From: Candidatus Sulfopaludibacter sp. SbA3
GTDB taxonomy: Bacteria; Acidobacteriota; Terriglobia; Bryobacterales; Bryobacteraceae
Length of the DNA stretch: 64,000 nt
Reading direction: 5' to 3'
NCBI GenBank assembly: GCA_945890485.1
Contig: CAMDCN010000004.1
Coordinates: 1-64,000, forward strand
Shown: positions 1 through 64,000 of the stretch, piece after piece
Numbering within the stretch: position 1 is the stretch's first letter
Layout of the letters: each line of letters opens with the position of its first letter
The notes under the pieces: generated by a model
Databases searched by the model: none
Told to the model about the DNA's origin: nothing
What the model saw: the letters and a program-made list of their open reading frames with translations, nothing else
Translations under genes and position numbers: made by a program

Positions 1-23
1 TCTTTTTCCCCAGGAGTTTTCCG

Positions 24-818
24 ATGCCCAGTCAACAGAACGACCAACTCACCCCCGAACAGAAAAAGGCCCGCCGCGCCGAAGTCAACCGCCAGAACGC
101 CAAGAAAAGCACCGGCCCCAAGACCGACGCCGGCAAAGCAACCTCCCGCTTCAACGGACTCAAAAACGGTTCCCGCACCGTCGTCATCGACCTCAGCGGT
201 TCTCCCGGTGTCTCCGTCCTCTCCTGCGACGACGCCAACGAATACCGCGAAATGGTCGCCGAATACCATCGCGCCATCGCACCCAATGGCCGCGCCGAAG
301 TCAGCATCGTCCAGCGCATCATCGACGCCCAGTGGCGCCTCCTGCGCAACAACCGGCTGCAAACCCTCGAACTCGAAGCTAGCCTCGTCGAGGTTCGCCA
401 CACCGCAGACCACGAACTGCTCGGCGACAATGCCGCCGACATCGACATGATCTCGGCTAACCGCGTGGTCATCGACACCAAATACGTCAAGCGGCTCCAG
501 CAGGAAGAGGTCATGCTCCTCCGTATCGTCAACATGAGCTACCGCGAGCTCAATCAGCTCCGCAAACTCAATCCGCAGCCCCCGCCGCCCGTGCGCCGCC
601 GCATCGAATACATCACCGAACCAACCAGCCTGCCCGACGAAACCGTCGAAACCGCATCTCCGGAACTCGTTGAAAAGAAGCCTCAAACCAGCCCCTATGC
701 CAGCGACCGAAGCCAACCGGAGGCCGCATTCTTCCCCGTATTCAAGCGGCCCGCCAAGCCAAAAACGTTCACCGCCGGCGCCGCCGGAAGCTCGTATCCC
801 GGCCTGGACCCGGTCTAG
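24..818 (+). CDS. STGPKT-motif protein of unknown function
   Basis: A 264-residue soluble protein. Residues about 10-50 are rich in Lys, Arg, Asn and Gln and contain KKSTGPKT followed by a glycine, an alanine-rich stretch and an LKNG end. This signature recurs in many acidobacterial and planctomycete proteins whose function is not established. The middle (about 70-190) looks helical and charged, with leucine-rich stretches that could be a coiled coil. The last 80 residues are proline-rich and probably disordered. No signal peptide or membrane segment is seen. The start is supported by AGGAG at 12-16, seven bases upstream. The gene stands alone before a 222-bp spacer. The basic N-terminus could bind nucleic acid, but that is only a guess. 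Confidence 0.75.
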   Translation: MPSQQNDQLTPEQKKARRAEVNRQNAKKSTGPKTDAGKATSRFNGLKNGSRTVVIDLSGSPGVSVLSCDDANEYREMVAEYHRAIAPNGRAEVSIVQRIIDAQWRLLRNNRLQTLELEASLVEVRHTADHELLGDNAADIDMISANRVVIDTKYVKRLQQEEVMLLRIVNMSYRELNQLRKLNPQPPPPVRRRIEYITEPTSLPDETVETASPELVEKKPQTSPYASDRSQPEAAFFPVFKRPAKPKTFTAGAAGSSYPGLDPV

Positions 819-917
819 CAGCAGCCATCAACCCAAAGTCTATCGAGTTCCCTCACGACCCAAAACCCAAGCCCATCACGGACGCCCGAAGTGTGCCGGC
901 TCTCCGCCAATCTCACT

Positions 918-971
918 CTTTCCACACGTTTTCCACGAATGTTCCACATGGAACATCACAGCTTTTCCACA
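918..971. other. parS-like palindrome in a run of DnaA-box-like words
   Basis: The spacer 819-1040 holds no gene. Inside it four 9-mers ending TTCCAC(A/G) follow each other: CTTTCCACA 918-926, TTTTCCACG 929-937, TGTTCCACA 940-948 and TTTTCCACA 963-971. They match the DnaA box TTATCCACA at 7, 7, 7 and 8 of 9 positions. The third is also the left half of TGTTCCACATGGAACA (940-955). That word differs at one base from the palindromic parS form TGTTCCACGTGGAACA and at three from the Bacillus parS. These matches are visible in the sequence. A role in ParB or DnaA binding is inference, because no dnaA, parA or parB is nearby. Confidence 0.35.
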
Positions 972-1040
972 GGCCTGACCCCGTAGACGCACGCCCTCCC
1001 ACCCTAGGGTGCTACTCTAATTCAAGCTAACTATCTATAT

Positions 1041-2702
1041 ATGTCTGAACGTAAATTGCAAGTCATCCCCCTCGGCGGCCTAGGCGAGTTCGGTATGAAC
1101 TCCATGGCCATCCGCTATGGCGATGACATCATTGTGGTCGATGCGGGGATGATGTTCCCCGACGCCGAACTGCTCGGTGTCGATATCGTGACTCCCGACT
1201 TCTCCTACCTCAAGGAGAACAAGAAACACGTCCGCGGCCTCGTCCTCACCCATGGTCACGAAGACCACATCGGCGGCATCCCGTTCCTATTGTCGGAACT
1301 CAATGTCCCCATCTACGGCACCAACCTCACCCTCGCCTTCGTCGAACGCCGCCTCGAAGAACACAAAATCGACGCCGACCTCCATACCGTCGCCGCCGGC
1401 GACAAAATCAAGCTCGGACCCTTCGAAATCGAGTTCATCCACGTAACTCACTCCGTCTCGGCCTGCTGCGCCCTCGCCATCGCCACCCCCGCCGGCATCA
1501 TTATTCACACCGGCGACTTCAAAATCGACCTCTCCCCCCTCGATAACAAGCCCTTCGACCTCCATAAGTTCGCTGAGTACGGCAAACGCGGAGTCCTCCT
1601 CCTCATGTCGGACTCGACTAACGTCGACCGCCCCGGCTTCACCCCCTCCGAACGCACCGTCCGCCCCGGCCTCGAAGAACTTGTCCGCAACTCGGATCGC
1701 CGCGTCGTCGTCTCCTGCTTCTCCTCCTCCACCCACCGGCTCCAGATGGTCCTCGACATCGCCGCCGCCACCGGACGGAAAGTCGGCCTTCTCGGTCGCA
1801 GCATGTTGTCCACCACCGAGATCGCTCACTCCCTCGGCCTCCTGCGCATCCCGGATAGCATTCTGCTCCGCCCGCAGGACATCATGCTCAACCAGCCCGA
1901 AAAGACGCTCGTCCTCGTCTCCGGCACCCAGGGCGAGCCCATGTCCGCCCTGTCCCGCGCCTCTTGTGATGGCCACAAGAGCATCAAAATCGAGAAAGGC
2001 GACACCGTCATCCTCTCCTCCCGTATCATTCCGGGCAACGAAAAGCCCATCATGCGGGTGATTAACCATCTGGCCCGCCGCGGCGCCAACGTCTATTTCG
2101 GCAGCCGCACCCCCCATATCCACGTCTCCGGCCACGGCGCTTCCGAAGAGCTCAAAGTGATTCTGAACCTCGTCCGGCCGAAGTACTTCGTGCCCCTCCA
2201 CGGCGAGTACTGGCAGCTCCGCAAGCACATCGAACTCGCCTCCGGGCTCAAGGACCAGGGCCTCGAACAGTCCTTCCTCCTCGAAACCGGCGAAACCCTC
2301 GTCTTCGATTCGAAGGGTGGCCGCAAAGGCGACCGCGTCAACGTCGGCCGCGTCTGCATCGACTCCGGCTCCCTCGATGACGTCGTCGAGGACCTCGTCA
2401 TCCGGGACCGCCGCCATCTCGCCGAAGACGGATTCGTCCTGCCCATCATTGCCATCGACAAGCTTACCGGTAAACTCGAAGGCCGGGCCGAGATCATCTC
2501 CCGCGGCTTCATCGCCGAAGATAACAAGGAGGTCATCACCGGCGCCCGCAAGGTCCTCGCCCGGACCCTCGAAACCTCCAGTGCCGAGGAGCGCTCAGAC
2601 GTCGGCGTCATGCAGGAAAAGATCCGGGCCGACCTCAAACGCTACCTCGCCAAGGAAACCCAACGCCGGCCCCTCATCATGCCGGTCATTCTCGAGGTCT
2701 GA
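1041..2702 (+). CDS. rnj: Ribonuclease J
   Basis: A 553-residue RNase J, the usual family length. It is a metallo-beta-lactamase/beta-CASP nuclease acting in mRNA decay and RNA 5'-end processing, with endonuclease and 5'-3' exonuclease activity. The metal-binding motif HGHEDH lies at residues 71-76. Further family markers are HTGDFKID, SDSTNVDRPGFT, the beta-CASP segment with SGTQGEP, and SGHGASEE followed by the conserved HGEYWQL. The C-terminal domain ends in KRYLAKETQRRPLIMPVILEV. The start ATG has no Shine-Dalgarno sequence; TAACTA sits seven bases before it. The next gene starts eight bases after the stop and may be co-transcribed. It is one of the most secure calls in the window. Confidence 0.96.
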   Translation: MSERKLQVIPLGGLGEFGMNSMAIRYGDDIIVVDAGMMFPDAELLGVDIVTPDFSYLKENKKHVRGLVLTHGHEDHIGGIPFLLSELNVPIYGTNLTLAFVERRLEEHKIDADLHTVAAGDKIKLGPFEIEFIHVTHSVSACCALAIATPAGIIIHTGDFKIDLSPLDNKPFDLHKFAEYGKRGVLLLMSDSTNVDRPGFTPSERTVRPGLEELVRNSDRRVVVSCFSSSTHRLQMVLDIAAATGRKVGLLGRSMLSTTEIAHSLGLLRIPDSILLRPQDIMLNQPEKTLVLVSGTQGEPMSALSRASCDGHKSIKIEKGDTVILSSRIIPGNEKPIMRVINHLARRGANVYFGSRTPHIHVSGHGASEELKVILNLVRPKYFVPLHGEYWQLRKHIELASGLKDQGLEQSFLLETGETLVFDSKGGRKGDRVNVGRVCIDSGSLDDVVEDLVIRDRRHLAEDGFVLPIIAIDKLTGKLEGRAEIISRGFIAEDNKEVITGARKVLARTLETSSAEERSDVGVMQEKIRADLKRYLAKETQRRPLIMPVILEV

Positions 2703-2709
2703 TCCCCCA

Positions 2710-3063
2710 ATGGCGCTGCCGACCTATGAAGAGCTGATGCTCCCGCTCCTGAGGCACATCGCCGACGGCCGCCAATACTCGTATGCCGATCTTGTCCCGC
2801 TGCTCAGGCGGGACTTTCGGCTTTCGGATACCGATTTATTGGTAACGAACGAGGGGGGCCAGCCTCGGCTCGTCAACCGCTTGGCTTGGGCCAAGAAGTA
2901 TCTCCAGGAAGCCGGCTTGCTCATAGGCCTCCGGCGCTTCGGGATCACTCAACGGGGCGCGGACACGCTTGCGACTAACCCTGAAGGAATCGACAAAGCC
3001 TACCTCCAACGGTTCCCCGAGTTCCGGCTCTATCTGCAACGCAGCAAGGAGCATCGCCGCTAA
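2710..3063 (+). CDS. Winged-helix protein similar to the Mrr N-terminal domain
   Basis: A 117-residue protein. The pattern of aligned leucines, YADLVPLLRRDF, RLVNRLAWAKKYLQEAGLL and a final GITQRG turn resembles the winged-helix Mrr_N domain of type IV restriction proteins, where it recognises DNA. Here it is freestanding: no nuclease domain follows. The chosen ATG lies eight bases after the rnj stop and gives the complete domain. The reading frame is open further upstream, but that part is antiparallel shadow over rnj. The gene may be co-transcribed with rnj and with the oxidase whose start lies two bases downstream. A regulatory DNA-binding role is more likely than restriction. Confidence 0.7.
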   Translation: MALPTYEELMLPLLRHIADGRQYSYADLVPLLRRDFRLSDTDLLVTNEGGQPRLVNRLAWAKKYLQEAGLLIGLRRFGITQRGADTLATNPEGIDKAYLQRFPEFRLYLQRSKEHRR

Positions 3064-3065
3064 CC

Positions 3066-4394
3066 ATGCCCACCCTCCTCGAAGACGCCTCAGGCTTCAA
3101 AGGCGAAGCCGCCCTCCAGTTCGCCCCCGCCACCGAAGCCGAACTCGTCGCCTTCCTCCAGTCCAACCACGAACCCGTCACCGTCGTGGGCGCCCTCTCC
3201 GGCGTCACCGGCGGCGCCGTTCCCGCTTCCGGCGTCGCCCTCAGCCTCGCTAAATTCACCCGCTGCGACATCGCCCCCGGCTCCGCCCGCGTCGGCGCCG
3301 GCCTCCTACTCGCCGATCTCCAAGCCGCCGCCAAAGCCTCCAAACAGTTCTACGCCCCGGACCCCACTTACAACGGCGCCTCCATGGGCGGCACCATCGC
3401 CAATAACGCCTCCGGCTCCCGCTCCTTCCGCTTCGGCTCCACCCGCCGCCATGTCCTCGCCCTCCGCGCCGTCTTCATGGACGGCACCGTCCGCGAATTC
3501 CACCGCGGCGAGCCGATCGACTTCGACGTTCCCGCCGTCACCATCCCCGCCACCACCAAACATCAGGCCGGCTACCCGCTCGCCCCCGGCATGGATTGGA
3601 TCGATCTCCTCATCGGCTCCGAAGGCACCCTCGCCATCCTCACGGAAGCCACCGTCCAGCTCCTCCCCGCCCCTGCCGAACTGCTCTCCGGCGTCCTCTT
3701 CTTCCCCTCCGAAGCCGAAGCCCTCCAGGCCGTCGACGCCTGGCGCAGTCTGCCCCAACTCCGCATGCTCGAGTACTTCGACGCCGAGTCCCTCAACCTC
3801 CTCCGCGAAGTCCACCCGGAATCTCCCCGCTGCGAAGCCGCCCTCCTCATCGAGCAGGAAGGCGACGACACCGACTACCTCGACGACTCCCCCATCGATG
3901 AAGCCTCCTGGTTCGGCACCACCGACGCCGACCGCGAACGCTTCCGCAAGTTCCGCCACGCGCTCCCCGAACGCGTCAACGACACGGTCCGCCGCAACGG
4001 CTACATGAAGATGGGAACCGACTACGCCGTCCCCGCCGCTCGCAACGCCGAAATGATCGCCCGCTACCGCGAACTCCTCGATCCCACCGGCATCCGCTAC
4101 GTCATCTACGGCCACATCGGCGACGCCCACGTCCACGTCAACATGCTCCCCGCCACGGCCGAACAGGCCCGCCAGTCCCAACAATTCCTCCACGATTTTG
4201 CCCACGAAGCCGTGCTCCGCGGCGGTACCGTCGGCGCCGAGCACGGTCTCGGCAAACGCAAACGCGACCTGCTCCACCTGCTCTATTCCGGCCCCGAAAT
4301 CGAGGCCATGAAAGCCGTCAAACGCCGCCTGGACCCCCGTTGGCTCCTCGGCCAAGGAAACCTCTTCCCATGCGAGCCAGCCTCCTCCTCCTAG
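3066..4394 (+). CDS. FAD-linked oxidase (GlcD/D-lactate dehydrogenase type)
   Basis: A 442-residue flavoenzyme of the VAO/PCMH family related to glycolate oxidase subunit GlcD and D-lactate dehydrogenase. These oxidise alpha-hydroxy acids. The N-terminal FAD domain shows VVGALSGVTGG (about 39-50) and the FAD-anchoring DPTYNGASMGGTIANNASG (about 99-117), then GSEGTLAILTEATV. The C-terminal cap carries YGHIGDAHVHVN (about 347-358) and GAEHGLGKRKRD, both diagnostic. No separate GlcE or GlcF subunit is encoded nearby, so the enzyme may act alone; the electron acceptor cannot be deduced. The coding strand is very C-rich. Its 3' end overlaps the M20 peptidase by 25 bases. Confidence 0.88.
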   Translation: MPTLLEDASGFKGEAALQFAPATEAELVAFLQSNHEPVTVVGALSGVTGGAVPASGVALSLAKFTRCDIAPGSARVGAGLLLADLQAAAKASKQFYAPDPTYNGASMGGTIANNASGSRSFRFGSTRRHVLALRAVFMDGTVREFHRGEPIDFDVPAVTIPATTKHQAGYPLAPGMDWIDLLIGSEGTLAILTEATVQLLPAPAELLSGVLFFPSEAEALQAVDAWRSLPQLRMLEYFDAESLNLLREVHPESPRCEAALLIEQEGDDTDYLDDSPIDEASWFGTTDADRERFRKFRHALPERVNDTVRRNGYMKMGTDYAVPAARNAEMIARYRELLDPTGIRYVIYGHIGDAHVHVNMLPATAEQARQSQQFLHDFAHEAVLRGGTVGAEHGLGKRKRDLLHLLYSGPEIEAMKAVKRRLDPRWLLGQGNLFPCEPASSS

Positions 4395-5587
4395 CCTCCT
4401 CGGCCCTCTTCGGCCAGGCCTTGCCCGATAAGGTTCTGGAAATCATCCAAGCCAATCAGGCCTGGACCCTTGAACAGCAGCGCACCATCTGCGAGATCCC
4501 GGCCCCGCCCTTCAAAGAGAAGGTGCGCGGCATCGAGTACGCCAAGCGCCTCAAAGCCCTCGGCCTCGTCGATATCCGCACAGACGCGGAAGGCAACGTC
4601 ATCTCTCGCTGGCCCGGCTCCACCGCCCCCAAGCCCGTCACCGTCTTCAGCGCCCATCTCGACACCGTTTTCCCCGAAGGCGTGGACGTTAGGGTCAAGA
4701 CCGAAGGCAAGCGGCTCACTGGCCCGGGCATCGGCGACGACTGCCGCGGTCTCGCCTCCGTCCTCACTGTCGCCAAGGCATTCCAGGAAGCCAAAGTCAA
4801 AGTCGAAGGCACCGTCCTCTTTGTCGCCACCGTCGGTGAAGAGGGCCAAGGCGACCTCCGCGGAGTTCGCCATCTCTTTACCAAGGAAATGAAGGGCCAG
4901 GTCGACCACTTCATCTCCGTCGACGGCACCGGCTACGGCGTCGCGGCCCGCGGCGTCGGCTCCAACCGCTACAAGGTCACCTATCTCGGCCGCGGCGGGC
5001 ACTCCTACGGCGCCTTCGGCATGCCCAATCCCGCCCACGCCATGGGCCGCGCCATCGCCCGCATCAGCGATATCCAGGTTCCTAAGCAGCCCAAGACCAC
5101 GTTCAACATCGGCACCGTCGAGGGCGGCACCAGCGTCAACTCCATCCCCATCTCCGTCTCGATGGAGGTCGACCTCCGCAGCGAGTCCGCTGCGGAACTC
5201 GCCAATTTAGACGAGCGTTTCCGGGCCGCCCTCCAGTCCGCCCTCGAAGCCGAAAAGGCCCGCTGGCCTGACTCGAAAGCGGCCCTCGAACTCAAGATTG
5301 ATACCATGGGCCTCCGCCCCGCCGCCGAGCCGCCAGACTCGCGCCCCATCATCCAGAAGACCCTTGCGGCGGCGAAGCAGCTCGGCATCCCGGTCTTCGC
5401 CACCCGCAGTGGCAGCACCGATTCCAACATCCCGATGAGCCTCGGCATCCAGGCCGTGACGATCGGCGGAGGCGGTCAAGCCAGCGGAGCCCACTCTGCT
5501 GACGAGTTCTACGAAGAGACCCCGGACTCGTACAAAGGCCCTCAAATGGCGGCCCTCCTGCTGCTTAGCCTCAACCCGCCCAAATGA
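4370..5587 (+). CDS. Secreted M20-family metallopeptidase
   Basis: A 405-residue zinc peptidase of the M20 (PepT/CPG2-like) family. It starts with a short signal peptide, MRASLLLLASSALFGQA, so it probably acts in the periplasm. Putative metal ligands are in SAHLDTVFPEG (about residue 94), GIGDDCRG, VGEEGQGDLRG and the C-terminal HSADEFYEE; the dimerisation domain sits between them with HSYGAFGMPNPAHA. The ATG at 4370 was chosen because it begins the signal peptide and overlaps the preceding gene by only 25 bases; an earlier in-frame ATG at 4340 would add a charged tail before the signal. The stop overlaps the next start as ATGA. Natural substrates are likely small peptides. Confidence 0.85.
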   Translation: MRASLLLLASSALFGQALPDKVLEIIQANQAWTLEQQRTICEIPAPPFKEKVRGIEYAKRLKALGLVDIRTDAEGNVISRWPGSTAPKPVTVFSAHLDTVFPEGVDVRVKTEGKRLTGPGIGDDCRGLASVLTVAKAFQEAKVKVEGTVLFVATVGEEGQGDLRGVRHLFTKEMKGQVDHFISVDGTGYGVAARGVGSNRYKVTYLGRGGHSYGAFGMPNPAHAMGRAIARISDIQVPKQPKTTFNIGTVEGGTSVNSIPISVSMEVDLRSESAAELANLDERFRAALQSALEAEKARWPDSKAALELKIDTMGLRPAAEPPDSRPIIQKTLAAAKQLGIPVFATRSGSTDSNIPMSLGIQAVTIGGGGQASGAHSADEFYEETPDSYKGPQMAALLLLSLNPPK

Positions 5588-5937
5588 TCTCGGCCGTCCA
5601 TCGCCGCATCGTCTCGACCAAGGCCGAGTGGCGCGCCGACCCGTCCCGCCGCGCCTTACCGGCCTTGGCCGAACCGATCCCGTGGCCCGCCCCGGTGCCG
5701 ATCCCTATTAGCTTTGGACGAATCTCCGTCTCGACAAACGCCCGCGTCTATCGGTTCCGTCAAATAGCCCAACTCCGCCCGTGGTCCCCAGTCCGCATCC
5801 TCTGTAACGAGCGCCGCGCCGAGGACGACGGCCTCTGGTACGCCATCGAGGATCTCTACCTCCTCCTCCAAGCCGGCCCCGCGCCCGCCGCGCTGCCGCC
5901 CTTGCGCCTGATCGACCTCCGCCACCCCCGCCTATGA
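5584..5937 (+). CDS. Unknown protein, tandem paralogue 1 of 3
   Basis: A 117-residue protein that I do not recognise. It begins MISAVHRRIVSTKAEW, has a proline-rich segment with AEPIPWP, then the motif PWSPVRILCNERR, an aromatic acidic patch (AIEDLYLLL) and ends with LPPLRLIDL. Two adjacent genes share the same plan, so these are tandem duplicates. It opens with an ATGA overlap on the M20 peptidase and closes with an ATGA overlap on paralogue 2, so translation is probably coupled. No signal peptide, membrane helix or metal motif is seen. The order basic start, short beta-like core and C-terminal LxxIDL suggests a small binding domain, without a function. Confidence 0.7.
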   Translation: MISAVHRRIVSTKAEWRADPSRRALPALAEPIPWPAPVPIPISFGRISVSTNARVYRFRQIAQLRPWSPVRILCNERRAEDDGLWYAIEDLYLLLQAGPAPAALPPLRLIDLRHPRL

Positions 5938-6275
5938 TCTCCCTGCTCCACCGAAAGATCCTCTCAACGAAAGCCGAATGGCGCACCGACCCCAGCCGCC
6001 GCCACCTTGCGCCGCTCCCTTTCATCGCTTGGCCCGAACCGCGCGCTCTTCCCTATCGCGGAACCAGTCTCCAAATCCGCGGCGACGCCTCCGTTTGGAT
6101 CGCTCGCAAGCAGGTGGCCCAACTCCATCCGTGGCAACCGATCCGGGTCGTCCGCAATCAGCGCCAAGCCCACTACTACACCCTCGAAGACTATCACTTG
6201 CTGCTCACCGGCCCGGACAAGCCGGACGAACTCCCGCCTGTCCGTCTGATCGACCTGCAACTGGACCGCTCATGA
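5934..6275 (+). CDS. Unknown protein, tandem paralogue 2 of 3
   Basis: A 113-residue paralogue of its two neighbours and unrecognised. It begins MISLLHRKILSTKAEW, nearly matching paralogue 1 (MISAVHRRIVSTKAEW). It then has DPSRRHLAPLPFIAWPEP, a central strand-rich stretch with LQIRGDASVWIARKQVAQL, PWQPIRVVRNQRQ, the acidic-aromatic TLEDYHLLL and LPPVRLIDL near the end. Conservation of PW(S/Q)P(V/I)R and LEDxxLLL through divergent surroundings indicates that the copies remain under selection. Start and stop both form ATGA overlaps with the neighbouring copies. Confidence 0.7.
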   Translation: MISLLHRKILSTKAEWRTDPSRRHLAPLPFIAWPEPRALPYRGTSLQIRGDASVWIARKQVAQLHPWQPIRVVRNQRQAHYYTLEDYHLLLTGPDKPDELPPVRLIDLQLDRS

Positions 6276-6568
6276 TCTCTCTCCTCCACCGCCAGATCTC
6301 CTCCGGAATCCTCCCGCCGATGGCAGAGCCCATTCCCTTCCCTGACCCTTGGCCGCATCCGTTCCGGCGAGCCTATCTCGAGATCGACCGCGATGGAGGC
6401 ATCACGGTCCACCACCGCGGACCACGTTATCTTGGCCGCCTCACACCGTGGCAGCCGACCCGCATCCTATGCCCGCTCCGCGGCGGCCTCGAGGACTACT
6501 ACGTCATGCTCCACCAAGGCCCCAGGCCCGAAATTCTGCTCCCCACGCTCACCAAGGACCTCACATGA
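6272..6568 (+). CDS. Unknown protein, tandem paralogue 3 of 3
   Basis: A 98-residue member of the triplet, starting MISLLHRQISSG. It lacks the TKAEWRxDPSRR block of the other two but keeps MAEPIPFP (compare AEPIPWP in copy 1), PWQPTRILC, LEDYYVMLHQGP and a degenerate LPTLTKDL end. The ATG at 6272 overlaps the stop of copy 2 as ATGA, and its own stop overlaps the start of the acetyltransferase in the same way. A longer open frame upstream is out of register with the family and is shadow. It is the most divergent and shortest copy. Function unknown. Confidence 0.7.
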   Translation: MISLLHRQISSGILPPMAEPIPFPDPWPHPFRRAYLEIDRDGGITVHHRGPRYLGRLTPWQPTRILCPLRGGLEDYYVMLHQGPRPEILLPTLTKDLT

Positions 6569-7050
6569 TCCGTCCCGCCACTCCCGCCGATGTACCCGTT
6601 ATCCTCGACTTTATCCAACAGCTCGCCGAATACGAAAAGCTGCGCGACGCCTGTCACGCCACCGAAGAGGCCCTCGCGATAACGCTCTTTGGTTCCCGGC
6701 CCTACGCCGAGGCTCTCATCGCCGAGGATGCCTCGGGCCCCGTCGGCTTCGCGCTGTACTTTCACAACTACTCGACCTTCCTCGCCAAGCCCGGGATCTA
6801 CCTCGAAGATCTCTTCGTCATCCCCGCTGCCCGCGGCGCTGGGCATGGCAAGGCATTACTCAATGCCCTCGCCAGATTGGCGGTAGAACGGGGCTGCGGT
6901 CGCCTCGAATGGTCCGTCCTCGATTGGAACGCCCAGTCAATCGCCTTCTACAAGTCCCTTGGTGCGGAACCTCAGGAAGACTGGACCATATTCCGCCTCT
7001 CTGGCGATTCTCTTCGTCAGCGAGCTGGCTCGTCGAGCTCAAACATATAG
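6565..7050 (+). CDS. GNAT-family N-acetyltransferase
   Basis: A 161-residue GCN5-related N-acetyltransferase, close in style to the diamine/spermidine acetyltransferase (SAT) branch. It begins [25 protein letters not shown]. The core shows [23 protein letters not shown], then the acetyl-CoA pyrophosphate loop [11 protein letters not shown] (R/QxxGxG/A), and [19 protein letters not shown] with the catalytic-region tyrosine. The ATG at 6565 overlaps the upstream stop as ATGA, so it belongs to the 4.4-7.0 kb operon. The last 34 bases overlap the 3' end of the carbonic anhydrase gene on the other strand. Substrate is not decidable from sequence; a small amine is the usual assumption for this branch. 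Confidence 0.85.
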
Positions 7051-7676
7051 ATGTCATCCAGCTTGGCGCCCGGCTGCATTCGAGCAAGCTCCTTCAGATA
7101 GCCGGTTCTCATGTCGTAAACCCACCCGTGAATCTCCGGACGGTGCTCAGAGTTCCAAGCCCGTTGAATGATCGAGGTCTCCGCCAGATTCTGCACCTGT
7201 TCCATAACGTTCAGTTCGACCAGCCGGTCAAACCGGGCAACCGGATCCGACATCGACTCGAGTTCACGGCTATACAGCCGGTAAACATCCTTGATCTGCC
7301 GCAACCACTTGTTGATCAGGCCGAGATTCTGCCGGCCCATCGCATTCTTCACACCCCCGCATCCGTAGTGCCCACAAACGATCACGTGCTTGACCTTGAG
7401 AACCTCAACCGCGTACTGCAACACGCTCAGCATGTTGAAATCGGTATGAATCACCAGGTTTGCGATATTCCGGTGGACGAACAATTCACCCGGCTGCGTA
7501 CCCGTCACCTCTTCCGCCGGCACTCGGGAATCGGAACAACCGATCCACATGAATTCCGGCTTCTGATCCAGCGCCGAATTTCGGAAGAAATTCGCGTCCA
7601 CGCTGATCTTGTCTTCCACAAACGCCTTATTGGCAAGCAGCAATTTACGGTACGAGTCCATTCCACCTATCTCCAT
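7017..7676 (-). CDS. can: Beta-class carbonic anhydrase
   Basis: A 219-residue cytosolic beta-carbonic anhydrase that interconverts CO2 and bicarbonate. The zinc site is complete: C47, D49 and R51 in CSDSR, and H103 and C106 in CGHYGCGG. The sequence is very close to Escherichia coli Can, including [24 protein letters not shown] and [17 protein letters not shown] six codons in (7661) is an alternative start that fits the E. coli protein better. Its 5' end overlaps the SulP transporter by 10 bases and its 3' end overlaps the GNAT gene by 34. Pairing with a SulP transporter points to bicarbonate supply rather than sulfate. Confidence 0.95.
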
Positions 7677-9232
7677 CGGTCTTCGATGCGCTTGATCTCT
7701 ACCTTGACGTTCTTGTACGGCGCCGAACGCTGAAAGTCCTCGATCACTTCATAAATGTCCCGGTCGATATAGGACGATTTCGTGCCATCGATCAACAATG
7801 TCGTCCCCTCGGGAATCCGGTTGAGCTTTGTCCGCAGTTCACTCTTGTTGACAAAAGTCATGTCCTTGTTGAACCGCATGAGATACCAGTTGTCTTGATT
7901 TACGACCGAAATCGCAGCTCTGTGATTCCCCCAGATTACGACCAAAATCCCGACGACAAGCCCAATCACCACGCCCTGCAACAGGTCCGTGAACAAAATC
8001 GCAAACACAGTCAACACAAACGGAAGAAATTGCTCCCAACCAAGTCGATACATGGCGCGATAAATCTTCAATGTCGACAACTTGTAACCCACTAGGATCA
8101 GAACAGCAGCCAGGCTCGCCAGCGGAGTCCAATTCAAATACTGCGGCATTGCCACCACCGCGAAAAGCAGAAGGAGACCGTGGAAAATCGTCGAGATCTT
8201 TGTCCGTCCGCCCGAACTGATGTTAGCCGTCGTGCGCAGAACCACGGCGCTAACCGGCAAACCGCCCACCATTCCGGAGGCGATGTTACCAATTCCCTGC
8301 GCAACTAACTCTCGGTTGGGAGAGGTAATCCGGCGGAAAGGGTCGATCCGGTCCGCTGCCTCAATCGAAAGAAGTGTCTGAATGCTGGCCAGGATGGCGA
8401 TGCTCAGCGCAATCGTCCACACGCGGGGATCGCCAATTGAAGCGAAATCAGGAAACAACAACTCGAGGCTTCCAAACGTCGGGAGTTGTACCATGTGCGC
8501 CGGATCAGTTAACTGCCAGGACGGCATGAAGATACCGAATGAATAGTTCATACCGATACCAAGCAAAACGGCCAGAAGGGGCCCCGGCACCGCCAAGGCG
8601 ACTCGCGAGCCGCTTGCCGACCATCGATCCCATGCAATCAGAACGAATAAACAGACCAGAGCAATGACAACAGCACCTTCGCTCGGGTTCATGATGCTCG
8701 ACACGACATCGGAAAAGGTATTGGAGCCTCCGGCCTCAAAGAAACTGAAGTCCCCTTCGAAATCTTTGTCTCGGCCAAGCGCATGGGGGATCTGCTTGAG
8801 AATGATCACCAGTCCGATCCCCGCCAGCATCCCTTTAATCACCGAATTCGGCACATAGTCACCGATAACACCGGCGCCGGCAACGCCCAGTAGCACCTGC
8901 ATACCGCCCGCCAAAACCACGGCAGTCAGCACGGATCGAAAGGAACCGGTAGTCTGAATCGCTGATAAGACAACCACCGCCAAGGCGGCCGCCGGACCGG
9001 TAACGCTGATGGGCGAGCTCGACAGGAAGCCGACCACCAGGCCCCCCACGATGCCGCCAATGATTCCGGAAAACAGCGGCGCGCCAGAGGCCAGTGCGAT
9101 CCCAAGGCACAACGGCATCGCGACCAGGAAAACAACCAGTCCCGCCGGACCATCGTATTTCAGGAAGTTCGCCCAGGATGGCTCGAGCGGTCCGCTAGAG
9201 GTAGAAACTAATCTCGTCGTCTTCTCCTGCAC
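7667..9232 (-). CDS. SulP-family anion transporter, probable bicarbonate carrier
   Basis: A 521-residue inner-membrane transporter of the SLC26/SulP family. The N-terminal [24 protein letters not shown] and [17 protein letters not shown] stretches are family hallmarks, followed by about 10-12 membrane segments. A shortened STAS-like tail starts near residue 440 ([24 protein letters not shown]). SulP proteins carry sulfate, bicarbonate (BicA) or C4-dicarboxylates. The overlapping carbonic anhydrase downstream argues for bicarbonate here; this is inference from context. Translation begins at GTG (9232) inside the last 38 bases of the aldo/keto reductase gene, so the two are probably co-transcribed and coupled. 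Confidence 0.88.
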
Positions 9233-10139
9233 TTAACCGGAACTCCATCGCTTGAATTACGCCATCTAACTGCGCGGGCGACCGTAAGCCGACAATAGCT
9301 CCGGTAACCTCCGGCCGACGCAACACCCATGCTAGCGCGACTTCGCCCGGAGCGACACCGTAGCGTTCACCGATTTCTCGCAATTTTTCAACCAGTTCCA
9401 GATTCTTTGTTAAAGCTGGCTCTTGGAATTGCACCCAACGCTTCCGATGATCATCTTCCGGCATCGCGGCAATCCGCTCCCGAGTCATTGCGCCGGTCAA
9501 CATGCCCCTGCCCATAGGGGAATAAACGACCACGCCGGCCCCGATCGCCGCGGCGTGGGGCAGCACCTCATCCTCCACCTCGCGAGTCAACAACGAATAC
9601 GGCGGCTGCAGGGACGTGATGGGAGCAATCGTCTGCGCCCGCTCCATTTGAGCCTTCGAAAAGTTCGAGACGCCGATCCACCGGACTTTGCCTTCGGCCT
9701 GCAACTCAGCCATCGCCGTCCAACCCTCTTCGACATCCTCATCCGGCTCCGGCCAATGCATCTGGTATAGGTCGATCACGTCGACATTCAAGCGCCGGAG
9801 ACTCGCTTCGCACTCAGCACGCACAGAGTCCTTTTTCAAGCGCTTTCCGATGACGCGGTTCTCATCCCAAACCCGGCCGCACTTGGTGAAGACATAGGGC
9901 TTGTGTGCCAAACCCTCGAGCGCCTTCGCGACGACCTCTTCGGAATGGCCGAGGCCGTAGACGGCCGCCGTGTCGACCCAATTCATGCCCGCCTCGACCG
10001 CCGCGCGAATCGCATCGACCGAATCGGTATCATCCTGCGGGCCCCATCCGAAGGCCCATCCGCCTCCGCCAATCGCCCACGCCCCCACACCAAGCGGAGT
10101 AATCTCCAAGTCACTGTTGCCAAGTCGCCGTTTTTGCAT
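9195..10139 (-). CDS. Aldo/keto reductase (Tas-like)
   Basis: A 314-residue NADPH-dependent (alpha/beta)8 reductase. The catalytic tetrad is visible: D56 and Y61 in VDTAAVYGLGHSEE, K86 in VFTKCG and H128 in YQMHWPEP. The start MQKRRLGNSDLEITPLGVGAW is typical for the family and fixes the ATG. It is the first gene of a three-gene minus-strand run (reductase, SulP transporter, carbonic anhydrase) with overlaps of 38 and 10 bases. Only 21 bases separate it from the divergent antiporter gene, so at least one promoter must overlap coding sequence. Substrate is unknown; a metabolic link to bicarbonate uptake is not obvious. Confidence 0.92.
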   Translation of the reverse strand: MQKRRLGNSDLEITPLGVGAWAIGGGGWAFGWGPQDDTDSVDAIRAAVEAGMNWVDTAAVYGLGHSEEVVAKALEGLAHKPYVFTKCGRVWDENRVIGKRLKKDSVRAECEASLRRLNVDVIDLYQMHWPEPDEDVEEGWTAMAELQAEGKVRWIGVSNFSKAQMERAQTIAPITSLQPPYSLLTREVEDEVLPHAAAIGAGVVVYSPMGRGMLTGAMTRERIAAMPEDDHRKRWVQFQEPALTKNLELVEKLREIGERYGVAPGEVALAWVLRRPEVTGAIVGLRSPAQLDGVIQAMEFRLSAGEDDEISFYL

Positions 10140-10160
10140 CGATACTCAGCATAACCGACC

Positions 10161-11690
10161 TTGATCTTCGCCATCCTCCTCGCCTCACTGCTAATCGCCC
10201 TAGCCGCCAAACGGATGGGGCAACCGTATCCAATCGCCTTGGTCATCGGGGGCCTATGTCTGGCGGCCATTCCTGGAGTCCCGGAAGTGACGCTCGATCC
10301 GAACGTCGTCTTCTATGTACTGCTGCCGCCGGTTTTGTTCGAGGCGGCCTACTTCACCTCCTGGCGCGATCTGATGGCTCAGCGTCGGCCCGTGCTGATG
10401 CTGGCCTTCGGGCTTGTCGCAGCCAGTAGCGCTGCGGTCGGTGCAGTCTGCGTCTGGCTCATCCCTGGCATGAACTGGGCGACCGGCATCACGCTGGGCG
10501 CCATCGTCTCGCCGCCCGACGCCGCAGCGGCGACGGCGATTACACGGGGCCTTCGCCTGCCGCGCCGCATCGTACAAATCATCGAAGGCGAGAGCCTCGT
10601 CAACGACGCCTCCGCCCTGACGATCTATCGTTTCGCGGTCGCCGCAATCGTGACAGGCTCATTCCTGTGGTCCCAGGCGACGATCGCCTTCCTTTGGATT
10701 GCCCTCGGCGGAACGGCGATCGGCATTGCCATCGGATACGCGTATGTCTGGCTCTTCCCGAAGATCAAGGACGTCGAAGTAGAGATCCTGTCCACTTTCG
10801 CGCTCGCGTACGGCTCCTACATCGCGGCGGAGCAGGTACACGCCTCCGGTGTCTTGGCGTGTGTAGCCGCAGGCTTAATCCTGGGACGCTCCAGTTCGAA
10901 CCTGTTTACCGCGACCGGCCGGATCCGGGGCGCGGCCGTCTGGTCGACCGCGATATTTCTGTGCAATGTCGTGATCTTCGCGCTCATCGGCTTGCAACTC
11001 CGCGCAGTGCTTCGCGACGTGAGCGGCTATCCGCCGGAGATGCTCTTGGGATGGTGTGCGGCGGTGACCGCAACGGTGATCTTGGTGCGGATCGCCTGGG
11101 TCTACGTGGTGTCGCCTTGCCGGACGGGGCTTTTTGTCGTCGCGTGGACAGGGTTGCGGGGCGTCGTGTCGCTGGCAGCCGCGTTGGCGCTGCCCACGGA
11201 GACTGAGTCTGGGCTTCCCTTCCCGTACCGGAGCTTGGTGCTCTTGCTCACGTTTGCCGTGATCCTGGTCACCCTGCTCCTGCAAGGCCTCACTCTTCGT
11301 CCGATCATCCGCCTCCTGCGGCTGCCGGCAGACCGGACCAGTGAAGAGGAGCAGTTGGCGGCACGCCTGCACGCGGCCGAATCGGCGCTGGAACGCCTGT
11401 TGGAGCTCGAAGATACGGCTCCCCGGCACGTGGTTGACCGGGTGAAAGGCTTCTTCGAGGACCGCGTGGCGGATGTGCGGGCGTTGCAAGAGTTGGAGAG
11501 CGGCAGCGAACAGATGGAGCGGCCGGAGGAGTTCCAATCGCTGGCCGAACAGCGGCTGTGGTACGAATTGCTGCGGGCGGAACGGACGGCGATTATCGAA
11601 CTGCGCCGCCAAAAAGTAATCGGCGACGAAGCGCTGCACGAGATCGAAAACGAGATAGACCTGCTCGAGGCAAGACTCTCCCCGCGATAA
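10161..11690 (+). CDS. CPA1-family Na+/H+ antiporter
   Basis: A 509-residue monovalent cation/proton antiporter of the CPA1 (NhaP-like) family with about 12 membrane helices over residues 1-385. The ion-binding elements are present: SPPDAAAATAI with D120 and EGESLVNDASAL with D149. The last 120 residues form a soluble, charged, helical tail (RLHAAESALERLLELED onward), as in several bacterial CPA1 proteins. The start is TTG at 10161; no in-frame ATG gives the first helix. It is divergent from the aldo/keto reductase with a 21-bp gap. Likely role: sodium efflux and pH homeostasis, possibly matching sodium-coupled bicarbonate uptake next door, which is speculation. Confidence 0.9.
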   Translation: MIFAILLASLLIALAAKRMGQPYPIALVIGGLCLAAIPGVPEVTLDPNVVFYVLLPPVLFEAAYFTSWRDLMAQRRPVLMLAFGLVAASSAAVGAVCVWLIPGMNWATGITLGAIVSPPDAAAATAITRGLRLPRRIVQIIEGESLVNDASALTIYRFAVAAIVTGSFLWSQATIAFLWIALGGTAIGIAIGYAYVWLFPKIKDVEVEILSTFALAYGSYIAAEQVHASGVLACVAAGLILGRSSSNLFTATGRIRGAAVWSTAIFLCNVVIFALIGLQLRAVLRDVSGYPPEMLLGWCAAVTATVILVRIAWVYVVSPCRTGLFVVAWTGLRGVVSLAAALALPTETESGLPFPYRSLVLLLTFAVILVTLLLQGLTLRPIIRLLRLPADRTSEEEQLAARLHAAESALERLLELEDTAPRHVVDRVKGFFEDRVADVRALQELESGSEQMERPEEFQSLAEQRLWYELLRAERTAIIELRRQKVIGDEALHEIENEIDLLEARLSPR

Positions 11691-11700
11691 GCTATAGGCC

Positions 11701-13431
11701 ATGCGCCGTTTCCTCTTCCTGGTTATCGCGGGCTCGCTGAGCGCCCAGCAGATTATGTTCCCGCCCGTGCGGGGCACGAAGGAGATGGTCGCCGCGGCGA
11801 ACAATTTTGAAGTGGAGGCCGGCTTCCGGCTGCTTGCGCAAGGCGGCAACGCCGTCGACGCGGGAGTCGCCGGCACGCTCACGGCGGCGGTGACGGAGCA
11901 GGCGCGGTTCGGTCTCGGCGGAGAAATGCCGCTGATCATCACGATGAAGGGTAAACCTCCCATCGTGATCTCCGGCGTCGGCACGGCACCGAAGCTGGCG
12001 ACGGTGGAGTACTACACAAAGCGAAAAGCCGAGCCATGGGAGGACGACGAGCGGAAGGTCCCGATTCCCGGCGAAGGCATCCGGGCAGCCATTCTTCCAG
12101 GCGTGATGGACGGGCTGTTGCTGGCTCTGCAGAAGTACGGAACGAAGTCGTTCGCCGAAGTCGCCCAGCCGGCGATTGAATACGCTGAGGGGTTTCCGAT
12201 TGGCGAAGAATTCTCGACGTTCATCCGGAACGGCGAACGGCTGCTCGTCACCTGGCCTACATCGAAGGCCTTCTTCCTGCCGAACGGCGAGGTACCGGAA
12301 AGCGGGACGATGATGCGATTGCCCGCACTCGCCAAGACACTGCGGGAGTTGGCGGCTGCTGAGAAGAAGCAGCGGGGCAATCGGGCGAAGAAGATCCAGG
12401 CCGTGCGGGACTACTTCTATCGCGGGCCGATCGCGCAGAAGATCGCTAAGTTCTCCGAGGAAAACGGCGGCCTGATTCGCCTCGAAGACATGAAGGGGTT
12501 TGCCGCCGTGGAGGACACGCCACGGACCACCACCTATCGAGGCTACACGATCGTGAAACCCGGTTTCTGGACGCAAGGTCCGGTGATGCTGCAGGCGCTC
12601 AACATTCTCGAGGGCTACGACCTCAAAGCCATGGGCCATAACTCACCGGCACTGCTACACACCGAAATCGAGGCCGTGAAGCTGGCCTTTGCCGATCGCG
12701 ACGCACACTACGGCGACCCGAACTTCTCGAAAATCAACGAAAAGTTGCTGCTGTCGAAGGAGTACGCAGCCGAACGTCGAAAGCTCATCAACCCGGACAA
12801 AGCGGACATGGGATCGCGGCCGGGGCCGGTGGCCACCGAGCACAATAGCGTACAGGACACGACTTGCGTCAACGTGGTTGATCGCTTCGGAAACGCCTAC
12901 AACGCAACCCCCTCCGGCGCTTGGCTGCCAAGCGTGATCGCTGGCGATACGGGCATTCCGCTCTCGGGCCGCTTGCAGAGTTTTGTACTGACCAAGGGCC
13001 ACGCGAATGAGCTCGCGCCGGGCAAACGGCCGCGGGTCACGCTGAGCCCGACCACGGTCTTGAAGCCGGATGGCAGCCTGCACTTTGTGATGTCGACGCC
13101 GGGCGGTGACAATCAAGACCAGGCGATGTTGCAGGTGTTGATCAACATCATCGACTTCGGCATGGGACCGCAACAAGCCGTCGAAGCGCCGCGCTTCCAG
13201 ACCGAGCACTTCTATTCGAGCTTCGCCCATCACGAGTTCGTGCCAGGACGGTTGCGTGTGGAAGGCCGGGTGAGCCGGTCCGTAATCGACGCGCTACGGG
13301 CGAAGGGTCACATGGTGACCCCCTCCGGCGATTGGTCCAATGGCAGCGCTCCGACAGTGATTCTGGTGCGCGACGGGATACTCGATGGCGGAGCCGACCC
13401 GCGGCGTCTACGCTTTATTTTTGGCCGATAG
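11701..13431 (+). CDS. ggt: Gamma-glutamyltransferase precursor
   Basis: A 576-residue exported Ntn-hydrolase that cleaves glutathione and related gamma-glutamyl compounds in the periplasm. A short signal peptide (MRRFLFLVIAGSLSAQ) opens the protein. The autoprocessing site and nucleophile are in DTTCVNVVD, with T387 as the expected catalytic threonine. GNAYNATPSGAW follows, and MSTPGGDNQDQAMLQVLINIIDFGM near residue 465 is the glycine-rich oxyanion loop. The usual TTH reads TTC here, an uncommon residue after the two threonines. The final 17 bases overlap the convergent SahR-like gene. The ATG is ten bases after the antiporter stop, so both may be one transcript. Confidence 0.93.
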   Translation: MRRFLFLVIAGSLSAQQIMFPPVRGTKEMVAAANNFEVEAGFRLLAQGGNAVDAGVAGTLTAAVTEQARFGLGGEMPLIITMKGKPPIVISGVGTAPKLATVEYYTKRKAEPWEDDERKVPIPGEGIRAAILPGVMDGLLLALQKYGTKSFAEVAQPAIEYAEGFPIGEEFSTFIRNGERLLVTWPTSKAFFLPNGEVPESGTMMRLPALAKTLRELAAAEKKQRGNRAKKIQAVRDYFYRGPIAQKIAKFSEENGGLIRLEDMKGFAAVEDTPRTTTYRGYTIVKPGFWTQGPVMLQALNILEGYDLKAMGHNSPALLHTEIEAVKLAFADRDAHYGDPNFSKINEKLLLSKEYAAERRKLINPDKADMGSRPGPVATEHNSVQDTTCVNVVDRFGNAYNATPSGAWLPSVIAGDTGIPLSGRLQSFVLTKGHANELAPGKRPRVTLSPTTVLKPDGSLHFVMSTPGGDNQDQAMLQVLINIIDFGMGPQQAVEAPRFQTEHFYSSFAHHEFVPGRLRVEGRVSRSVIDALRAKGHMVTPSGDWSNGSAPTVILVRDGILDGGADPRRLRFIFGR

Positions 13432-14329
13432 CGAGAACGGTTTCAAAGTGGGGCGCTTCCTCTTCCCGATGAACCACACTAAGTTCGGGGTGGCGGAAGT
13501 GCGCCTTCTTCAGGAAGGCGAGAAGCTCCACCTCGCTGAAGCCCAGCCAAATATCCGCGTAGAGTTCGCGGGCCTGTTCGAAGGTGTGGCGCTGGAGATC
13601 GAGGATCACAACGCGCCCTCCGGGCTTGAGGATTCGCGCCGCCTCCGCAACGGCTCCCTGCGGGTGCAGGGCGTGGTGGAGGCTTTGACTGAAGAGGGCG
13701 AGGTCAACCGAGGCCGTTTCGAGGGGTAACTCTTCGAGGTCGCCGACGCGGTACTCGATGTTGGCAACTCCAGCTTTGCGTGCGGCTTCCCGGCCATAGT
13801 CGACCATCTTCTCGGAGTTGTCGACGGCGATGACCCGTTCCGCGCGCTGGGCCAAGAGGAGGGAGAGGGTTCCTTCGCCTGCACCGATGTCGGCGATCAC
13901 CATCGGCGGGAGGAGCTTCAGCAGCATCTCCGCTACGCCCTTCCAACTGCGGCCAGGGACGTAGTGGCGGCCGAACCGACCGGCGAGTTCGTCAAAGTAA
14001 GCGCGCATCTTGTCCTTGCGCTTGGTCAAGATCAGGCGAAGGGCGTCGTCGTCAGTCGTAGTCTCGGGCAGTTCGTGGGCGCTTTGGCGGAGGATCTCCA
14101 CCACGGTGGCATCGCCGGTGAAGCGGTAGAGGCTTTTCTGGCCGACCTTGCGCACCTCAACCAGTTCGGCCTGTTTGAGCTGCGAGAGGGCCATGGAGAT
14201 GCGGCTTTGGCCCATGCCAAGGATCTCCTGCAGTTCCGCCACGCTGAGCTCTTCGCGGGTCAAGAGGCGGAGCATGCGGAGGCGGGACTCATCGCCGAGC
14301 AGGCGGAGGGACCGGAGGAGGTTGGCCAT
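13415..14329 (-). CDS. ArsR-type regulator fused to a SAM methyltransferase domain (SahR-like)
   Basis: A 304-residue two-domain protein. Residues 1-95 form an ArsR-like winged helix (LRSLRLLGDESRLRMLRLL, then LSVAELQEILGMGQSRISMALSQL). Residues about 130-304 form a class I methyltransferase fold with VIADIGAGEGTLSLLLAQRA, VIAVDNSEKMV and HALHPQGAVAEAARILKPGG. This architecture matches SahR, described in Proteobacteria as a repressor of S-adenosylmethionine recycling genes that senses S-adenosylhomocysteine. It is divergent from ahcY across 56 bp containing a perfect 26-bp palindrome, which supports the SahR reading. No metal-binding cysteine motif of arsenic sensors is present. The 3' end overlaps ggt by 17 bases. 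Confidence 0.85.
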   Translation of the reverse strand: MANLLRSLRLLGDESRLRMLRLLTREELSVAELQEILGMGQSRISMALSQLKQAELVEVRKVGQKSLYRFTGDATVVEILRQSAHELPETTTDDDALRLILTKRKDKMRAYFDELAGRFGRHYVPGRSWKGVAEMLLKLLPPMVIADIGAGEGTLSLLLAQRAERVIAVDNSEKMVDYGREAARKAGVANIEYRVGDLEELPLETASVDLALFSQSLHHALHPQGAVAEAARILKPGGRVVILDLQRHTFEQARELYADIWLGFSEVELLAFLKKAHFRHPELSVVHREEEAPHFETVLAIGQK

Positions 14330-14342
14330 TGATTTTACATTC

Positions 14343-14368
14343 TATCAAGGAATCATGATTCCTTGATA
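14343..14368. promoter_or_regulatory. Perfect 26-bp palindrome, likely SahR operator
   Basis: Half-site TATCAAGGAATCA is followed directly by its exact reverse complement, giving 26 bp of perfect two-fold symmetry centred between 14355 and 14356. It sits midway between the divergent starts of the SahR-like regulator (14329) and ahcY (14386). An extended -10-like TGCTATCCT lies at 14371-14379, six bases before the ahcY ATG, so bound regulator would block RNA polymerase. The symmetry is seen directly; operator function is inferred from position and the dimeric ArsR fold. Confidence 0.8.
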
Positions 14369-14385
14369 TCTGCTATCCTTCTTTC

Positions 14386-15804
14386 ATGACCACTACGGTA
14401 GCCACCGAATATAAAGTTGCTGACATCGGCCTCGCCGATTGGGGCCGGAAAGAGATCAACATTGCCGAGCATGAGATGCCCGGTCTGATGGCCATCCGCC
14501 GGAAGAACGCGGCGTCGAAGCCGTTGGCCGGCGTTCGCATTACCGGTTCGCTCCACATGACGATTCAGACCGCCGTCCTGATTGAGACGATGGTCGACCT
14601 GGGCGCTGACGTGCGCTGGGCGAGCTGCAACATCTTCTCGACGCAGGACCATGCCGCGGCCGCGATTGCCGCCGCCGGCGTTCCGGTGTTCGCTTGGAAG
14701 GGTGAGACTCTCGAAGAGTATTGGGATTGCACCTTGAAGGCCGTGATCCATGGCGACGGCTTGGGCCCGCAGCTAGTGATCGACGACGGCGGCGACGTGA
14801 CGCTGCTGATCCACAAGGGCTATGAGCTCGAGAACGGTTCAGATTGGGTGAACACGGCGTCGGGTTCGCACGAAGAGCAGGTGATCAAAGACCTGTTGAA
14901 GAAGGTCGCGGAGGAGACGCCGGGGATCTGGACGAAGATCGTCGCTGAGTGGAAGGGCGTTTCCGAGGAGACGACCACGGGTGTCCATCGCTTGTACAAG
15001 ATGCAGCAGGACGGCAAGCTGCTCGTGCCGGCGATCAATGTGAACGACTCGGTAACGAAGTCGAAGTTCGATAACCTGTACGGCTGCCGCGAGTCTCTGG
15101 CGGACGGCATCAAGCGGGCGACCGACGTGATGCTCGCCGGGAAAGTGGCCGTTGTGTGCGGCTATGGCGACGTCGGCAAGGGTTCGGCGGGTTCGCTGCG
15201 TGGTCTGGGCGCTCGGGTGATCATCACCGAGATTGATCCGATCAATGCGTTGCAGGCCGCGATGGAAGGCTACCAGGTGACGACGATCGAGGACACCCTC
15301 GGCACCGCCGACATCTATGTGACGACCACCGGCAATGTCGACATCATCACCGTCGAAATGATGGAGAAGATGAAGGACCAGGCGATCGTTTGCAACATTG
15401 GCCACTTCGACAACGAGATTCAGATCGATAAGCTGAATGGTCGGACGGACGTGAAGAAGCTGAACATCAAGCCGCAGGTGGACCAGTACACGTTCCCGGC
15501 CGGGAACAGCATCTTCATGTTGGCCGAAGGCCGCCTGGTGAACCTGGGTTGCGCGACGGGCCACCCAAGCTTTGTGATGTCGAATTCGTTTGCGAACCAG
15601 ACGCTGGCGCAGATGGATCTGTGGCGGAACAAGGACGTTTACAAAGTCGGTGTTTACACGCTGCCGAAGAAGCTGGACGAAGAAGTGGCGCGGCTGCACT
15701 TGGAGAAGATCGGCGTGAAGTTGACGACGCTGACTCCGGCGCAGGCGGAGTACATCGGCGTGCCGGTGGAAGGGCCGTACAAGCCGGATCATTATCGCTA
15801 CTAA
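14386..15804 (+). CDS. ahcY: S-adenosylhomocysteine hydrolase
   Basis: A 472-residue cytosolic enzyme that hydrolyses S-adenosylhomocysteine to adenosine and homocysteine using bound NAD, thus clearing the product of methylation reactions. Diagnostic segments: [33 protein letters not shown], the NAD-binding [26 protein letters not shown], and the C-terminal KPDHYRY whose Lys and Tyr reach into the neighbouring subunit. Length is normal. No Shine-Dalgarno sequence precedes the ATG; a -10-like TATCCT ends six bases upstream, so the mRNA may be leaderless. Control by the divergent SahR-like protein is likely. A strong terminator follows at 15831. Confidence 0.97.
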
Positions 15805-15830
15805 GTTTCCGGTTGCTTGTGGAGACTGCC

Positions 15831-15864
15831 TGGCCGGACCCTGCGGGGTCCGGCCTTTTTGTTT
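15831..15864 (+). terminator. Rho-independent terminator after ahcY
   Basis: A 10-bp perfect GC-rich stem, GGCCGGACCC (15832-15841) with GGGTCCGGCC (15846-15855), closes a TGCG tetraloop and is followed by TTTTTGTTT. It lies 27 bases after the ahcY stop and isolates ahcY from the next gene. Confidence 0.9.
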
Positions 15865-15883
15865 CGGTTTAGTAACATGGGTC

Positions 15884-17755
15884 ATGCGTCTTGCCGCCTG
15901 CCTCGCCCTTACGCTGTCCCTGGCCGCCGCCCCTCCGAAACTGAAGCCCGTGTCGGAGCAATATACGAAGTTCGAATACCGGATCCCAATGCGCGATGGC
16001 GTGAAGCTGTTCACCGCCGTCTATGTCCCCAAGGATGCGGGGCCGGAGAAGAAGTACCCGGTCTTGTTCCTGCGTACACCCTACGCGGTTCGCCCCTACG
16101 GCGCCGATCAGTATCGGGAGACGTTAGGACCTTCCGAATGGACCCAAGAAAAGGGCTACATCTTCGTCTATCAAGACGTGCGGGGCCGGTTCATGTCCGA
16201 GGGCGAGTTCGAGCAGGTTCGGCCGCATAATCCGGCCAAGACCGGGAAGCAGATTGATGAGTCCTCTGACACTTTTGACTCGATTGAATGGCTTCTGAAG
16301 AATATCGGCAACCACAATGGCAATGTCGGGATGTGGGGGATTTCGTACCCCGGGTTCTACACGACGATGGGCATGGTGGACGCGCATCCGGCCTTGAAGG
16401 CCGTCTCCCCACAGGCTCCCGTCGGGGACTGGTTCATCGGAGATGACTGGCGGCACAACGGCGCCTTCTACTTGGCTCACGCCGCTCGCTGGATGTACAT
16501 GAACTCTCGGGAGGGGGCCAATGATCCCAAGGTGCCGCGGACGAATCCGGAGTATGAATCGCCGGACGGGTACAACCTGTTTCTCGGAATGGGCACGCTT
16601 GAGGAGATCAATGAGCGACTGCTGAAGAACAAGGTTCCCTATTGGAAGGACCTGATGGACCATTCCAACTACGATGCGTTCTGGCAGGCGCGGGACGTGC
16701 GGCCTTATTTGAAGAATGTCCGGCCGGCGGTGCTGACGGTGGGGGGATGGTTCGACGCGGAAGACCTGTTTGGGACATTGGAGACGTACAAACGCAATGA
16801 AAAGCAGAGCCCGAACGGGGTGAATCTGCTGGTGATGGGGCCTTGGTCGCACGGGCAATGGGCCTCCGGGAAAGCCGAGAGGCTGGGCGATGTCCCGTTC
16901 AACCAGCCGACCGGTGAGTATTACCGGGAGCGGATTGAGCTGCCGTTTTTCGAGAAGTATTTGCGCGGCGAAGGGAAGACGGAGCTGGCTGAGGCGCATG
17001 TCTTCGAGACCGGGGCGAACCAGTGGCGGACGTTCGACGCGTGGCCGCCGAAGCAGGCCGTAGAAAAGACGTTTCACCTCTCGCACGATGGCCGATTGGC
17101 GGGGAATCCGCCCTCGCGGGGCGGATACGAGGAGTACGTTTCGGACCCGGCGCGGCCGGTTCCTTTTGTCGGCTACATCGCGAACACGATGACGGTGGAG
17201 CACATGTTGGACGATCAACGGTTTGCGGCGACGCGGCCGGACGTCCTGGTGTTTCAGACCGAGCCGCTCGAAGAAGACCTGACGCTGGCGGGGCCACTGG
17301 AGGCCATGCTGCATATTTCGTCGACGGGGACCGACGCGGACTTCGTGGTGAAGCTCATTGATGTGTATCCGAACGATTTTCCGAATCCGGACCCGAACCC
17401 GAAAGGCCTGAAGATGGGCGGATTTCAGCAGTTAGTGCGTGGCGAGCCGTTCCGCGCGAAGTTCCGGAAGAGCTTCGAGAAGCCGGAGCCACTGGTGGCG
17501 GGACAGGTGGAGAAGATCGCTTATGCTCTGCCGGATGTGTTCCATACATTCCGGCGTGGGCATCGGATGATGGTGCAGGTGCAGAGCAGTTGGTTCCCGC
17601 TCGTCGACCGGAATCCGCAGAAGTTCATGGACATTCCGAAGGCGAAACGAACCGATTTTGTTAAAGCGACGCAGCGGGTCTACTTGGGGCCAGTGGCCGG
17701 AAGTTCGCTGAAGGTGCGGGTGCTTTCGGCGCGACCGGAGGCCATGCTGCGGTAG
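15884..17755 (+). CDS. Secreted CocE/NonD-family hydrolase
   Basis: A 623-residue hydrolase of the X-Pro dipeptidyl-peptidase S15/CocE family, which includes acyl esterases, peptidases and glutaryl-7-ACA acylase. The signal peptide MRLAACLALTLSLAAA points to the periplasm. The N-terminal alpha/beta domain starts with RIPMRDGVKLFTAVYVPKD and contains the nucleophile motif GMWGISYPGFYT (Ser near residue 151). A C-terminal jelly-roll (about 420-615) shows LAGPLEAMLHISSTGTDADFVVKLIDVYP and HRMMVQVQSSWFP. The last 76 bases overlap the convergent Gfo/Idh/MocA gene. The ahcY terminator precedes it, so it needs its own promoter. Substrate cannot be predicted. Confidence 0.9.
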   Translation: MRLAACLALTLSLAAAPPKLKPVSEQYTKFEYRIPMRDGVKLFTAVYVPKDAGPEKKYPVLFLRTPYAVRPYGADQYRETLGPSEWTQEKGYIFVYQDVRGRFMSEGEFEQVRPHNPAKTGKQIDESSDTFDSIEWLLKNIGNHNGNVGMWGISYPGFYTTMGMVDAHPALKAVSPQAPVGDWFIGDDWRHNGAFYLAHAARWMYMNSREGANDPKVPRTNPEYESPDGYNLFLGMGTLEEINERLLKNKVPYWKDLMDHSNYDAFWQARDVRPYLKNVRPAVLTVGGWFDAEDLFGTLETYKRNEKQSPNGVNLLVMGPWSHGQWASGKAERLGDVPFNQPTGEYYRERIELPFFEKYLRGEGKTELAEAHVFETGANQWRTFDAWPPKQAVEKTFHLSHDGRLAGNPPSRGGYEEYVSDPARPVPFVGYIANTMTVEHMLDDQRFAATRPDVLVFQTEPLEEDLTLAGPLEAMLHISSTGTDADFVVKLIDVYPNDFPNPDPNPKGLKMGGFQQLVRGEPFRAKFRKSFEKPEPLVAGQVEKIAYALPDVFHTFRRGHRMMVQVQSSWFPLVDRNPQKFMDIPKAKRTDFVKATQRVYLGPVAGSSLKVRVLSARPEAMLR

Positions 17756-18684
17756 CCAGCTTCGACGCAGGCGACGGTGCGGAGATAGTCGCGGCCGGTG
17801 GATTCCCATTCCCGCTGGCCGCGGAGTTGATCGACGAAATGGCGGCAGACGGCGCGGACGCTGTCGCCGCGGTAGCCTTGGCCGACGGTGTTTTGCCAGA
17901 CGGATTTGCGCTCGCGGCCGTTCCAGAGCCAGACATCACCGGCGGCGTCGACTTGCAGCGAAGCGCCGATACCATCGACGGTGAAGTCGCCGAGGGGAGG
18001 CGAGTCCGGGCGGAGATCAAGGAAGCGGTGGCCGTCGAGGATGCCGTTAAGCCCCTGCGCGTGATTGGTTAGCAGGAGGACCTGATCTTCGCCTTGGATC
18101 AGAGGATTGACCCGGCGAGAGCGGGCGTAGACCTCTTCGATTTCGCCGAAGAGGAAGCGGGCGGTGTCGAGATGGTGGACTAGCGTCTCGTAGAGCAGCA
18201 GGCGTGGGTAGGTGCGGAAGTAGGGCTGGGCGGGATAGGCGTCGGGGCCGTCGCCGTCGAGTTTGCGGGTGCGGAAGGTGTAAGTGACTGGGGGGCCGAT
18301 GAGGCCTTTCTGCAACTCGGCTTGGACGACGCGGTACCAGGGCTGCCAGCGCCAGTTCTCATGGATCACGAGCGGGACGTTGGCGGCTTCGGCGAGTTCC
18401 ACCATGGCGACGGCGTCCTGCCAGGCCGGGGACATCGGCTTCTGGCAGATGACGGGGATGCCGCGTTCGACCGCAGTGCGCACCATGTCGAGGTGAAGTT
18501 CAGGGCGGGTGGTGATGTCGAGGAAGTCCGGTTGGAGTTCGTCAAGCATCTGGTCGAGGCGCTCATAGGTCGCTTTGGTGGGGTCGGCGTCACAGGTGCC
18601 GACGATGGTGACATCGTCCATTCGCCGCCAAGCTTCGAGATGGATCTGACCGAAGAAACCGCAACCGACTAAGCATCCGCGCAT
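17680..18684 (-). CDS. Gfo/Idh/MocA-family oxidoreductase
   Basis: A 334-residue NAD(P)-dependent oxidoreductase without signal peptide. The Rossmann start is MRGCLVGCGFFGQIHLEAW, followed by the family motif variant VICQKPMSPAW (usual EKP; here QKP keeps the lysine). The C-terminal substrate domain contains HENWRWQPWYR and the conserved ETLVHHLDTARFLFG. Such enzymes oxidise or reduce sugars, inositols and their derivatives. Its 3' end overlaps the CocE gene by 76 bases. It begins six bases after the thioesterase gene, so the minus-strand run thioesterase then oxidoreductase is probably one transcript. It is one of four members of this family in the window. Confidence 0.88.
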   Translation of the reverse strand: MRGCLVGCGFFGQIHLEAWRRMDDVTIVGTCDADPTKATYERLDQMLDELQPDFLDITTRPELHLDMVRTAVERGIPVICQKPMSPAWQDAVAMVELAEAANVPLVIHENWRWQPWYRVVQAELQKGLIGPPVTYTFRTRKLDGDGPDAYPAQPYFRTYPRLLLYETLVHHLDTARFLFGEIEEVYARSRRVNPLIQGEDQVLLLTNHAQGLNGILDGHRFLDLRPDSPPLGDFTVDGIGASLQVDAAGDVWLWNGRERKSVWQNTVGQGYRGDSVRAVCRHFVDQLRGQREWESTGRDYLRTVACVEAGYRSMASGRAESTRTFSELPATGPK

Positions 18685-18689
18685 TTGGG

Positions 18690-19082
18690 TTAGGTTATCC
18701 CAAATACACCGTGATATTCAGCGGGGAGCCGGGCGGGCCGGAGATCTTTGCTGAGAAAGAGGTGACGGGTGGAGCCTTCGCCGAGCTTCTTGTCGCCCCG
18801 CCAGAAGGTGTAGCCGAACTCGATGCCGCGGGGGGTGGCTTTGTCGACGCGGGTTTCGATTTCGACCTCATCGTCGTAAAGCGCGGGCGCGAGGTAGCGG
18901 CAGTTCGCTTCAATCACCGCCATGAAGAAACCGGCCGATTCGAGTTCCTTGTACGGCAGACCGGCCGCGCGAGCGAACTCGACGCGGCCGACTTCCATCC
19001 AGACGACATAGTTGGCGTGGTACACGACGCCCATTTGATCCGTTTCCGCGTAACGGACGCGGATCTTCGCGCGATGGGTCAT
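18690..19082 (-). CDS. Acyl-CoA thioesterase (YbgC/FadM, hot-dog fold)
   Basis: A 130-residue single hot-dog domain of the 4HBT type. The start MTHRAKIRVRYAETDQMGVVYHANYVVWMEVGR is diagnostic, with the catalytic Asp of ETDQMG (D14). ATG 19082 was chosen because the longer open frame upstream is shadow over dps. Family members hydrolyse acyl-CoA thioesters in the cytosol. The gene begins 17 bases after the Dps stop on the same strand and is followed closely by the Gfo/Idh/MocA gene, so the three may form one transcript. Confidence 0.9.
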   Translation of the reverse strand: MTHRAKIRVRYAETDQMGVVYHANYVVWMEVGRVEFARAAGLPYKELESAGFFMAVIEANCRYLAPALYDDEVEIETRVDKATPRGIEFGYTFWRGDKKLGEGSTRHLFLSKDLRPARLPAEYHGVFGIT

Positions 19083-19098
19083 TGTTGATCCAAGAGGT

Positions 19099-19605
19099 CT
19101 AGCCGAGGTGCGCTTCAAGGAACCAGAGGTCCTTGTCGACGGCGCGGGAGATGCCCGTGAACAGGTCCGACGTACCGGCGTCGCCGGCTTTGCCCGTGGA
19201 TTCGATGGCGGCGCGGACGAGGGCACCGTAAGCCGAGACGCGCTCGACGAGAGCCTTCAGGTGATCTTTGCCGTCCTGTATATCGGCCGGGTATTCGGCG
19301 ATCTGCGAGGCGGAGGCAGCGCTGCGGACGGTGCCGGGGGCGATACCGCCGAGTTGAACGGCGCGCTCGGCGAGGTCGTCGGCCTGCTCGTCGAGATGGT
19401 CGACGATTTCGTCGAAAAGCTCGTGGAGGGCGATAAAGTTAGGGCCCTTCACGTTCCAGTGGGCGTGCTTCACCTGGCTGCGGAGGTCATTCGCGTCCGC
19501 CAAGCGCGCATTCAGGATCGCGACGACTTCTTCGCGGATGGATTTCGAGAGGTCGTTGGCCGTCGGCAGCAGAGACGAGCCTTTGGTCTTTTCTTTTTTT
19601 GCCAT
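19099..19605 (-). CDS. dps: Dps-family ferritin-like DNA-protection protein
   Basis: A 168-residue four-helix-bundle protein of the Dps family that oxidises Fe(II) with peroxide, stores iron and shields DNA. The inter-subunit ferroxidase motif is present as KHAHWNVKGPNF followed by LHELFDEIVDHLDEQADDLAERAVQLGG, giving the His, Asp and Glu ligands. The N-terminus (MAKKEKTKGSS) is lysine-rich, as in Dps proteins that bind DNA through their tails. ATG 19605 is preferred over an upstream in-frame ATG, since it gives the normal length and has AGGGGT just before it. It is divergent from the MoaD-MoaE gene by about 57 bases. Confidence 0.92.
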   Translation of the reverse strand: MAKKEKTKGSSLLPTANDLSKSIREEVVAILNARLADANDLRSQVKHAHWNVKGPNFIALHELFDEIVDHLDEQADDLAERAVQLGGIAPGTVRSAASASQIAEYPADIQDGKDHLKALVERVSAYGALVRAAIESTGKAGDAGTSDLFTGISRAVDKDLWFLEAHLG

Positions 19606-19662
19606 ACCCCTAGGATGCGCTGGAACCGAAGAAAGATACAACCCGTCTGTTACCATGACAAC

Positions 19663-20379
19663 GTGCGCGTCCAAGTCTTATTTTTCGGCCTTTTGCGAGA
19701 CATCGCAGGGCGATCTGAAACCACGCTCGAACTGCCGGCGGGAGCTACCGCGGGAACGGTCTTTGACCATTTTGCAGGGCAATTTCCTTCTCTGTTAGAG
19801 ATGAAGCGGAGCGTGATGCTGGCACGCAACGAGGAGTTTACGGCTGAAGGCACACCTTTGGCGGACGGGGACGTTGTAGCGTTGCTCCCGCCGGTTAGTG
19901 GCGGCAGTGGACCGTGGATCCATCAAATTGTGACGGAGCCGCTGGGGAATTTCTATGGGCTCACACGAGAGCCGATTGACGTCGCGGCGCTGGCGCGCCA
20001 GTTGCTGCAGCCTCGGGATGGCGCCTTCGTGAACTTCGAAGGGGTGGTGCGCGATAACACCAAGGGCCGGGCTACGAAATACCTGGACTACGAGTGCTAT
20101 GAGGCCATGGCGATCAAGCTGATGGCGCAGATTGGCGATGAGATCACGGCGGCGCATCCGATTTCGCGAATTGCATTGGTACACCGGCTGGGGCGCATGG
20201 AGATTGGCGAGACGAGCGTGGCGGTGATCGCCTTCTCGCCGCACCGGAAACCGGCGTTTGATGCCGCGCTCGAAGGCATCAACAAGTTGAAGAAGCTGGT
20301 TCCCATCTGGAAAAAAGAGCACTTCGTGGATGGAGAGGTTTGGGTGGACGGCGAATGGGACGAATCGTTGACACGCTGA
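19663..20379 (+). CDS. MoaD-MoaE fusion (molybdopterin synthase, both subunits)
   Basis: A 238-residue fusion. Residues 1-83 are a MoaD ubiquitin-like sulfur carrier (VRVQVLFFGLLRDIAGRSE, ending ALLPPVSGG). Residues about 88-238 are MoaE, the catalytic subunit that inserts sulfur into precursor Z: GAFVNFEGVVRDNTKGR, YLDYECYEAMA, RLGRMEIGETSVAV and PIWKKEHFVDGEVW with the active-site lysines. The start is the GTG at 19663, the only codon giving a clean MoaD N-terminus. The sulfur-carrying Gly-Gly is internal rather than terminal, so maturation probably needs proteolysis after GG, as reported for mycobacterial MoaX. The VWA gene starts 25 bases before the stop. Confidence 0.9.
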   Translation: MRVQVLFFGLLRDIAGRSETTLELPAGATAGTVFDHFAGQFPSLLEMKRSVMLARNEEFTAEGTPLADGDVVALLPPVSGGSGPWIHQIVTEPLGNFYGLTREPIDVAALARQLLQPRDGAFVNFEGVVRDNTKGRATKYLDYECYEAMAIKLMAQIGDEITAAHPISRIALVHRLGRMEIGETSVAVIAFSPHRKPAFDAALEGINKLKKLVPIWKKEHFVDGEVWVDGEWDESLTR

Positions 20380-21263
20380 GCCGGAGAACGCTGTTAACGT
20401 TGCCATTGGCGGCGGCGGCGCAGGAGATCGTGTTCAAGGCCGACGTCAACTTGGTGCGTCTGCTGGTGACCGTCAAGAACCCGGCCGGGGAGTTGGTGGG
20501 TGGTTTGGAGCAGGGCGATTTCCGGGTGACGGACAATGGGGCGCCGCAGACGATTTCGCTGTTTGAACGGCGAACGGCACAGCCGCTTTCGGTGGCGTTA
20601 ACGCTGGACATCAGCGGATCGACGGCGACGAGCATTAAGTATCAAAGCGACTCGTTGCTGCGGTTTGCCAAGGCACTGTTTGCCGATGGGAACCCGGAAG
20701 ATTCGGCGGCGCTGATCACGTTCAACTGGGAGGTGGTGCGGCGGAGCGATTTCACGCGTCGGCTGAACCGGCTGGAAGGGGCCTTGCGGGGAATCAAGAG
20801 CGAGGCGGGGACATCACTTTACGACGCGATTCTGCTCTCAACAGACGAGTTGAAGCGGCGGGAAGGGCGCCGGGTGCTGGTGCTGATTACCGACGGCGGC
20901 GATACAACGAGTTCGACCGACTTCCACAAGGCGCTCGAAGCGGCGCACCAAGCCGATGCAGTGATCTATAGCATTTTGATTGTGCCGATCACGAACGACG
21001 CCGGGCGGAATGTGGGAGGCGAGAACGCCTTGACGCAGTTTTCAAACGGGACGGGAGGCCGCGTGTTCTTGCCGACCATAGGGGCGGAGCTGGACAAGGC
21101 CTTCGCTACGATTCTGCGGGACTTGCGGACCCAATATTTGGTAGGTTACTACCCCAAAGCGGTCCCTCTGACGAAGAACCGCTTCCATACGGTGAAAGTC
21201 GCTCTGACCGATCCGACCCTGACGGCGCAGACGCGGACGGGCTACTACGGGGCTGCCCTTTAG
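20355..21263 (+). CDS. VWA-domain protein of the acidobacterial type
   Basis: A 302-residue protein with an exported-looking N-terminus (RRTLLTLPLAAAAQE). A beta-rich segment common to acidobacterial VWA proteins follows (FKADVNLVRLLVTVKNPAGELV, then FRVTDNGAPQTISLFE). A von Willebrand A domain spans about 78-280 with an intact metal-ion site DISGS (DxSxS) and ITDGGDTTS. The C-terminus LVGYYPKAVPL and YRTGYYGAAL-like end is typical. Such proteins are numerous in Acidobacteria; their ligands are unknown. ATG 20355 lies inside the MoaD-MoaE gene (25-base overlap). The stop shares four bases with the convergent Gfo/Idh gene. Confidence 0.85.
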   Translation: MGRIVDTLSRRTLLTLPLAAAAQEIVFKADVNLVRLLVTVKNPAGELVGGLEQGDFRVTDNGAPQTISLFERRTAQPLSVALTLDISGSTATSIKYQSDSLLRFAKALFADGNPEDSAALITFNWEVVRRSDFTRRLNRLEGALRGIKSEAGTSLYDAILLSTDELKRREGRRVLVLITDGGDTTSSTDFHKALEAAHQADAVIYSILIVPITNDAGRNVGGENALTQFSNGTGGRVFLPTIGAELDKAFATILRDLRTQYLVGYYPKAVPLTKNRFHTVKVALTDPTLTAQTRTGYYGAAL

Positions 21264-22591
21264 ACCTCTAATTTCCAGGGGGCGCGGTACTTGGGCTTCA
21301 GGTGGGGGACGACCTCTTTCTGCTTGACCGTCCAGTTCTTCTCGTCCCAGTCGATACGGGTTTTGAACCGCATAGAGAGATTGGCGAGGATGCAAGTCGT
21401 CGAAGAGCGGACGCAGGTTTCGATCTCGCTCCGCGGGGCTTCGCGGGATTTGATGCAGGCGAGCCAGTTCTCCCAATGGGGGACGTTGGTAGGGGCCATG
21501 TCGGGGTGGGACTGGCGGTCCCAGGTTTCGGCCTTCACTTTTTCGGACTTCGGACTGTTCGGGATGAGCCAGCAGCCGCTGCGGTTGACGAGAAGAGACG
21601 CTTCCGAGCCGTGGATGAGCGTTCCGGCGCCCTGGTTGAGGCCGAAGGCTGGCAGCGGGTTCGCTGTGCGGGATTCGTAGCTCGACAGGAACTTGGGGTA
21701 CTGGAAGGTAGCGAGCATCGTGTCCGGGGTGTCGCGGGTGTCGGTGACGTAGAACTTCTCACCGAGGGCGACGATGGACGTCGGCATGATCTCGTCGAAG
21801 CACTGGTGCAACGGGTCGATGAGATGGACGCCCCAATCGGTCATGGCGCCGCCGGCGTAATCCCAGAAGTAGCGGAAGGTGGGAAAGCTGGTGACTTTGA
21901 CGCCCCATTTCACGGGGTCGAATTCGGCCTTGGGCGCGGGGCCGAGCCACATGTCCCAATTGAGGTCCGTCGGCTGTTTGCCGGTGTCGTCGGGCTTGGG
22001 GACGAAGCCCTTCTTGTCGGTCATGCCGGATTGGAACGTGTGGACGAAGGTGACCTCGCCGAGGACGCCGGACTTGACGATTTCCTTGGCCTTGAGGAAG
22101 AAACCGCCGGAGCGCTGCATGGTGCCGGCTTGGACGACGCGCTTGTACTTGCGGGCGGCTTGGACCATCTTCTGGCCCTCTTCGACGTAGACGCTGGCTG
22201 GCTTTTCCACATAGACGTCTTTGCCGGCTTTGCAGGCTTCGATCATCATGTACGCGTGCCAGTGGTCGGGAGTGGAGATGCAGACGGCGTCGAGGCTCTT
22301 GTCGGCGAGAAGTTCGCGAAAGTCGCGCTTGCCTTCGAGGGTGTAACCGCCTTTTTTCGCTGCGGCGACGGCGCGCTCGAGATGGGGCTCATAGACGTCG
22401 CAAAGTGCGGCGGGCTGGAAGCCGGGAACGCGCATGGCGAAGCCGAGGTTACCAGAGCCCATGGCGCCAAGGCCGATGAAGCCGACAGCGACTTTGTCGT
22501 TAGCGCCTTTAACGTTGCCGGTAAAGAGATTGGTGGTGAACAGAGCGGTGGCGGCCGCGGAGACTTGGCGGCGGGTGGGAGGTTTCTGCAT
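21260..22591 (-). CDS. Gfo/Idh/MocA oxidoreductase with Tat-like leader
   Basis: A 443-residue member with an N-terminal leader carrying twin arginines (PTRRQVSAAATALFTTNLF), so periplasmic export through Tat is likely. Rossmann motif VGFIGLGAMGSGN, then STPDHWHAYMMIEACKAGKDVYVEKPAS with the EKP lysine, and WDYAGGAMTDWGVHLIDPLH in the substrate domain. This layout matches the glycoside-oxidising branch common in Acidobacteria and Planctomycetes. It stands alone on the minus strand, divergent from hfq by 45 bases and convergent with the VWA gene (4-base overlap). Confidence 0.9.
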   Translation of the reverse strand: MQKPPTRRQVSAAATALFTTNLFTGNVKGANDKVAVGFIGLGAMGSGNLGFAMRVPGFQPAALCDVYEPHLERAVAAAKKGGYTLEGKRDFRELLADKSLDAVCISTPDHWHAYMMIEACKAGKDVYVEKPASVYVEEGQKMVQAARKYKRVVQAGTMQRSGGFFLKAKEIVKSGVLGEVTFVHTFQSGMTDKKGFVPKPDDTGKQPTDLNWDMWLGPAPKAEFDPVKWGVKVTSFPTFRYFWDYAGGAMTDWGVHLIDPLHQCFDEIMPTSIVALGEKFYVTDTRDTPDTMLATFQYPKFLSSYESRTANPLPAFGLNQGAGTLIHGSEASLLVNRSGCWLIPNSPKSEKVKAETWDRQSHPDMAPTNVPHWENWLACIKSREAPRSEIETCVRSSTTCILANLSMRFKTRIDWDEKNWTVKQKEVVPHLKPKYRAPWKLEV

Positions 22592-22636
22592 AGCGATTGC
22601 CTGTATTGTACGCCAGCGGGTACGATGGAGAGGCCC

Positions 22637-22867
22637 ATGGCGAAAGCAAAAACGAAAGCTCCGGACACGACCTTTAAAGAGGCCGAATACTTGCGCGAAC
22701 TGATAGCGCGGCGGCAGCCGGTGCGGGTGACGCTGGAGGACTTAACGGTGCATGAAGGAGAGGTCGAATATTTCGACCAGGGCTTCATCCGGCTCACCAC
22801 CCCCGATGGACCGAACCTGTTCATCTACAAGCACGAGATCAAATATCTATCGGAAGTTAGTCAATAG
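22637..22867 (+). CDS. hfq: Hfq-type RNA chaperone
   Basis: A 76-residue protein with the Sm fold of Hfq. After a lysine-rich lead (MAKAKTKAP) come YLRELIARRQPVRVTLEDL, then EGEVEYFDQGFIRLT (compare GQIESFDQFVILL of E. coli Hfq) and IYKHEIKYLSE, in which YKH is the Sm2 signature. Hfq hexamers bring small RNAs and mRNAs together. The N-terminal extension and the sequence between the motifs are divergent from proteobacterial Hfq. ATG 22637 has GGAG seven bases upstream; ATG 22625 is possible. A much longer open frame upstream is antisense shadow. The stop is one base before the suhB ATG, so the two are probably co-transcribed. Confidence 0.8.
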   Translation: MAKAKTKAPDTTFKEAEYLRELIARRQPVRVTLEDLTVHEGEVEYFDQGFIRLTTPDGPNLFIYKHEIKYLSEVSQ

Positions 22868-22868
22868 C

Positions 22869-23687
22869 ATGGCTGCCTATCTCGAAGCCGCGATGGAGAT
22901 TGCCCGCGAGGCGGGAGCCTTAGTGAGTAACTTTGCCGAACGGAAGATTCCGTTTGAGTTGAAGGGGGAGTTCGACTTAGTTACCGAGGCGGACCGGGCG
23001 AGCGAGGCGTTGATTGTGGAACGCTTGCAAACGCGTTTTCCAACGCACGCCATTCTGGGCGAGGAGGGGGGCGACCGGGCGGCCGAATCCGAATACCGCT
23101 GGTATGTGGACCCCGTGGACGGGACGACGAACTTCGCCCATGGATTTCCGGTTTATAACGTCACGCTGGGTTTGGAACGGGCGGGCGAGTTGATTGCGGG
23201 CGTGATCTTTGATCCGACGCGAAACGAAATGTTCGCGGCGGAGAAGGGCGGCGGGGCCTATTTGAACGGGCACCGGATTCAGGTTTCGAGGGCAGCGACC
23301 GCTGACACAGCGTTGGTCGCGACGGGGTTTCCAAGTAAGCGGCGGCACGAGAACGTCAACATCCACTTCTACTATCAAATGGCGATGGTGACGCACGGGG
23401 TGAGGCGGGCCGGGGCGGCGGCGATCGACTTAGCTTACGTGGCTTGCGGACGCCTGGATGGTTTCTGGGAGTTCGGGCTGAGCCCTTGGGATATGGCGGC
23501 CGGCATTCTGCTGATCGAGGAAGCGGGCGGGAAAGTCAGCGATATGAAGGGCGGAGCGCATACGCTCCGGAGTCCGCATATCCTGGCCGATAACGGGCTG
23601 ATCCACGCGGATGTACTGGAGCTTTTTGGCGAGGTGTTTGCGGGACGGGCGAAGTATCCCTTGCCGGAGATTCATCGGCTGCCATGA
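22869..23687 (+). CDS. suhB: Inositol monophosphatase family protein
   Basis: A 272-residue Mg-dependent phosphatase of the IMPase/SuhB family. Metal ligands are seen in VTEADRASE, ILGEEGGD, DPVDGTTNFAHGFP and the distal SPWDMAAGILLIEEAGG. Substrates in the family include inositol phosphates; SuhB additionally supports ribosomal RNA transcription in enterobacteria. The ATG follows the hfq stop by one base, and the stop overlaps the enoyl-CoA hydratase start as ATGA. The hfq-suhB-hydratase run is therefore tightly coupled. Confidence 0.93.
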   Translation: MAAYLEAAMEIAREAGALVSNFAERKIPFELKGEFDLVTEADRASEALIVERLQTRFPTHAILGEEGGDRAAESEYRWYVDPVDGTTNFAHGFPVYNVTLGLERAGELIAGVIFDPTRNEMFAAEKGGGAYLNGHRIQVSRAATADTALVATGFPSKRRHENVNIHFYYQMAMVTHGVRRAGAAAIDLAYVACGRLDGFWEFGLSPWDMAAGILLIEEAGGKVSDMKGGAHTLRSPHILADNGLIHADVLELFGEVFAGRAKYPLPEIHRLP

Positions 23688-24457
23688 GTTATTCCGCTTT
23701 GCTCTACCATGTCGAAGAGCGCGTCGCGAAGATCACCCTGCACCGTCCGGAGAAACTGAACGCGTGGACGACGGCGATGGACGCGGAGTTTCGCGCGGCG
23801 GTGGCGGCGGCGGCAGCGGACGCAGAGGTGCGGGTGATTGTGGTGACGGGCGCGGGGCGGGGGTTTTGCGCCGGGGCGGATATGAGTTTGCTCGAGTCGC
23901 TCGCGGCTTCGGGAGCGGCGGTGGATCTGCCGCGGCAGTTTCAGTTCCTGCAGGCATTGGAGAAACCGGTGATCGCGGCGATCAATGGACCGGCGGTAGG
24001 GCTGGGGCTGATCCTGACGCTGCATTGCGATTTACGTTTCGCCTCGCAGGAGGCTCGATTCGGCACGGCGTTTGCGAAGCGGGGGTTGATTGCCGAATAC
24101 GGGATGGCTTGGATGCTACCGCGATTGATAGGGCACGCGAACGCGCTGGATATCCTGCTTTCGGCTCGGATTTTTGATGCCGGAGAGGCGCTGCGGATGG
24201 GACTGGTGAACCAGGTGTTCCCTGCCCCGACGTTCCTGTTCGATGTGATGGCGTACGCACGGCAGTTAGCCACGGAGGTCTCACCGCGGTCAATCGCGGT
24301 GATGAAGCGGCAGGTGTATCAAGGCCTGACGCAGACCTTCGACGAAGCCGCGGCCGTGGCGGAGCAGGAGATGCTACTGAGCCTGCAGTCGGAGGATTTC
24401 AAAGAAGGGGTGGCGCATTTCCTTGGGAAACGGCCACCTTCATTCACCGGACGCTAG
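23684..24457 (+). CDS. Enoyl-CoA hydratase/isomerase family protein
   Basis: A 257-residue crotonase-fold protein. The oxyanion-hole segment VTGAGRGFCAGADMSLLESL and PVIAAINGPAVGLGLILTLHCDLRFAS are clear. AKRGLIAEYGMAWMLPRLIG supplies the single glutamate characteristic of many isomerase-type or promiscuous members (classical hydratases have two). Probable role: fatty-acid or aromatic-acid beta-oxidation. Its start overlaps suhB (ATGA) and its stop overlaps the convergent arsA by four bases. Confidence 0.9.
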   Translation: MSYSALLYHVEERVAKITLHRPEKLNAWTTAMDAEFRAAVAAAAADAEVRVIVVTGAGRGFCAGADMSLLESLAASGAAVDLPRQFQFLQALEKPVIAAINGPAVGLGLILTLHCDLRFASQEARFGTAFAKRGLIAEYGMAWMLPRLIGHANALDILLSARIFDAGEALRMGLVNQVFPAPTFLFDVMAYARQLATEVSPRSIAVMKRQVYQGLTQTFDEAAAVAEQEMLLSLQSEDFKEGVAHFLGKRPPSFTGR

Positions 24458-26115
24458 CGGCGTTGCTCCTGCCAGCCGATGAGGGCGACGTGGCGGGCGT
24501 GTTTGCTGCGGACCTCTTCGATGTAGACCTCTTCGCGGATGGCCTTGGCCTTGAGAACAGGATCGGTAGTTCCGGTAAGGCCGAAGCACTGGTTCACCAC
24601 CCACGCCCACGGTTCGATACCGGCGCGGCGGAGGTCCTCCTGGAGGCGGGCGGCTTCGTGGACAGGGGTCGCCTCCGGGAGCGCGACGAGGATGACGCGG
24701 GTGCAGTTGGGGTCCCGAAGGCGAGGGAGCAGTTCGCGGACCGCCTCCGGCGTGTCGCCGGCGGAGCGGGAGACTTCGCGATGGTAGGCTTCGGCAGCGT
24801 CAAGGAGCAGAAGGGTATGGCCGGTGGGGGCCGTGTCGAGAATGAGGAAGCCGTTGGTACCTTCGGCGACCTTATCGGCAAAGGCGCGGAAGACAGCGAT
24901 CTCTTCAGTGCAGGGAGAGCGAAGGTCCTCCGCGAGGAGATCGCGGCCACGCTGGTCGAGGCCGGCCCCCGCTTTCTCGAGCACTTCTGCGGAGTAGCGT
25001 TGGGTTTCGACGGCCGGGTCGATGCGGCTGACGGTAAGGCCGGGGACGGGACTGCGAACGGCGTCGGCCACGTGGGCGGCGGGATCCGTGGTGCTGAGAT
25101 GAACCTGGTGGCCGCGGACGGCGAGTTCAATGGCGATGGCGGCGGCGACGGTGGTCTTACCAACGCCACCTTTCCCCATGGTCATGACGACGCCGTGGCC
25201 TTGGCGTTCCAGAGCTTCAATGAGAGTGGTGAGGGTCTCGTCCGGCGTCCATAGGCGGCGGAGGTTGGCGAGGCCGATCAGCGGGAAGGGTTGAAGTGGG
25301 AGTTCCCAGCGCGGCAGCGCCGCCAGTTCCGGCGGGAGGCCGGAGAGGGCGGTGGCCATGCGGGCTTCGAGAGCCATGGCGGTGCGGTCATTCCGATCGG
25401 TCGCCACGAAGAGACCATTGACGGCGAGTTCGACGTGGTGGAGCCCCGCTTCGGCAAGTTCGCCGCGGGTGCGTTCGGCTTCCCGGATGGCGGAGCGTTC
25501 GGGACGAGTGACGAGAATGACGGTGGTGATGCCAGGATCGGAAAGCGCCGCCAGGCTGTCGCGATAGAGCTCTTCCTGGGCCTTGAGGCCGGCGAGAGGA
25601 CCAAGGCAAGAGGTGCCGGTCGAGTTCGTTTCGAGGAACTCGGTCCAGGCGCCGGGAAGCTGGAGGAGGCGGAGGGTGTGGCCAGTGGGCGCCGTGTCGA
25701 AGATGACGTGATCGAAATCGGCGGTGGCGGCGGGATCGGCGAGGAGTTTGGTGAACTCGTCGAACGCGGCGATCTCGACGGTACAGGCGCCGGACATTTG
25801 CTCTTCCATGCTGCGGACCGCGGCTTCAGGGAGGATCCCGCGATAGGGGCCGACCATCCGTTCACGATAAGCCGCGGCGGCGGACTCGGGATCGAGATTG
25901 ACGGCGGAGAGACCTGCCAGAACAGGACGGCGGTCGCTGCCGAGTGGGGTTTCAAGGACCTCGTCCAGGTTCGAGGCAGGGTCCGTACTGACCAGCAGCA
26001 CGCGTTTGCCCTGATCAGCGAGGGCAACGGCCACACTGCAGGCGAGCGACGTCTTGCCGACGCCGCCCTTTCCCGTGAAGAGTAGAACCCTGGTGAGCGC
26101 TTTCCAATCCCGCAT
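24454..26115 (-). CDS. arsA: ArsA, arsenite-stimulated ATPase
   Basis: A 553-residue protein with two homologous NTPase halves. Each has a deviant Walker A (GKGGVGKTS near residue 15, GKGGVGKTT near 315) and the switch motif DTAPTGHTL. The three arsenite-binding cysteines of E. coli ArsA are conserved by motif: SGACTVEIAAFDEF, SCLGPLAGL and SPCTEEIAVF. It should accept As(III) from ArsD and drive extrusion; no ArsB or Acr3 permease is present in the window. ATG 26115 shares a base with the upstream stop (TGATG), so it is translationally coupled to the arsM-arsD fusion. The stop overlaps the hydratase gene by four bases. Confidence 0.95.
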   Translation of the reverse strand: MRDWKALTRVLLFTGKGGVGKTSLACSVAVALADQGKRVLLVSTDPASNLDEVLETPLGSDRRPVLAGLSAVNLDPESAAAAYRERMVGPYRGILPEAAVRSMEEQMSGACTVEIAAFDEFTKLLADPAATADFDHVIFDTAPTGHTLRLLQLPGAWTEFLETNSTGTSCLGPLAGLKAQEELYRDSLAALSDPGITTVILVTRPERSAIREAERTRGELAEAGLHHVELAVNGLFVATDRNDRTAMALEARMATALSGLPPELAALPRWELPLQPFPLIGLANLRRLWTPDETLTTLIEALERQGHGVVMTMGKGGVGKTTVAAAIAIELAVRGHQVHLSTTDPAAHVADAVRSPVPGLTVSRIDPAVETQRYSAEVLEKAGAGLDQRGRDLLAEDLRSPCTEEIAVFRAFADKVAEGTNGFLILDTAPTGHTLLLLDAAEAYHREVSRSAGDTPEAVRELLPRLRDPNCTRVILVALPEATPVHEAARLQEDLRRAGIEPWAWVVNQCFGLTGTTDPVLKAKAIREEVYIEEVRSKHARHVALIGWQEQRR

Positions 26116-27242
26116 CAGCAACAACCTTTCGGAGCGAGGACGTTGAGTTCGACGGGGGCGTGCAGGCTGAGGCCGGCCCACTTGGCGAGCGTGAAGCGGA
26201 CCGGATACTTGCCTTGGCTGCGGACCTCGCCGTCGACGAGAATCATCGGCAAGCAGGCCGTGCCGTCAGCGGCGAGAGCAGCCTGCACCGCCGGGGCCGC
26301 GACAAAGGCCGCGGGAGCCTGTGACAGGTTGTAACGCTCGACCGTGATCCCTTGTGTTCCGAGCCAGTCGAGGTCGGCGGAGAAGCGGGCCAGGACGGGA
26401 TCGACCGAGGGGCCACAGACGCCGGAGGAGCAGCACATGGCGGGGTCGTAGACCTGGACCTTGACGCCGGAGGGCTTGCGGGCACGCACAAACATGCTCG
26501 CGAAGAGACCGTCGACGGCGCCGGGAGCGATGTCGTCGGCGGCGTAGATTCGCGTCGGCTCCAGGTCGATACCGGCGAAACCGGCGGCGGCGAGTTTGGC
26601 GCGGTAGTCATTCTCTTCGAGGGCCCCGGAGACGCAACTGGACCAGAGTTCGGAGTTCGCGCGAATGGCATCCGGCATTTCGCCGCGGACGACGATATCG
26701 GAGATCGCCCAGCGGCCGCCGGGCTTCAGCACGCGGAAGGCCTCGCGAAGAACCTGGTCTTTGTCGGCGGAGAGGTTGACGACGCAGTTGGAGATGATGA
26801 CGTCGACGGAGGAATCCGGGAGCGGGATGTGCTCGATATCACCTTTGAGGAACTCGACGTTCGTGGCGCCGGCTTTGGCTTGATTCTCGCGGGCGAGGGC
26901 CAGCATCTCGTCGGTCATGTCGAGGCCGTAAGCCTTGCCGGTGGGGCCGACGCGGCGGGCTGAGAGAAGGACGTCGATGCCGCCGCCGGAGCCGAGGTCA
27001 AGAACGACTTCGCCTGGCTTGAGTTCGGCAAGCGCGGTGGGGTTGCCGCAACCGAGGGAGGCGAGCCGGGCAGCGAGAGGGACCTCGGAGGACTCCTCTT
27101 CGGAGTATAGATTGCTGGTGATGGCGTCGGCTTCGGGGAATTCAGTGGATGCGCTGCAGCAGCCGGTGGCGCCGGACTGAACACGGAGGGCTGCGGCCGC
27201 GTAGCGTTCCTGGACGAGTTGTTTGGTTTCGCTGGCGTTCAT
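26115..27242 (-). CDS. ArsM-ArsD fusion: arsenite methyltransferase joined to arsenic metallochaperone
   Basis: A 375-residue fusion. Residues 1-258 are ArsM, which methylates As(III) with SAM: motif [13 protein letters not shown] (80-90) and the three catalytic cysteines C65 (SLGCGNP), C153 (SNCVVNLS) and C203 (SSCVSGAL). Residues 261-375 are ArsD, the chaperone that hands As(III) to Ars[17 protein letters not shown] with C270, C271 and C276, then LPMILVDGE and a terminal Cys-Cys. All key residues are kept, so both halves should be active. ATG 27242 was chosen for the ArsM N-terminus; a -10-like GATGAT ends seven bases upstream. The stop overlaps arsA (TGATG). Confidence 0.93.
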
Positions 27243-27302
27243 ACTTCGATCATCGCAGAAATACCGAATCCAGTCAAGCGCTATTTCTGGTATTATCGAA
27301 AT
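27243..27302. promoter_or_regulatory. Divergent ars promoter region with inverted repeats
   Basis: Sixty bases separate the arsM-arsD and arsR starts. Arms 27245-27262 and 27283-27300 are inverted repeats matching at 15 of 18 positions. Reading outward, each arm ends in a -10-like hexamer followed by a start codon: TATTAT (27291-27296) six bases before the arsR ATG, and GATGAT on the minus strand seven bases before the arsM-arsD ATG. The minus strand also shows TTGACT 17 bases upstream of GATGAT. Binding of ArsR dimers to both arms is inferred. Confidence 0.6.
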
Positions 27303-27638
27303 ATGCCGCAGAAGCACGTTCCGCCGGATCCTGAGCGATTTGCGTCGATGTTCGCCGCCCTAGGGACAGGGGCGCGCCTTCGCATTGTGCGGCTTTTGCT
27401 GGCGGCGCATCCGACGGGGTTGGTGGTGAGCGAAATCCAGAGTGAGTTGGGGATTCCGGCTTCGACGCTTTCGCACCATTTAGACAAGTTGCGGCAGCAG
27501 GGATTGGTGGCGGTGGAGCGGCAGGGTACCTTTCTCTGGTACCGGGCGAACCAGGATTCGCTGCGGGAGTTGTTGGACTTTCTTTACGCGGAGTGCTGTA
27601 CGAGGACTTCGGCGAGCAGGAAAGTACAGTCGTCCTGA
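27303..27638 (+). CDS. arsR: ArsR-family arsenic-responsive repressor
   Basis: A 111-residue winged-helix repressor: FAALGTGARLRIVRLLL, then VSEIQSELGIPASTLSHHLDKLRQQGLVAVERQGTFLWYRA. The classical ELCVC sensor is absent. Instead a vicinal pair C98-C99 sits in the C-terminal helix (YAECCTR), like the C95/C96 sensor of Acidithiobacillus ArsR; the third cysteine of that site is not seen. ATG 27303 gives the normal length, while an upstream in-frame start would cross the promoter. It is divergent from the arsM-arsD/arsA operon. The 3' end overlaps the convergent phosphatase by 55 bases. Confidence 0.93.
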   Translation: MPQKHVPPDPERFASMFAALGTGARLRIVRLLLAAHPTGLVVSEIQSELGIPASTLSHHLDKLRQQGLVAVERQGTFLWYRANQDSLRELLDFLYAECCTRTSASRKVQSS

Positions 27639-28465
27639 GGGACGTGGGCTTCGGCGAAGGATTCAAACGCACGGAGGAGGCGGTTGCGCACTTCGGGGAG
27701 TTCGTCGCGGTCGCTATCGGCGAGAAGCTCGGCTAGGCGGTCGTCACCCCACAGATCGCCGGACTGGTTTGCGAGTTCGGTGACGCCGTCTGTAAACAGG
27801 CAGAGGCGGTCACCGGGTTGGAGGTGGAGCGAACCTTGGTCGTAGCGAATATTTTTGCGGACGCCGAGCGGGAGGTTGGCGACACCGGGGAGGTCCGGGG
27901 TGAGGACGGGGATCCAGCCCGAGGATTGTTGGCGGAGGAGGAGCGGCGGATGGCCGGCGTAGGCGAAGTAGAGGTTGCCCTCCTGTTGATGGAAGCTGAG
28001 GATGGCGGCGGTGCTGATGGCTTGGAAGCCGCGGTCGACAACGAGATCGTTGAGGCCGGCGAGGATGGTGGCGCCGTCAAGGGAGTTCATGCTTTCGAGC
28101 AGGAGAGCGTATAGCCATTCACTGATGGCGAGCACTTCGCGACCGTGGCCGCGGACATCGACGATGGCGATGCGGGTGAGGATGTCGTAGGAGCAGACGC
28201 TGAGGTAGTAGATGTCGCCGCCGCCTTCGCCTTCGGCCGATCGGGAGTAGATGCTGGCGGTGAGTCCGCGTGTGCAGACATCCTGAACGATACCTTTGAC
28301 GCCGCCCCAGATCTCGGCGCATTGGATGTGGTGTGGCATGTGACTGTTGAGGTATTCGCTGACGGAGACAGATCCGTTACGACCGAAAAAAGAATCGAGG
28401 GAAACGTTACCGCGTACCGGGAACCGGCGAAGTCTAGAGGCATCCAGACTCTGGATCAGGAGCAA
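27584..28465 (-). CDS. PP2C/SpoIIE-type Ser/Thr phosphatase
   Basis: A phosphatase of the SpoIIE/RsbU (PPM) family of up to 293 residues. GGDIYYLSVCSYDILTRIAIVDVRGHG holds the first metal-binding aspartates; YAGHPPLLLRQ, GDRLCLFTDGVTELANQSGD and the final QDDCTFLLAEV complete the fold. Such enzymes dephosphorylate anti-anti-sigma or signalling proteins. No receiver or sensor domain is attached. The start is uncertain: TTG 28465 gives the full frame shown, ATG 28339 (MPHHIQC) would leave 132 bases free for the bufferin promoter. It overlaps the arsR end by 55 bases. Confidence 0.8.
   Translation of the reverse strand: MLLIQSLDASRLRRFPVRGNVSLDSFFGRNGSVSVSEYLNSHMPHHIQCAEIWGGVKGIVQDVCTRGLTASIYSRSAEGEGGGDIYYLSVCSYDILTRIAIVDVRGHGREVLAISEWLYALLLESMNSLDGATILAGLNDLVVDRGFQAISTAAILSFHQQEGNLYFAYAGHPPLLLRQQSSGWIPVLTPDLPGVANLPLGVRKNIRYDQGSLHLQPGDRLCLFTDGVTELANQSGDLWGDDRLAELLADSDRDELPEVRNRLLRAFESFAEAHVPQDDCTFLLAEVLVQHSA
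28406..28431 (+). promoter_or_regulatory. Putative SigF-type ECF promoter of the bufferin operon
   Basis: GTTACC (28406-28411), exactly 16 bases, then CGAA (28428-28431). As recalled from published work, the Caulobacter SigF promoter is GTAACC-N16-CGAA, so one base differs. The bufferin ATG lies 40 bases downstream with AGGAG at 28458-28462. A matching element precedes the sigma gene at 30516. Promoter activity is inferred. Confidence 0.55.
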
Positions 28466-28471
28466 TAGAGC

Positions 28472-28858
28472 ATGACAAGACGTACCTTTGGAAATCGGAT
28501 TAGCGCGGCGCTGGCTGGAGTTGGCGCGGCGGCACTCATTCGTTCATCCGCGCAGGCGGCCGATAAGAAAGAAAAGCATGTCTGCAAAGGCATGAACGAG
28601 TGCAAGGGACAAGGGGGATGCAAGAGTGGCGAGGGCGGCGCGCCGGGCAAGAACTCATGCAAGGGCAAGGGCGGGTGCGCGACGGTGGCCAAGCATGAGT
28701 GCAAGGGACACAACGAATGCAAGGGGCAGGGCGGGTGCGCGAGCGGTGGGGGTGGCGCTCCGGGGAAGAACTCGTGCAAGGGCAAGGGCGGCTGTCAGGT
28801 TCCCCTGAAGGCTAAGCAGACGCTCCGGCGGCGCCGGTCCGCAAGCCAGGAAGTCTAG
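28472..28858 (+). CDS. bufA2: Bufferin-type metal-binding RiPP precursor with duplicated Cys unit
   Basis: A 128-residue small protein. Residues 1-30 are a leader with twin arginines (TRRTFGNRISAALAGVG) ending at AQA-A, so the core is exported. The core has ten cysteines at 38, 44, 50, 63, 69 and 77, 83, 89, 102, 108, in CKGxNECKGQGGC and GKNSCKGKGGC blocks. The second five repeat the first with a period of 39 residues. This composition, with the DUF692 and DUF2063 genes downstream, marks a BufA2-like bufferin: a periplasmic copper-sequestering RiPP whose cysteines are modified by the MNIO enzyme. The tail is basic (LRRRRSASQEV). AGGAG precedes the ATG by nine bases. Confidence 0.85.
   Translation: MTRRTFGNRISAALAGVGAAALIRSSAQAADKKEKHVCKGMNECKGQGGCKSGEGGAPGKNSCKGKGGCATVAKHECKGHNECKGQGGCASGGGGAPGKNSCKGKGGCQVPLKAKQTLRRRRSASQEV
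28577..28810 (+). repeat. Two-copy 117-bp in-frame tandem repeat inside the bufferin gene
   Basis: Unit 1 (28577-28693, residues 36-74) and unit 2 (28694-28810, residues 75-113) encode the same pattern of five cysteines with only conservative changes outside it. All five cysteine spacings agree exactly with a 39-codon period. This indicates duplication of a single ancestral metal-binding unit. Confidence 0.9.
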
Positions 28859-28869
28859 GACGGGGCGGA

Positions 28870-28907
28870 GCGAGCCGGCCAGTTGAAGAGACCGCTGGCT
28901 GGCTCGC
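28870..28907 (+). terminator. Intercistronic hairpin between bufferin and MNIO genes
   Basis: GCGAGCCGGCCAG (28870-28882) pairs with CTGGCTGGCTCGC (28895-28907): 13 bp including one G-U, with a 12-base loop. A weak T-run (ATTTTA) follows ten bases later, just before the MNIO start. It could act as a partial terminator or as a 3' stabiliser of the precursor mRNA, raising precursor over enzyme. Function is inferred. Confidence 0.6.
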
Positions 28908-28925
28908 CCTGACGCAGATTTTACT

Positions 28926-29756
28926 ATGGCGAATCGATGGCAGCTTCCGGATCTGGGATTCGGCGTAGGGCTACGCAGTGTTCACTGGGCGCACATTCTG
29001 CGCGAACAGCCGGCGGTGGACTGGTTTGAAATCCTCTCGGAGAACTACATGGATACCGAGGGGCGACCGACGTACATGCTGGACCAGATTGCGGAGCGCT
29101 ACCCGATCGTGATGCACGGGGTATCTCTGAACGTAGGGAGCACCGGAGCCCTGGACCGGGAGTATTTGCACAAGCTGAAGCAGTTGGCGCGGCGGACGCG
29201 GGCGCGGTGGGTATCGGACCATTTGTGCTGGACGGGGGTGGCGGGAATCAACACGCATGACCTGCTGCCGATGCCGTATACGGACGAATCGCTGCGGCAT
29301 GTGGCGGGGCGGGTGCGCCAGATTGCTGACATCCTGGAGCGGCCGGTGGTGCTGGAGAACCCGTCGACGTATCTGGAGTTCACGGCTTCGACGTGGCGGG
29401 AATGCGATTTCCTTACAGCGCTGTGCGAAGAGTCCGGATGTGGGCTGCTGCTTGATGTGAACAACGTCTATGTGAGTTCGTTCAACCATGGGCTTGACGC
29501 GGCGGAGTACATCGACGCGCTGCCGGTCGACCGGACGGTGCAGATTCATCTGGCGGGACATACGAACCATGGGACGCACATCCTCGATACGCATAGCGAC
29601 AACGTGATCGACGCGGTGTGGGCTTTGTACCGGAGGGCGACGTCGCGGATGGGACGGGTATCAACTCTACTCGAATGGGACGAGGCGATTCCCTCGTTTG
29701 ACGTGGTTCATGCCGAGGCGTTGAAGGCGCGGGAGTGGTTGCCGGATGCGAAGTGA
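28926..29756 (+). CDS. bufB: MNIO (DUF692) multinuclear iron RiPP-modifying enzyme
   Basis: A 276-residue TIM-barrel protein of the DUF692/MNIO family, iron-dependent oxidases that modify cysteines of RiPP precursors. The start [16 protein letters not shown] and the ligand-bearing segments [70 protein letters not shown] and THSDNV are all typical. The expected substrate is the bufferin encoded 67 bases upstream, with the DUF2063 protein as partner. The stop overlaps the DUF2063 start by 11 bases, so the two are coupled. Confidence 0.93.
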
Positions 29757-30519
29757 ATTGCAGGAGCTGCAGCGATGGATGCAGAGGAGCATTGTAGCCG
29801 GAGAGGAGTTGGACTCTGCCGCGAGCCTGATTCTGCCATCGGCGACACTGAGTCCGTTGGAGCGATTGAATCTTTATCGCGGGATGTATGAGGCGCGGCT
29901 GGTTGAGGCTTTGCGCACGGACTATCCGGGGCTGGTGGCCTTGCTTGGCGAGGAGGTGTTCACCGAGTTGGCGGGGTTCTACATCGAAGCGCATCCTTCG
30001 CGGTCGCACACCTTGAACCGTTTAGGAGATCGGTTGCCGGAGTTTGTCGCCGAGGTGGAGGGACTGCGCCGGGCCGGGATGGTGCAGGACTTGGCGCGGC
30101 TGGAGTTGATGGGAACGGAGGTCTTTGACGAACAGGAGACGTCCGCAGCGGAGTTCCCGCGGACAGCGGGGATGGCGGAGGCGGAGTTGGGTGAGTTACG
30201 GTTTTACACGATCCCGGCCTTGCGGTTGGGTTCGTTTCGATATCCGGTTCACCGATACCTGGCGGCGATCCGGACTGGAGGGATCGCGCCGCGGATACCG
30301 GCCCGGCCAACACGGCTGGCGGTGTTCCGGCGCGACTTCCAAGTGCATCATCTGGTGCTTTCTCCGGGGGCCGCAGCGTTGTTGGGGGCGCTGGCCTCAG
30401 GAGAGGCGTTGGGCGCGGCGATGGAGAAATGTCCAGAGCTGCGCCCGGCGGCGGTGTTTCGTCATTTCCAAAACTGGTCCAGCATTGGCCTGTTTCAGCG
30501 AATCGCCTTGCCCGCGTAA
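29746..30519 (+). CDS. bufC: DUF2063 protein, partner of the MNIO enzyme
   Basis: A 257-residue DUF2063-family protein. The N-terminal helical half carries [22 protein letters not shown] and [28 protein letters not shown], with [19 protein letters not shown] following; the C-terminal half is the leader-binding-like region ending [20 protein letters not shown]. In other bufferin and MNIO operons this protein is thought to present the precursor to the enzyme. The ATG overlaps bufB by 11 bases. A SigF-type motif begins only a few bases before its stop and leads into the sigma gene. Confidence 0.9.
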
Positions 30520-30541
30520 CTAAAAAGTCGCCGGTGTCGAA
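30516..30541 (+). promoter_or_regulatory. Putative SigF-type ECF promoter of the sigma gene
   Basis: GTAACT (30516-30521), 16 bases, then CGAA (30538-30541): one mismatch to the remembered Caulobacter SigF consensus GTAACC-N16-CGAA. It ends eight bases before the sigma GTG, so the message could start at or next to the start codon. It parallels the element before the bufferin gene and suggests autoregulation. Confidence 0.55.
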
Positions 30542-30549
30542 CGGAAACT

Positions 30550-31128
30550 GTGTTGAACCACAACCTGCCGGCCCGCCCCTATCCCGAGTTGGATGGGGCG
30601 CATCTGAAAGAGCTGATGCTGCGCTACCAACAAGGGGATGCACACGCGGCGGACGAATTGGTGAGCCTGACGACGCCCCTTTTGTCGAGATATCTCTATG
30701 CGACCTCCATGCGCGCGCTTAATCTCGACGACCTGCTGCAGGAGTGCTGGCTGCGGATCCATCGGGCGCGCGGCAGCTACGAACGAGGAGAACCGGTACT
30801 TCCCTGGTTGCTCGCCATCGCGCGGCATACGCGGGTGGACTTCTTCCGGAAGTGGCAGCGGACAGCAGGCAGGGAGCTGGAGCTGCCGGAGACCGTCCGG
30901 ATGCCGGACGCGAAAGGCGATACGATGCAGGCGAAGAACCTGATGAACCTTATCAGCACATTGCCGGAGGGGCAGCGGGAGGTGATCGTGTTGCTAAAGC
31001 TAACCGGGATGACGGCCGAGGAGGTGGCGCGCGCAACGGGTTCCACGGCGGGAGCAGTGAAGCAGAAAGCGTATCGGGCATATCAGGCGATCCGGCAAGC
31101 GATGAACTCTGAGCAGGAGCCGGAATGA
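30550..31128 (+). CDS. ECF sigma factor of the SigF/bufferin type
   Basis: A 192-residue sigma-70 family protein of the ECF class. Region 2 spans about 22-92 (GDAHAADELVSLTTPLLSRYL, then LNLDDLLQECWLRIHRARGSY and PWLLAIARHTRVDFFRK). Region 4 spans about 125-185 (LPEGQREVIVLLKLTGMTAEEVARATGSTAGAVKQKAYRAYQAIRQ). It resembles the sigma factor that drives bufferin genes in Caulobacter under metal stress. Start GTG 30550 (TTG 30553 possible); no convincing Shine-Dalgarno. The stop overlaps the anti-sigma ATG (ATGA), the usual sigma/anti-sigma coupling. Confidence 0.93.
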   Translation: MLNHNLPARPYPELDGAHLKELMLRYQQGDAHAADELVSLTTPLLSRYLYATSMRALNLDDLLQECWLRIHRARGSYERGEPVLPWLLAIARHTRVDFFRKWQRTAGRELELPETVRMPDAKGDTMQAKNLMNLISTLPEGQREVIVLLKLTGMTAEEVARATGSTAGAVKQKAYRAYQAIRQAMNSEQEPE

Positions 31129-31859
31129 ACTGTGACGGCGTAAACAAATGGCTTGCCGAAGGAGCGCCGCAGGGGGACTTGGGCGAGGCGGCGCACGCGC
31201 ATGTAGTCGGCTGCACCGAGTGCCGGGCGCTTTGGGAACTCCTTGAGGAGCCGATTCCAGCGCCGTTGACCTTGCTGCCGCGGCCTCCGGAGTTATGGCA
31301 GGCCGGCGCGGGCGTCGCGGTAGTAGCGGCGGCGGCCATCGGGTTAGCTGTGGCGGTGCGCGGCGGTCCGGGTTGGGCGGCGTTGGACGCGGAGGAGCGC
31401 GTGGCCATAGGCGCCTATGTGGCCTTGTTGCTGGGCCTGCTGACCGTGGCGCTCTGGCGGTTTCGGCGGCCGGCGGGGATTCAACCGGTCGCGCCGGGAT
31501 GGCTGTTGGGAGGCGTGGCGCTGGGCTACCCGGTGCTCGCCGGGGCGCTCTTCGCCTCGCGCTCAGCGGGCGGTATCGAAGAGAACGGATGGAGCTGTTT
31601 GTCGATCGGCTTGAGTGTATCGTTGGGCTCGGGCACCGCGCTTTGGGGCCTTGCGCGGCGCGGGTACCGGGCCGAACGGGTCTGGCTCGGGGGGGTGCTG
31701 GGGGCGGTGGGAGGATTAGTGGGGGTTACGGCGCTGCAGGTGATCTGCCCCGACCAGCATGCGGGACATGTGGCGGTTTGGCATGGGTTAATCGGCTTGG
31801 TGAGTGTGGCGGGCGGGGCGGCGGCAGGTTGGCTGGCATGGAGGCGCGCGGCATGCTAA
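31125..31859 (+). CDS. Anti-sigma factor: zinc-finger N-terminus plus NrsF-like six-TM domain
   Basis: A 244-residue membrane protein. Residues 1-40 hold C3 and H26-x3-C30-x2-C33, the ZAS anti-sigma zinc motif. Residues 58-240 form six membrane helices. The last two helices resemble NrsF (DUF1109): C158 in NGWSCLSIGLS, and C208 in ALQVICPDQHAGHVAVWHGLIGL. The two cysteines are exactly 50 residues apart, the same distance as the functional C131 and C181 of Caulobacter NrsF. It should hold the ECF factor inactive and release it when metal or oxidant reaches the periplasmic cysteines. The ATG overlaps the sigma stop (ATGA). Confidence 0.85.
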   Translation: MNCDGVNKWLAEGAPQGDLGEAAHAHVVGCTECRALWELLEEPIPAPLTLLPRPPELWQAGAGVAVVAAAAIGLAVAVRGGPGWAALDAEERVAIGAYVALLLGLLTVALWRFRRPAGIQPVAPGWLLGGVALGYPVLAGALFASRSAGGIEENGWSCLSIGLSVSLGSGTALWGLARRGYRAERVWLGGVLGAVGGLVGVTALQVICPDQHAGHVAVWHGLIGLVSVAGGAAAGWLAWRRAAC

Positions 31860-31869
31860 AGTTTCACGC

Positions 31870-32334
31870 ATGCCAAGTTCCGTGTCCACCGTAGACGAGT
31901 ATCTCGCTTCCCTTCCCGAAGACCGGCGCACCGCAATTGAGGCGGTGCGGCAAGTGATCCTCGCCAACTTAGACGGGGGCTATGCCGAAGGAATGTCATA
32001 CGGAATGATCGGTTACTTCGTGCCGCACACGGTGTTCCCACCCGGATACCATTGCAACCCAAAAGATCCGCTTCCGTTCGCAGGACTGGCTTCACAGAAG
32101 AACCATATGTCTTTGTACCTGATGTCGCTGTATTTGGGCGGCGACGGCGAGGAAGACAAGTGGTTTGAGACGGAGTGGACCAAGTCCGGTAAAAAGCTAG
32201 ATAAAGGGAAGGCTTGCGTCCGATTCAAGAAGTTGGCGGACCTGGACCTGCGCGTCATCGGCGAGGCGGTGCGGCGCATGCCCTCCCAACGTTACATCGA
32301 ACTCTACCAGAGTGTACGCAAAGGGAAGAAATAA
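31870..32334 (+). CDS. DUF1801 protein
   Basis: A 154-residue cytosolic protein of the DUF1801/YdhG-like superfamily: VDEYLASLPEDRRTAIEAVRQVI, then a GYAEGMSYGMIGYFVP segment and QKNHMSLYLM with a lysine-rich GKACVRFKKLADLDL end. Biochemical role unknown; related frataxin-like folds bind iron, but no such evidence exists here. ATG 31870 lies 11 bases after the anti-sigma stop, and its TAA directly precedes the GTG of the next gene, so it may belong to the bufferin transcript. Confidence 0.85.
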   Translation: MPSSVSTVDEYLASLPEDRRTAIEAVRQVILANLDGGYAEGMSYGMIGYFVPHTVFPPGYHCNPKDPLPFAGLASQKNHMSLYLMSLYLGGDGEEDKWFETEWTKSGKKLDKGKACVRFKKLADLDLRVIGEAVRRMPSQRYIELYQSVRKGKK

Positions 32335-34326
32335 GTGATTGTACTTTTAGTCGCATTGGTTTGGATGACGCCGGCGGATCCACGGCTGACCGTAAGCGGA
32401 TTACCGTGGTTAGTTGAGAATAACCACGAACTGATCCGGCTGCCCAAGCGGCTGGAAGGAGCGTTGCCGAAGGCGGTATGGAATTTGGGCTTGTCGCCAG
32501 CGGGCGGGCGAATTCGATTCCGGACTAACTCGACCTCGCTGACGGTGCGGCTGGAGTATCCGTCGCCGCCGAACATGACCAACATGAGCGACTTCGGGCA
32601 GACGGGAGTCGACGTGTATTTGGATGGTGTTTATCGGGCTTCGGCAATTGCACCGAAGGACGCGGCGCCGGGCAAGGTGACGGAGACCGTCTTGTTCAAA
32701 GACCTGCCCGCGGTGGAGCGGGAGGTGACGCTGTACCTACCGTTGTATAAGCCAGTGAAGGTGATCGGGGTGGCCGTTGATGAGGGGGCGAAGTTGGCCG
32801 CGCCCGCGCGATTTGCGGTGGCCAAGCCGGTAGTGTTCTACGGAACATCCATCACGCAGGGCGGGTGCGCGAGCCGTGCGGGGATGAGCTATCAAGCCAT
32901 ATTGGGCCGGGAACAGAACCTGGACCATGTGAATCTCGGCTTTTCGGGGAATGGGCGGGGCGAGGCCGCGGTGGCCAACATGGTGGCGGAGTTGGATGCG
33001 TCGCTGTTCGTGATGGATTTTTCGCAGAACAATCCGACTCTGGAATCGCTGGTGGAGGTCTATGAGCCGTTTCTGGCCACGCTGCGAGCGAAGCATCCGC
33101 AGACGCCAATTCTGGCCATCACCCCGATTGCCGCCGCGAACAACCCTCCCCGGCTGGTGACGATGCGCGAGCATATTCGGAAAGTGGTTTCGGCGCGGAT
33201 TGCGGCGGGCGACAAGAACCTGACATTGGTCGATGGGTTGGCGCTAATGGGGCCGGGCGAGGTGGACGGGACAGTGGATGGGGTGCATCCGAACGACCTC
33301 GGCTTTCAACGGATGGCAGAGCGGTTGGCGCCGACAGTATCGGCGATTTTGAAGCGCCCTCCGGCGAAGCTGTTGGACGACCGGGAAATCGTGGTTACCT
33401 CTGCCGCAGCGGTGGAGCGGAAACGTGCGGAGTTGATCGAGTTCATCTGGGGGGCGGCGGGATTTCCGAAGGGCCGGCCCGCAAAGTTGGAGAAGGACGT
33501 GGCGAGCCCGATTGCGGGCTTGACGGGGTTGCGCGGCGTCGAGAGATTTACGATCCAGATGCCGGCTGGGCAGGAGAATACGACGCATCATTTGATCCCA
33601 ACGAAAGGGAACGGGCGATTGGTGGTGCTGCACCATGGGCACGCCTGCACGTTTGACGATGCAGGCGACGTGAGGACGGCGGGCATGGCGAAGACAGCGG
33701 CACGGCTGCTGGAGGCGGGTTACGCGGTGCTGCTGGTGCATATGCCGCATTTCCGGCCGGGCGATTGTGCCGGGCCTTCTCACGCGGACCTGTTCGCTTT
33801 ACCGGTGGGCGAAGGATCCGCGTTAAAGCTGTTTCTGGAGCCAACTGCGCAGAGCTTGAATGCCTTGCGAGGAAGGTATAAGCGGGTGGATATGGTGGGA
33901 CTTTCCGGCGGCGGGTGGACGACGACAGTGTATGCGGCTTTGGACCCGACGATCCGGTATAGCTTTCCAGTAGCGGGCGCCGTGCCGCTGCATTTGCGGT
34001 CGTCGGGCTCGATTGGGGATTTGGAGCAATTTCTTCCGGCGTTCTACCGGCGGGCGGGATATCCGGATTTGTATGTGATGGGAGCGATGGGCCGGCAGCA
34101 GATGCATATCTTTAACCGGCGGGATAACTGCTGTTTTGGCGAGGCACAACATGACACGGCGAGGCTGGGGGCTCCCTACGCGGAGGCGTATCGAGGCTTT
34201 GGCGACTCCGTGCAGAAGGTGTTGGGCAACAACGGCCGGTTCCGGGTGGAGATTGACGAAGCCGCGACACAGCACATGATTTCTCCTTGGGCGGTAGGGA
34301 AGATTCTGGAAGCGCTGGGGCAGTAG
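32335..34326 (+). CDS. SGNH (GDSL) esterase fused to an alpha/beta hydrolase
   Basis: A 663-residue protein with two hydrolase domains. A very short hydrophobic start (MIVLLVALVWMTPAD) may be a signal. Residues about 30-160 resemble the N-terminal jelly-roll of GxDLY-type SGNH enzymes (TGVDVYLDG). Residues 165-345 are an SGNH hydrolase with nucleophile S172 in YGTSITQGG and the Asp-His pair in DGVHPND. Residues about 390-660 are an alpha/beta hydrolase: VVLHHGHACTFDD, nucleophile S524 in GLSGGGW and a late His in ATQHMISPW. Both domains look intact. Deacetylation of polysaccharide is a reasonable guess. GTG 32335 follows the DUF1801 stop directly. Confidence 0.82.
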   Translation: MIVLLVALVWMTPADPRLTVSGLPWLVENNHELIRLPKRLEGALPKAVWNLGLSPAGGRIRFRTNSTSLTVRLEYPSPPNMTNMSDFGQTGVDVYLDGVYRASAIAPKDAAPGKVTETVLFKDLPAVEREVTLYLPLYKPVKVIGVAVDEGAKLAAPARFAVAKPVVFYGTSITQGGCASRAGMSYQAILGREQNLDHVNLGFSGNGRGEAAVANMVAELDASLFVMDFSQNNPTLESLVEVYEPFLATLRAKHPQTPILAITPIAAANNPPRLVTMREHIRKVVSARIAAGDKNLTLVDGLALMGPGEVDGTVDGVHPNDLGFQRMAERLAPTVSAILKRPPAKLLDDREIVVTSAAAVERKRAELIEFIWGAAGFPKGRPAKLEKDVASPIAGLTGLRGVERFTIQMPAGQENTTHHLIPTKGNGRLVVLHHGHACTFDDAGDVRTAGMAKTAARLLEAGYAVLLVHMPHFRPGDCAGPSHADLFALPVGEGSALKLFLEPTAQSLNALRGRYKRVDMVGLSGGGWTTTVYAALDPTIRYSFPVAGAVPLHLRSSGSIGDLEQFLPAFYRRAGYPDLYVMGAMGRQQMHIFNRRDNCCFGEAQHDTARLGAPYAEAYRGFGDSVQKVLGNNGRFRVEIDEAATQHMISPWAVGKILEALGQ

Positions 34327-34342
34327 ACTAGCGGGAGATTCT

Positions 34343-35680
34343 ATGCTGACTCGCCGACAACTGCTCGCCGCTCTCGCCGCCACGCCACGGCCGAACGTGA
34401 TTGTGATTTTGACCGATGACCAAGGCTACGGAGACCTGGGTTGCTTCGGCGCGGCCGATGCCAAGACGCCGCATCTGGACCGGATGGCGGCGGAGGGGAT
34501 CCGATTCACGGATTGGCATGCGAACTCGCCGGTTTGTTCGCCTTCGCGGGCCTCCGTGATGACCGGAAAGTATCCGCAGCGGACAGGGATTCCGCAAGTG
34601 CTGAACTCGAAGCCGACGTTTGATGTGGCGGGTTTGCGGGCGGGCGAAGTGAGCATGGCGCGGGAGTTGCAGAAGGCAGGGTATAAGACGGCGGCGGTAG
34701 GCAAATGGCACTTGGGATCCGTCGCGGCAAGCCGGCCCAAGGCGCAGGGGTTCGACGAGTTTTACGGATTCTATTCGGGTTGGGTTGATTACTACTCGCA
34801 GCGATACTATACGCTCGGCGGCAACCCAGGGGCTTCCGGCCCTCCGCCGCAGAACATTTTTCACGACTTTTGGGACAACGAGAAGGAGATCTTCCCGGAG
34901 CCCCAACACCAGACAGGATTGCTGGGAAGGCGGGCAGTGGAGTTCGTGCGACGGCAGCGGGCGGGGCAACCGTTCTTCCTCTATCTGACGTTCGGGGCAC
35001 CGCATTATCCGATGATGGCGCCGGCGAATTGTGTCGCACGTTTCCCCGAGTCGATGGACCGGGACCGGCGGCTGCACTTGGCGATGATTGCTGACATCGA
35101 CGACCAGGTGGGCGCACTGCGGGCGGAGTTGAAGAAGAAGGGATTGGCGAACAACACGATCCTGTTCTTCCAATCGGACAATGGGGCGACGGAAGAGACG
35201 CGGGCGGACCATGCGGGACGGCCATACCGGGGCGGAAGTAACGGGCCATTCCGCGGGTTCAAGGGGACTTTGTTTGAAGGGGGCCATCGGGTTCCGGCGA
35301 TGATGGCGTGGCCGGGCATTTTGCAGGCGCGGGTAGAGAATGGCACCGGGATGGGCATGGATGTGCTGCCGACGATGCTGGGGCTGGCGGGTCTGGCGGC
35401 GCCAGCGGGAATCGATGGGACGGATCTGAGTGGGGCGCTCCAAGGTAAGTCGAAGTGGCCGGAGCGAACGCTGCATTGGGAGTACGACAAGCAGCGGGCG
35501 GTACGAAAGGGAGATTGGAAGCTGACGGTGAATCCGCGGCCTTCGTTGTTGGGACCGAATGAGAATTTGACTTGGTTGGCGAACCTGAAGGACGATCCGG
35601 CTGAGAAGAAGAATCTAGCGGGGGACCGGCCGGACGTGTTGGCGGAACTCAAGAAGGCGATGGACGCTTGGAAGTGGTGA
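34343..35680 (+). CDS. Arylsulfatase-type sulfatase
   Basis: A 445-residue type I sulfatase. DDQGYGDLG (25-33) supplies the metal aspartates, and C65 in VCSPSRASVMTGKYPQRTG is the cysteine converted to formylglycine (CxPxR). VGKWHLG and FQSDNGATEE carry further active-site residues. The N-terminus (MLTRRQLLAALAA) is short and twin-arginine-like, so export is possible. It starts 16 bases after the SGNH-hydrolase stop; the pair may remove acetyl and sulfate groups from a polysaccharide. No dedicated formylglycine-generating enzyme is next to it, although an SUMF1-fold protein lies at 56.7 kb. Confidence 0.93.
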   Translation: MLTRRQLLAALAATPRPNVIVILTDDQGYGDLGCFGAADAKTPHLDRMAAEGIRFTDWHANSPVCSPSRASVMTGKYPQRTGIPQVLNSKPTFDVAGLRAGEVSMARELQKAGYKTAAVGKWHLGSVAASRPKAQGFDEFYGFYSGWVDYYSQRYYTLGGNPGASGPPPQNIFHDFWDNEKEIFPEPQHQTGLLGRRAVEFVRRQRAGQPFFLYLTFGAPHYPMMAPANCVARFPESMDRDRRLHLAMIADIDDQVGALRAELKKKGLANNTILFFQSDNGATEETRADHAGRPYRGGSNGPFRGFKGTLFEGGHRVPAMMAWPGILQARVENGTGMGMDVLPTMLGLAGLAAPAGIDGTDLSGALQGKSKWPERTLHWEYDKQRAVRKGDWKLTVNPRPSLLGPNENLTWLANLKDDPAEKKNLAGDRPDVLAELKKAMDAWKW

Positions 35681-35701
35681 GGGTCGTATCCTAGAGAGAG
35701 A

Positions 35702-36439
35702 GTGACTGTTCGTCCCTGGTGGCTTTGGCCGAATCTGTTGAGTCTGGACGCGGTGGTGATCGCGGTGCTGTGGCAGGTATTTCTATCGCGAACCACGGCG
35801 CCGCTGGAGACGGCCTCGACGGTGGTTCTGGGGCTCTCGGTCTGGCTGGTTTATACGGCGGACCGGTTGAGTGATACGTGGGGCGCTGCGCGGGGCGAGG
35901 AGTCACCGCGGCACGCATTTGCGCGACGGTACCGCGCGCCGTTAATGGCCGTGATGGCAATGGTGTTGGCGGTGGATCTGGCAGTGGCGTTCCGGTGGCT
36001 GCCGGGACGGGAATTGGCAGCGGGGTTCTCGATGTTGCCGGCAGTTGCGGCGCGCGTGTTTGCGGTTCGACGCTATCCAACGCTGAAGAATCTGCTGACC
36101 GGGCTGCTGTTCGCGACGGGGATCTGGATGCCGATCTTGCTGGTCGATCCCTGGCGGCCGGGCTTCGCGCTGTTCGTGCTGCTCTGCGCCTGGAACTGCA
36201 CGGCGATCGACGCGTGGGAACACTCGACGGCTCGGCCGTTGGCCCCGGCGGCGGCGGTGCTGATGGTGGCGGCTTTTGGGGTCTTCAGCGTGACGCACTT
36301 GGGCGTGGCGCTGGCGGAGACGTTATCGGCGGCGCTGTGCTGCGGACTGGCGCTGCTTGCTCCGCGGCTCTCCGTGAACCATCGGCGGTTTGCCGTGGAT
36401 GCTTGTCTGTTGACGCCGCTGCTGCTGCATGCCGTCTAA
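35702..36439 (+). CDS. Polytopic membrane protein, possibly UbiA-like
   Basis: A 245-residue protein with about seven to eight membrane helices. LVYTADRLSDT (D54 and D58) in the second loop recalls the first aspartate motif of UbiA prenyltransferases, and RHAFARRY follows as a basic loop. A second, weaker acidic site is in NCTAIDAWEHS. These hints are not enough to assign prenyl transfer. GTG is the start at 35702. The 3' end overlaps the methyltransferase by 11 bases, giving a UbiA-like plus methyltransferase order seen in quinone pathways, but the parallel is only suggestive. Confidence 0.6.
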   Translation: MTVRPWWLWPNLLSLDAVVIAVLWQVFLSRTTAPLETASTVVLGLSVWLVYTADRLSDTWGAARGEESPRHAFARRYRAPLMAVMAMVLAVDLAVAFRWLPGRELAAGFSMLPAVAARVFAVRRYPTLKNLLTGLLFATGIWMPILLVDPWRPGFALFVLLCAWNCTAIDAWEHSTARPLAPAAAVLMVAAFGVFSVTHLGVALAETLSAALCCGLALLAPRLSVNHRRFAVDACLLTPLLLHAV

Positions 36440-37043
36440 CTTCGACCCGGTTGCGCGCTGGTATCGGTGGTTAGAATACGCCGGGTTTGGCGGGGCGCTT
36501 TGGCGACGGCGCGTTGAGTTTCTGCCGGAGTTGCGGGCGGCGCGGCGCGTGCTGATGGCCGGTGAGGGGGATGGTCGATTCCTGCAGGCCTTCTTGGCGA
36601 CGAATCCACAGGCGACGGTTACATATGTCGATGGGAGTGCGCGGATGCTGGAGTTGGCGCGGAGGCGGACCGGAACGGAGCGGGTGCAATTCTTACAGCG
36701 GGACTTGGCGGAGGGCCCGGCGGTGGACGGCGAGTTCGACGCGATTGTGACGCACTTCTTTCTCGATTGCTTTCGAGAGGAGGAAATTGCAAATGTGGTG
36801 GCGCGCTTGGGGCGCGCGCCTATGTGGGTGGTGTCGGAGTTTCAGACGCCGCATTGGATTTGGCGGAGCGTGGTGCGGGGGTTATATGCGTTCTTCGGCC
36901 TGACGACGGGGTTGCGTGTGGATCGTTTGCCGGACTATGCGGCGGCGCTACGTTCTGCTGGCTTCGAATTGACGGAGCGGCGGGAGGGGTGGGGAGGATT
37001 GCTGGTTTCCGAGCTCTGGCGCCGGCGGGATACTATGCAGTGA
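36429..37043 (+). CDS. Class I SAM-dependent methyltransferase
   Basis: A 204-residue methyltransferase. Motif I reads VLMAGEGDGRFLQAF, a loop less glycine-rich than usual, followed by YVDGSARMLELARRR (acidic residue for the ribose) and FDAIVTHFFLDCF. The C-terminal half has a hydrophobic stretch WIWRSVVRGLYAFFGLTTG that may contact the membrane or a lipid substrate. It overlaps the upstream membrane-protein gene by 11 bases and its stop shares one base with the cytochrome start (TGATG). Substrate unknown; a lipid or quinone is plausible. Confidence 0.82.
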   Translation: MPSNFDPVARWYRWLEYAGFGGALWRRRVEFLPELRAARRVLMAGEGDGRFLQAFLATNPQATVTYVDGSARMLELARRRTGTERVQFLQRDLAEGPAVDGEFDAIVTHFFLDCFREEEIANVVARLGRAPMWVVSEFQTPHWIWRSVVRGLYAFFGLTTGLRVDRLPDYAAALRSAGFELTERREGWGGLLVSELWRRRDTMQ

Positions 37044-38455
37044 TGTGGATCGCCCTGCTGGCCGCCGCGACGTGCCTGCCCTGCCATGAAGAGTTCGTCC
37101 GGTCGTATGCCAAGACTGGCATGGGCCGTTCCATCACGAAGCCGACGGCGGAGGTGCAACTGCGGCAGGAGGGCGCGCACGGATCGGCCCGATGGGTGGC
37201 CTGGTGGACCGGCAGGGAGATTGCCCATTCCGTGAACGACGAGGCGCACGCGATGGACTGGGCGGTGGGATCGGGGCGGGAGGGCAAGAGCTATCTTCTG
37301 CGGCTGGGTGATGCGCTGTTTCAGTCGCCGCTATCCTGGTACGCGCGGCGGCGGGCGTGGGACCTGTCTCCCGGGTTTAACCGCGACCGCCGGCTGAACT
37401 TTCTGCGGCCGGTGACGGCGGACTGCTTAAGCTGCCACGCGGGGGAGTCGGCACCCGTGCTGGGGACGCAGAACCGGTACGCCGATAATCCGATCCCGGC
37501 GCCGGGAATCACCTGTGAGCGTTGCCACGGGGACGCGACGATCCATGTGAAGAACCCCTTGCGGGCGAATATCGTGAACCCGCGGCGGCTGCCGGCCGTG
37601 GCACGGGATAGCGTATGCGAACAGTGCCATTTGGGCGGGTCGGCGCGGGTGTTGAACCCCGGGAAGACGTGGTCGGACTTCCGGCCGGGCATGGCCCTCG
37701 AAACTGTATTTTCCGTGTATGTGCCGAAGGCTTCCGCAGATCCGAACCGCATTAAAGTCGTCTCGCACTCCGAGCAGTTGGCACTTTCGCGGTGCAAGAT
37801 CGGGTCCGGCGATAAGCTTTGGTGCGCGACTTGCCATGACCCACACCGTGAGCCGGAGGACGCTTTTGGCGAGCAACAGGCGAAGTGCCAGGGTTGCCAT
37901 CAGGGGACGAAGCCGCACGGGGATGCCTGCACGACGTGCCATATGCCGCGGACGGAAAGTTCGGACGGCGGGCACACGGCGTTTACGGATCACCGTATTC
38001 GGCGGCCAGGGGTGCCGAAGGTGCTGCTGGAGCGGTCGGATGAGTTGCGGGCTTGGCGGCAGTTGCCAGAGGCGGGAGCGCGAGCGCGGGGGTTGGGATT
38101 GGCTTACGCCGGCGCGGGCAAGCTGGATAGGGCATTTGATCTGTTGCGGGGATTGGCGAGTCCGGATGCGGCGGTGCAGGATGCGATGGGGTTGATCTAC
38201 TTACGGGCGGAGCGGCCGGCGTTGGCGGTGGCGGCGCTGGCAGCGGCGGTGAAAGCGGATCCGCGGAACTCGGTACGGCGGTTGAATCTGGCGGCAGCTT
38301 ATTTGGCGGCGGGAGAGGCGGAGAAGGCGCGGGCGGAGGCGATGGAGGCGATGGCGTTGGAGCCGTTATTGGAAGATGCGTATGCGCTGATGGCAGAAAT
38401 CGAACCTCGCCGCGCCGAATATTGGCGCGGCGAGTTCGGGAAGAGACTCCGTTAG
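37043..38455 (+). CDS. Heptahaem c-type cytochrome with C-terminal TPR-like region
   Basis: A 470-residue protein with seven CxxCH haem-binding motifs: CLPCH (11-15), CLSCH, CERCH, CEQCH, CATCH, CQGCH and CTTCH, all before about residue 310. The C-terminal 150 residues form alanine- and leucine-rich helical repeats (GLAYAGAGKLDRAFDLLRGL, ALAVAALAAAVKADPRN, LAAAYLAAGEAEKARAEAME) typical of TPRs. The first haem motif starts at residue 11, leaving an unusually short export signal (MWIALLAAAT). Probably a periplasmic electron carrier related to octahaem/NrfB-like proteins found in Acidobacteria. It is coupled to the methyltransferase (TGATG). A perfect 11-bp stem sits in its last codons. Confidence 0.9.
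   Translation: MWIALLAAATCLPCHEEFVRSYAKTGMGRSITKPTAEVQLRQEGAHGSARWVAWWTGREIAHSVNDEAHAMDWAVGSGREGKSYLLRLGDALFQSPLSWYARRRAWDLSPGFNRDRRLNFLRPVTADCLSCHAGESAPVLGTQNRYADNPIPAPGITCERCHGDATIHVKNPLRANIVNPRRLPAVARDSVCEQCHLGGSARVLNPGKTWSDFRPGMALETVFSVYVPKASADPNRIKVVSHSEQLALSRCKIGSGDKLWCATCHDPHREPEDAFGEQQAKCQGCHQGTKPHGDACTTCHMPRTESSDGGHTAFTDHRIRRPGVPKVLLERSDELRAWRQLPEAGARARGLGLAYAGAGKLDRAFDLLRGLASPDAAVQDAMGLIYLRAERPALAVAALAAAVKADPRNSVRRLNLAAAYLAAGEAEKARAEAMEAMALEPLLEDAYALMAEIEPRRAEYWRGEFGKRLR
38406..38434. terminator. Strong hairpin at a convergent gene end
   Basis: CTCGCCGCGCC (38406-38416) and GGCGCGGCGAG (38424-38434) form a perfect 11-bp stem with a 7-base loop (GAATATT). It lies in the last codons of the cytochrome gene, where that gene meets the TonB-receptor gene tail to tail. 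No T-run follows on either strand, so it would be an incomplete intrinsic terminator, possibly a bidirectional roadblock or mRNA 3'-end stabiliser. Confidence 0.5.
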
Positions 38456-41400
38456 AACATCAGCTTGAGACCAAGCTGAATGTTACGGGGTCCGATCTGG
38501 GTTGAGTTGATACGACCGAAGGCGGCGTTGGTGAAATCCATGATCGGATTGCCAAAGACGGTCCGGTTAAGCGGGTTCTGGATCTCGACGCGGAACTGAG
38601 TCGAGAAGCGTTCGCCGATCCTGTTCTGCTTCATGAAGGCGAAGCTTTCGTCAATCCGCATGGGGCCGCGGACTTCGAGGCCGCGAGCAGCGGAGCTGAG
38701 CTGGCCGGGAGCCGGGTTGGCGAAGGCCGAACGCAGAATGTAGGTGTTGCGAGCGGGATCGTTGGGATCGTAGTTGTCCATCGAGATGTCCGAGCGCATG
38801 TTGGAGTTAACGATGTTCGGCCGCAGGCCGAGGTTAAAGTACGGCAGGGGATTGGACGTCGTCGGGAAGAGGCGGCCACCGGAGTTGTAGCTGTTGACGG
38901 TGGCAAGTTGCCATCCCTTGAGCAGGAAGTTAACAGCCTTGCTCTCGGACTGGAACGGCACGTTGTAGACGAGCGAGAAGGTGAATACGTGCGGATAGTC
39001 CGAAGGGTGGTAGGACCTTTCGCGTTGGAGAGCGTCCTGCTGGCCGGGGTTGGCGTCAAACATGGCCGCATCCGTGAGGAACTTCGACCAGGTATAGGCG
39101 ACCGTACCGCTGAGGCCGCGGGCCATCCGCTTATCGAGCTTGTATTGGAAGCTGTGATAGTTGGAGTTTCCAAATGTGGAGCCGTAGATGCTCACACCGC
39201 TGTACTGAGGGAAAGGCCGGAGCGCCTGATTGACGCGGGCCAAGCCGCCCCAGAGCTGGGAGAAGCCGGGGAAGGGTTCCGTAATGCCGGCCGCGCGCGC
39301 CGCCTCGGAGTTGATGTTGGCCGTGAGCAAGGACGCGGGCAGGTTCCAATACTGACGCGGGAGCTGATTGAGCTGCTGCGAGTTGTAAAGGTGCCGGCCG
39401 GCGTTGGCAACGTAGGCGAAGCTCATGGAAATATCGTCAGCGAACTGGTGTTCGATGGCGAAGTTCCATTGCAGCTTATACGGAAGTTGATAGGACGATG
39501 GGATGACGGCCGTGGCGGCTTGGCCGTTGGCGGCAGTCGCATCCTTTACCGGAGGCCGGCGGAAGTTTTGCGGGAAGCCGCCGTCCCAATTAAACGCAGC
39601 CGAAGTGCCGCCATCGGCGGAGGCGAACGACGCCGTAGTGGCGTAGCCGAAGGCCGGGAGGCCGAGACCTTGATTGATGTAGTTGGAGTTGAATACGCCA
39701 GCGCCGGCACGGATGACGGTCCGGTTGGTAAGCCGGTAGGCCATGCCGAGACGCGGGGCGAAGTTGTTCCAGAGGACGTTGAGGTAGCGATTGCCCACGC
39801 CATCGGGGCCGCCGAAGAGCATGGCGCCTGGGAGGTTGCCGGCGGCTGAATTCGGGGTGGCGATATCCATGTAGGAGATGCGGCCGACGGGATCGCTGTG
39901 GGGAACGACCGGTTCCCAACGGAAGCCGAGAGTGAGAGTCAACTTGTTTGTGACCTTCCAGGTATCATCGGCGAAGAAGCCAAAGACGGTGTAGCGGCCG
40001 CCGGGGAGCGAATCCCGGAAGAACGCGCTGGCCGAGTAGGTTTCGCCGAGCAGGAAGCTGGCGAAGGCGTCGCCGGAGGCGGCTACGCCGGGCAGGCCGG
40101 TGGTTTCCCGGCGATACCGGAAGGTGCCGCCGCCGTTGCCGAAGTTCTGATAGTTATCGCGGTGGCGCTGGACCTCGCCGCCGAACTTCAGCGTGTGGTT
40201 GCCGCGGATCATCGTCAACGTGTCGAGCGCGGTAAAGGTGTGGAAGTAGTTGTCGCTGGCGATGTCGTCACCGAAGCGGGTATAACCTTCGGTGTCGAAG
40301 AGCACCGTCGGCGCAAGGTCGTACTGCAGACCGCGAAGGCCAAGCTTGCCGCCGTTGGGCTGCGTCCATCCCTGGTTGAACCCGAGCGAGAAGTTCGGAT
40401 TGCGGAAGCGGGAGTAGCCGAGGCCGATGTGGTTCAGCGTGGTCGGCGACAGGTTCTGGTCGATGTTCAAGTGGAGCACGTTGGTGCGCACTTTCTGCAA
40501 GTTGTAGTTGAGGATGAGCGAGGCCGCTTCGCCGCCGACAGGCAGGAGGCGCGAAGGACCGGGGCTCTTGACGGAGGGGCGGTATGTATCGTTGTACATG
40601 CCGCTGACGCGGGTCTTCTGCGTGAACGTGTGGTCGATCTTGAAACCAGCCGTCCGCTCGTCAGCGCGGGGGCTGCCGAGGGGGGCGATGGAGTTGTTCA
40701 CGAGGCCCGGCAGTTCGGGGGCCGGAATGAAGGGCAGCATGACCGAGGAGACCTTGCTCAGCCGGTTGGCAGGAATCCGGTTACCCGCGAAAGGAACGCG
40801 GCTTCCGGCAACGGCGGAGCTGGCCGGATCGTAGATGAGCCGGCTGCCCAGTTCGCTGAAGTCGCCCTGAGCCATACGCGAGGTGGGCAGAGTGTTCAAA
40901 CCGGCGAGAGCGCCGCCACGACGGTAGAACTGGTCAAAGGAGAAGAACCAGAAGGTCCGGTCCTTACCGTTGTAGATTTTCGGGATGACGACGGGCCCGC
41001 CGAGGGTGCCGCCCCACTCATTCTGCTTCGAAGGAGCACGCGTGGCGGGGAAGAAGCCGCGGGCATCGAGCTTCTCGTTGCGGAGGAACTCAAAGGCCGT
41101 GCCGTGGAACTGGTTGGTGCCGCTCTTCATGGTGAAGCTGGTGACACCGCCCATGGCGTGGGCGTATTCGGCCGAGTAGTTGTTGGTGATGAGCTTGAAC
41201 TCGGCGATGGCGTCGACGGAGGGGTTTACCTCGGCGTCGTTCGAAAGATCGCCGCGCGACAGTGCAATGCCGTCGTAGTAGATCTGATCCTGGAAGCCGC
41301 CGCCGCCGGAGATGGACTTGGTCCACGTGCCGGTGGGGCTGACGCCGGGAGAGAGCTTGATGAAGTTGGAAGGGTTCCGGATGCCGCCGCCCAGTGTGAG

Positions 41401-41835
41401 GGGGAGGTCCAGGAACTGCTTCGATTCGACGACGACGCCGATGTCGGCGGACTCGGTCTGAATGATCGGCACACCGCCCTGCACGGTGACGCTTTCGGTG
41501 ACCGCGCCGACGGTAAGGGCGATGTCGATGGTGGCCGTTTGGTTGGTCTGAATTTGTACAGCCCGCTGAACGGTGGAACTAAACCCACTCGCCTTGGCTG
41601 TGACGTCATAGAACCCGATGGGCAAACCGACGAGGCGGTAAGCGCCCGTTCCGGTAGAGACCGTTTCGAATCGGGCATTGGTGGCGGTGTTGACCGCCTC
41701 GACTGCAACGCTAGGAACCGCGGCTCCTGACTTGTCTGTAATGACGCCTGTGATGGCCCCACGGTCGCCTTGCGCGAGTAGTGTGGTGGCAAGAAGCAGG
41801 CACGAACAGAGTGCGCGAATGAGAAGGTTTCGCAT
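38452..41835 (-). CDS. Oar-like TonB-dependent receptor with carboxypeptidase-regulatory domain (1)
   Basis: A 1127-residue outer-membrane protein. After a signal peptide (LLIRALCSCLLLATTLLAQG) comes a CarboxypepD_reg domain (about 25-110: GAITGVITDKSGAAVPSVAVEAVN). A plug follows (about 115-230: VTVQGGVPIIQTESADIG, with INRNYSAEYAH-like ITNNYSAEYAHAMGG), then a large beta-barrel ending at LGLKLMF with a terminal aromatic. This is the giant receptor class expanded in Solibacteres, presumed to import oligosaccharides or other large substrates. The stop overlaps the cytochrome gene by four bases. Upstream (41836-41962) is a 127-bp promoter region with no other gene. Confidence 0.95.
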   Translation of the reverse strand: MRNLLIRALCSCLLLATTLLAQGDRGAITGVITDKSGAAVPSVAVEAVNTATNARFETVSTGTGAYRLVGLPIGFYDVTAKASGFSSTVQRAVQIQTNQTATIDIALTVGAVTESVTVQGGVPIIQTESADIGVVVESKQFLDLPLTLGGGIRNPSNFIKLSPGVSPTGTWTKSISGGGGFQDQIYYDGIALSRGDLSNDAEVNPSVDAIAEFKLITNNYSAEYAHAMGGVTSFTMKSGTNQFHGTAFEFLRNEKLDARGFFPATRAPSKQNEWGGTLGGPVVIPKIYNGKDRTFWFFSFDQFYRRGGALAGLNTLPTSRMAQGDFSELGSRLIYDPASSAVAGSRVPFAGNRIPANRLSKVSSVMLPFIPAPELPGLVNNSIAPLGSPRADERTAGFKIDHTFTQKTRVSGMYNDTYRPSVKSPGPSRLLPVGGEAASLILNYNLQKVRTNVLHLNIDQNLSPTTLNHIGLGYSRFRNPNFSLGFNQGWTQPNGGKLGLRGLQYDLAPTVLFDTEGYTRFGDDIASDNYFHTFTALDTLTMIRGNHTLKFGGEVQRHRDNYQNFGNGGGTFRYRRETTGLPGVAASGDAFASFLLGETYSASAFFRDSLPGGRYTVFGFFADDTWKVTNKLTLTLGFRWEPVVPHSDPVGRISYMDIATPNSAAGNLPGAMLFGGPDGVGNRYLNVLWNNFAPRLGMAYRLTNRTVIRAGAGVFNSNYINQGLGLPAFGYATTASFASADGGTSAAFNWDGGFPQNFRRPPVKDATAANGQAATAVIPSSYQLPYKLQWNFAIEHQFADDISMSFAYVANAGRHLYNSQQLNQLPRQYWNLPASLLTANINSEAARAAGITEPFPGFSQLWGGLARVNQALRPFPQYSGVSIYGSTFGNSNYHSFQYKLDKRMARGLSGTVAYTWSKFLTDAAMFDANPGQQDALQRERSYHPSDYPHVFTFSLVYNVPFQSESKAVNFLLKGWQLATVNSYNSGGRLFPTTSNPLPYFNLGLRPNIVNSNMRSDISMDNYDPNDPARNTYILRSAFANPAPGQLSSAARGLEVRGPMRIDESFAFMKQNRIGERFSTQFRVEIQNPLNRTVFGNPIMDFTNAAFGRINSTQIGPRNIQLGLKLMF

Positions 41836-41962
41836 AGCTGTTTCCCCTGAATGTTGAGATCGATTGACGGAGAAGACGCTCCGTCCCGCGGGATCAGACT
41901 AACACAACATTAGAAAAAGTAAAGGGGCCTTAAAACCGTCCGTCTCTCCATTGAAACGAAAG

Positions 41963-42532
41963 CTACTTCCGCTGAATGCGGAGATTGCGGAAAGCAATCG
42001 TTTGTTTTGGCTGGCATTGCAGGCCGATGACGCCCTCGGCGTGTTTCGAATCCTTGGCATCGAGGACAATTTGGCCGTTCAGTTTGACGACGAAGTGGTC
42101 GCCGATGGCCGTGACGTCAAATTGGTTCCAGGCGTCGGCCTTGATCCTGGTGGGTTGCGCTTTCACGCTGCCGACGAGGCTGCCCGTGAGGTAGCCGGCC
42201 GGTTGCATGTCCCAAATTTGGAGTTCATAGCCGGTGACATGGGGTTCGCCGTCCTTCTTGCTGCGGAGGAAGACCCCGCTGTTGACGGTGGCGGCGCCTT
42301 TGAATTCCAGTTGGAGGTGGAAGTCCCGGTAGGTGGCGTTGGTGGCAATCCATCCGGGTTGGCCTCCTCCGCAGAGGAGGGCGCCGTCGGCGACTTTCCA
42401 ATCTCCGGTGCCGGGGGCGGCGGTGGTGGCGCGAGCCTGCCAGCCGTTGAGGGTCTTGCCATCGAACAGCGGGGTCCAGGATTGGGCGGCGGCGAGGCCG
42501 GCGCATAGGAGAGTCAGAGTGAGGATACGCAT
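41963..42532 (-). CDS. DUF1080 (3-keto-disaccharide hydrolase-like) protein
   Basis: A 189-residue secreted protein (signal MRILTLTLLCAGLAAA) with the DUF1080 concanavalin-like fold. Markers: WTPLFDGKTLNGWQAR, then GALLCGGG, YRDFHLQLEFKG, NSGVFLRSK, GYELQIWDMQ, AWNQFDVTAIGDHFVVKLNG and IGLQCQPKQTIAFRNLRIQ. Members hydrolyse 3-keto-glycosides made by Gfo/Idh/MocA oxidoreductases. The Gfo/Idh gene lies directly upstream with a six-base gap, so the pair may form a 3-keto-glycoside pathway. Confidence 0.92.
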   Translation of the reverse strand: MRILTLTLLCAGLAAAQSWTPLFDGKTLNGWQARATTAAPGTGDWKVADGALLCGGGQPGWIATNATYRDFHLQLEFKGAATVNSGVFLRSKKDGEPHVTGYELQIWDMQPAGYLTGSLVGSVKAQPTRIKADAWNQFDVTAIGDHFVVKLNGQIVLDAKDSKHAEGVIGLQCQPKQTIAFRNLRIQRK

Positions 42533-42538
42533 GGTGAG

Positions 42539-43582
42539 TTATTCCTGAGCGAGATCGACCCAGGCGCCGGAACGCAGGGAGGCGTAGCCGGCGTCGAGGA
42601 TGCGGTTGACGATATAGCCGTCTTCGTACGTTTCGCGCGGGGTGACGCCGTCGCGGACACATTCGACGAAATGACGCATTTCGGCTTGGTAGCCATAGGA
42701 GAAGGCTTCTTCGGGGAGGGGGCGGGTCCAGCCGAGGTCGGAATCGGCCTTTTCGATGATGTAGCCGGTACCCTTGGTGGTGAAACCGTGGATGGGGGTG
42801 CCGCGGGTGACGTCGGTGAAGATGGACCCTTCGGTCCCGTGGACTTCGTTACGGAGGTCGAGGCCGCCCTTGGTGGTCCAGGAGAGTTCGCAGTGGCCGA
42901 GACCTCCGGAAGCGAACTGGAGGAGGAGCAGAGCGTTGTCCTCGCCTTCGGTCTTGTCGTGGTGGACGAGGCGTTTGCCCCAGGCCATGACCTTGACGAT
43001 GGGATCGTCCTTTCCGAAGAAGTAGCGGGCGGCGGAAATGCAGTGGCAGCCGAGATCGTTCATGGCGCCGCCGCCGGTTTTTTCCACATCCCAGAAGTGA
43101 GGGCTGTGGGGGCCGGAGTGGGATTCACGCGAGCGAACCCAGAGGACACGGCCGAGGCCTCCGCTTTCGATCATCTCGCGGGCCTTGACGACACAGGGGG
43201 CGAAGACTTCAGTCTCCGCGTAGCCGTGCAGCATACCCGACGCTTCGGCTGCCTGCCACATTTCGAGCGCTTCGGCGGCCGTGCGGCCGAGCGGTTTCGT
43301 ACAAACCTGATTGCGTCGGGCGCGGGAGAGGGCGAGGGAGACCGGTAGGTGGGCCTCGTTGGGAAGCGCAATGATGTATAAATCGATGTCGTCCCGGCTG
43401 ATTAAGTGGGTGAGGCTGTCCGTGGACTCTGGGATGGCCCAGCGGGCGGCGAAGGCTTCGGCCTTGGCTACGTCCTGGGAGTAGTTGGCGACGACGGCAT
43501 GGCCGGCGACGTTGGCGAGGCCCTGCATATAGAATTCGGCGACGAAGCCCGAGCCGAGCATCGCAATATTGACAGTTTTCAT
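42539..43582 (-). CDS. Gfo/Idh/MocA-family oxidoreductase
   Basis: A 347-residue cytosolic enzyme: Rossmann start MKTVNIAMLGSGFVAEFYMQGL, ALPNEAHLPVSLALSRARRNQVCTKPLG (TKP in place of EKP, lysine kept), and ETGGGAMNDLGCHCISAARYFFG-like substrate domain. ATG 43582 fixes the Rossmann start; the longer frame upstream is shadow. It precedes the DUF1080 gene by six bases and is divergent from the PhyH gene by 26 bases. A likely job is oxidation of a glycoside at C3 before DUF1080 cleavage; the substrate is not proven. Confidence 0.9.
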   Translation of the reverse strand: MKTVNIAMLGSGFVAEFYMQGLANVAGHAVVANYSQDVAKAEAFAARWAIPESTDSLTHLISRDDIDLYIIALPNEAHLPVSLALSRARRNQVCTKPLGRTAAEALEMWQAAEASGMLHGYAETEVFAPCVVKAREMIESGGLGRVLWVRSRESHSGPHSPHFWDVEKTGGGAMNDLGCHCISAARYFFGKDDPIVKVMAWGKRLVHHDKTEGEDNALLLLQFASGGLGHCELSWTTKGGLDLRNEVHGTEGSIFTDVTRGTPIHGFTTKGTGYIIEKADSDLGWTRPLPEEAFSYGYQAEMRHFVECVRDGVTPRETYEDGYIVNRILDAGYASLRSGAWVDLAQE

Positions 43583-43608
43583 CTTCCGCAATGTATCATT
43601 CCTGAAGA

Positions 43609-44430
43609 ATGATTCTGAGTGCGGAGCAGGTGGCGGCGTACCATACCGAGGGGTTTGTGGTGGCGCGAGGATTCTTCTCAACCGAGGCAATCGACCTGCT
43701 GCGGCGGGCAGCGAAGGAGGACCGGGCACTGGATCAGCACGCCTTTTCGCGATCGGACGGGGAGGGCGGCGCGGTGCGGTTGACGCTGTGGAACCATCCC
43801 GGAGACTCGATTTATGGGATGTTTGCGCGCTGCGAGTCGATGGTGCGGTCGGCGGAGGCGCTGCTGGGTGGCGAGGTGTACCACTACCACTCAAAGATGA
43901 TCATGAAGGACGCGCGGGTGGGCGGGGCGTGGGCCTGGCATCAGGATTACGGGTATTGGTATCAGAATGGTGTGCTGTTCCCCTGGCTGACGAGCGTGTT
44001 TATCGCCGTGGACCGGGCGACGAAAGAGAACGGCTGTTTGCAGGTGATTCCGCGGTCGCACGAGTTGGGCCGGATCAGCCATGGACTGACAGGAGAGCAG
44101 GCGGGAGCGGATCCGGAACGGGTGGCGGCGGTGTTGGAACGGCTTCCGCTGCAGCATGTAGAGATGGAGCCGGGAGACGCATTGTTCTTCCATCCGAACT
44201 TACTGCACCGGTCGGATCAGAATACGTCGGAGCACCCGCGGTGGAGCATGATCTGTTGCTACAACGCGGCGCGAAATGATCCTTACAAATACTCCCATCA
44301 CCCGCGGTACACGCCTTTGGCGGTGGTGCCGGATACGGCGATACTCGCGGCCGGGTTGGCCCGGTTTTCCGCTACAGAGGCGTTCCTCGATCCGGGGCGG
44401 GATGCCTCGGCGCGTTATTCTGAAAGTTGA
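43609..44430 (+). CDS. Phytanoyl-CoA dioxygenase (PhyH) family protein
   Basis: A 273-residue Fe(II)/2-oxoglutarate oxygenase. The facial triad is H111-x-D113 (WHQDYGYW) and H200 (NLLHRSDQN); an arginine in EHPRWSMICCYN should bind 2-oxoglutarate. NGCLQVIPRSH and EMEPGDALFFH are family segments. Such enzymes hydroxylate small metabolites; with no CoA-linked genes nearby the substrate is open. Its TGA overlaps the flippase ATG (TGATG), so the two are translationally coupled. Confidence 0.93.
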   Translation: MILSAEQVAAYHTEGFVVARGFFSTEAIDLLRRAAKEDRALDQHAFSRSDGEGGAVRLTLWNHPGDSIYGMFARCESMVRSAEALLGGEVYHYHSKMIMKDARVGGAWAWHQDYGYWYQNGVLFPWLTSVFIAVDRATKENGCLQVIPRSHELGRISHGLTGEQAGADPERVAAVLERLPLQHVEMEPGDALFFHPNLLHRSDQNTSEHPRWSMICCYNAARNDPYKYSHHPRYTPLAVVPDTAILAAGLARFSATEAFLDPGRDASARYSES

Positions 44431-45875
44431 TGAACGAATCCCGCCAGACGGTGCGGCATGTGGCAGCGCTGGCGGTACAACGGGTCGTATTAACGGCCGC
44501 GGGTTTTCTGTTTGCGGCGGTAATTCCGCGGGTGATGGGTCCGGAGGTGTTCGGACAGTTTTCGACGTTGCTGGCGTCGTCGCTATGGTTCTCGCTGATG
44601 AGCGGATTCGGGGCGGTGTCGTTGATGACCCGGTTCGTCCCGGATTTGATGGAGCGGGGGGAGCGGGAGGGGGTCAGAAAGCTGGCATCGAACCTGCTGA
44701 CACTGCGGGCGGCGAGCGGGGTGGCGAGTGCGGTGGTTTACGTGGCGATTGCACGTCTGTGGCTGGCAGACTTGCCGGGATGGGCGATCGCGATGGCGGG
44801 CATCGGCGTCACCGCGCGCACTTTGGCGAACTTGCCGTTCACACTGTTCCTGGGATTGAACGAGGCGGCCCGCTGGGGTGCGGCTGACGTCGGCCGGCGG
44901 TTGCTGCTGTTTCCCTTTGTGTACGGGGGATACGTCCTTTGGGGATTGACTGGCGCTTGCGGCGGGTTGTTCCTGACGGAATTGGTGATCCTGGCGCTGG
45001 GCCTTTGGTGGAGCCGGGAGTACACCGTTTGGCGGCTGATGAAACTGGATATGGCGTTTTTGCGCCCGTTTCTGCGGTTCAGCGCTGCGTTCTTTTGGGC
45101 GAATCTGCTGCTGACACTGTTTCACCAGGGTGGAGCACCGTTTGTGCAGTTCGTCTCCGGGGACTACAAGGAGGCCGGCTTCTATTCGATTGCGTTCGGG
45201 GCCTACTTGGCGGGCGTGCAGGGGGTATGGAAGTTGCTGAGCGCGTTTGGGCCGCTGCTGACGGCGCTGCACGCGCGGGGGGATCGCGAGGCGTTGGAGG
45301 GATGGGTGAACCGGTTGCTGGTGGTGCTGGGGTTGGGGAGTGTGACGGCGGCGGCGGTGGCGTTCGAGTATGGCCGGTGGGTGGTAGAGCGGGTGTTCGG
45401 GCCGGGCTACGAGCAGGTGGCGGCTTTGCTGCCGGTGTTGGGCGTGGCGGGGCTGTTTATCGGGCCGAGCGGGGTGGCGCGGTTGTTGGCGGTGGCTTGC
45501 GATTTGCCGAAGGTTTCCGTGGTGGGGGCGGCGCTGCAGGTGGGGGTTTTCGTGGCGGCGGGGGCGATGGTGGTGCCGGTGATGGGTAGCGTGGGCGCGG
45601 CGTGGGTGGTGACGGGGGCGGCGGCGTTGTATGCTGCGTTTGTGACGTGGCGGGTGCGGGGGGTAGTTCGCTACCGGATGCGGCCTTGGCTGAAGGTGGT
45701 GGGGGCAGGAGTGGTGCTGACGCCGGTGCTCCTGGTGGGAGGGTTTGGATTTCCGGTGTTCTTCGGAGCCTACGCCGCGTTCTTGGCGTGGCTGGGGGTG
45801 CTGCGGAAGGCAGAGCTGCAACCGCTGTGGGAAGGGCTCCGGCGGGGGAAGCCGGAGCCGTCCTCGGCAGGGTAG
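44430..45875 (+). CDS. Polysaccharide (Wzx-like) flippase of the MATE/MOP superfamily
   Basis: A 481-residue membrane protein with about 12-14 helices. The start (VALAVQRVVLTAAGFLFAAVIPRVMGPEVFGQFS) is typical of O-antigen or polysaccharide flippases. ATG 44430 overlaps the PhyH stop (TGATG); a TTG one codon earlier gives the same protein plus one residue. No glycosyltransferase cluster surrounds it. Its G-rich coding strand makes low-complexity stretches (VLLVGGFGFPVFFGAY). Transport of a lipid-linked sugar across the inner membrane is inferred from the family. Confidence 0.88.
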   Translation: MNESRQTVRHVAALAVQRVVLTAAGFLFAAVIPRVMGPEVFGQFSTLLASSLWFSLMSGFGAVSLMTRFVPDLMERGEREGVRKLASNLLTLRAASGVASAVVYVAIARLWLADLPGWAIAMAGIGVTARTLANLPFTLFLGLNEAARWGAADVGRRLLLFPFVYGGYVLWGLTGACGGLFLTELVILALGLWWSREYTVWRLMKLDMAFLRPFLRFSAAFFWANLLLTLFHQGGAPFVQFVSGDYKEAGFYSIAFGAYLAGVQGVWKLLSAFGPLLTALHARGDREALEGWVNRLLVVLGLGSVTAAAVAFEYGRWVVERVFGPGYEQVAALLPVLGVAGLFIGPSGVARLLAVACDLPKVSVVGAALQVGVFVAAGAMVVPVMGSVGAAWVVTGAAALYAAFVTWRVRGVVRYRMRPWLKVVGAGVVLTPVLLVGGFGFPVFFGAYAAFLAWLGVLRKAELQPLWEGLRRGKPEPSSAG

Positions 45876-45876
45876 A

Positions 45877-47406
45877 TTAAGCGATGATCGAGTGGATCAC
45901 TTCGCCGCTCACGTCAGTGAGGCGGAAGTCGCGTCCACTGTAGCGATAGGTCAGTTTTTTATGGTCGATTCCCATCAGGTGAAGGATCGTCGCATGGATG
46001 TCATGCACATGGACCGGCTTCTCGACGGCTTTGAAGCCAAAGTCGTCGGTGGCGCCGTGGATGGTGCCACCCTTGATTGCCCCGCCGGCGAGCCACATCG
46101 TGAACCCATGGGGGTTGTGGTCCCGGCCCTTCTTGAGTTGCCCGCCACCACCGCCGACTTCGCGGACGGGGGTACGGCCGAATTCAGAGCCGCAGACAAC
46201 CAGCGTGTCTTTCCAGAGGCCGCGGGACTTGAGATCCTTGATCACGGCAGCAAAGGGTTGGTCTGAATTCTTGGCGTTAACTTTGTGGGCCATGATGTCG
46301 CCGTGGGCATCCCAGGGATCGCCCTTGGCGTAATAGACCTGAACCATCCGAACGCCCTTCTCAACCAAGCGAACAGCAGTGAGCGCGCCACGGGCGGTGC
46401 TGCCGGGACCATAGAGTTTTTGCGTGGCTTCCGATTCCTTGCGGATGTCGAAAACTTGCGGCGCTTCGGTCTGCATCCGATACGCGGTCTCCATCGACTT
46501 CAGCGTGGCTTCGACTTGTGGGTCTTCGCCTTCACGCTGCAAGCGCATCTTCTCAATCTTCTGGAGCAGATCGAGTTCGCGGCGCTGTTCAGTAAGCTCG
46601 AACTTCGGATTGTTGACGTAGCTGATGAGCTTCTTGGGGTCGAAGCTCTTTTCGACTTCAACCTTCTTCGGAATCTCTTTGCCGTCTTTGTCCTTCATCG
46701 GCATTTCGGGCGACGGGGCGGCTTCGCCTTCCGGGGTATTGACCTTTGAAGAGATGAAGGTGCCTTGGTTCACCGGAGGCAGAAAACCGTTGCTCCAAAG
46801 CGGAGGGCCGACCGTGGTGGGGACGTCCGGGCAGAGGACAACGTAGCCGGGGAGGTTCTGGTTCTCCGTTCCGAGGCCGTAGGTCATCCACGCGCCGAGC
46901 GACGGCCGGCCAGCCTGGTTGGCGCCGGTGTTCATCATCAGGCAGGACGGCTCGTGGTTCGGAATCTCCGTATGTACGGAACGAACCCAGGCAATATCAT
47001 CGGCCACTTCGCCGAGGTGGGGCCAGAGCTCGGAGATATCCATGCCGGACTGGCCGTACTTCTTGAACTTAAACGGCGAGCGCATCAGCGCGCCGGTGCC
47101 GCGTTCGGTTTTGATCTGAACGCCGGGAAGCGGCTTGCCGTCGTACTTGTCGAGCATCGGCTTCGGGTCAAAGCTGTCAATGGTGGATAGCCCGCCATTC
47201 ATGAACAGAAAGATGACGCGTTTGACGCGCTGCGGGTGATCGAGAGTGGCTGCGCCCATGGGGCGGCCGGCGCCATCGACGAGGCCTTCGGCGCGGGCAA
47301 CCGACTGATTCACCAGACTTGCGAACGCCATCATGCCAAAGCCGTTGCCGATACGGCGCATCGCTTCGCGGCGAGTGGAGGGGGTAGAAGACTTATGGGA
47401 AGACAT
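45877..47406 (-). CDS. DUF1501 (sulfatase-like) secreted protein
   Basis: A 509-residue DUF1501 protein with a Tat-like leader (STRREAMRRIGNGFGMMAFASL). Core markers: KRVIFLFMNGGLSTIDSFDPKP, WPHLGEVADDIAWVRSVHTEIPNHEPS, WMTYGLGTENQNLPGYVVL, GDPWDAHGDIMAH and VCGSEFGRTP, then HNPHGFTMWLAGGAIKGG and HDIHATILHLMGIDHKKLTYRYSGRDFRL. The fold is related to alkaline phosphatase/sulfatase enzymes, but activity is unproven. In Planctomycetes and Acidobacteria it is nearly always paired with a DUF1549/1553 protein, as here: that gene begins upstream and ends 15 bases before this ATG. Confidence 0.93.
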   Translation of the reverse strand: MSSHKSSTPSTRREAMRRIGNGFGMMAFASLVNQSVARAEGLVDGAGRPMGAATLDHPQRVKRVIFLFMNGGLSTIDSFDPKPMLDKYDGKPLPGVQIKTERGTGALMRSPFKFKKYGQSGMDISELWPHLGEVADDIAWVRSVHTEIPNHEPSCLMMNTGANQAGRPSLGAWMTYGLGTENQNLPGYVVLCPDVPTTVGPPLWSNGFLPPVNQGTFISSKVNTPEGEAAPSPEMPMKDKDGKEIPKKVEVEKSFDPKKLISYVNNPKFELTEQRRELDLLQKIEKMRLQREGEDPQVEATLKSMETAYRMQTEAPQVFDIRKESEATQKLYGPGSTARGALTAVRLVEKGVRMVQVYYAKGDPWDAHGDIMAHKVNAKNSDQPFAAVIKDLKSRGLWKDTLVVCGSEFGRTPVREVGGGGGQLKKGRDHNPHGFTMWLAGGAIKGGTIHGATDDFGFKAVEKPVHVHDIHATILHLMGIDHKKLTYRYSGRDFRLTDVSGEVIHSIIA

Positions 47407-47420
47407 TCGATTCTCTCTCG

Positions 47421-50400
47421 TTAGTTGATGAACAGGAACTCGCTGGAGCTCAGCAATACTTTCGCGTAACGGCCCCACACGGTGGGTTCGTATTTGACAT
47501 GGGGAACGGCCGGACCGCCAGGACCGCGACGGCCCATGCCGCCCATCATGCCCATGCCACCAAAATCGGCGGGAGGGGCATCTGCAGCGGGTGCGGCAGC
47601 AGCGGCAGCCGCCGTTGGCTCTTCGGGCATGCCTTTGTCCGGCATCGGCTTGTCGGCCACTTCGGCGGCGGGCTTACTGGCGGCGCTGGCGGCTTCGGGC
47701 CGGCGGCCACGGCCAGGGCCACGGGGCGCCTCGGCCGGAGCCTTCTTCTTCCCTTCCTCGTACTCCAGCATCGGCTCGGTCTTCAGGTACTCGAGGCCGA
47801 GGTTGATCTCCTCCTGAGTGGCTTCGCGGCCATAGACGATCTGGTGGAGTTTCTTGATCCGTGCGGTATTGTTCGGCTCCGCGGCGACCCGCTCGACTAG
47901 AGCTTCGGCCTGGACCTGCATGAAATCGCTGTTCATCAGGAAAAGCCGCTGCGTGGGCACCGTAGTGACGAACCGCTTCTCGGCGCTGATGAGCGGCGTC
48001 GGGAAGTCAAACAACGAAAGATACTCGTCCAGCTTGTAGCGGCTGACCTTTCCGTACACCGTGCGGCGGGTGACGGCCGGGGTGAGTTCCACCGACGGAC
48101 CGCCAATGGCCTTGTCCAGCTTGCCCGAGACCTGCAGAACCGAGTCGCGGATCTGTTCGGCGTCGAGGCGCTTCTTGTCGGCGCGCCAGTACAGGCGGTT
48201 GCCCGAGTCTTTGGCGAGCGCGACGGGATCGCTCTCGGTCGAGAGCTGATAGACCGAGCTGAGCATGATGTCGCGGTGAAGCTTCTTCACGGACATACCG
48301 TTCTTAGCAAAGCTGGCAGCCAGGTATTCGAGCAGCTCCGGATTGGTCGGGCGTTCGCCGGTCATCCCAAAATTGCTGGGCGAATCGACAATACCGGTTC
48401 CAAAGTGGCCCTTCCAAATGCGATTCACGAACACGCGCATCGCGATGGGCTGCTTAATGATCTCTTCGGCAAGTTCCAGGCGGCCGCTCCCTTTCGAGAA
48501 GGGCTTGGGATCCTCCGGGCTCAGGATGCTAAGGAAATGACGGGGCACCTCTTCCTTCAGGTCGAACGGATCGCCACGGAAGGCTAGTTGAATGTTCTTC
48601 GCCTTCTCAGCGTCCTTCACCCCATGGATGTACGGGAAGCCGGGTTCGAGCTTCTTGCGGGCCGCTTCAATGTCCTTGCGGATGGCGGCGATCTGAGCCT
48701 GCGTCTCCGAGCCGGAACGCGACTCAAGTCCCCAGCCACGAAAGGCTAGGACACCCGGCTTCCCGCCGCGCATACCCATGGCCATCATGGCATTGGGGTC
48801 GTCGTTATCGCTCAACATACGCTGGAAGATCTCCGTCCAGAAGCTGGTGTCGGCCTCGGGCATTTGCAACAGCGTCAGATTGCAGCCGGGGCAAAAGTCG
48901 TCATTGGTGACGAAGTTGCTGGGCTTGTTCGTCCGCTTCTTCCGCTTCGTGCCTTCGATGGCCTTGGCCTGGATGACCTTGTTCTGTTCGTCGATGTCGT
49001 AGCGGGCGAGCATGACGGCCACAACTTCTTCCTGGAATTTTTCGGCCAGGCGCTTAGCTTCCGCCATCGTGCTGACCTTCTTTTTCATCATCGCCTGCCA
49101 AGCTTCTTTGTTCTTGTACTTGTCGGTGGGCTTCTCCATATAGGCAATCCACCGGTCAAGCACTTCATAGTCCAGCTTGCGGGAGTCGACGACCGTCGCC
49201 TTATCTTTCTTCTGCGGCCCAGCGACTTCCCAAACTCCCTGCAGATAGTTAGCGGTGTCGAAAGCCATCGCCTTTGATAAGTTGGCGCCGACATTCTGCT
49301 GAATCTCACCGAGCATCTTCTGCTTCAGGTCGATGTGTGCTTCAATCTTTTCGAACTCGGCCAGCGTCGTCTTGGGTACGAGCGGATACTCCTCGTAAAT
49401 GGTGTTGTAGAAGACCCCGGCGAGGGCGTAATAGTCGGCTGCGGAGATGGGATCGTACTTGTGATCGTGGCAGCGGGCGCAGGCGACGGTCAGGCCGAGG
49501 AAGCCACGGCTGACGACGTCGACGCGGTCATGGCGCTCATCGGCGCGGGTGACTTCGGTCGAGCCGTTGTCGTAGTACCACGGGCCAAGGCCGAGGAAGC
49601 CGGTGCCAGGTAGCGTCTTGTGACGCACCTTCGGGTCGAGCAGGTCACCGGCGAGTTGCGCCTTGACGAACTGATCGTAGGGCATGTCGTCCTGAAAGGC
49701 CTGGATCACCCAGTCGCGATAGTTGAACGCGTTCGGGTAGGGATTGTGGCCACGGCGCATCGGGTCGAGACTGCGATAGTCGTCTTCCCCGTAGCGAGCG
49801 ACGTCGAGCCAGAAGCGGCCCCAACGTTCGCCGTAGTGGGGCGATTCGAGAAGGCGATCGACCACCTTGGCAAAGGCATTCGGCGACGTATCCTTCTCAA
49901 AAGCCTGGATCTCTTCGTAGGTGGGGGGAAGTCCCGTGAGATCGAGGGTGGCGCGGCGGAGGAGATCGCGTTTTGAAGCCGGGCGAACCGGCTTGAGCCC
50001 TTCCTTTTCGAGGCGCGCGGCGACGAAACGGTCGATAGGAGTCTGCCCCCACTTCGCGGCGGGGACGGCCGGTTCCTTCAGGGGTTGAAGAGACCAGAAC
50101 TGACGGGCCTCGGGGCGAATCACGTACTTGCCCCCGGCGGTCGTCTTCACGTCTTCCTGCACCTTGGCGGTCGCAGGCCATTTCGCGCCGGCCTTCACCC
50201 AGGCTTCAAGCACCTGAATCTCGTCGTCCTTCAGCTTGTTGCCCATCGGCATCTTATAGCTGGGGTCGGCGTGACGGACGGCGATGAGCAGCGTGCTCTT
50301 CTCCGGTTCGGCCGTATTGATGGCCGAACCTCGTTTACCGCCTTTCGTGAGCGCCTCGCCACTATCAAGCCGAAGGCCGCCAAGTGCGGACTGCGTGTGG

Positions 50401-50525
50401 CAGCCGTAACAGTTCTTGGCCAGGAGCGGGCGGACCTTGTTCTCGAAGAATTCGGGGGAATTCGGGCTCTGCGCCAAAAGGGCGGAGCCAGCAAAACAAG
50501 AAAGCAGAACTAGACTGTAGCGCAT
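47421..50525 (-). CDS. DUF1549/DUF1553 protein with PSCyt1 cytochrome domain
   Basis: A 1034-residue exported protein (signal MRYSLVLLSCFAGSALLAQ). Residues about 25-120 are a planctomycete-type cytochrome domain with NCYGCHTQSALGG. DUF1549 follows (WGQTPIDRFVAARLEKEGLKP, LRRATLDLTGLPPTYEE, YGERWGRFWLDVARYGE). DUF1553 covers the C-terminal third (RMRVFVNRIWKGHFG-like IAMRVFVNRIWKGHFG, LFDFPTP). Before the end is a low-complexity Ala- and Gly-rich insert with methionine-glycine repeats. Function unknown; a role in polysaccharide oxidation has been suggested for the pair. ATG 50525 begins the signal peptide. It is transcribed with the DUF1501 gene. Confidence 0.93.
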   Translation of the reverse strand: MRYSLVLLSCFAGSALLAQSPNSPEFFENKVRPLLAKNCYGCHTQSALGGLRLDSGEALTKGGKRGSAINTAEPEKSTLLIAVRHADPSYKMPMGNKLKDDEIQVLEAWVKAGAKWPATAKVQEDVKTTAGGKYVIRPEARQFWSLQPLKEPAVPAAKWGQTPIDRFVAARLEKEGLKPVRPASKRDLLRRATLDLTGLPPTYEEIQAFEKDTSPNAFAKVVDRLLESPHYGERWGRFWLDVARYGEDDYRSLDPMRRGHNPYPNAFNYRDWVIQAFQDDMPYDQFVKAQLAGDLLDPKVRHKTLPGTGFLGLGPWYYDNGSTEVTRADERHDRVDVVSRGFLGLTVACARCHDHKYDPISAADYYALAGVFYNTIYEEYPLVPKTTLAEFEKIEAHIDLKQKMLGEIQQNVGANLSKAMAFDTANYLQGVWEVAGPQKKDKATVVDSRKLDYEVLDRWIAYMEKPTDKYKNKEAWQAMMKKKVSTMAEAKRLAEKFQEEVVAVMLARYDIDEQNKVIQAKAIEGTKRKKRTNKPSNFVTNDDFCPGCNLTLLQMPEADTSFWTEIFQRMLSDNDDPNAMMAMGMRGGKPGVLAFRGWGLESRSGSETQAQIAAIRKDIEAARKKLEPGFPYIHGVKDAEKAKNIQLAFRGDPFDLKEEVPRHFLSILSPEDPKPFSKGSGRLELAEEIIKQPIAMRVFVNRIWKGHFGTGIVDSPSNFGMTGERPTNPELLEYLAASFAKNGMSVKKLHRDIMLSSVYQLSTESDPVALAKDSGNRLYWRADKKRLDAEQIRDSVLQVSGKLDKAIGGPSVELTPAVTRRTVYGKVSRYKLDEYLSLFDFPTPLISAEKRFVTTVPTQRLFLMNSDFMQVQAEALVERVAAEPNNTARIKKLHQIVYGREATQEEINLGLEYLKTEPMLEYEEGKKKAPAEAPRGPGRGRRPEAASAASKPAAEVADKPMPDKGMPEEPTAAAAAAAPAADAPPADFGGMGMMGGMGRRGPGGPAVPHVKYEPTVWGRYAKVLLSSSEFLFIN

Positions 50526-50629
50526 GGGATCCTGACGTTGGAAGTGAATACAGGGCGGGGTACCGGACAGGGGACCCAGGAACATGGCTACAGAGCCAAA
50601 CTATACGACGTGGCTATACCTAGTATAAG

Positions 50630-51637
50630 TTACTCAGGGAGTGTGGCGGCAATGCGTTTCGGGTCAAAACGTTTTAAAGTCTTTTTGTTTTGGTCGAACA
50701 GCCAAAGTGCAGTGGCTCCCGTGTACAGGTCGCCGTGGCCGAGGCCGGCAAACTGCTGAGAAACCTTATCGGTAGCTGGATTGATGCGGGTGATGGGGAA
50801 GCCGGGTGCAGAAACCCAAACCGAGCCTTCGCCGAACGCGATAGAGCCCTCGGCATTGGGGATGCCGGTTTCAATGGTGGCGCTGACCTTGTTGGTTTTG
50901 GGGTCGATGCGAACGACTTTCCCTTCCTTGCGGGAGAGGACCCAGAGGGTGCCTTCACCGAAGGCCTGGGCAACCGGCTCGACGACCTCAATGCGCTGCG
51001 TGACCAAGTTGGTTTTGGGATCGATCCGGAGGACGCGACCTTCCGCAGGGCAGGTAACCCATAGCGAAGTCTCGGCGAACTGCAGGGTGGTGCACTTAGT
51101 AGGCAGCCGGAGCTCGCTGACAACGGCGTTTTGGTCGGGGTCGATGCGCGAGAGAGTGGTCTTATCGTCAGTGAGTAGCCAGACACTATCGGGGTTTGAG
51201 GCTACGGCCCGCTTGGCGGTGCCAGTGCCGGTTCCGATGGTGGCGGTAACTTTGCCTGAGCGCGGGTCAAGGCGGACGAGCGCCTTGTCACCGCAACTGG
51301 CGACCCAGTAAGAGCGGAAGGCATTGATAAGGCCGCCGCAAGGTTCCTTGATCCCGGACCAAGGGTCGTTGAGCTTGTTGGCCTTGGTATCGAGACGGAA
51401 GATGGCGTTCTCGGGGCCATTCGGTAGAAAAGCCATGTCCGCGAAGAACATGGCGTGAGGAGCGCCGGAGACCGGGAGTTCGGCCTCCGACTTCAGGTTC
51501 GTAAAGGGAATCTGGATGCCAGGAGTTTTGATTCCGGCAGCCGGGGGCGGCAGAGTCGCCCCCTTTTTGCTGGGCTTCTGCGCCTCGGCCTGGAGTAGAC
51601 CGAGGGCGAAGAAGCAGAGGTAAGCAACTGGTTTCAT
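50630..51637 (-). CDS. Secreted YncE/Vgb-like beta-propeller protein
   Basis: A 335-residue exported protein (signal MKPVAYLCFFALGLLQAEAQ). At least six repeats of the form (V/L)xRIDPxTNKV with xxTIxTGxxPxxI-like spacing build a seven-blade propeller, as in YncE or virginiamycin B lyase relatives (RIDPKTNLVTQRIEV, RIDPKTNKVSATIETG, INPATDKVSQQF). The lyase active residues are not evident. A structural or binding role in the cell envelope is likely. It ends six bases before... the receptor gene lies directly upstream with a six-base gap (51638-51643), so it follows the TonB receptor in one transcript. Confidence 0.82.
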   Translation of the reverse strand: MKPVAYLCFFALGLLQAEAQKPSKKGATLPPPAAGIKTPGIQIPFTNLKSEAELPVSGAPHAMFFADMAFLPNGPENAIFRLDTKANKLNDPWSGIKEPCGGLINAFRSYWVASCGDKALVRLDPRSGKVTATIGTGTGTAKRAVASNPDSVWLLTDDKTTLSRIDPDQNAVVSELRLPTKCTTLQFAETSLWVTCPAEGRVLRIDPKTNLVTQRIEVVEPVAQAFGEGTLWVLSRKEGKVVRIDPKTNKVSATIETGIPNAEGSIAFGEGSVWVSAPGFPITRINPATDKVSQQFAGLGHGDLYTGATALWLFDQNKKTLKRFDPKRIAATLPE

Positions 51638-51643
51638 GGTTGT

Positions 51644-54600
51644 TTAGAACTCGTAGCGAAGTGCGAACTGAATAACGCGAGCAGCGGTGCTGGTGGAGGT
51701 GATCTGACCGAAATTGCCAGGATTGGCCAGGGTCCGGGTCGGATCGCCCCAATTCACATTGTTGAACGCGTTGAACGCCTCGGCGCGGACCTGAATCCGG
51801 TGGCCTTCAAAGGGCAACTGGAAGTACTTGCCGAGGGACATGTCGGTGTTGAACAGCGGAGCGCCGCGGAGAATGTTCCGGGTGCCGACGCGTCCGGGAT
51901 ACTGGCCCATAAAGGCCTGGACAGCGTTGGTGTTGCGGAACATGCTCGGGTTGCCGTTCTGATCGAAGCCGGTTCCCGTTTCGGGGAAGCTGGCACCGGG
52001 CCGTAGAATGGCGATGGAGCTGCTGAGGTAGTTGGTAGGATAGATGCCGCCGGTGGAGATGTTCAGCGGGAGGCCGGAGCGGTAGCGGGTAAGCGCCGTC
52101 ACCTGCCAGCCGCCGATGAACTGGTTCACCCAGCCAGGAGCGCTGTTCATGAACATCTTGCCTTTGCCGAAGGGGAGTTCGACGACCGTGTTCGCCGTGA
52201 TGTTGTGGCGAATGTCGAAGTCGGAGGAGGCGTAGGAGGCACGCGGATTGAACGAATTCTGAATGACCGCGCCGCCTGTACCGGCTCCGGACTCGGCAGC
52301 CGAGACGATATCGAGCGAGTGAGACAGGGTGTAGTTGAAGTCGAAGCCCCAACCGTTGGTGACCGGGCGGCGGAAGACCAACTGGCCGCCATGGTAGTTG
52401 GCATTAGCCGTGTTGACCCAGGCGCGGAGTCCGGCGTTCTGGAGTGCAAAGAACGTATTGCAGCCCGTGACGGAGAGGCAGGAACCGTTCGGGAGGCGTT
52501 CGCGGTCCATGTCGTTCAGCGTGTCGAGGTCGCTGCCGGCATAGGTGCTGTAGTTGGTGAAGAAGTAGTTCGCCGTGGCGGAACCCGCGAAATTGGTATT
52601 GGCGGCGCCGGGGAACATGTTTTCAAAGAAAGGCACGGTGCCCAGGATGGCCGGGTTGGCGCGAACCTGCGCGGGCGTGATGCCGGATTCGAAGCGGTCA
52701 CGGAGAATGCCGGAGGCTTCAGCCCAGGTGGTGCCGGATTTGGGATCGCGGAACTCGGTCATCGGCTGGAAGAAGTCCTGCTGGACCAGACCCTTGCGGG
52801 AGAGGCGGCCGACGTAGCCAACTTCCACCATCATCTTGCCGGGGAGGTTGCGGGCGTAGGTCATATTGAGCAGAACCGAGTACGGGGCGACGAGGTCGGA
52901 GGAGACGCCGGTGAACGAGCCGAAACCGCCAACGACGGTGGCCGGGGTGAACGGCAGCGACGCCGCCGGCGGGGCCGGTAGGGCGGGCAGACCGCCGCCG
53001 GTGTAGCGGAAGGAGTCTGAGAAGTTCGTGTTGCGGGGCTGGGTGACGGAACTTGCCAGACCGGGCGAACCCGACTGGTCGAAGTTGACGATCATGTCCG
53101 ACCCGTAACGGTCATAAAGCATCGAGGCGCCAAAGCGGATGACGCTTCCCTTCCCGAAGAGCTTGCCGGCGGTGCCGTTGAACTCCGGCGCCCATGCGAC
53201 GTTCATGCGAGGCGCAAAGTTGTTCTTGTCGTAACCGAACCAGCCGGGGCCATTGTTGACCGGACCGCCGGGGGCGTACGTGATGCTGGCGGTGGGCAGT
53301 GCGTGGCCGGGAATGCCGAGCGCCGAGGCGCCGACACGATCAGCAAAGAGATTCTGCAGGGGCACCGTGGGAACCACCTGAACGCCGTTGATTTCGTGGG
53401 GCGGCGTGAAGAGGGAGTAGCGGAGGCCGTAGGTGATCGTCAGGTCGCGACGCGCCTTATAGGTGTCCTGGATGTAGAAGTCCAGCTCCCGGGTGCGGAA
53501 GCCGCGATCGATGGATTGGCCCAGCGGAACGGCTTGGCCGTCGATGCCGAAGTTGTAGGTGCCGCTGTAGCTATTGATAACGCCGAACAGGCCACCGTAA
53601 GCGTTGACGACTTGCAGCGCTTCGGAGATGGCCAGCGCATTATTGCCGCTGCGCTGGCGGATGTAGCCATTGACCGAATCCTGCAGGTCTGCGCCGAGGC
53701 CGCGAAGGGTGTTCCGGCTGAAAGAGTAGCTGGGGAACGAGGTGGCAAAGGAGTTGCGATCGTTCTGGATGAAACGGAAGTTCACACCGTACTGCAGCGT
53801 GTGCTTGCCTTTCGTCCAGGTCTGATCGTTGACGAAGTTGGTGGTTGGAATGAAGCGGCCGAACCCGCGGGTGAAGTTCTCGGCGCTGGAGATTCCGCCA
53901 AAGGAGAGGCTGGGGTTGCCATTGCCGGACTGCGCGATACCGAGGCGGGTGTAGCCAAACGTGAAAACGTTGACCAGATTCGGCGAGAGAACGGCGGTGT
54001 AGCGGGCCGAAAGACCTTTCGAGTTGTCGAGGTTCTTGGCGGCGGCGTCCTGACCGGGGAACTGGGCCAGCACCTGATCGCGAGAGTTATCGCCAAGGGT
54101 GCCGCGAAGCATCAGGGTGTGCCGGGCTTCCTTGTCGAGGTTGAAATCCATCTTGGCGACATAGGCGCGATCGTTGCGCGTGAGCGGCGCATTGAAGCGA
54201 TACCCGGAGAAGTTCAGGCCGCGGTCGCCGCCGGCCTGCAAATCATTGCCGACCGGATAAGATTTCAGCAAAGTGAGCATCGCGGGGGAGATGCCGATAC
54301 CAGCCGGGTCGACGAGCCGCGCTTCGGCGGCGCTGAGCGTCTGAATGCCGCCGGAGTTGGTCCGGAAGGTCACGATGCCCTGCTTCAGGGATTCGGTGGG
54401 AACGGTGCGGAGTTGCGCGGAGGCCGAACGGTCTTTCCGGTCTTCCCAGTTGAGGAAGAAGAAGGCGCGGTCGCGGATGATGCGTCCGCCGAAAGAAGCT
54501 CCGTACTGGTTCCGGATGAGGTTTTCGCGCTTCAGGCCGGCCCGATTGGAGAACCAGTCATTGGCGGCGGTCGATTTATTCCGGTGAAATTCGTAGAGCG

Positions 54601-55312
54601 AGCCATGCCACTGGTTGGAACCGGACTTGGTGACGAGGGAAACCTGACCGCCGGAGGAGCGGCCCTGGTCGGCGCCCTGGCCAGCGATGGTGACGCGGAA
54701 CTCCTGAACGGAATCGAGCGGCACGGGAAGGGCGGCGAAGAAGCCGCGATCGGTGGCGTTGGTGCCGGCGGATTGGTTGTCGTTCACGTCGACGCCGTCA
54801 AGGGTGATGTTGTTCTGGTCGCGGCGGGCGCCGATGACCTCACCGGTGGAGGTGACGCCGGGCTGGAGGCTCAACAGTTCAACGACGTTGCGCGTCTGGA
54901 GCGGGAGTTGGCGGACCTGCGTTTCCGTGAAAGCATTGCCGATGGTGGCGTTCTGGGTATTCACGACCGTCGATTCGCCCATCACGTTAATGGTTTCGGT
55001 GACTTGTCCAACTTCAAGTTGAACATTTACGGTCAGCGGTACGTTTACTTGAAGACGGACGAGCTGGGTCGAGGTACGGAAGCCCGGCATTTGCGTTTCG
55101 AGCGTATAGTTGCCCGGGGGGATTGAATTGAAAACGTAGTCGCCGGTAGCGCTGCTGACAGTCTTACGGGGGGTCGACGTGTCAACGTTGGTCAGCGAGA
55201 CGACGGCACCGGTGATGACGCCGGATTGATTATCGCGGACGACTCCGGACAGCGAACTAGTCTGTGCGAAGAGGGGTACAATTAGCCCCAAGCCCAACAA
55301 AATACGATGCAT
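51644..55312 (-). CDS. Oar-like TonB-dependent receptor with carboxypeptidase-regulatory domain (2)
   Basis: A 1222-residue outer-membrane receptor. Signal peptide MHRILLGLGLIVPLFAQ, then a CarboxypepD_reg domain (about 20-105: LSGVVRDNQSGVITGAVVSLTN, GNYTLETQMPGFRTS), plug (NVMGESTVVNTQNATIG, RNVVELLSLQPGVTS, SGGQVSLVTKSGSNQWHGS) and a very large barrel ending VIQFALRYEF with a terminal Phe. It is the first gene of a minus-strand series: receptor, propeller, DUF1549/1553 and DUF1501 proteins. A sigma-70-like promoter is seen at 55418-55447 about 100 bases upstream of the start. Substrate unknown, probably a large carbohydrate or peptide. Confidence 0.95.
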   Translation of the reverse strand: MHRILLGLGLIVPLFAQTSSLSGVVRDNQSGVITGAVVSLTNVDTSTPRKTVSSATGDYVFNSIPPGNYTLETQMPGFRTSTQLVRLQVNVPLTVNVQLEVGQVTETINVMGESTVVNTQNATIGNAFTETQVRQLPLQTRNVVELLSLQPGVTSTGEVIGARRDQNNITLDGVDVNDNQSAGTNATDRGFFAALPVPLDSVQEFRVTIAGQGADQGRSSGGQVSLVTKSGSNQWHGSLYEFHRNKSTAANDWFSNRAGLKRENLIRNQYGASFGGRIIRDRAFFFLNWEDRKDRSASAQLRTVPTESLKQGIVTFRTNSGGIQTLSAAEARLVDPAGIGISPAMLTLLKSYPVGNDLQAGGDRGLNFSGYRFNAPLTRNDRAYVAKMDFNLDKEARHTLMLRGTLGDNSRDQVLAQFPGQDAAAKNLDNSKGLSARYTAVLSPNLVNVFTFGYTRLGIAQSGNGNPSLSFGGISSAENFTRGFGRFIPTTNFVNDQTWTKGKHTLQYGVNFRFIQNDRNSFATSFPSYSFSRNTLRGLGADLQDSVNGYIRQRSGNNALAISEALQVVNAYGGLFGVINSYSGTYNFGIDGQAVPLGQSIDRGFRTRELDFYIQDTYKARRDLTITYGLRYSLFTPPHEINGVQVVPTVPLQNLFADRVGASALGIPGHALPTASITYAPGGPVNNGPGWFGYDKNNFAPRMNVAWAPEFNGTAGKLFGKGSVIRFGASMLYDRYGSDMIVNFDQSGSPGLASSVTQPRNTNFSDSFRYTGGGLPALPAPPAASLPFTPATVVGGFGSFTGVSSDLVAPYSVLLNMTYARNLPGKMMVEVGYVGRLSRKGLVQQDFFQPMTEFRDPKSGTTWAEASGILRDRFESGITPAQVRANPAILGTVPFFENMFPGAANTNFAGSATANYFFTNYSTYAGSDLDTLNDMDRERLPNGSCLSVTGCNTFFALQNAGLRAWVNTANANYHGGQLVFRRPVTNGWGFDFNYTLSHSLDIVSAAESGAGTGGAVIQNSFNPRASYASSDFDIRHNITANTVVELPFGKGKMFMNSAPGWVNQFIGGWQVTALTRYRSGLPLNISTGGIYPTNYLSSSIAILRPGASFPETGTGFDQNGNPSMFRNTNAVQAFMGQYPGRVGTRNILRGAPLFNTDMSLGKYFQLPFEGHRIQVRAEAFNAFNNVNWGDPTRTLANPGNFGQITSTSTAARVIQFALRYEF

Positions 55313-55417
55313 GACGGATGCTCCAAGGGATAGGATTAGTCGCTCCGTCGTGGGAGTGGTGCCAGCGTTGGCTAACCCAAAAAAGGCAGGGCGTGGACCT
55401 TTGTTGAGTGAAACTTA

Positions 55418-55447
55418 AGGATAGGGAACGCGTCGCGATTGAGTCAA
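55418..55447 (-). promoter_or_regulatory. Sigma-70-like promoter of TonB receptor 2
   Basis: Minus-strand TTGACT (55442-55447) and TATCCT (55418-55423) are separated by 18 bases. The start would fall near 55411, giving a leader of about 100 bases and the receptor ATG at 55312 with TTGGAG upstream. The rest of the 155-bp spacer holds nothing recognisable. Confidence 0.5.
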
Positions 55448-55467
55448 ATAAAAACCCTCTATCGACC

Positions 55468-56646
55468 CTATGCGCTCATGCCACGGGCGTCGATCCGCCA
55501 GACGGCTTCGACCTGATCGCCGCGGGTGGCGAAGATGCGGTCGTACAGATTGACGGTGGGATCGCAGTGGGGAATGACGAGTTCGAGGCGGTCGCCAAGG
55601 GCGACGGGGAGCGAGGCGCGGCGGACGTCGAGGCGGCCGTGTTCATCGCCGGCAAACGAGTAGCTGGTTCCTTCCAAACCCTTGACGACAGGGGGGAAAG
55701 GCTTATCTGTCGCGAAGGCCTTCAGACCGGCGTCGAGGATCGCCTGATCGCGCCCGGGCATGCTGTAGACGGTTGAAAGGACAGTTAGGGAGTTGGCGAA
55801 ATCGTCGAAACGGTCACCCGTGGCGCTGCCGATGCAATCGTAGTCGAGATCCATAAAGAGGTAGGAGCCGGGCTGCAGTTCGGTGACGCCGTCCATCTCG
55901 CCGTCAATATTGTAGGTTCCGGTGGAAGCGCCGGAGAGCCAGGAACACGGAATGCCCTTCGCTTCGAGGGCGCGGCGCGTGGCGATGGCCGGAGCCATGG
56001 CCTCGTGACTCGATGCGGTGCGTTCGGCAAAACCGATCACGTGGGACGAGTGGCCCGCGTAAGCCTGGATACCCTTGAGCATGAGATGGGGGAGCCGGGC
56101 AACATGCTCAGCCAGCGCCACGGCATCAGGACCCGGGGCAACGCCGGTGCGGTCCGTCACGTTGAGGTCGAGCGCGACGGTGAGTTGAATCTTGGCGGCC
56201 GCGGCGGCGGCGTTGAGGTCATCCGCGTTTTCGGCGTGATCGAGGACAAGGATGAGATCAGCGATTCGGCCGGCCAGGCGAACAGCGCGTTCAATGCGGT
56301 GGCGGCCGACCATGGGGGTGGTGACGAGGATGCTTTCGATGCCGGACGCGGCGAAGGCTTCCGCTTCGCTGAGTTTGGCGGAGCAGGCGCCGACGGCTCC
56401 GGCCTGCAGAGTCAACCGGGCGATCTCGGAGCACTTGTGCGATTTGCCGTGGGGCCGCAGGGCACGACCCTTCTCGTGGGCATAGCTAGCCATCTTTTGG
56501 ATGTTGCCTTCGAGCGCGTCGAGATCGACGCAGAGAGCGGGGGTAGGCAGGTCGTCCTTCGCGAGCTTCCCTTGAACGTCGCCCGAGGCGAGCATTTGCT
56601 CGACTTCGGACCAGGTGCGGGTAGTGGTTTGCAGGAAGGAGGGCAT
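55468..56646 (-). CDS. D-threonine aldolase/D-serine dehydratase-like PLP enzyme (DSD1 family)
   Basis: A 392-residue fold-III PLP enzyme. LPTPALCVDLDALEGNIQKM and RPHGKSHKC (PLP lysine K68) are the alanine-racemase-like signatures; GACSAKLSEAEAFAASGI, PMVGRHRIERAV and YAGHSSHVIG follow. The C-terminal LVIPHCDPTVNLYDRIFA provides the His and Cys that bind a divalent metal in D-threonine aldolase and D-serine dehydratase. It should cleave or dehydrate D-beta-hydroxy amino acids. It stands alone on the minus strand, 34 bases from the divergent kinase gene. Confidence 0.88.
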   Translation of the reverse strand: MPSFLQTTTRTWSEVEQMLASGDVQGKLAKDDLPTPALCVDLDALEGNIQKMASYAHEKGRALRPHGKSHKCSEIARLTLQAGAVGACSAKLSEAEAFAASGIESILVTTPMVGRHRIERAVRLAGRIADLILVLDHAENADDLNAAAAAAKIQLTVALDLNVTDRTGVAPGPDAVALAEHVARLPHLMLKGIQAYAGHSSHVIGFAERTASSHEAMAPAIATRRALEAKGIPCSWLSGASTGTYNIDGEMDGVTELQPGSYLFMDLDYDCIGSATGDRFDDFANSLTVLSTVYSMPGRDQAILDAGLKAFATDKPFPPVVKGLEGTSYSFAGDEHGRLDVRRASLPVALGDRLELVIPHCDPTVNLYDRIFATRGDQVEAVWRIDARGMSA

Positions 56647-56680
56647 TTCGGTAGCTTAGCGCACGCGTTATCCTGTTGCG

Positions 56681-58417
56681 ATGGAAAGCTTAGGCCGGTA
56701 TGAACTGCGGGGCGAGTTGGGCCGGGGGGGCATGGGTGTGGTCTACCGGGCTTACGACCCGACGCTCGACCGCGAGGTGGCCATCAAGAGCGTCCGGCTC
56801 GATGGCGTGACCGAGGCGGAACGGGCAAGTCTCGAAGAGCGGCTCTCGCGCGAGGCCCGAAGCGCGGCGCAGTTGCGGCATCCGAATATCGTTCAGGTCT
56901 ACGACTTCTTCCGGATTGAAGACCGCGCGTATATCGTGATGGAGTTCGTGCGGGGCGCCATGCTCGAGGCGATGATCCTCGCCGGCGAGAGGCAGAACAT
57001 TCCCATGATTGTGCAGGTGCTGCGGCAGGCGGCTTCGGCGCTCGATGCCGCTCACGCAGAGGGGATCGTGCACCGGGATATCAAGCCGGGCAACATGCTG
57101 CTCGACGAGATGGGCAACGTCAAGATCACCGACTTTGGCATTGCGCGGCGCATGACGGCGGGAGCGACGGAAACGCAGGCCGGGTTCGGCACGACGGTGG
57201 GTACGCTCGGATACATGGCGCCCGAACAGATTCGGGGCGAGCCGGTGGACGGACGAGCGGACCAGTTTTCGCTGGGGGTGGTGGCGTATCAACTGTTTAC
57301 CGGTGAGATGCCATTTCAAGCCGATTCGTGGATTGCTTTGTCGTATAAGATCATCAACGAGTTGCCGACGCCGGCGTCAACTTTCAATCCCTTGGTGTCG
57401 CCGGTGATGCAGGCCGCCCTCGAACGAGCGACGGCAAAGCACCCGGCGGCTCGGTTCCCCCACTGTGTCGACTTCGTGGACGCACTCGCGGCAACGGTGG
57501 CCAAGAAACCGGACAAATCAAGCAGCGTGATGAAGAAGGCGCTGATTCTCCTGCCGCTGGCGGCGGTGGTAGTGGCGGTGGTGTTCGGGATGGTGTGGCG
57601 GACTCGCGATGCGGTGACTCAGATTGGGGGCGCTCCCCCCCCTCCGCCGCCGGTAGAAACGGCGGCCATGCCAGCCAAGCCGGAAGCACCGACGGGTCCG
57701 GTATCCCTTGCGGCCCCTGCTACGACGTCTCCCACGGCCGCGCCATCGCTTTCCCTTGTTGTCGATGGGTTGCCGATGGAGTTCGCCCAGATTCCGGCAG
57801 CGCAGTTCTTCATGGGCTCCGATGTGGACACCGACGACCAGAAGCCGCGGCACATGGTTCGGCTATCGAAGCCGTTTCAGATTGGCCGAACCGAAGTGAC
57901 CCAGAAGCAATGGAATGCCGTGATGACCGGGAAGGCTACGGGAACGAATCTGCCAAAGGCGAACGTCTCCTGGAACGAGGTACAGGGCTTCCTGGCAAAG
58001 TTGAATGCGCTGAACGACGGGTTCCACTACCGGCTGCCGACCGAAGCGGAATGGGAGTACGCCGCGCGGGCGAATTCGCCGGATGACCGGCCGCGGAACG
58101 TGGACGATATGGTGTGGTACCAGTCCAACAGCGGCCAGGTCGCCCACGAAATCGCCACCCGGATCCCGAATGCGTTCGGGCTTTACGACATGCTGGGGAA
58201 CGTATCGGAGTGGACGGCCGATTGGGTGGACCCGGAGTATTACAAGACCTCGCCGGGCGTGGACCCCAAGGGACCGAAGTCGGGACAGGCGAAGGTCGTA
58301 CGCGGTGGGAATTTTGATTCGCAGCCGATGAATCTTTCGGTGGGATGGCGGTTTGCGGATGCCCCGGACGCGAAGTTCCCGGAGATCGGATTCCGGGTGG
58401 TGCGGGAGCAGAAGTAG
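56681..58417 (+). CDS. Ser/Thr protein kinase fused to an SUMF1-type extracellular domain
   Basis: A 578-residue membrane kinase. Residues 7-270 are a PknB-type kinase: GELGRGGMGVVYRAY loop, K36, HRDIKPGNMLL with catalytic Asp near 133, ITDFGIA and APEQIRGEPVDGRADQFSLG. A basic-flanked membrane helix (ALILLPLAAVVVAVVFGMVW) spans about 287-306, then a Pro- and Ala-rich linker. Residues about 365-575 are an SUMF1/EgtB-type domain: IPAAQFFMGSDVDTDDQKPRH, EVTQKQWNAVM, YRLPTEAEWEYAARA and GGNFDS. It presumably senses ligand outside the membrane. ATG 56681 starts MESLGRYEL, typical for kinases. Confidence 0.95.
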   Translation: MESLGRYELRGELGRGGMGVVYRAYDPTLDREVAIKSVRLDGVTEAERASLEERLSREARSAAQLRHPNIVQVYDFFRIEDRAYIVMEFVRGAMLEAMILAGERQNIPMIVQVLRQAASALDAAHAEGIVHRDIKPGNMLLDEMGNVKITDFGIARRMTAGATETQAGFGTTVGTLGYMAPEQIRGEPVDGRADQFSLGVVAYQLFTGEMPFQADSWIALSYKIINELPTPASTFNPLVSPVMQAALERATAKHPAARFPHCVDFVDALAATVAKKPDKSSSVMKKALILLPLAAVVVAVVFGMVWRTRDAVTQIGGAPPPPPPVETAAMPAKPEAPTGPVSLAAPATTSPTAAPSLSLVVDGLPMEFAQIPAAQFFMGSDVDTDDQKPRHMVRLSKPFQIGRTEVTQKQWNAVMTGKATGTNLPKANVSWNEVQGFLAKLNALNDGFHYRLPTEAEWEYAARANSPDDRPRNVDDMVWYQSNSGQVAHEIATRIPNAFGLYDMLGNVSEWTADWVDPEYYKTSPGVDPKGPKSGQAKVVRGGNFDSQPMNLSVGWRFADAPDAKFPEIGFRVVREQK

Positions 58418-58420
58418 ATT

Positions 58421-58654
58421 ATGTCGCGGGGATGGGAGAGCAAGGACGTCGAGTCGCAGCAGGCTGAGCGCGAATCGCGCGAGCGGCCCTCCCCGCCCCC
58501 GACGGAACAGGAGCGCAAGCGGCAAAGCCTGGATCTCTCGCTGACGGCAGCAAAACGGGACCTGGCGGCGGCGCGGCATCCGCGGCATCAGGCGATGCTG
58601 GCCGAGGCAGTGGAGCACTTGGAGGCGGAGATCGCCAAGTTGACCGACAGATAG
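58421..58654 (+). CDS. Small conserved charged protein of unknown function
   Basis: A 77-residue soluble protein beginning MSRGWESKDVESQQ and followed by a highly charged segment (ERESRERPSPPPTEQERKRQ) and a helical end (LDLSLTAAKRDLAAARHPRHQAMLAEAVEHLEAEIAKL). The MSRGWESK start is familiar from small acidobacterial proteins, but no function is known. The ATG lies three bases after the kinase stop, so co-transcription is probable. The C-terminal half is likely a single amphipathic helix or coiled coil. Confidence 0.7.
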   Translation: MSRGWESKDVESQQAERESRERPSPPPTEQERKRQSLDLSLTAAKRDLAAARHPRHQAMLAEAVEHLEAEIAKLTDR

Positions 58655-58664
58655 AAGTCTGTAA

Positions 58665-58740
58665 TGGTGAGTCGGGCGGGGCTCGAACCCGCGACCACCG
58701 CATTAAAAGTGCGATGCTCTACCAACTGAGCTACCGACTC
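58665..58740 (-). tRNA. tRNA-Lys (TTT anticodon)
   Basis: The minus strand folds as a complete tRNA: acceptor arm GAGTCGG with CCGACTC, T-loop GGTTCGAGCCC, D-loop with AGCTCAGTTGGTAGAGC and an anticodon stem closing loop CTTTTAA, giving anticodon TTT (58705-58707), hence lysine. The discriminator is A (58668) and CCA is encoded at 58665-58667. It lies between the small charged-protein gene and the DUF362 gene. Confidence 0.97.
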
Positions 58741-58770
58741 ACGGGCTCAAGAGATAGAATACCAAATACC

Positions 58771-59868
58771 TTACGCTAAACGTATCTCGCGGCGGTCGAT
58801 TTTTGCCCAATCCCACTCGCCGAGGCCCAGCGCCCCCGCGATTTCAACATGCTCCGGCTGCCGGTGCGTGTAGTGGCTGAACTGGTCCGGGATATCTTCC
58901 ACCAGCTTTTTCATCCCCACCGCGACCCGCTTTTCATCGAGAACCCGCCACCCGACATGATCCATCGCCACCGGATCCGTCGCAAAATACATTTTCTTGT
59001 GTTCCCAAACAAACTGGGGCTTGGCGCCTGGTCCGCCATGGTACAGACCCTTGATGCCATCCATGATGTTCAGCACCGTCTTATTGCGAATCACCGGAAT
59101 CGACACCGACGCGGGGATGAACGCGTTGCAGGCGTTCAAAGTAGTCGTCGCGTGGCTACGATTGACGTTGTTCACAAGTCCGTGCGAAAGGTTCTTCAGC
59201 GCCATCGTAATCCCAGCGGATTGGTGATCTTTCAACAGGCAGAGATTGATGAGCTTGTTGACGTCCTTAGTGATAAATCGGGAAGCGAAGGACCGACGGG
59301 CGGTAAGCGAAGCCGGATCCTGTCCCGGCAGGACGAGAGACATCTCCATGTAGTGATCGGGATCGTAGCCTTCGATGGCCTGCTGCAGCTCTTCGTACTT
59401 CTCCGCCGCGTGGGTCCAGCGAACCTTCTCGGGGAGCCACTTGTCGAAGCCCGCCTGGAGGAATTCGGCGCGGTAACGGTCGTAGCAGACAATGTCCTGG
59501 GCCGGGATCCCGATGGCGGTGAGGCTCGCGATGATCTCGCGCACAACCTCCGGCGCTGAAATGACATGCGGCCGGCCGACCGGATTGAGCTTAATGCCGA
59601 CAACGTCACCGGGCTGGAAGAACAGCTTCCAAGCGCCCTGCCAGTCGTCCGCGCCAGTCAGTCCAACCATGCCCCGCTGCATCATCTCGCGAACCGGTCC
59701 GGCCTGATAGGCGCCGCTGACGATGGAGTCGCCGTGCTCGACCGACACAACGCGGCCCTTAAACAAACCCGGTATGCCGAGTCTGCTCAACTCCGTCTTC
59801 GACGAGACGCAAGAAGACAGCGCCAACGGTCCAGCGGCCAACGTACCGAGAAATTTTCTACGATGCAT
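58771..59868 (-). CDS. DUF362 domain protein with lipoprotein/Tat-like leader
   Basis: A 365-residue DUF362 protein. The N-terminus MHRRKFLGTLAAGPLALSSC has a twin-arginine start and a lipobox-like LALSSC, so it is probably exported and lipidated. The core carries GDVVGIKLNPVGRPHVISAPEVVREI, DKWLPEKVRWTHAAEKYEE and NLCLLKDHQSAGITMALKNLSHG, then ATDPVAMDHVGWRVLDEKR. DUF362 proteins are often linked to iron-sulfur chemistry, but no cysteine cluster is present here. ATG 59868 overlaps the upstream glycoside-hydrolase stop by 11 bases; ATG 59889 is an alternative. Confidence 0.82.
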   Translation of the reverse strand: MHRRKFLGTLAAGPLALSSCVSSKTELSRLGIPGLFKGRVVSVEHGDSIVSGAYQAGPVREMMQRGMVGLTGADDWQGAWKLFFQPGDVVGIKLNPVGRPHVISAPEVVREIIASLTAIGIPAQDIVCYDRYRAEFLQAGFDKWLPEKVRWTHAAEKYEELQQAIEGYDPDHYMEMSLVLPGQDPASLTARRSFASRFITKDVNKLINLCLLKDHQSAGITMALKNLSHGLVNNVNRSHATTTLNACNAFIPASVSIPVIRNKTVLNIMDGIKGLYHGGPGAKPQFVWEHKKMYFATDPVAMDHVGWRVLDEKRVAVGMKKLVEDIPDQFSHYTHRQPEHVEIAGALGLGEWDWAKIDRREIRLA

Positions 59869-60925
59869 GCACAAGCGCGGAGCGTTCATGCCTGACATTA
59901 TGCTCCACTTCGCGTAGCGCCGCGCGGCATTCCGCCAGCGGCACTTCGCCGGGATCGCGTGGCCCCGGCCGCCAGACCCAAGGCATCGCCAATTGGAGAT
60001 CAAAAGCCGCCGCGTGGCGGATGAATTCCCCCGAAGAGATGTCCGGCCAGCCGTCGTGGCCGGCCGGAACAACCCGGGCGCCCTGCGGATAAAACTCTCC
60101 TAGACCGACGGCGAGTTGGTCCGTATACGGCGCCACACGGTCCTCGAGGACGCGCACAAAATCGTACTCATCGCCGTAGTAATGAAACGTGAGAAAGTCC
60201 CGAGCGGGATCGAGCAGTTTCGCCCAACGGCCCATCCAACGGGCCGTCATGCTTCCGATAGAGAACTGGGCGTTGGTCGAGTGATGCACGGCCTCGCGCG
60301 TCCGCTCCAGGCGATCCGCCATCTCGGAAACGCTGAGTTGATCCTCGTCCGGAACGGCCGGGCAACCGACGCCGGAGGGTTCGGCGTACCAGTGTTCCCG
60401 CCGCTGCATTACCATTTCCGGCTCATTGATCAGTTCGTAGCCGAGGACGTTCGGATGGTCGTGCACCAGATCCCAGAACGGCGCGAAGACGTTGCCGACA
60501 AGGGCTTCAAACAGATCGGGATGCCGCAATAGGCGGCCGTGGCCCTGCTTCACCATGCTCGTTCCCGGAATCCCTTCCGGACTGAACGAAAGAGTATGAT
60601 CCAGTAGCACAAACAGGATCGAAATACCGTGGCGCGCCGCCGTCTCCAACGCCACCCGTAAGGCCGGGGCGATGCACGGGTCAAGGCCCACGGGCCGTTC
60701 TCCCATAAAGCGGATCCCATTGCGGCCGTCGCAGAAAACGAACCACCGAACGATCCGGCAGCCGGAAGCGGCCAGGATGGCGAAGTCGGCATCAAGTACG
60801 GCGGCGCGTTCGGGCGCTTCAAGCCCAAGTGGGGCACCCGGCGATACGCCGAAATCCCAGCCATAGTGCAGCCGGAAGTTGATTCCCATCCGCAGTGGCG
60901 CGCCTTTCACGATTTGGTTGCCCAT
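59858..60925 (-). CDS. Cellulase-like glycoside hydrolase (GH5/GH-A clan)
   Basis: A 355-residue TIM-barrel glycosidase. The acid/base sits in YELINEPE (N167, E168) and the nucleophile in VGLGEFYP (about E277), the usual clan GH-A order. CRIVRWFVFCDGRNG and TFHYYGDEYDF are further barrel elements. No signal peptide is visible, so it would act in the cytosol unless the start is further upstream; the start may instead be MGINFRLHYGW at residue 13. It overlaps the DUF362 gene by 11 bases. Substrate not defined. Confidence 0.75.
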   Translation of the reverse strand: MGNQIVKGAPLRMGINFRLHYGWDFGVSPGAPLGLEAPERAAVLDADFAILAASGCRIVRWFVFCDGRNGIRFMGERPVGLDPCIAPALRVALETAARHGISILFVLLDHTLSFSPEGIPGTSMVKQGHGRLLRHPDLFEALVGNVFAPFWDLVHDHPNVLGYELINEPEMVMQRREHWYAEPSGVGCPAVPDEDQLSVSEMADRLERTREAVHHSTNAQFSIGSMTARWMGRWAKLLDPARDFLTFHYYGDEYDFVRVLEDRVAPYTDQLAVGLGEFYPQGARVVPAGHDGWPDISSGEFIRHAAAFDLQLAMPWVWRPGPRDPGEVPLAECRAALREVEHNVRHERSALVHAS

Positions 60926-61023
60926 ATTGTCTAGACGACTTGGGAGGGGGGATTGTCGGGTTGGCGGATGTAAATCTTTGCCTGCCGCCGGTACGATAAA
61001 CTAGGGCCTTTAAGGAGAATGCA

Positions 61024-62037
61024 TTGCGAGTAGGGATTATCGGAACTGGCGCCATCGCCAATATGCACGCGCGCGCCTACAAGGCGATCGGCTACAAGAT
61101 CACGGTTTGCTCGAACGGCAACGAAGAGCGGGGCCAAGCGTTTGCAGCCGCCAACGGCGCGGAATTCGTACGCAACTATGAAGACGTTTGCCGCCATCCG
61201 GAGGTGGACTACGTCGACGTCTGCACGTTTCCGAGTTTCCGTTTGCAGGCAGTGGAACTATGCGCGCAAACCAAAAAGCACGTTTTGGTGCAGAAGCCGA
61301 TGGCGCTGAGCATCGAGACGGCGCAGAGGATGATCGCGGTAGCGAAAGAGGCCGGGATCACACTGGGCGTGGTGAGCCAGCACCGGTTTGACGATTCGAC
61401 ACTGTTTTTGAAAAAGGCCATCGCTGACGGCCGGTTAGGCAAGATTCTGCAGGCTGATGCGTATGTGAAGTGGTACCGTTCAGCCGAATACTACTCCCGC
61501 CCGATCAAGGGTTCCTGGGATGTAGAGGGCGGCGGCGCGCTGATCAACCAAGGGATCCATCAGGTGGACATCCTGATGGCGCTGGCTGGCGGCGTGAAGG
61601 ATGTCGTGGGCACTTGGCAGCTCGGTGCGTTGCACCAGATTGAATCCGAGGACATCGTTAACGCTTTGCTTAGGTATGAGAGCGGAGCGACCGGAGTGAT
61701 TCAGGCGTCAACCGCCATCTGGCCCGGCTATTCCGATCGCGTCGAGTTGCACGGCACCAAGGGCACCGCGGTGATGACCGGCGACAAACTGACAACTTGG
61801 GACGTCCGCGACGATTTCGGTGACCCGGCTCCGGTGGAATCAAAGATCAGTTCGGGAGCGTCGGATCCGATGGCGATTCCGCTGACGCCGCTCGAACGGC
61901 AGTTCCGTGACTTCGGCGAGGCCTGCCAGAACGGAACACCGCCCACCGTCTCGGGTGAAGAGGGATTGAAAGCGCTGCAGCTCGTGCTGAGCGTCTATCA
62001 ATCCTGCCGGGAAGAACGCCGCGTGGTGATTAGTTAA
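61024..62037 (+). CDS. Gfo/Idh/MocA-family oxidoreductase
   Basis: A 337-residue NAD(P)-dependent enzyme: VGIIGTGAIANMHARAYKAIG Rossmann start, HVLVQKPMALSIETAQRMI (QKP; the lysine is kept) and GSWDVEGGGALINQGIHQVDILMALAGG. Start codon is TTG at 61024, preceded by AAGGAGA at 61012-61018; an ATG two codons upstream (61019) is out of frame and stops at once. It ends five bases before thrB, so it is probably the first gene of a three-gene run. Substrate unknown. Confidence 0.9.
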   Translation: MRVGIIGTGAIANMHARAYKAIGYKITVCSNGNEERGQAFAAANGAEFVRNYEDVCRHPEVDYVDVCTFPSFRLQAVELCAQTKKHVLVQKPMALSIETAQRMIAVAKEAGITLGVVSQHRFDDSTLFLKKAIADGRLGKILQADAYVKWYRSAEYYSRPIKGSWDVEGGGALINQGIHQVDILMALAGGVKDVVGTWQLGALHQIESEDIVNALLRYESGATGVIQASTAIWPGYSDRVELHGTKGTAVMTGDKLTTWDVRDDFGDPAPVESKISSGASDPMAIPLTPLERQFRDFGEACQNGTPPTVSGEEGLKALQLVLSVYQSCREERRVVIS

Positions 62038-62041
62038 CCCG

Positions 62042-62950
62042 ATGTGGACGGTGCGGGTGCCGGCTTCGAGCGCTAATCTCGGACCCGGCTTTGACGCTCT
62101 AGGTTTAGCATTCGGTCTCTATCTCACCTGCCGGTTTGCTCCGGCCCCAGCGCTATCGATTTCGGTGCGGGGCCGCGATGCCGGAGAAATTTCAACCGGC
62201 GCTGATAACTTCATTTGGCAAACGGCGCTCCAAGTGGCCACGGACCTGGGCCGTGAACTGCCGCCGGTGACGCTGGAGATCGATAACGACATTCCGTTGG
62301 GCAAGGGCCTGGGTTCAAGCGCGGCGGCGCTGACGGCGGGCGTAGTGATCGCCGACCGGATGTTGGGGCTGGGTTGGCCCATGACGCGGATTCTCGATGA
62401 AGCCGCGCGTCTTGAAGGCCATCCGGACAATGTAGCTGCCTGCGTGTTGGGTTCGATTGTCGCAAGCGCGATTGACGGTCATGGAGTTGCGCGGGCCGTG
62501 CGCCTGGAAATTCCAGTTCGCTTTGGCGTCGCCGTGGTTGTCCCGGATTTCGTACTCCCCACGAAAGAAGCACGCGCGGCGCTGCCGGATAGCTATTCGA
62601 AGGCCGACTGCATTTTTAATGTCCAGCGGAGTTCATTGCTGATCGCTGCGTTGGCGACGGGCAACGTTTCGGCGTTTCCGGCGGCGCTCGAAGACCGGCT
62701 GCATCAGCCCTACCGGGCGAAACTTGTGCCGGGCCTCGAAGAGATGTTGAAACTGCGGGCGCCGGGTTTACTGGGTTGCGCGCTTTCTGGCGCGGGTCCT
62801 TCCATTCTCGTGTTTTTTGAACGCGGCAGCGAAGAAGTTTGCGATTTGATCCAGCAGATCTTTGCGCTGCATGGCCATTCGGCCGAAGTCCATTATGCGC
62901 CCGTCGCTCAGGACGGCTTATCAATCGTGGAGTCCCATGCAACAGAGTAA
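62042..62950 (+). CDS. thrB: Homoserine kinase
   Basis: A 302-residue GHMP kinase that phosphorylates L-homoserine in threonine synthesis. The N-terminus VRVPASSANLGPGFDALGLAF and the ATP loop DIPLGKGLGSSAAALTAG are ThrB hallmarks, with EGHPDNVAACVLG and LGCALSGAGPSILVF later on. Length is normal. No other threonine gene (thrA or thrC) is nearby. It overlaps the following gene by 14 bases and follows the oxidoreductase by four, so the operon context is unusual for thrB. Confidence 0.94.
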   Translation: MWTVRVPASSANLGPGFDALGLAFGLYLTCRFAPAPALSISVRGRDAGEISTGADNFIWQTALQVATDLGRELPPVTLEIDNDIPLGKGLGSSAAALTAGVVIADRMLGLGWPMTRILDEAARLEGHPDNVAACVLGSIVASAIDGHGVARAVRLEIPVRFGVAVVVPDFVLPTKEARAALPDSYSKADCIFNVQRSSLLIAALATGNVSAFPAALEDRLHQPYRAKLVPGLEEMLKLRAPGLLGCALSGAGPSILVFFERGSEEVCDLIQQIFALHGHSAEVHYAPVAQDGLSIVESHATE

Positions 62951-63863
62951 AGACGCACTCCTGGCCCAAGGTTTACCGGCGGAAGATCCGGCCTTGGCGC
63001 CCACTTCCCTGCTCCGGTTTCCGGACGGCGGCGAGTACCGAATTGAGATCCCTTCGACAGAAGGACCAAAGGCGCTGACCGCCGTACTGGATGAGGCGCG
63101 GATGCGGGACGTGCCCGTGCATCGTGTCTCCCAAGGCAGCGGCATCATGCTGCTGACCAATTCGGAGCTCCGCGAAATGCTCGCCATCGGCCGGCAGGCC
63201 CGCGTCGAAGTGAACCTGTTTCTCGGACCGCGTGCCGGTTGGGATACCGGAGCGCAAAGCGTGTCCCCGACCGGCAAGGCGTTTGCCCTGGCGGCGCGCG
63301 GCGCCAACCAACTGGTACAGAGTTTGGAGGACGTGCGGCGAGGAGTCGACGCCGGGCTGCGTAGCATCCTCGTGAGCGACATCGGCACGTTGGACGTGAT
63401 TTCAAACATGCGGGCGAAGGGCCAGTTGCCGGCGAACCTGATCATCAAGACCTCGGTGATGATGGCTCCGGCAAATCCCGCCAGCGCGCGTTTGCTCGAA
63501 CAGCATGGGGCCGACACCATCAACATTCCTTCGGATCTGACGATCCCGCAGATTGCCAGCATTCGCGCGGCGATCACCAAGCCGATCGATTTCTACGTCG
63601 AGGCCCCGGACACGATTGGCGGCTTCATCCGACACTATGAAGTGGCCGAGTTGATTCGCGTCGCCGCACCGATCTATCTCAAGTTCGGGCTGCGCAATTC
63701 GCCCGACGTGTACCCGAGCGGGACGCATCTCGATGGCACCGTGCTGCTGCTGTGCCGAGAGCGGGTGCGGCGGGCTCAGTTGGCGTGCGAGATGATCGCA
63801 CGCTACGCCAGCAGCGCCGTCATGTCGCCGCTCGGCGCAGCGGACCTCGGCGTTCCCGTCTAG
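62937..63863 (+). CDS. U32-peptidase-like protein
   Basis: A 308-residue protein resembling the TIM-barrel part of U32-family proteins: SGIMLLTNSELREMLAIGRQARVEVNLF, RGANQLVQSLEDVRRGVDAGLRSILVSDIG, IKTSVMMAPANPASARLLEQHGADTINIPSDLT and YVEAPDTIGGFIRHYEVAELI. Related members include peptidases and RNA- or quinone-modifying hydroxylases with iron-sulfur clusters; no cysteine cluster is seen here, so activity is open. The ATG overlaps thrB by 14 bases, and the stop overlaps the convergent amidohydrolase by four. Confidence 0.72.
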   Translation: MQQSKDALLAQGLPAEDPALAPTSLLRFPDGGEYRIEIPSTEGPKALTAVLDEARMRDVPVHRVSQGSGIMLLTNSELREMLAIGRQARVEVNLFLGPRAGWDTGAQSVSPTGKAFALAARGANQLVQSLEDVRRGVDAGLRSILVSDIGTLDVISNMRAKGQLPANLIIKTSVMMAPANPASARLLEQHGADTINIPSDLTIPQIASIRAAITKPIDFYVEAPDTIGGFIRHYEVAELIRVAAPIYLKFGLRNSPDVYPSGTHLDGTVLLLCRERVRRAQLACEMIARYASSAVMSPLGAADLGVPV

Positions 63864-64000
63864 CCGAAGACGTGAAAGGCGGTTCCTGAAAGCATCTGCT
63901 GCTTCTGTTCGGCGGGCACGTCGAGCCGAAGCAGCTTTCGCATTTCTACGTCTGTGTTTTCGATCAGATCCGACCCGGCCATGAGGCGGTGGGCCGGGAT
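63860..64000 (-). CDS. Amidohydrolase family protein, C-terminal fragment (runs off the window)
   Basis: Only the last 46 residues are inside the window; the gene continues beyond base 64000. They read as the end of an amidohydrolase-2 type metal-dependent hydrolase: HRLMAGSDLIENTDVEM with the Asp of the final metal-ligand segment, and a closing helix ending MLSGTAFHVFG, which is the usual NAxxLFG-like tail. The stop overlaps the U32-like gene by four bases. Substrate and full length cannot be judged. Confidence 0.6.
   Translation of the reverse strand: MPAHRLMAGSDLIENTDVEMRKLLRLDVPAEQKQQMLSGTAFHVFG

Follow-up and report, generated by a model that had tools for sequence, protein, structure and literature searches.

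The stretch of DNA analysed here (the window, 64 kb in full) carries on its forward strand the genes of a bufferin-type system together with a sigma/anti-sigma pair. These are bufA (28472..28858), encoding a Buf2-like precursor of 128 amino acids; bufB (28926..29756), encoding an MNIO maturase (PF05114, 355.6 bits); bufC (29746..30519), encoding a DUF2063/RRE-type partner protein (PF22106, 27.7 bits); a gene for an ECF sigma factor (30550..31128), in which sigma-70 regions 2 and 4 (PF04542 and PF08281) scored above cut-off; and a gene for a membrane anti-sigma protein (31125..31859), in which an N-terminal HxxxCxxC (ZAS-like) part is joined to a six-helix NrsF-like part. As the first-pass annotation had described, the five genes are co-directional with coupled starts, and the overlaps between bufB and bufC (11 nucleotides) and between the ECF and anti-sigma genes (ATGA) were verified; the absence of a DoxX (BufD) gene was likewise borne out by tblastn with an acidobacterial DoxX query, which found none within 5 kb of bufB. 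The GTG start of the ECF gene at 30550 is uncertain, and lies 8 nucleotides downstream of the -10 element. In comparison with the nearest relative, G001, all genes tested were found to be under purifying selection, with dN/dS ratios of about 0.06 for bufA and 0.19 for the anti-sigma gene.

The unit had been placed at 28406-31859, which holds for the five genes, but it reaches further to the left and includes a divergent gene that had been omitted, namely that of a SpoIIE-type (PP2C) phosphatase (27584..28339, reverse strand; likely ATG at 28339; PF07228, 109 bits). Its sigma-F-type promoter-like site (28355..28380, reverse strand) reads GTAACG-N16-CGAA, with one mismatch, while the equivalent site matches perfectly in G006 (L015) and L179. 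The gene is kept beside the ECF pair in G001, G006, L178, L179 and L181. Judging from the sequence, the phosphatase gene is part of the unit, probably as a feedback or side branch, and the stand-alone enzyme is a candidate new regulon member.

Promoter-like sites within the window

The motif CGTWACY-N16-CGAA was found exactly twice in the window, once before bufABC (CGTTACC-N16-CGAA, 28405..28431, forward strand) and once before the ECF gene (CGTAACT-N16-CGAA, 30515..30541, forward strand), the latter with the stop codon of bufC inside the site. Shuffled versions of the window contained 0.07 matches on average, and none of 100 contained two or more, a comparison in which the letters W and Y had been picked after the sites were seen. 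These numbers agree with the earlier claim that both transcription units carry the same promoter-like motif. In the available parts of PMC3511200 and PMC8315932, the same motif is given as the sigma-F site mapped in Caulobacter, GTAACC-N16-CGAA, and as the ECF16 consensus; the form (T/C)GTAAC-N17-CGAA, which ECF16/SigF-NrsF systems have before the sigma gene as well as its targets, was recognized at both 28405 and 30515. A third exact match, at 51054, has no C in front of it and falls inside ORFs, and was attributed to chance. Over whole genomes, GTWACY-N16-CGAA was hardly commoner than its reversed control in G000 (40 versus 34; the corresponding figures were 46 and 20 in G001, 61 and 42 in G006, and 43 and 29 in G009), and therefore no further regulon targets are claimed.

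Precursor, maturation proteins and anti-sigma protein

The ten cysteines of BufA are arranged in two internal modules of five each, encoded by repeats of 104 nucleotides that are 79% identical; what had been called a duplicated precursor is thus a single gene with two internal repeats. The precursor falls outside strict BufA2 membership on two counts, scoring 49.8 bits against NF050166 (cut-off 60) and having 10 cysteines instead of the 6 or 12 conserved ones that define Buf2 in the accessible part of a 2025 survey (PMC12452194). Five other precursors from linked loci scored 27.9-58.3 bits on the same model. The maturation genes, in contrast, are those expected of a BufA2 cluster, with a BufB-type MNIO (NF050167, 358 bits against a cut-off of 310) and a DUF2063 partner (PF09836, 71.9 bits against 27.2). 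The BufA leader, MTRRTFG, is twin-arginine-like, and MTRR.FG occurs in all seven aligned precursors of the type A and B loci defined below. Bufferin leaders are described as Sec in the survey, and neither 'Tat' nor 'twin-arginine' occurs in its main text, as far as this was available (PMC12452194). The 5-Cys modules and the RRxF leaders offer two concrete deviations with which to probe how bufferins are modified and exported. On comparison with the PDB, BufB resembled DUF692 and MbnB structures, and BufC had no relative at E ≤ 0.001.

The anti-sigma protein scored below the Pfam cut-off for NrsF (DUF1109, PF06532; 22.1 versus 26.8 bits), and its relatives in L137, L139 and L141 reached 44.8-59.6 bits. 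C158, C208, H215 and H220 were invariant in 72 anti-sigma proteins, obtained from 81 loci, nine of which had no usable anti-sigma ORF (too short an ECF frame being the cause in three of these). The structure model predicts six long helices, with all four residues outside if the N-terminus is inside; six predicted transmembrane helices with two conserved cysteines, C158 and C208, are an ECF16-type trait. The N-terminal part contains HVVGCTEC and, in the model, three short helices; it had no match to Pfam ZAS or to any PDB fold. In the fold search with the model no PDB match was found at E ≤ 0.001; in the PDB comparison that covered BufC, the anti-sigma protein had one hit, at E 0.47, which was dismissed as chance. 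The ZAS-NrsF hybrid named in the first-pass annotation is not confined to this locus: an HxxxCxxC-like motif was present in 37 of the 72 proteins, and uniqueness was rejected. Caulobacter NrsF requires its two conserved cysteines and responds to Cr and Cd (PMC3511200, available part). With an invariant Cys/Cys/His/His set lying beside an output expected to bind metal, the question of what NrsF senses becomes testable.

The ECF family among acidobacteria and its relation to known systems

Eighty relatives of the ECF gene were found, and the motif was located within 300 bp upstream of 45 of 79 (one was left out for having too little upstream DNA), as against 0 of 79 for the reversed control and 306 of 16000 random windows; a C, which was not part of the search pattern, precedes it in 89%. 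A gene of this family is linked to bufABC in twelve acidobacterial loci, which show four layouts (types A-D) and belong to two or more branches of the ECF tree. L190 and L245 were dropped from the tree (the ECF frame stops after 7 and 23 residues, respectively), and L178 was trimmed to 185 residues. Within 1 kb upstream of bufB, the motif was present in all eight type A and B loci, on whichever side bufABC lies, and in none of the four type C and D loci; type D also lacked it at bufA. Of 60 other MNIO loci from acidobacteria, three had it, each of them either Buf1-type or next to a sigF-like gene; two MNIO loci with other spacings (L059, N17; L101, N15, opposite strand) were left uncounted. 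Seven MNIO loci that lie in genomes with the ECF family, but are not linked to it, had no motif upstream of bufB. A close BufB was encoded in 4 of 19 genomes of the genus, and each of the four has an ECF-family gene on the same contig, so the test of whether the sigma/anti-sigma pair clusters elsewhere in related genomes gave no refutation. At three sister loci the phosphatase gene and the ECF pair are kept in a genome without bufB. Overall, the earlier picture of a self-contained bufferin system that brings its own sigma and anti-sigma genes is supported, as are the shared promoters and the conservation of synteny.

Bufferins have been described as a response to copper stress that is widespread among bacteria. 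In the available text of the 2025 survey, sigma/NrsF genes are reported in Buf1 but not in Buf2 clusters (PMC12452194). The parts had been called known from Caulobacter-type systems, as they are, but the sigma-linked clusters of the Caulobacter type are Buf1 and the present locus is Buf2-like. The linked loci are exceptions to the Buf1-only pattern, and it is the sigma linkage of a Buf2-like cluster, in four layouts, that looks to be the real novelty, since the wiring appears to be new for this peptide type; searches of openly licensed papers turned up no report of a sigma factor with a Buf2 cluster.

The locus shares with the Buf1 cluster under sigma-F/NrsF (Caulobacter CC3252-CC3257; PMC3511200 and PMC12452194, both in part) an MNIO, a DUF2063 protein, a secreted Cys precursor, an ECF sigma factor with an NrsF-type anti-sigma, and the GTAACC-N16-CGAA promoter at both units. 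It differs in having a Buf2-like instead of a DUF2282 precursor, no DoxX, a SpoIIE-type phosphatase in the unit, and an anti-sigma with an HxxxCxxC N-terminal part; the ECF also lies on a branch far from the Buf1-linked ECFs of other acidobacteria (long branch to L097 and L105). With Buf2 (Buf_6/12Cys, BufA2) clusters, including the six-Cys DUF692 clusters of Antarctic soil bacteria, it has in common a CKGxNxCKGxGGC-type precursor, BufB and BufC, and, unlike those surveyed, it has sigma/anti-sigma genes, 5-Cys modules and a twin-arginine-like leader (PMC12452194 and PMC8692599, in part). The ECF16 systems, namely SigF-NrsF, BcrS-AbcS and EcfF-OsrA (PMC8315932, in part), are similar in promoter consensus and in the six-helix anti-sigma with two invariant cysteines; the present locus is set apart by the N-terminal HxxxCxxC part and by its presumed targets, the phosphatase gene and a Buf2 cluster. 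The MNIO loci of family f4 (probably Acidobacteriaceae), with an RpoE-like ECF and a soluble ZAS, are similar in that an ECF/anti-sigma pair lies no more than 5 kb from bufBC (in 11 of the 13 f4 loci fetched, with the Buf2 motif seen in 6 of the 11), but differ in ECF lineage, in a soluble anti-sigma of 87 amino acids, in the presence of DoxX and in having no sigma-F motif.

Proposed circuit and alternatives

In all probability the gene set responds to envelope stress, caused by metal or oxidation, with a Cys-rich, enzyme-modified, metal-soaking peptide. We consider it likely that this is an autoregulated envelope-stress circuit of a sigma-F/ECF16-like kind, the output of which is a Buf2-type bufferin that buffers periplasmic metal. 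In unstressed cells, the ZAS-NrsF protein would hold the ECF factor at the membrane. Its release would be triggered by an oxidant or a thiophilic metal, with copper the likeliest, acting on the Cys/Cys/His/His set, which is predicted to lie at the periplasmic face. The freed sigma would then use CGTWACY-N16-CGAA-type promoters to transcribe bufABC, the divergent phosphatase gene and the gene for itself, BufB and BufC would convert the cysteines of BufA to thiooxazoles, and the exported peptide would buffer metal in the periplasm. Gene content, synteny, residue conservation, and the conservation of the promoter with its association with the ECF family are seen in the sequences; the signal, the release of sigma, the part played by the phosphatase, and the modification, export and metal binding of BufA are inferred from the model.

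Another reading is that the circuit answers mainly the oxidation of periplasmic thiols or methionine (hypochlorite, peroxide, disulfide stress), the peptide being a sacrificial thiol and not a metal buffer. It draws on the role of ECF16 systems in governing methionine-sulfoxide repair and sacrificial proteins (PMC8315932, available part), and on the ECF family also neighbouring an FAD oxidoreductase/NapH-like operon and AhpC/TSA proteins, but is rendered unlikely by BufB scoring as a bufferin maturase and by the copper binding of characterised MNIO-DUF2063 products (PMC13097082, available part). That the ECF pair is a mere neighbour, with another regulator running bufABC and the likeness of the bufA promoter due to chance or a relic, is less probable still: the majority of Buf2 clusters in acidobacteria are without this ECF gene and without the motif, and type D loci lack the motif at bufA, yet its occurrence at bufABC in every type A and B locus, together with the recurrence of four different layouts, speaks against this reading. 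It is also barely plausible that the precursor is decaying, having lost the fourth cysteine of both modules to become non-functional or differently used. The cysteine number and the low BufA2 score would fit such decay, but the low dN/dS of bufA, 95% identity of BufA with that of G001, and retention of C1, C2, C5 and C6 of each module in the seven aligned type A and B precursors do not; furthermore, 4-Cys forms stand beside intact-looking bufBC in four type C and D loci.

The metal-buffering circuit could be extended, tentatively and with considerable doubt, to a general scheme in which acidobacterial Buf2 is a sigma-wired, Tat-exported class of metallopeptides. Modification, and perhaps folding or metal loading, would then be cytoplasmic, the Cys2-His2 set of NrsF would read periplasmic metal, and the phosphatase, expressed from the same promoter class, would form a third arm. 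The sigma family may also, in other genomes of the Bryobacteraceae type, connect the bufferin with the FAD oxidoreductase/NapH-like electron line, which would keep the metal or the peptide reduced.

The bufferin/ECF locus and its gene content

The bufferin/ECF locus is real, conserved and made of known parts. As the first-pass annotation had described, its five genes are co-directional on the plus strand, namely bufA for the precursor (28472-28858), bufB for the MNIO enzyme (28926-29756), bufC (29746-30519), the ECF gene (30550-31128) and the anti-sigma gene (31125-31859), with an 11-nt overlap of bufB and bufC and an ATGA overlap of the last two. NCBIfam identifies BufB as a bufferin maturase (358 bits vs a cut-off of 310), and DUF2063 was found in BufC by profile match. 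The precursor scored 49.8 bits with the BufA2 profile (cut-off 60) and the anti-sigma protein 22.1 bits with the NrsF profile (cut-off 26.8); the curated cut-offs for strict BufA2 and NrsF membership were thus not reached. Genome-wide (7.1 Mb, 35 contigs), one MNIO gene, one BufA2 gene and two NrsF genes were found. Comparison with the nearest relative, G001, revealed purifying selection on every gene tested, dN being lowest in the precursor (dN 0.029, dS 0.465) and highest in the anti-sigma gene (dN 0.163, dS 0.854).

It is to be noted that a co-directional DUF1801 gene (31870-32334) lies some ten bases beyond the anti-sigma gene, likewise in G001, and may share its transcript. An arsenic island (24454-27638) adjoins the unit, with the same genes at that place in G001; it consists of a double ArsA-like ATPase, recognized by sequence look (24454-26181, minus), a fused methyltransferase-ArsD protein (26115-27317, minus) and an ArsR-type regulator (27303-27638, plus).

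Promoter motif and anti-sigma protein

Both transcription units indeed bear one motif, CGTWACY-N16-CGAA, at 28405 and 30515, as had been claimed. These are its only two matches in the window, where 0.07 were expected, and two or more occurred in 0 of 100 shuffles. Since W and Y were chosen after both sites had been seen, a comparative test weighs more. ECF relatives were gathered from public genomes and the best 80 of 130 were taken, of which 77 are titled Acidobacteria or groups within, and three titled as other taxa (L194, L216, L223) may be misbinned. Among the 79 with enough upstream DNA, 45 carry the motif within 300 bp upstream on the same strand, against 0/79 for the reversed pattern and 306/16000 for random windows of the same loci; the preceding base, which lies outside the search pattern, is C in 89%. 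The 34 misses include L180, L182, L184, L187 and L234, where ECF is the third operon gene and the motif lies farther upstream. The motif equals the Caulobacter sigma-F site, GTAACC-N16-CGAA (PMC3511200), and the ECF16 consensus, (T/C)GTAAC-N17-CGAA (PMC8315932). Genome-wide counts were in little or moderate excess over control, and therefore the motif alone is no predictor of targets. Judged from sequence, the locus is predicted to function as a sigma-controlled bufferin locus, and the putative sigma-F-like control is well supported.

The anti-sigma protein is a putative sensor. With the comparison restricted to columns of C, H, W and P, C158, C208, H215, H220 and P116 (window numbering) were invariant in 72 anti-sigma proteins. 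In an AlphaFold2 model (mean pLDDT 89), HVVGCTEC falls within a set of three short helices, and six long ones follow; C158 is placed near the start of the fourth long helix, C208 just past the fifth, and both H215 and H220 within the opening turns of the sixth. In this model the two cysteines and two histidines would all face the periplasm if the N-terminus is cytoplasmic, and would probably lie close in space. According to PMC3511200, replacing C131 and C181 of Caulobacter NrsF releases sigma-F; the window cysteines, judged by their pattern, are similar.

Recurrence of bufABC beside the ECF family

bufABC adjoins the ECF family in twelve loci, ten of them within the best 80 of 130 relatives, in four layouts. 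Type A, bufABC-motif-ECF-anti-sigma, comprises the window, L176 (G001) and L177 (related genome G006, cut by a contig end). In type B (L016, L180, L182, L184, L187), bufABC is divergent from FAD oxidoreductase, NapH-like protein and ECF genes, with the motif on both sides. Type C is motif-ECF-anti-sigma-bufABC-doxX (L199, L208), and type D is bufABC-doxX-motif-ECF-anti-sigma (L210 of Bryobacterales bacterium F-183, and L225). In L016 (related genome G011), the contig end truncates the ECF frame (3-380), which also lacks a stretch past SYRPG, reflecting an assembly fault or a damaged gene.

A search of the 1000 bp upstream of bufB found the motif in 8/8 type A/B, 0/4 type C/D and 3/60 other acidobacterial MNIO loci; among these three, a sigF-like ECF gene is divergent from bufB in L097 and L105, and the precursors of L105 and L108 are of Buf1 type. 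A single transcript from the ECF promoter would account for the missing bufB motif in type C; the putative ECF control of bufA in type D is without motif support. The motif was also absent from seven further MNIO loci of genomes with the ECF family, in which MNIO is not beside the ECF gene (four with Buf2 precursors; two with only ~615 bp upstream). The majority of sampled acidobacterial Buf2 clusters are thus outside the sigma circuit. BufB was matched at E <= 1e-60 in 4 of 19 genus genomes. Clustering of the sigma/anti-sigma pair elsewhere in relatives was checked, and the ECF gene was on the contig of each close BufB copy (at least 74% identity); a second, distant MNIO of G006 (42%) has no ECF gene of the family on its contig.

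The supposedly duplicated precursor is a single gene with two modules and 10 cysteines. In seven aligned type A/B precursors, L016 being left out, each module keeps C1, C2, C5 and C6; type A has lost C4, and the first modules of L182, L184 and L187 lack both C3 and C4. Six-cysteine modules number one in L016 and two in L180, and the type C/D precursors (n=4) keep four cysteines. The leader starts with MTRR.FG in all seven, ITRRRFG in L016 and MNRRKFLMK in L261 and L262; RRxF, the core of the twin-arginine motif, was counted by eye in six of 22 other Buf2-motif loci. Bufferins are Sec-exported according to a survey (PMC12452194). The same survey reports sigma/NrsF genes for Buf1 clusters and none for Buf2 clusters, and to this the linked acidobacterial loci are exceptions, perhaps missed through low precursor scores: six linked precursors tested gave 27.9 to 58.3 bits, under the BufA2 cut-off of 60, and unlinked L063 gave 65.2. 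A second exception is seen in 11 of the 13 loci with MNIO fetched for family code f4 (L074, L075, L076, L078, L080-L085, L087), where an RpoE-like ECF, a soluble ZAS of 87 aa and DoxX lie no more than 5 kb away. This ECF differs from the window's family; acidobacterial bufferin clusters have here another type of sigma link.

Phosphatase gene and wider ECF family

The five plus-strand genes stand as annotated, but the unit is larger, as it includes, reading away from bufA on the minus strand, a stand-alone SpoIIE-type phosphatase gene (27584-28339). The site upstream of this gene, GTAACG-N16-CGAA (28355-28380, minus), has one mismatch and points away from the neighboring bufA site (28405-28431); the same mismatch is found in G001, and a perfect match in G006 (L015). 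The ECF factors of L178, L179 and L181 branch as sisters to the clade holding the window's factor (SH-aLRT 97), and there the phosphatase gene is divergent from the ECF pair, with the motif at both and no bufABC between. These genomes, which may be incomplete, gave no bufB match at E <= 1e-30. Because the three loci have the phosphatase gene and ECF pair without bufABC, bufABC would have either entered a phosphatase/ECF/anti-sigma module or been lost from it. Partner-switch parts recur near the ECF family: an FHA/GAF/SpoIIE-like phosphatase gene upstream of the ECF/NrsF pair (L140, 1898-3580), and, downstream of such a pair, a histidine-kinase-like ATPase that by eye is of the anti-sigma kinase type (L141, 5412-5897).

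The second pair of the window's genome, on contig C18, is arranged as motif-FAD oxidoreductase-NapH-like 4Fe-4S protein-ECF-NrsF. This operon recurs in G001, G006 and the related G009, and the motif was seen in three of the four genomes, the G006 copy being cut by a contig end. In type B, such an electron-transfer operon shares one locus with the bufferin operon, the two being divergent. It is purely our supposition that the NapH-like protein acts as cupric reductases such as CcoG do. In L139 and L142, the ECF gene neighbors AhpC/TSA proteins with a DsbD_N-like part. Overall, the family looks like one for envelope metal/redox stress. In several ECF relatives (L193, L194, L203, L204, L212, L213, L217, L228, L243), a repeat-containing secreted protein is encoded by a divergent gene that bears the same motif and looks like another target of the family.
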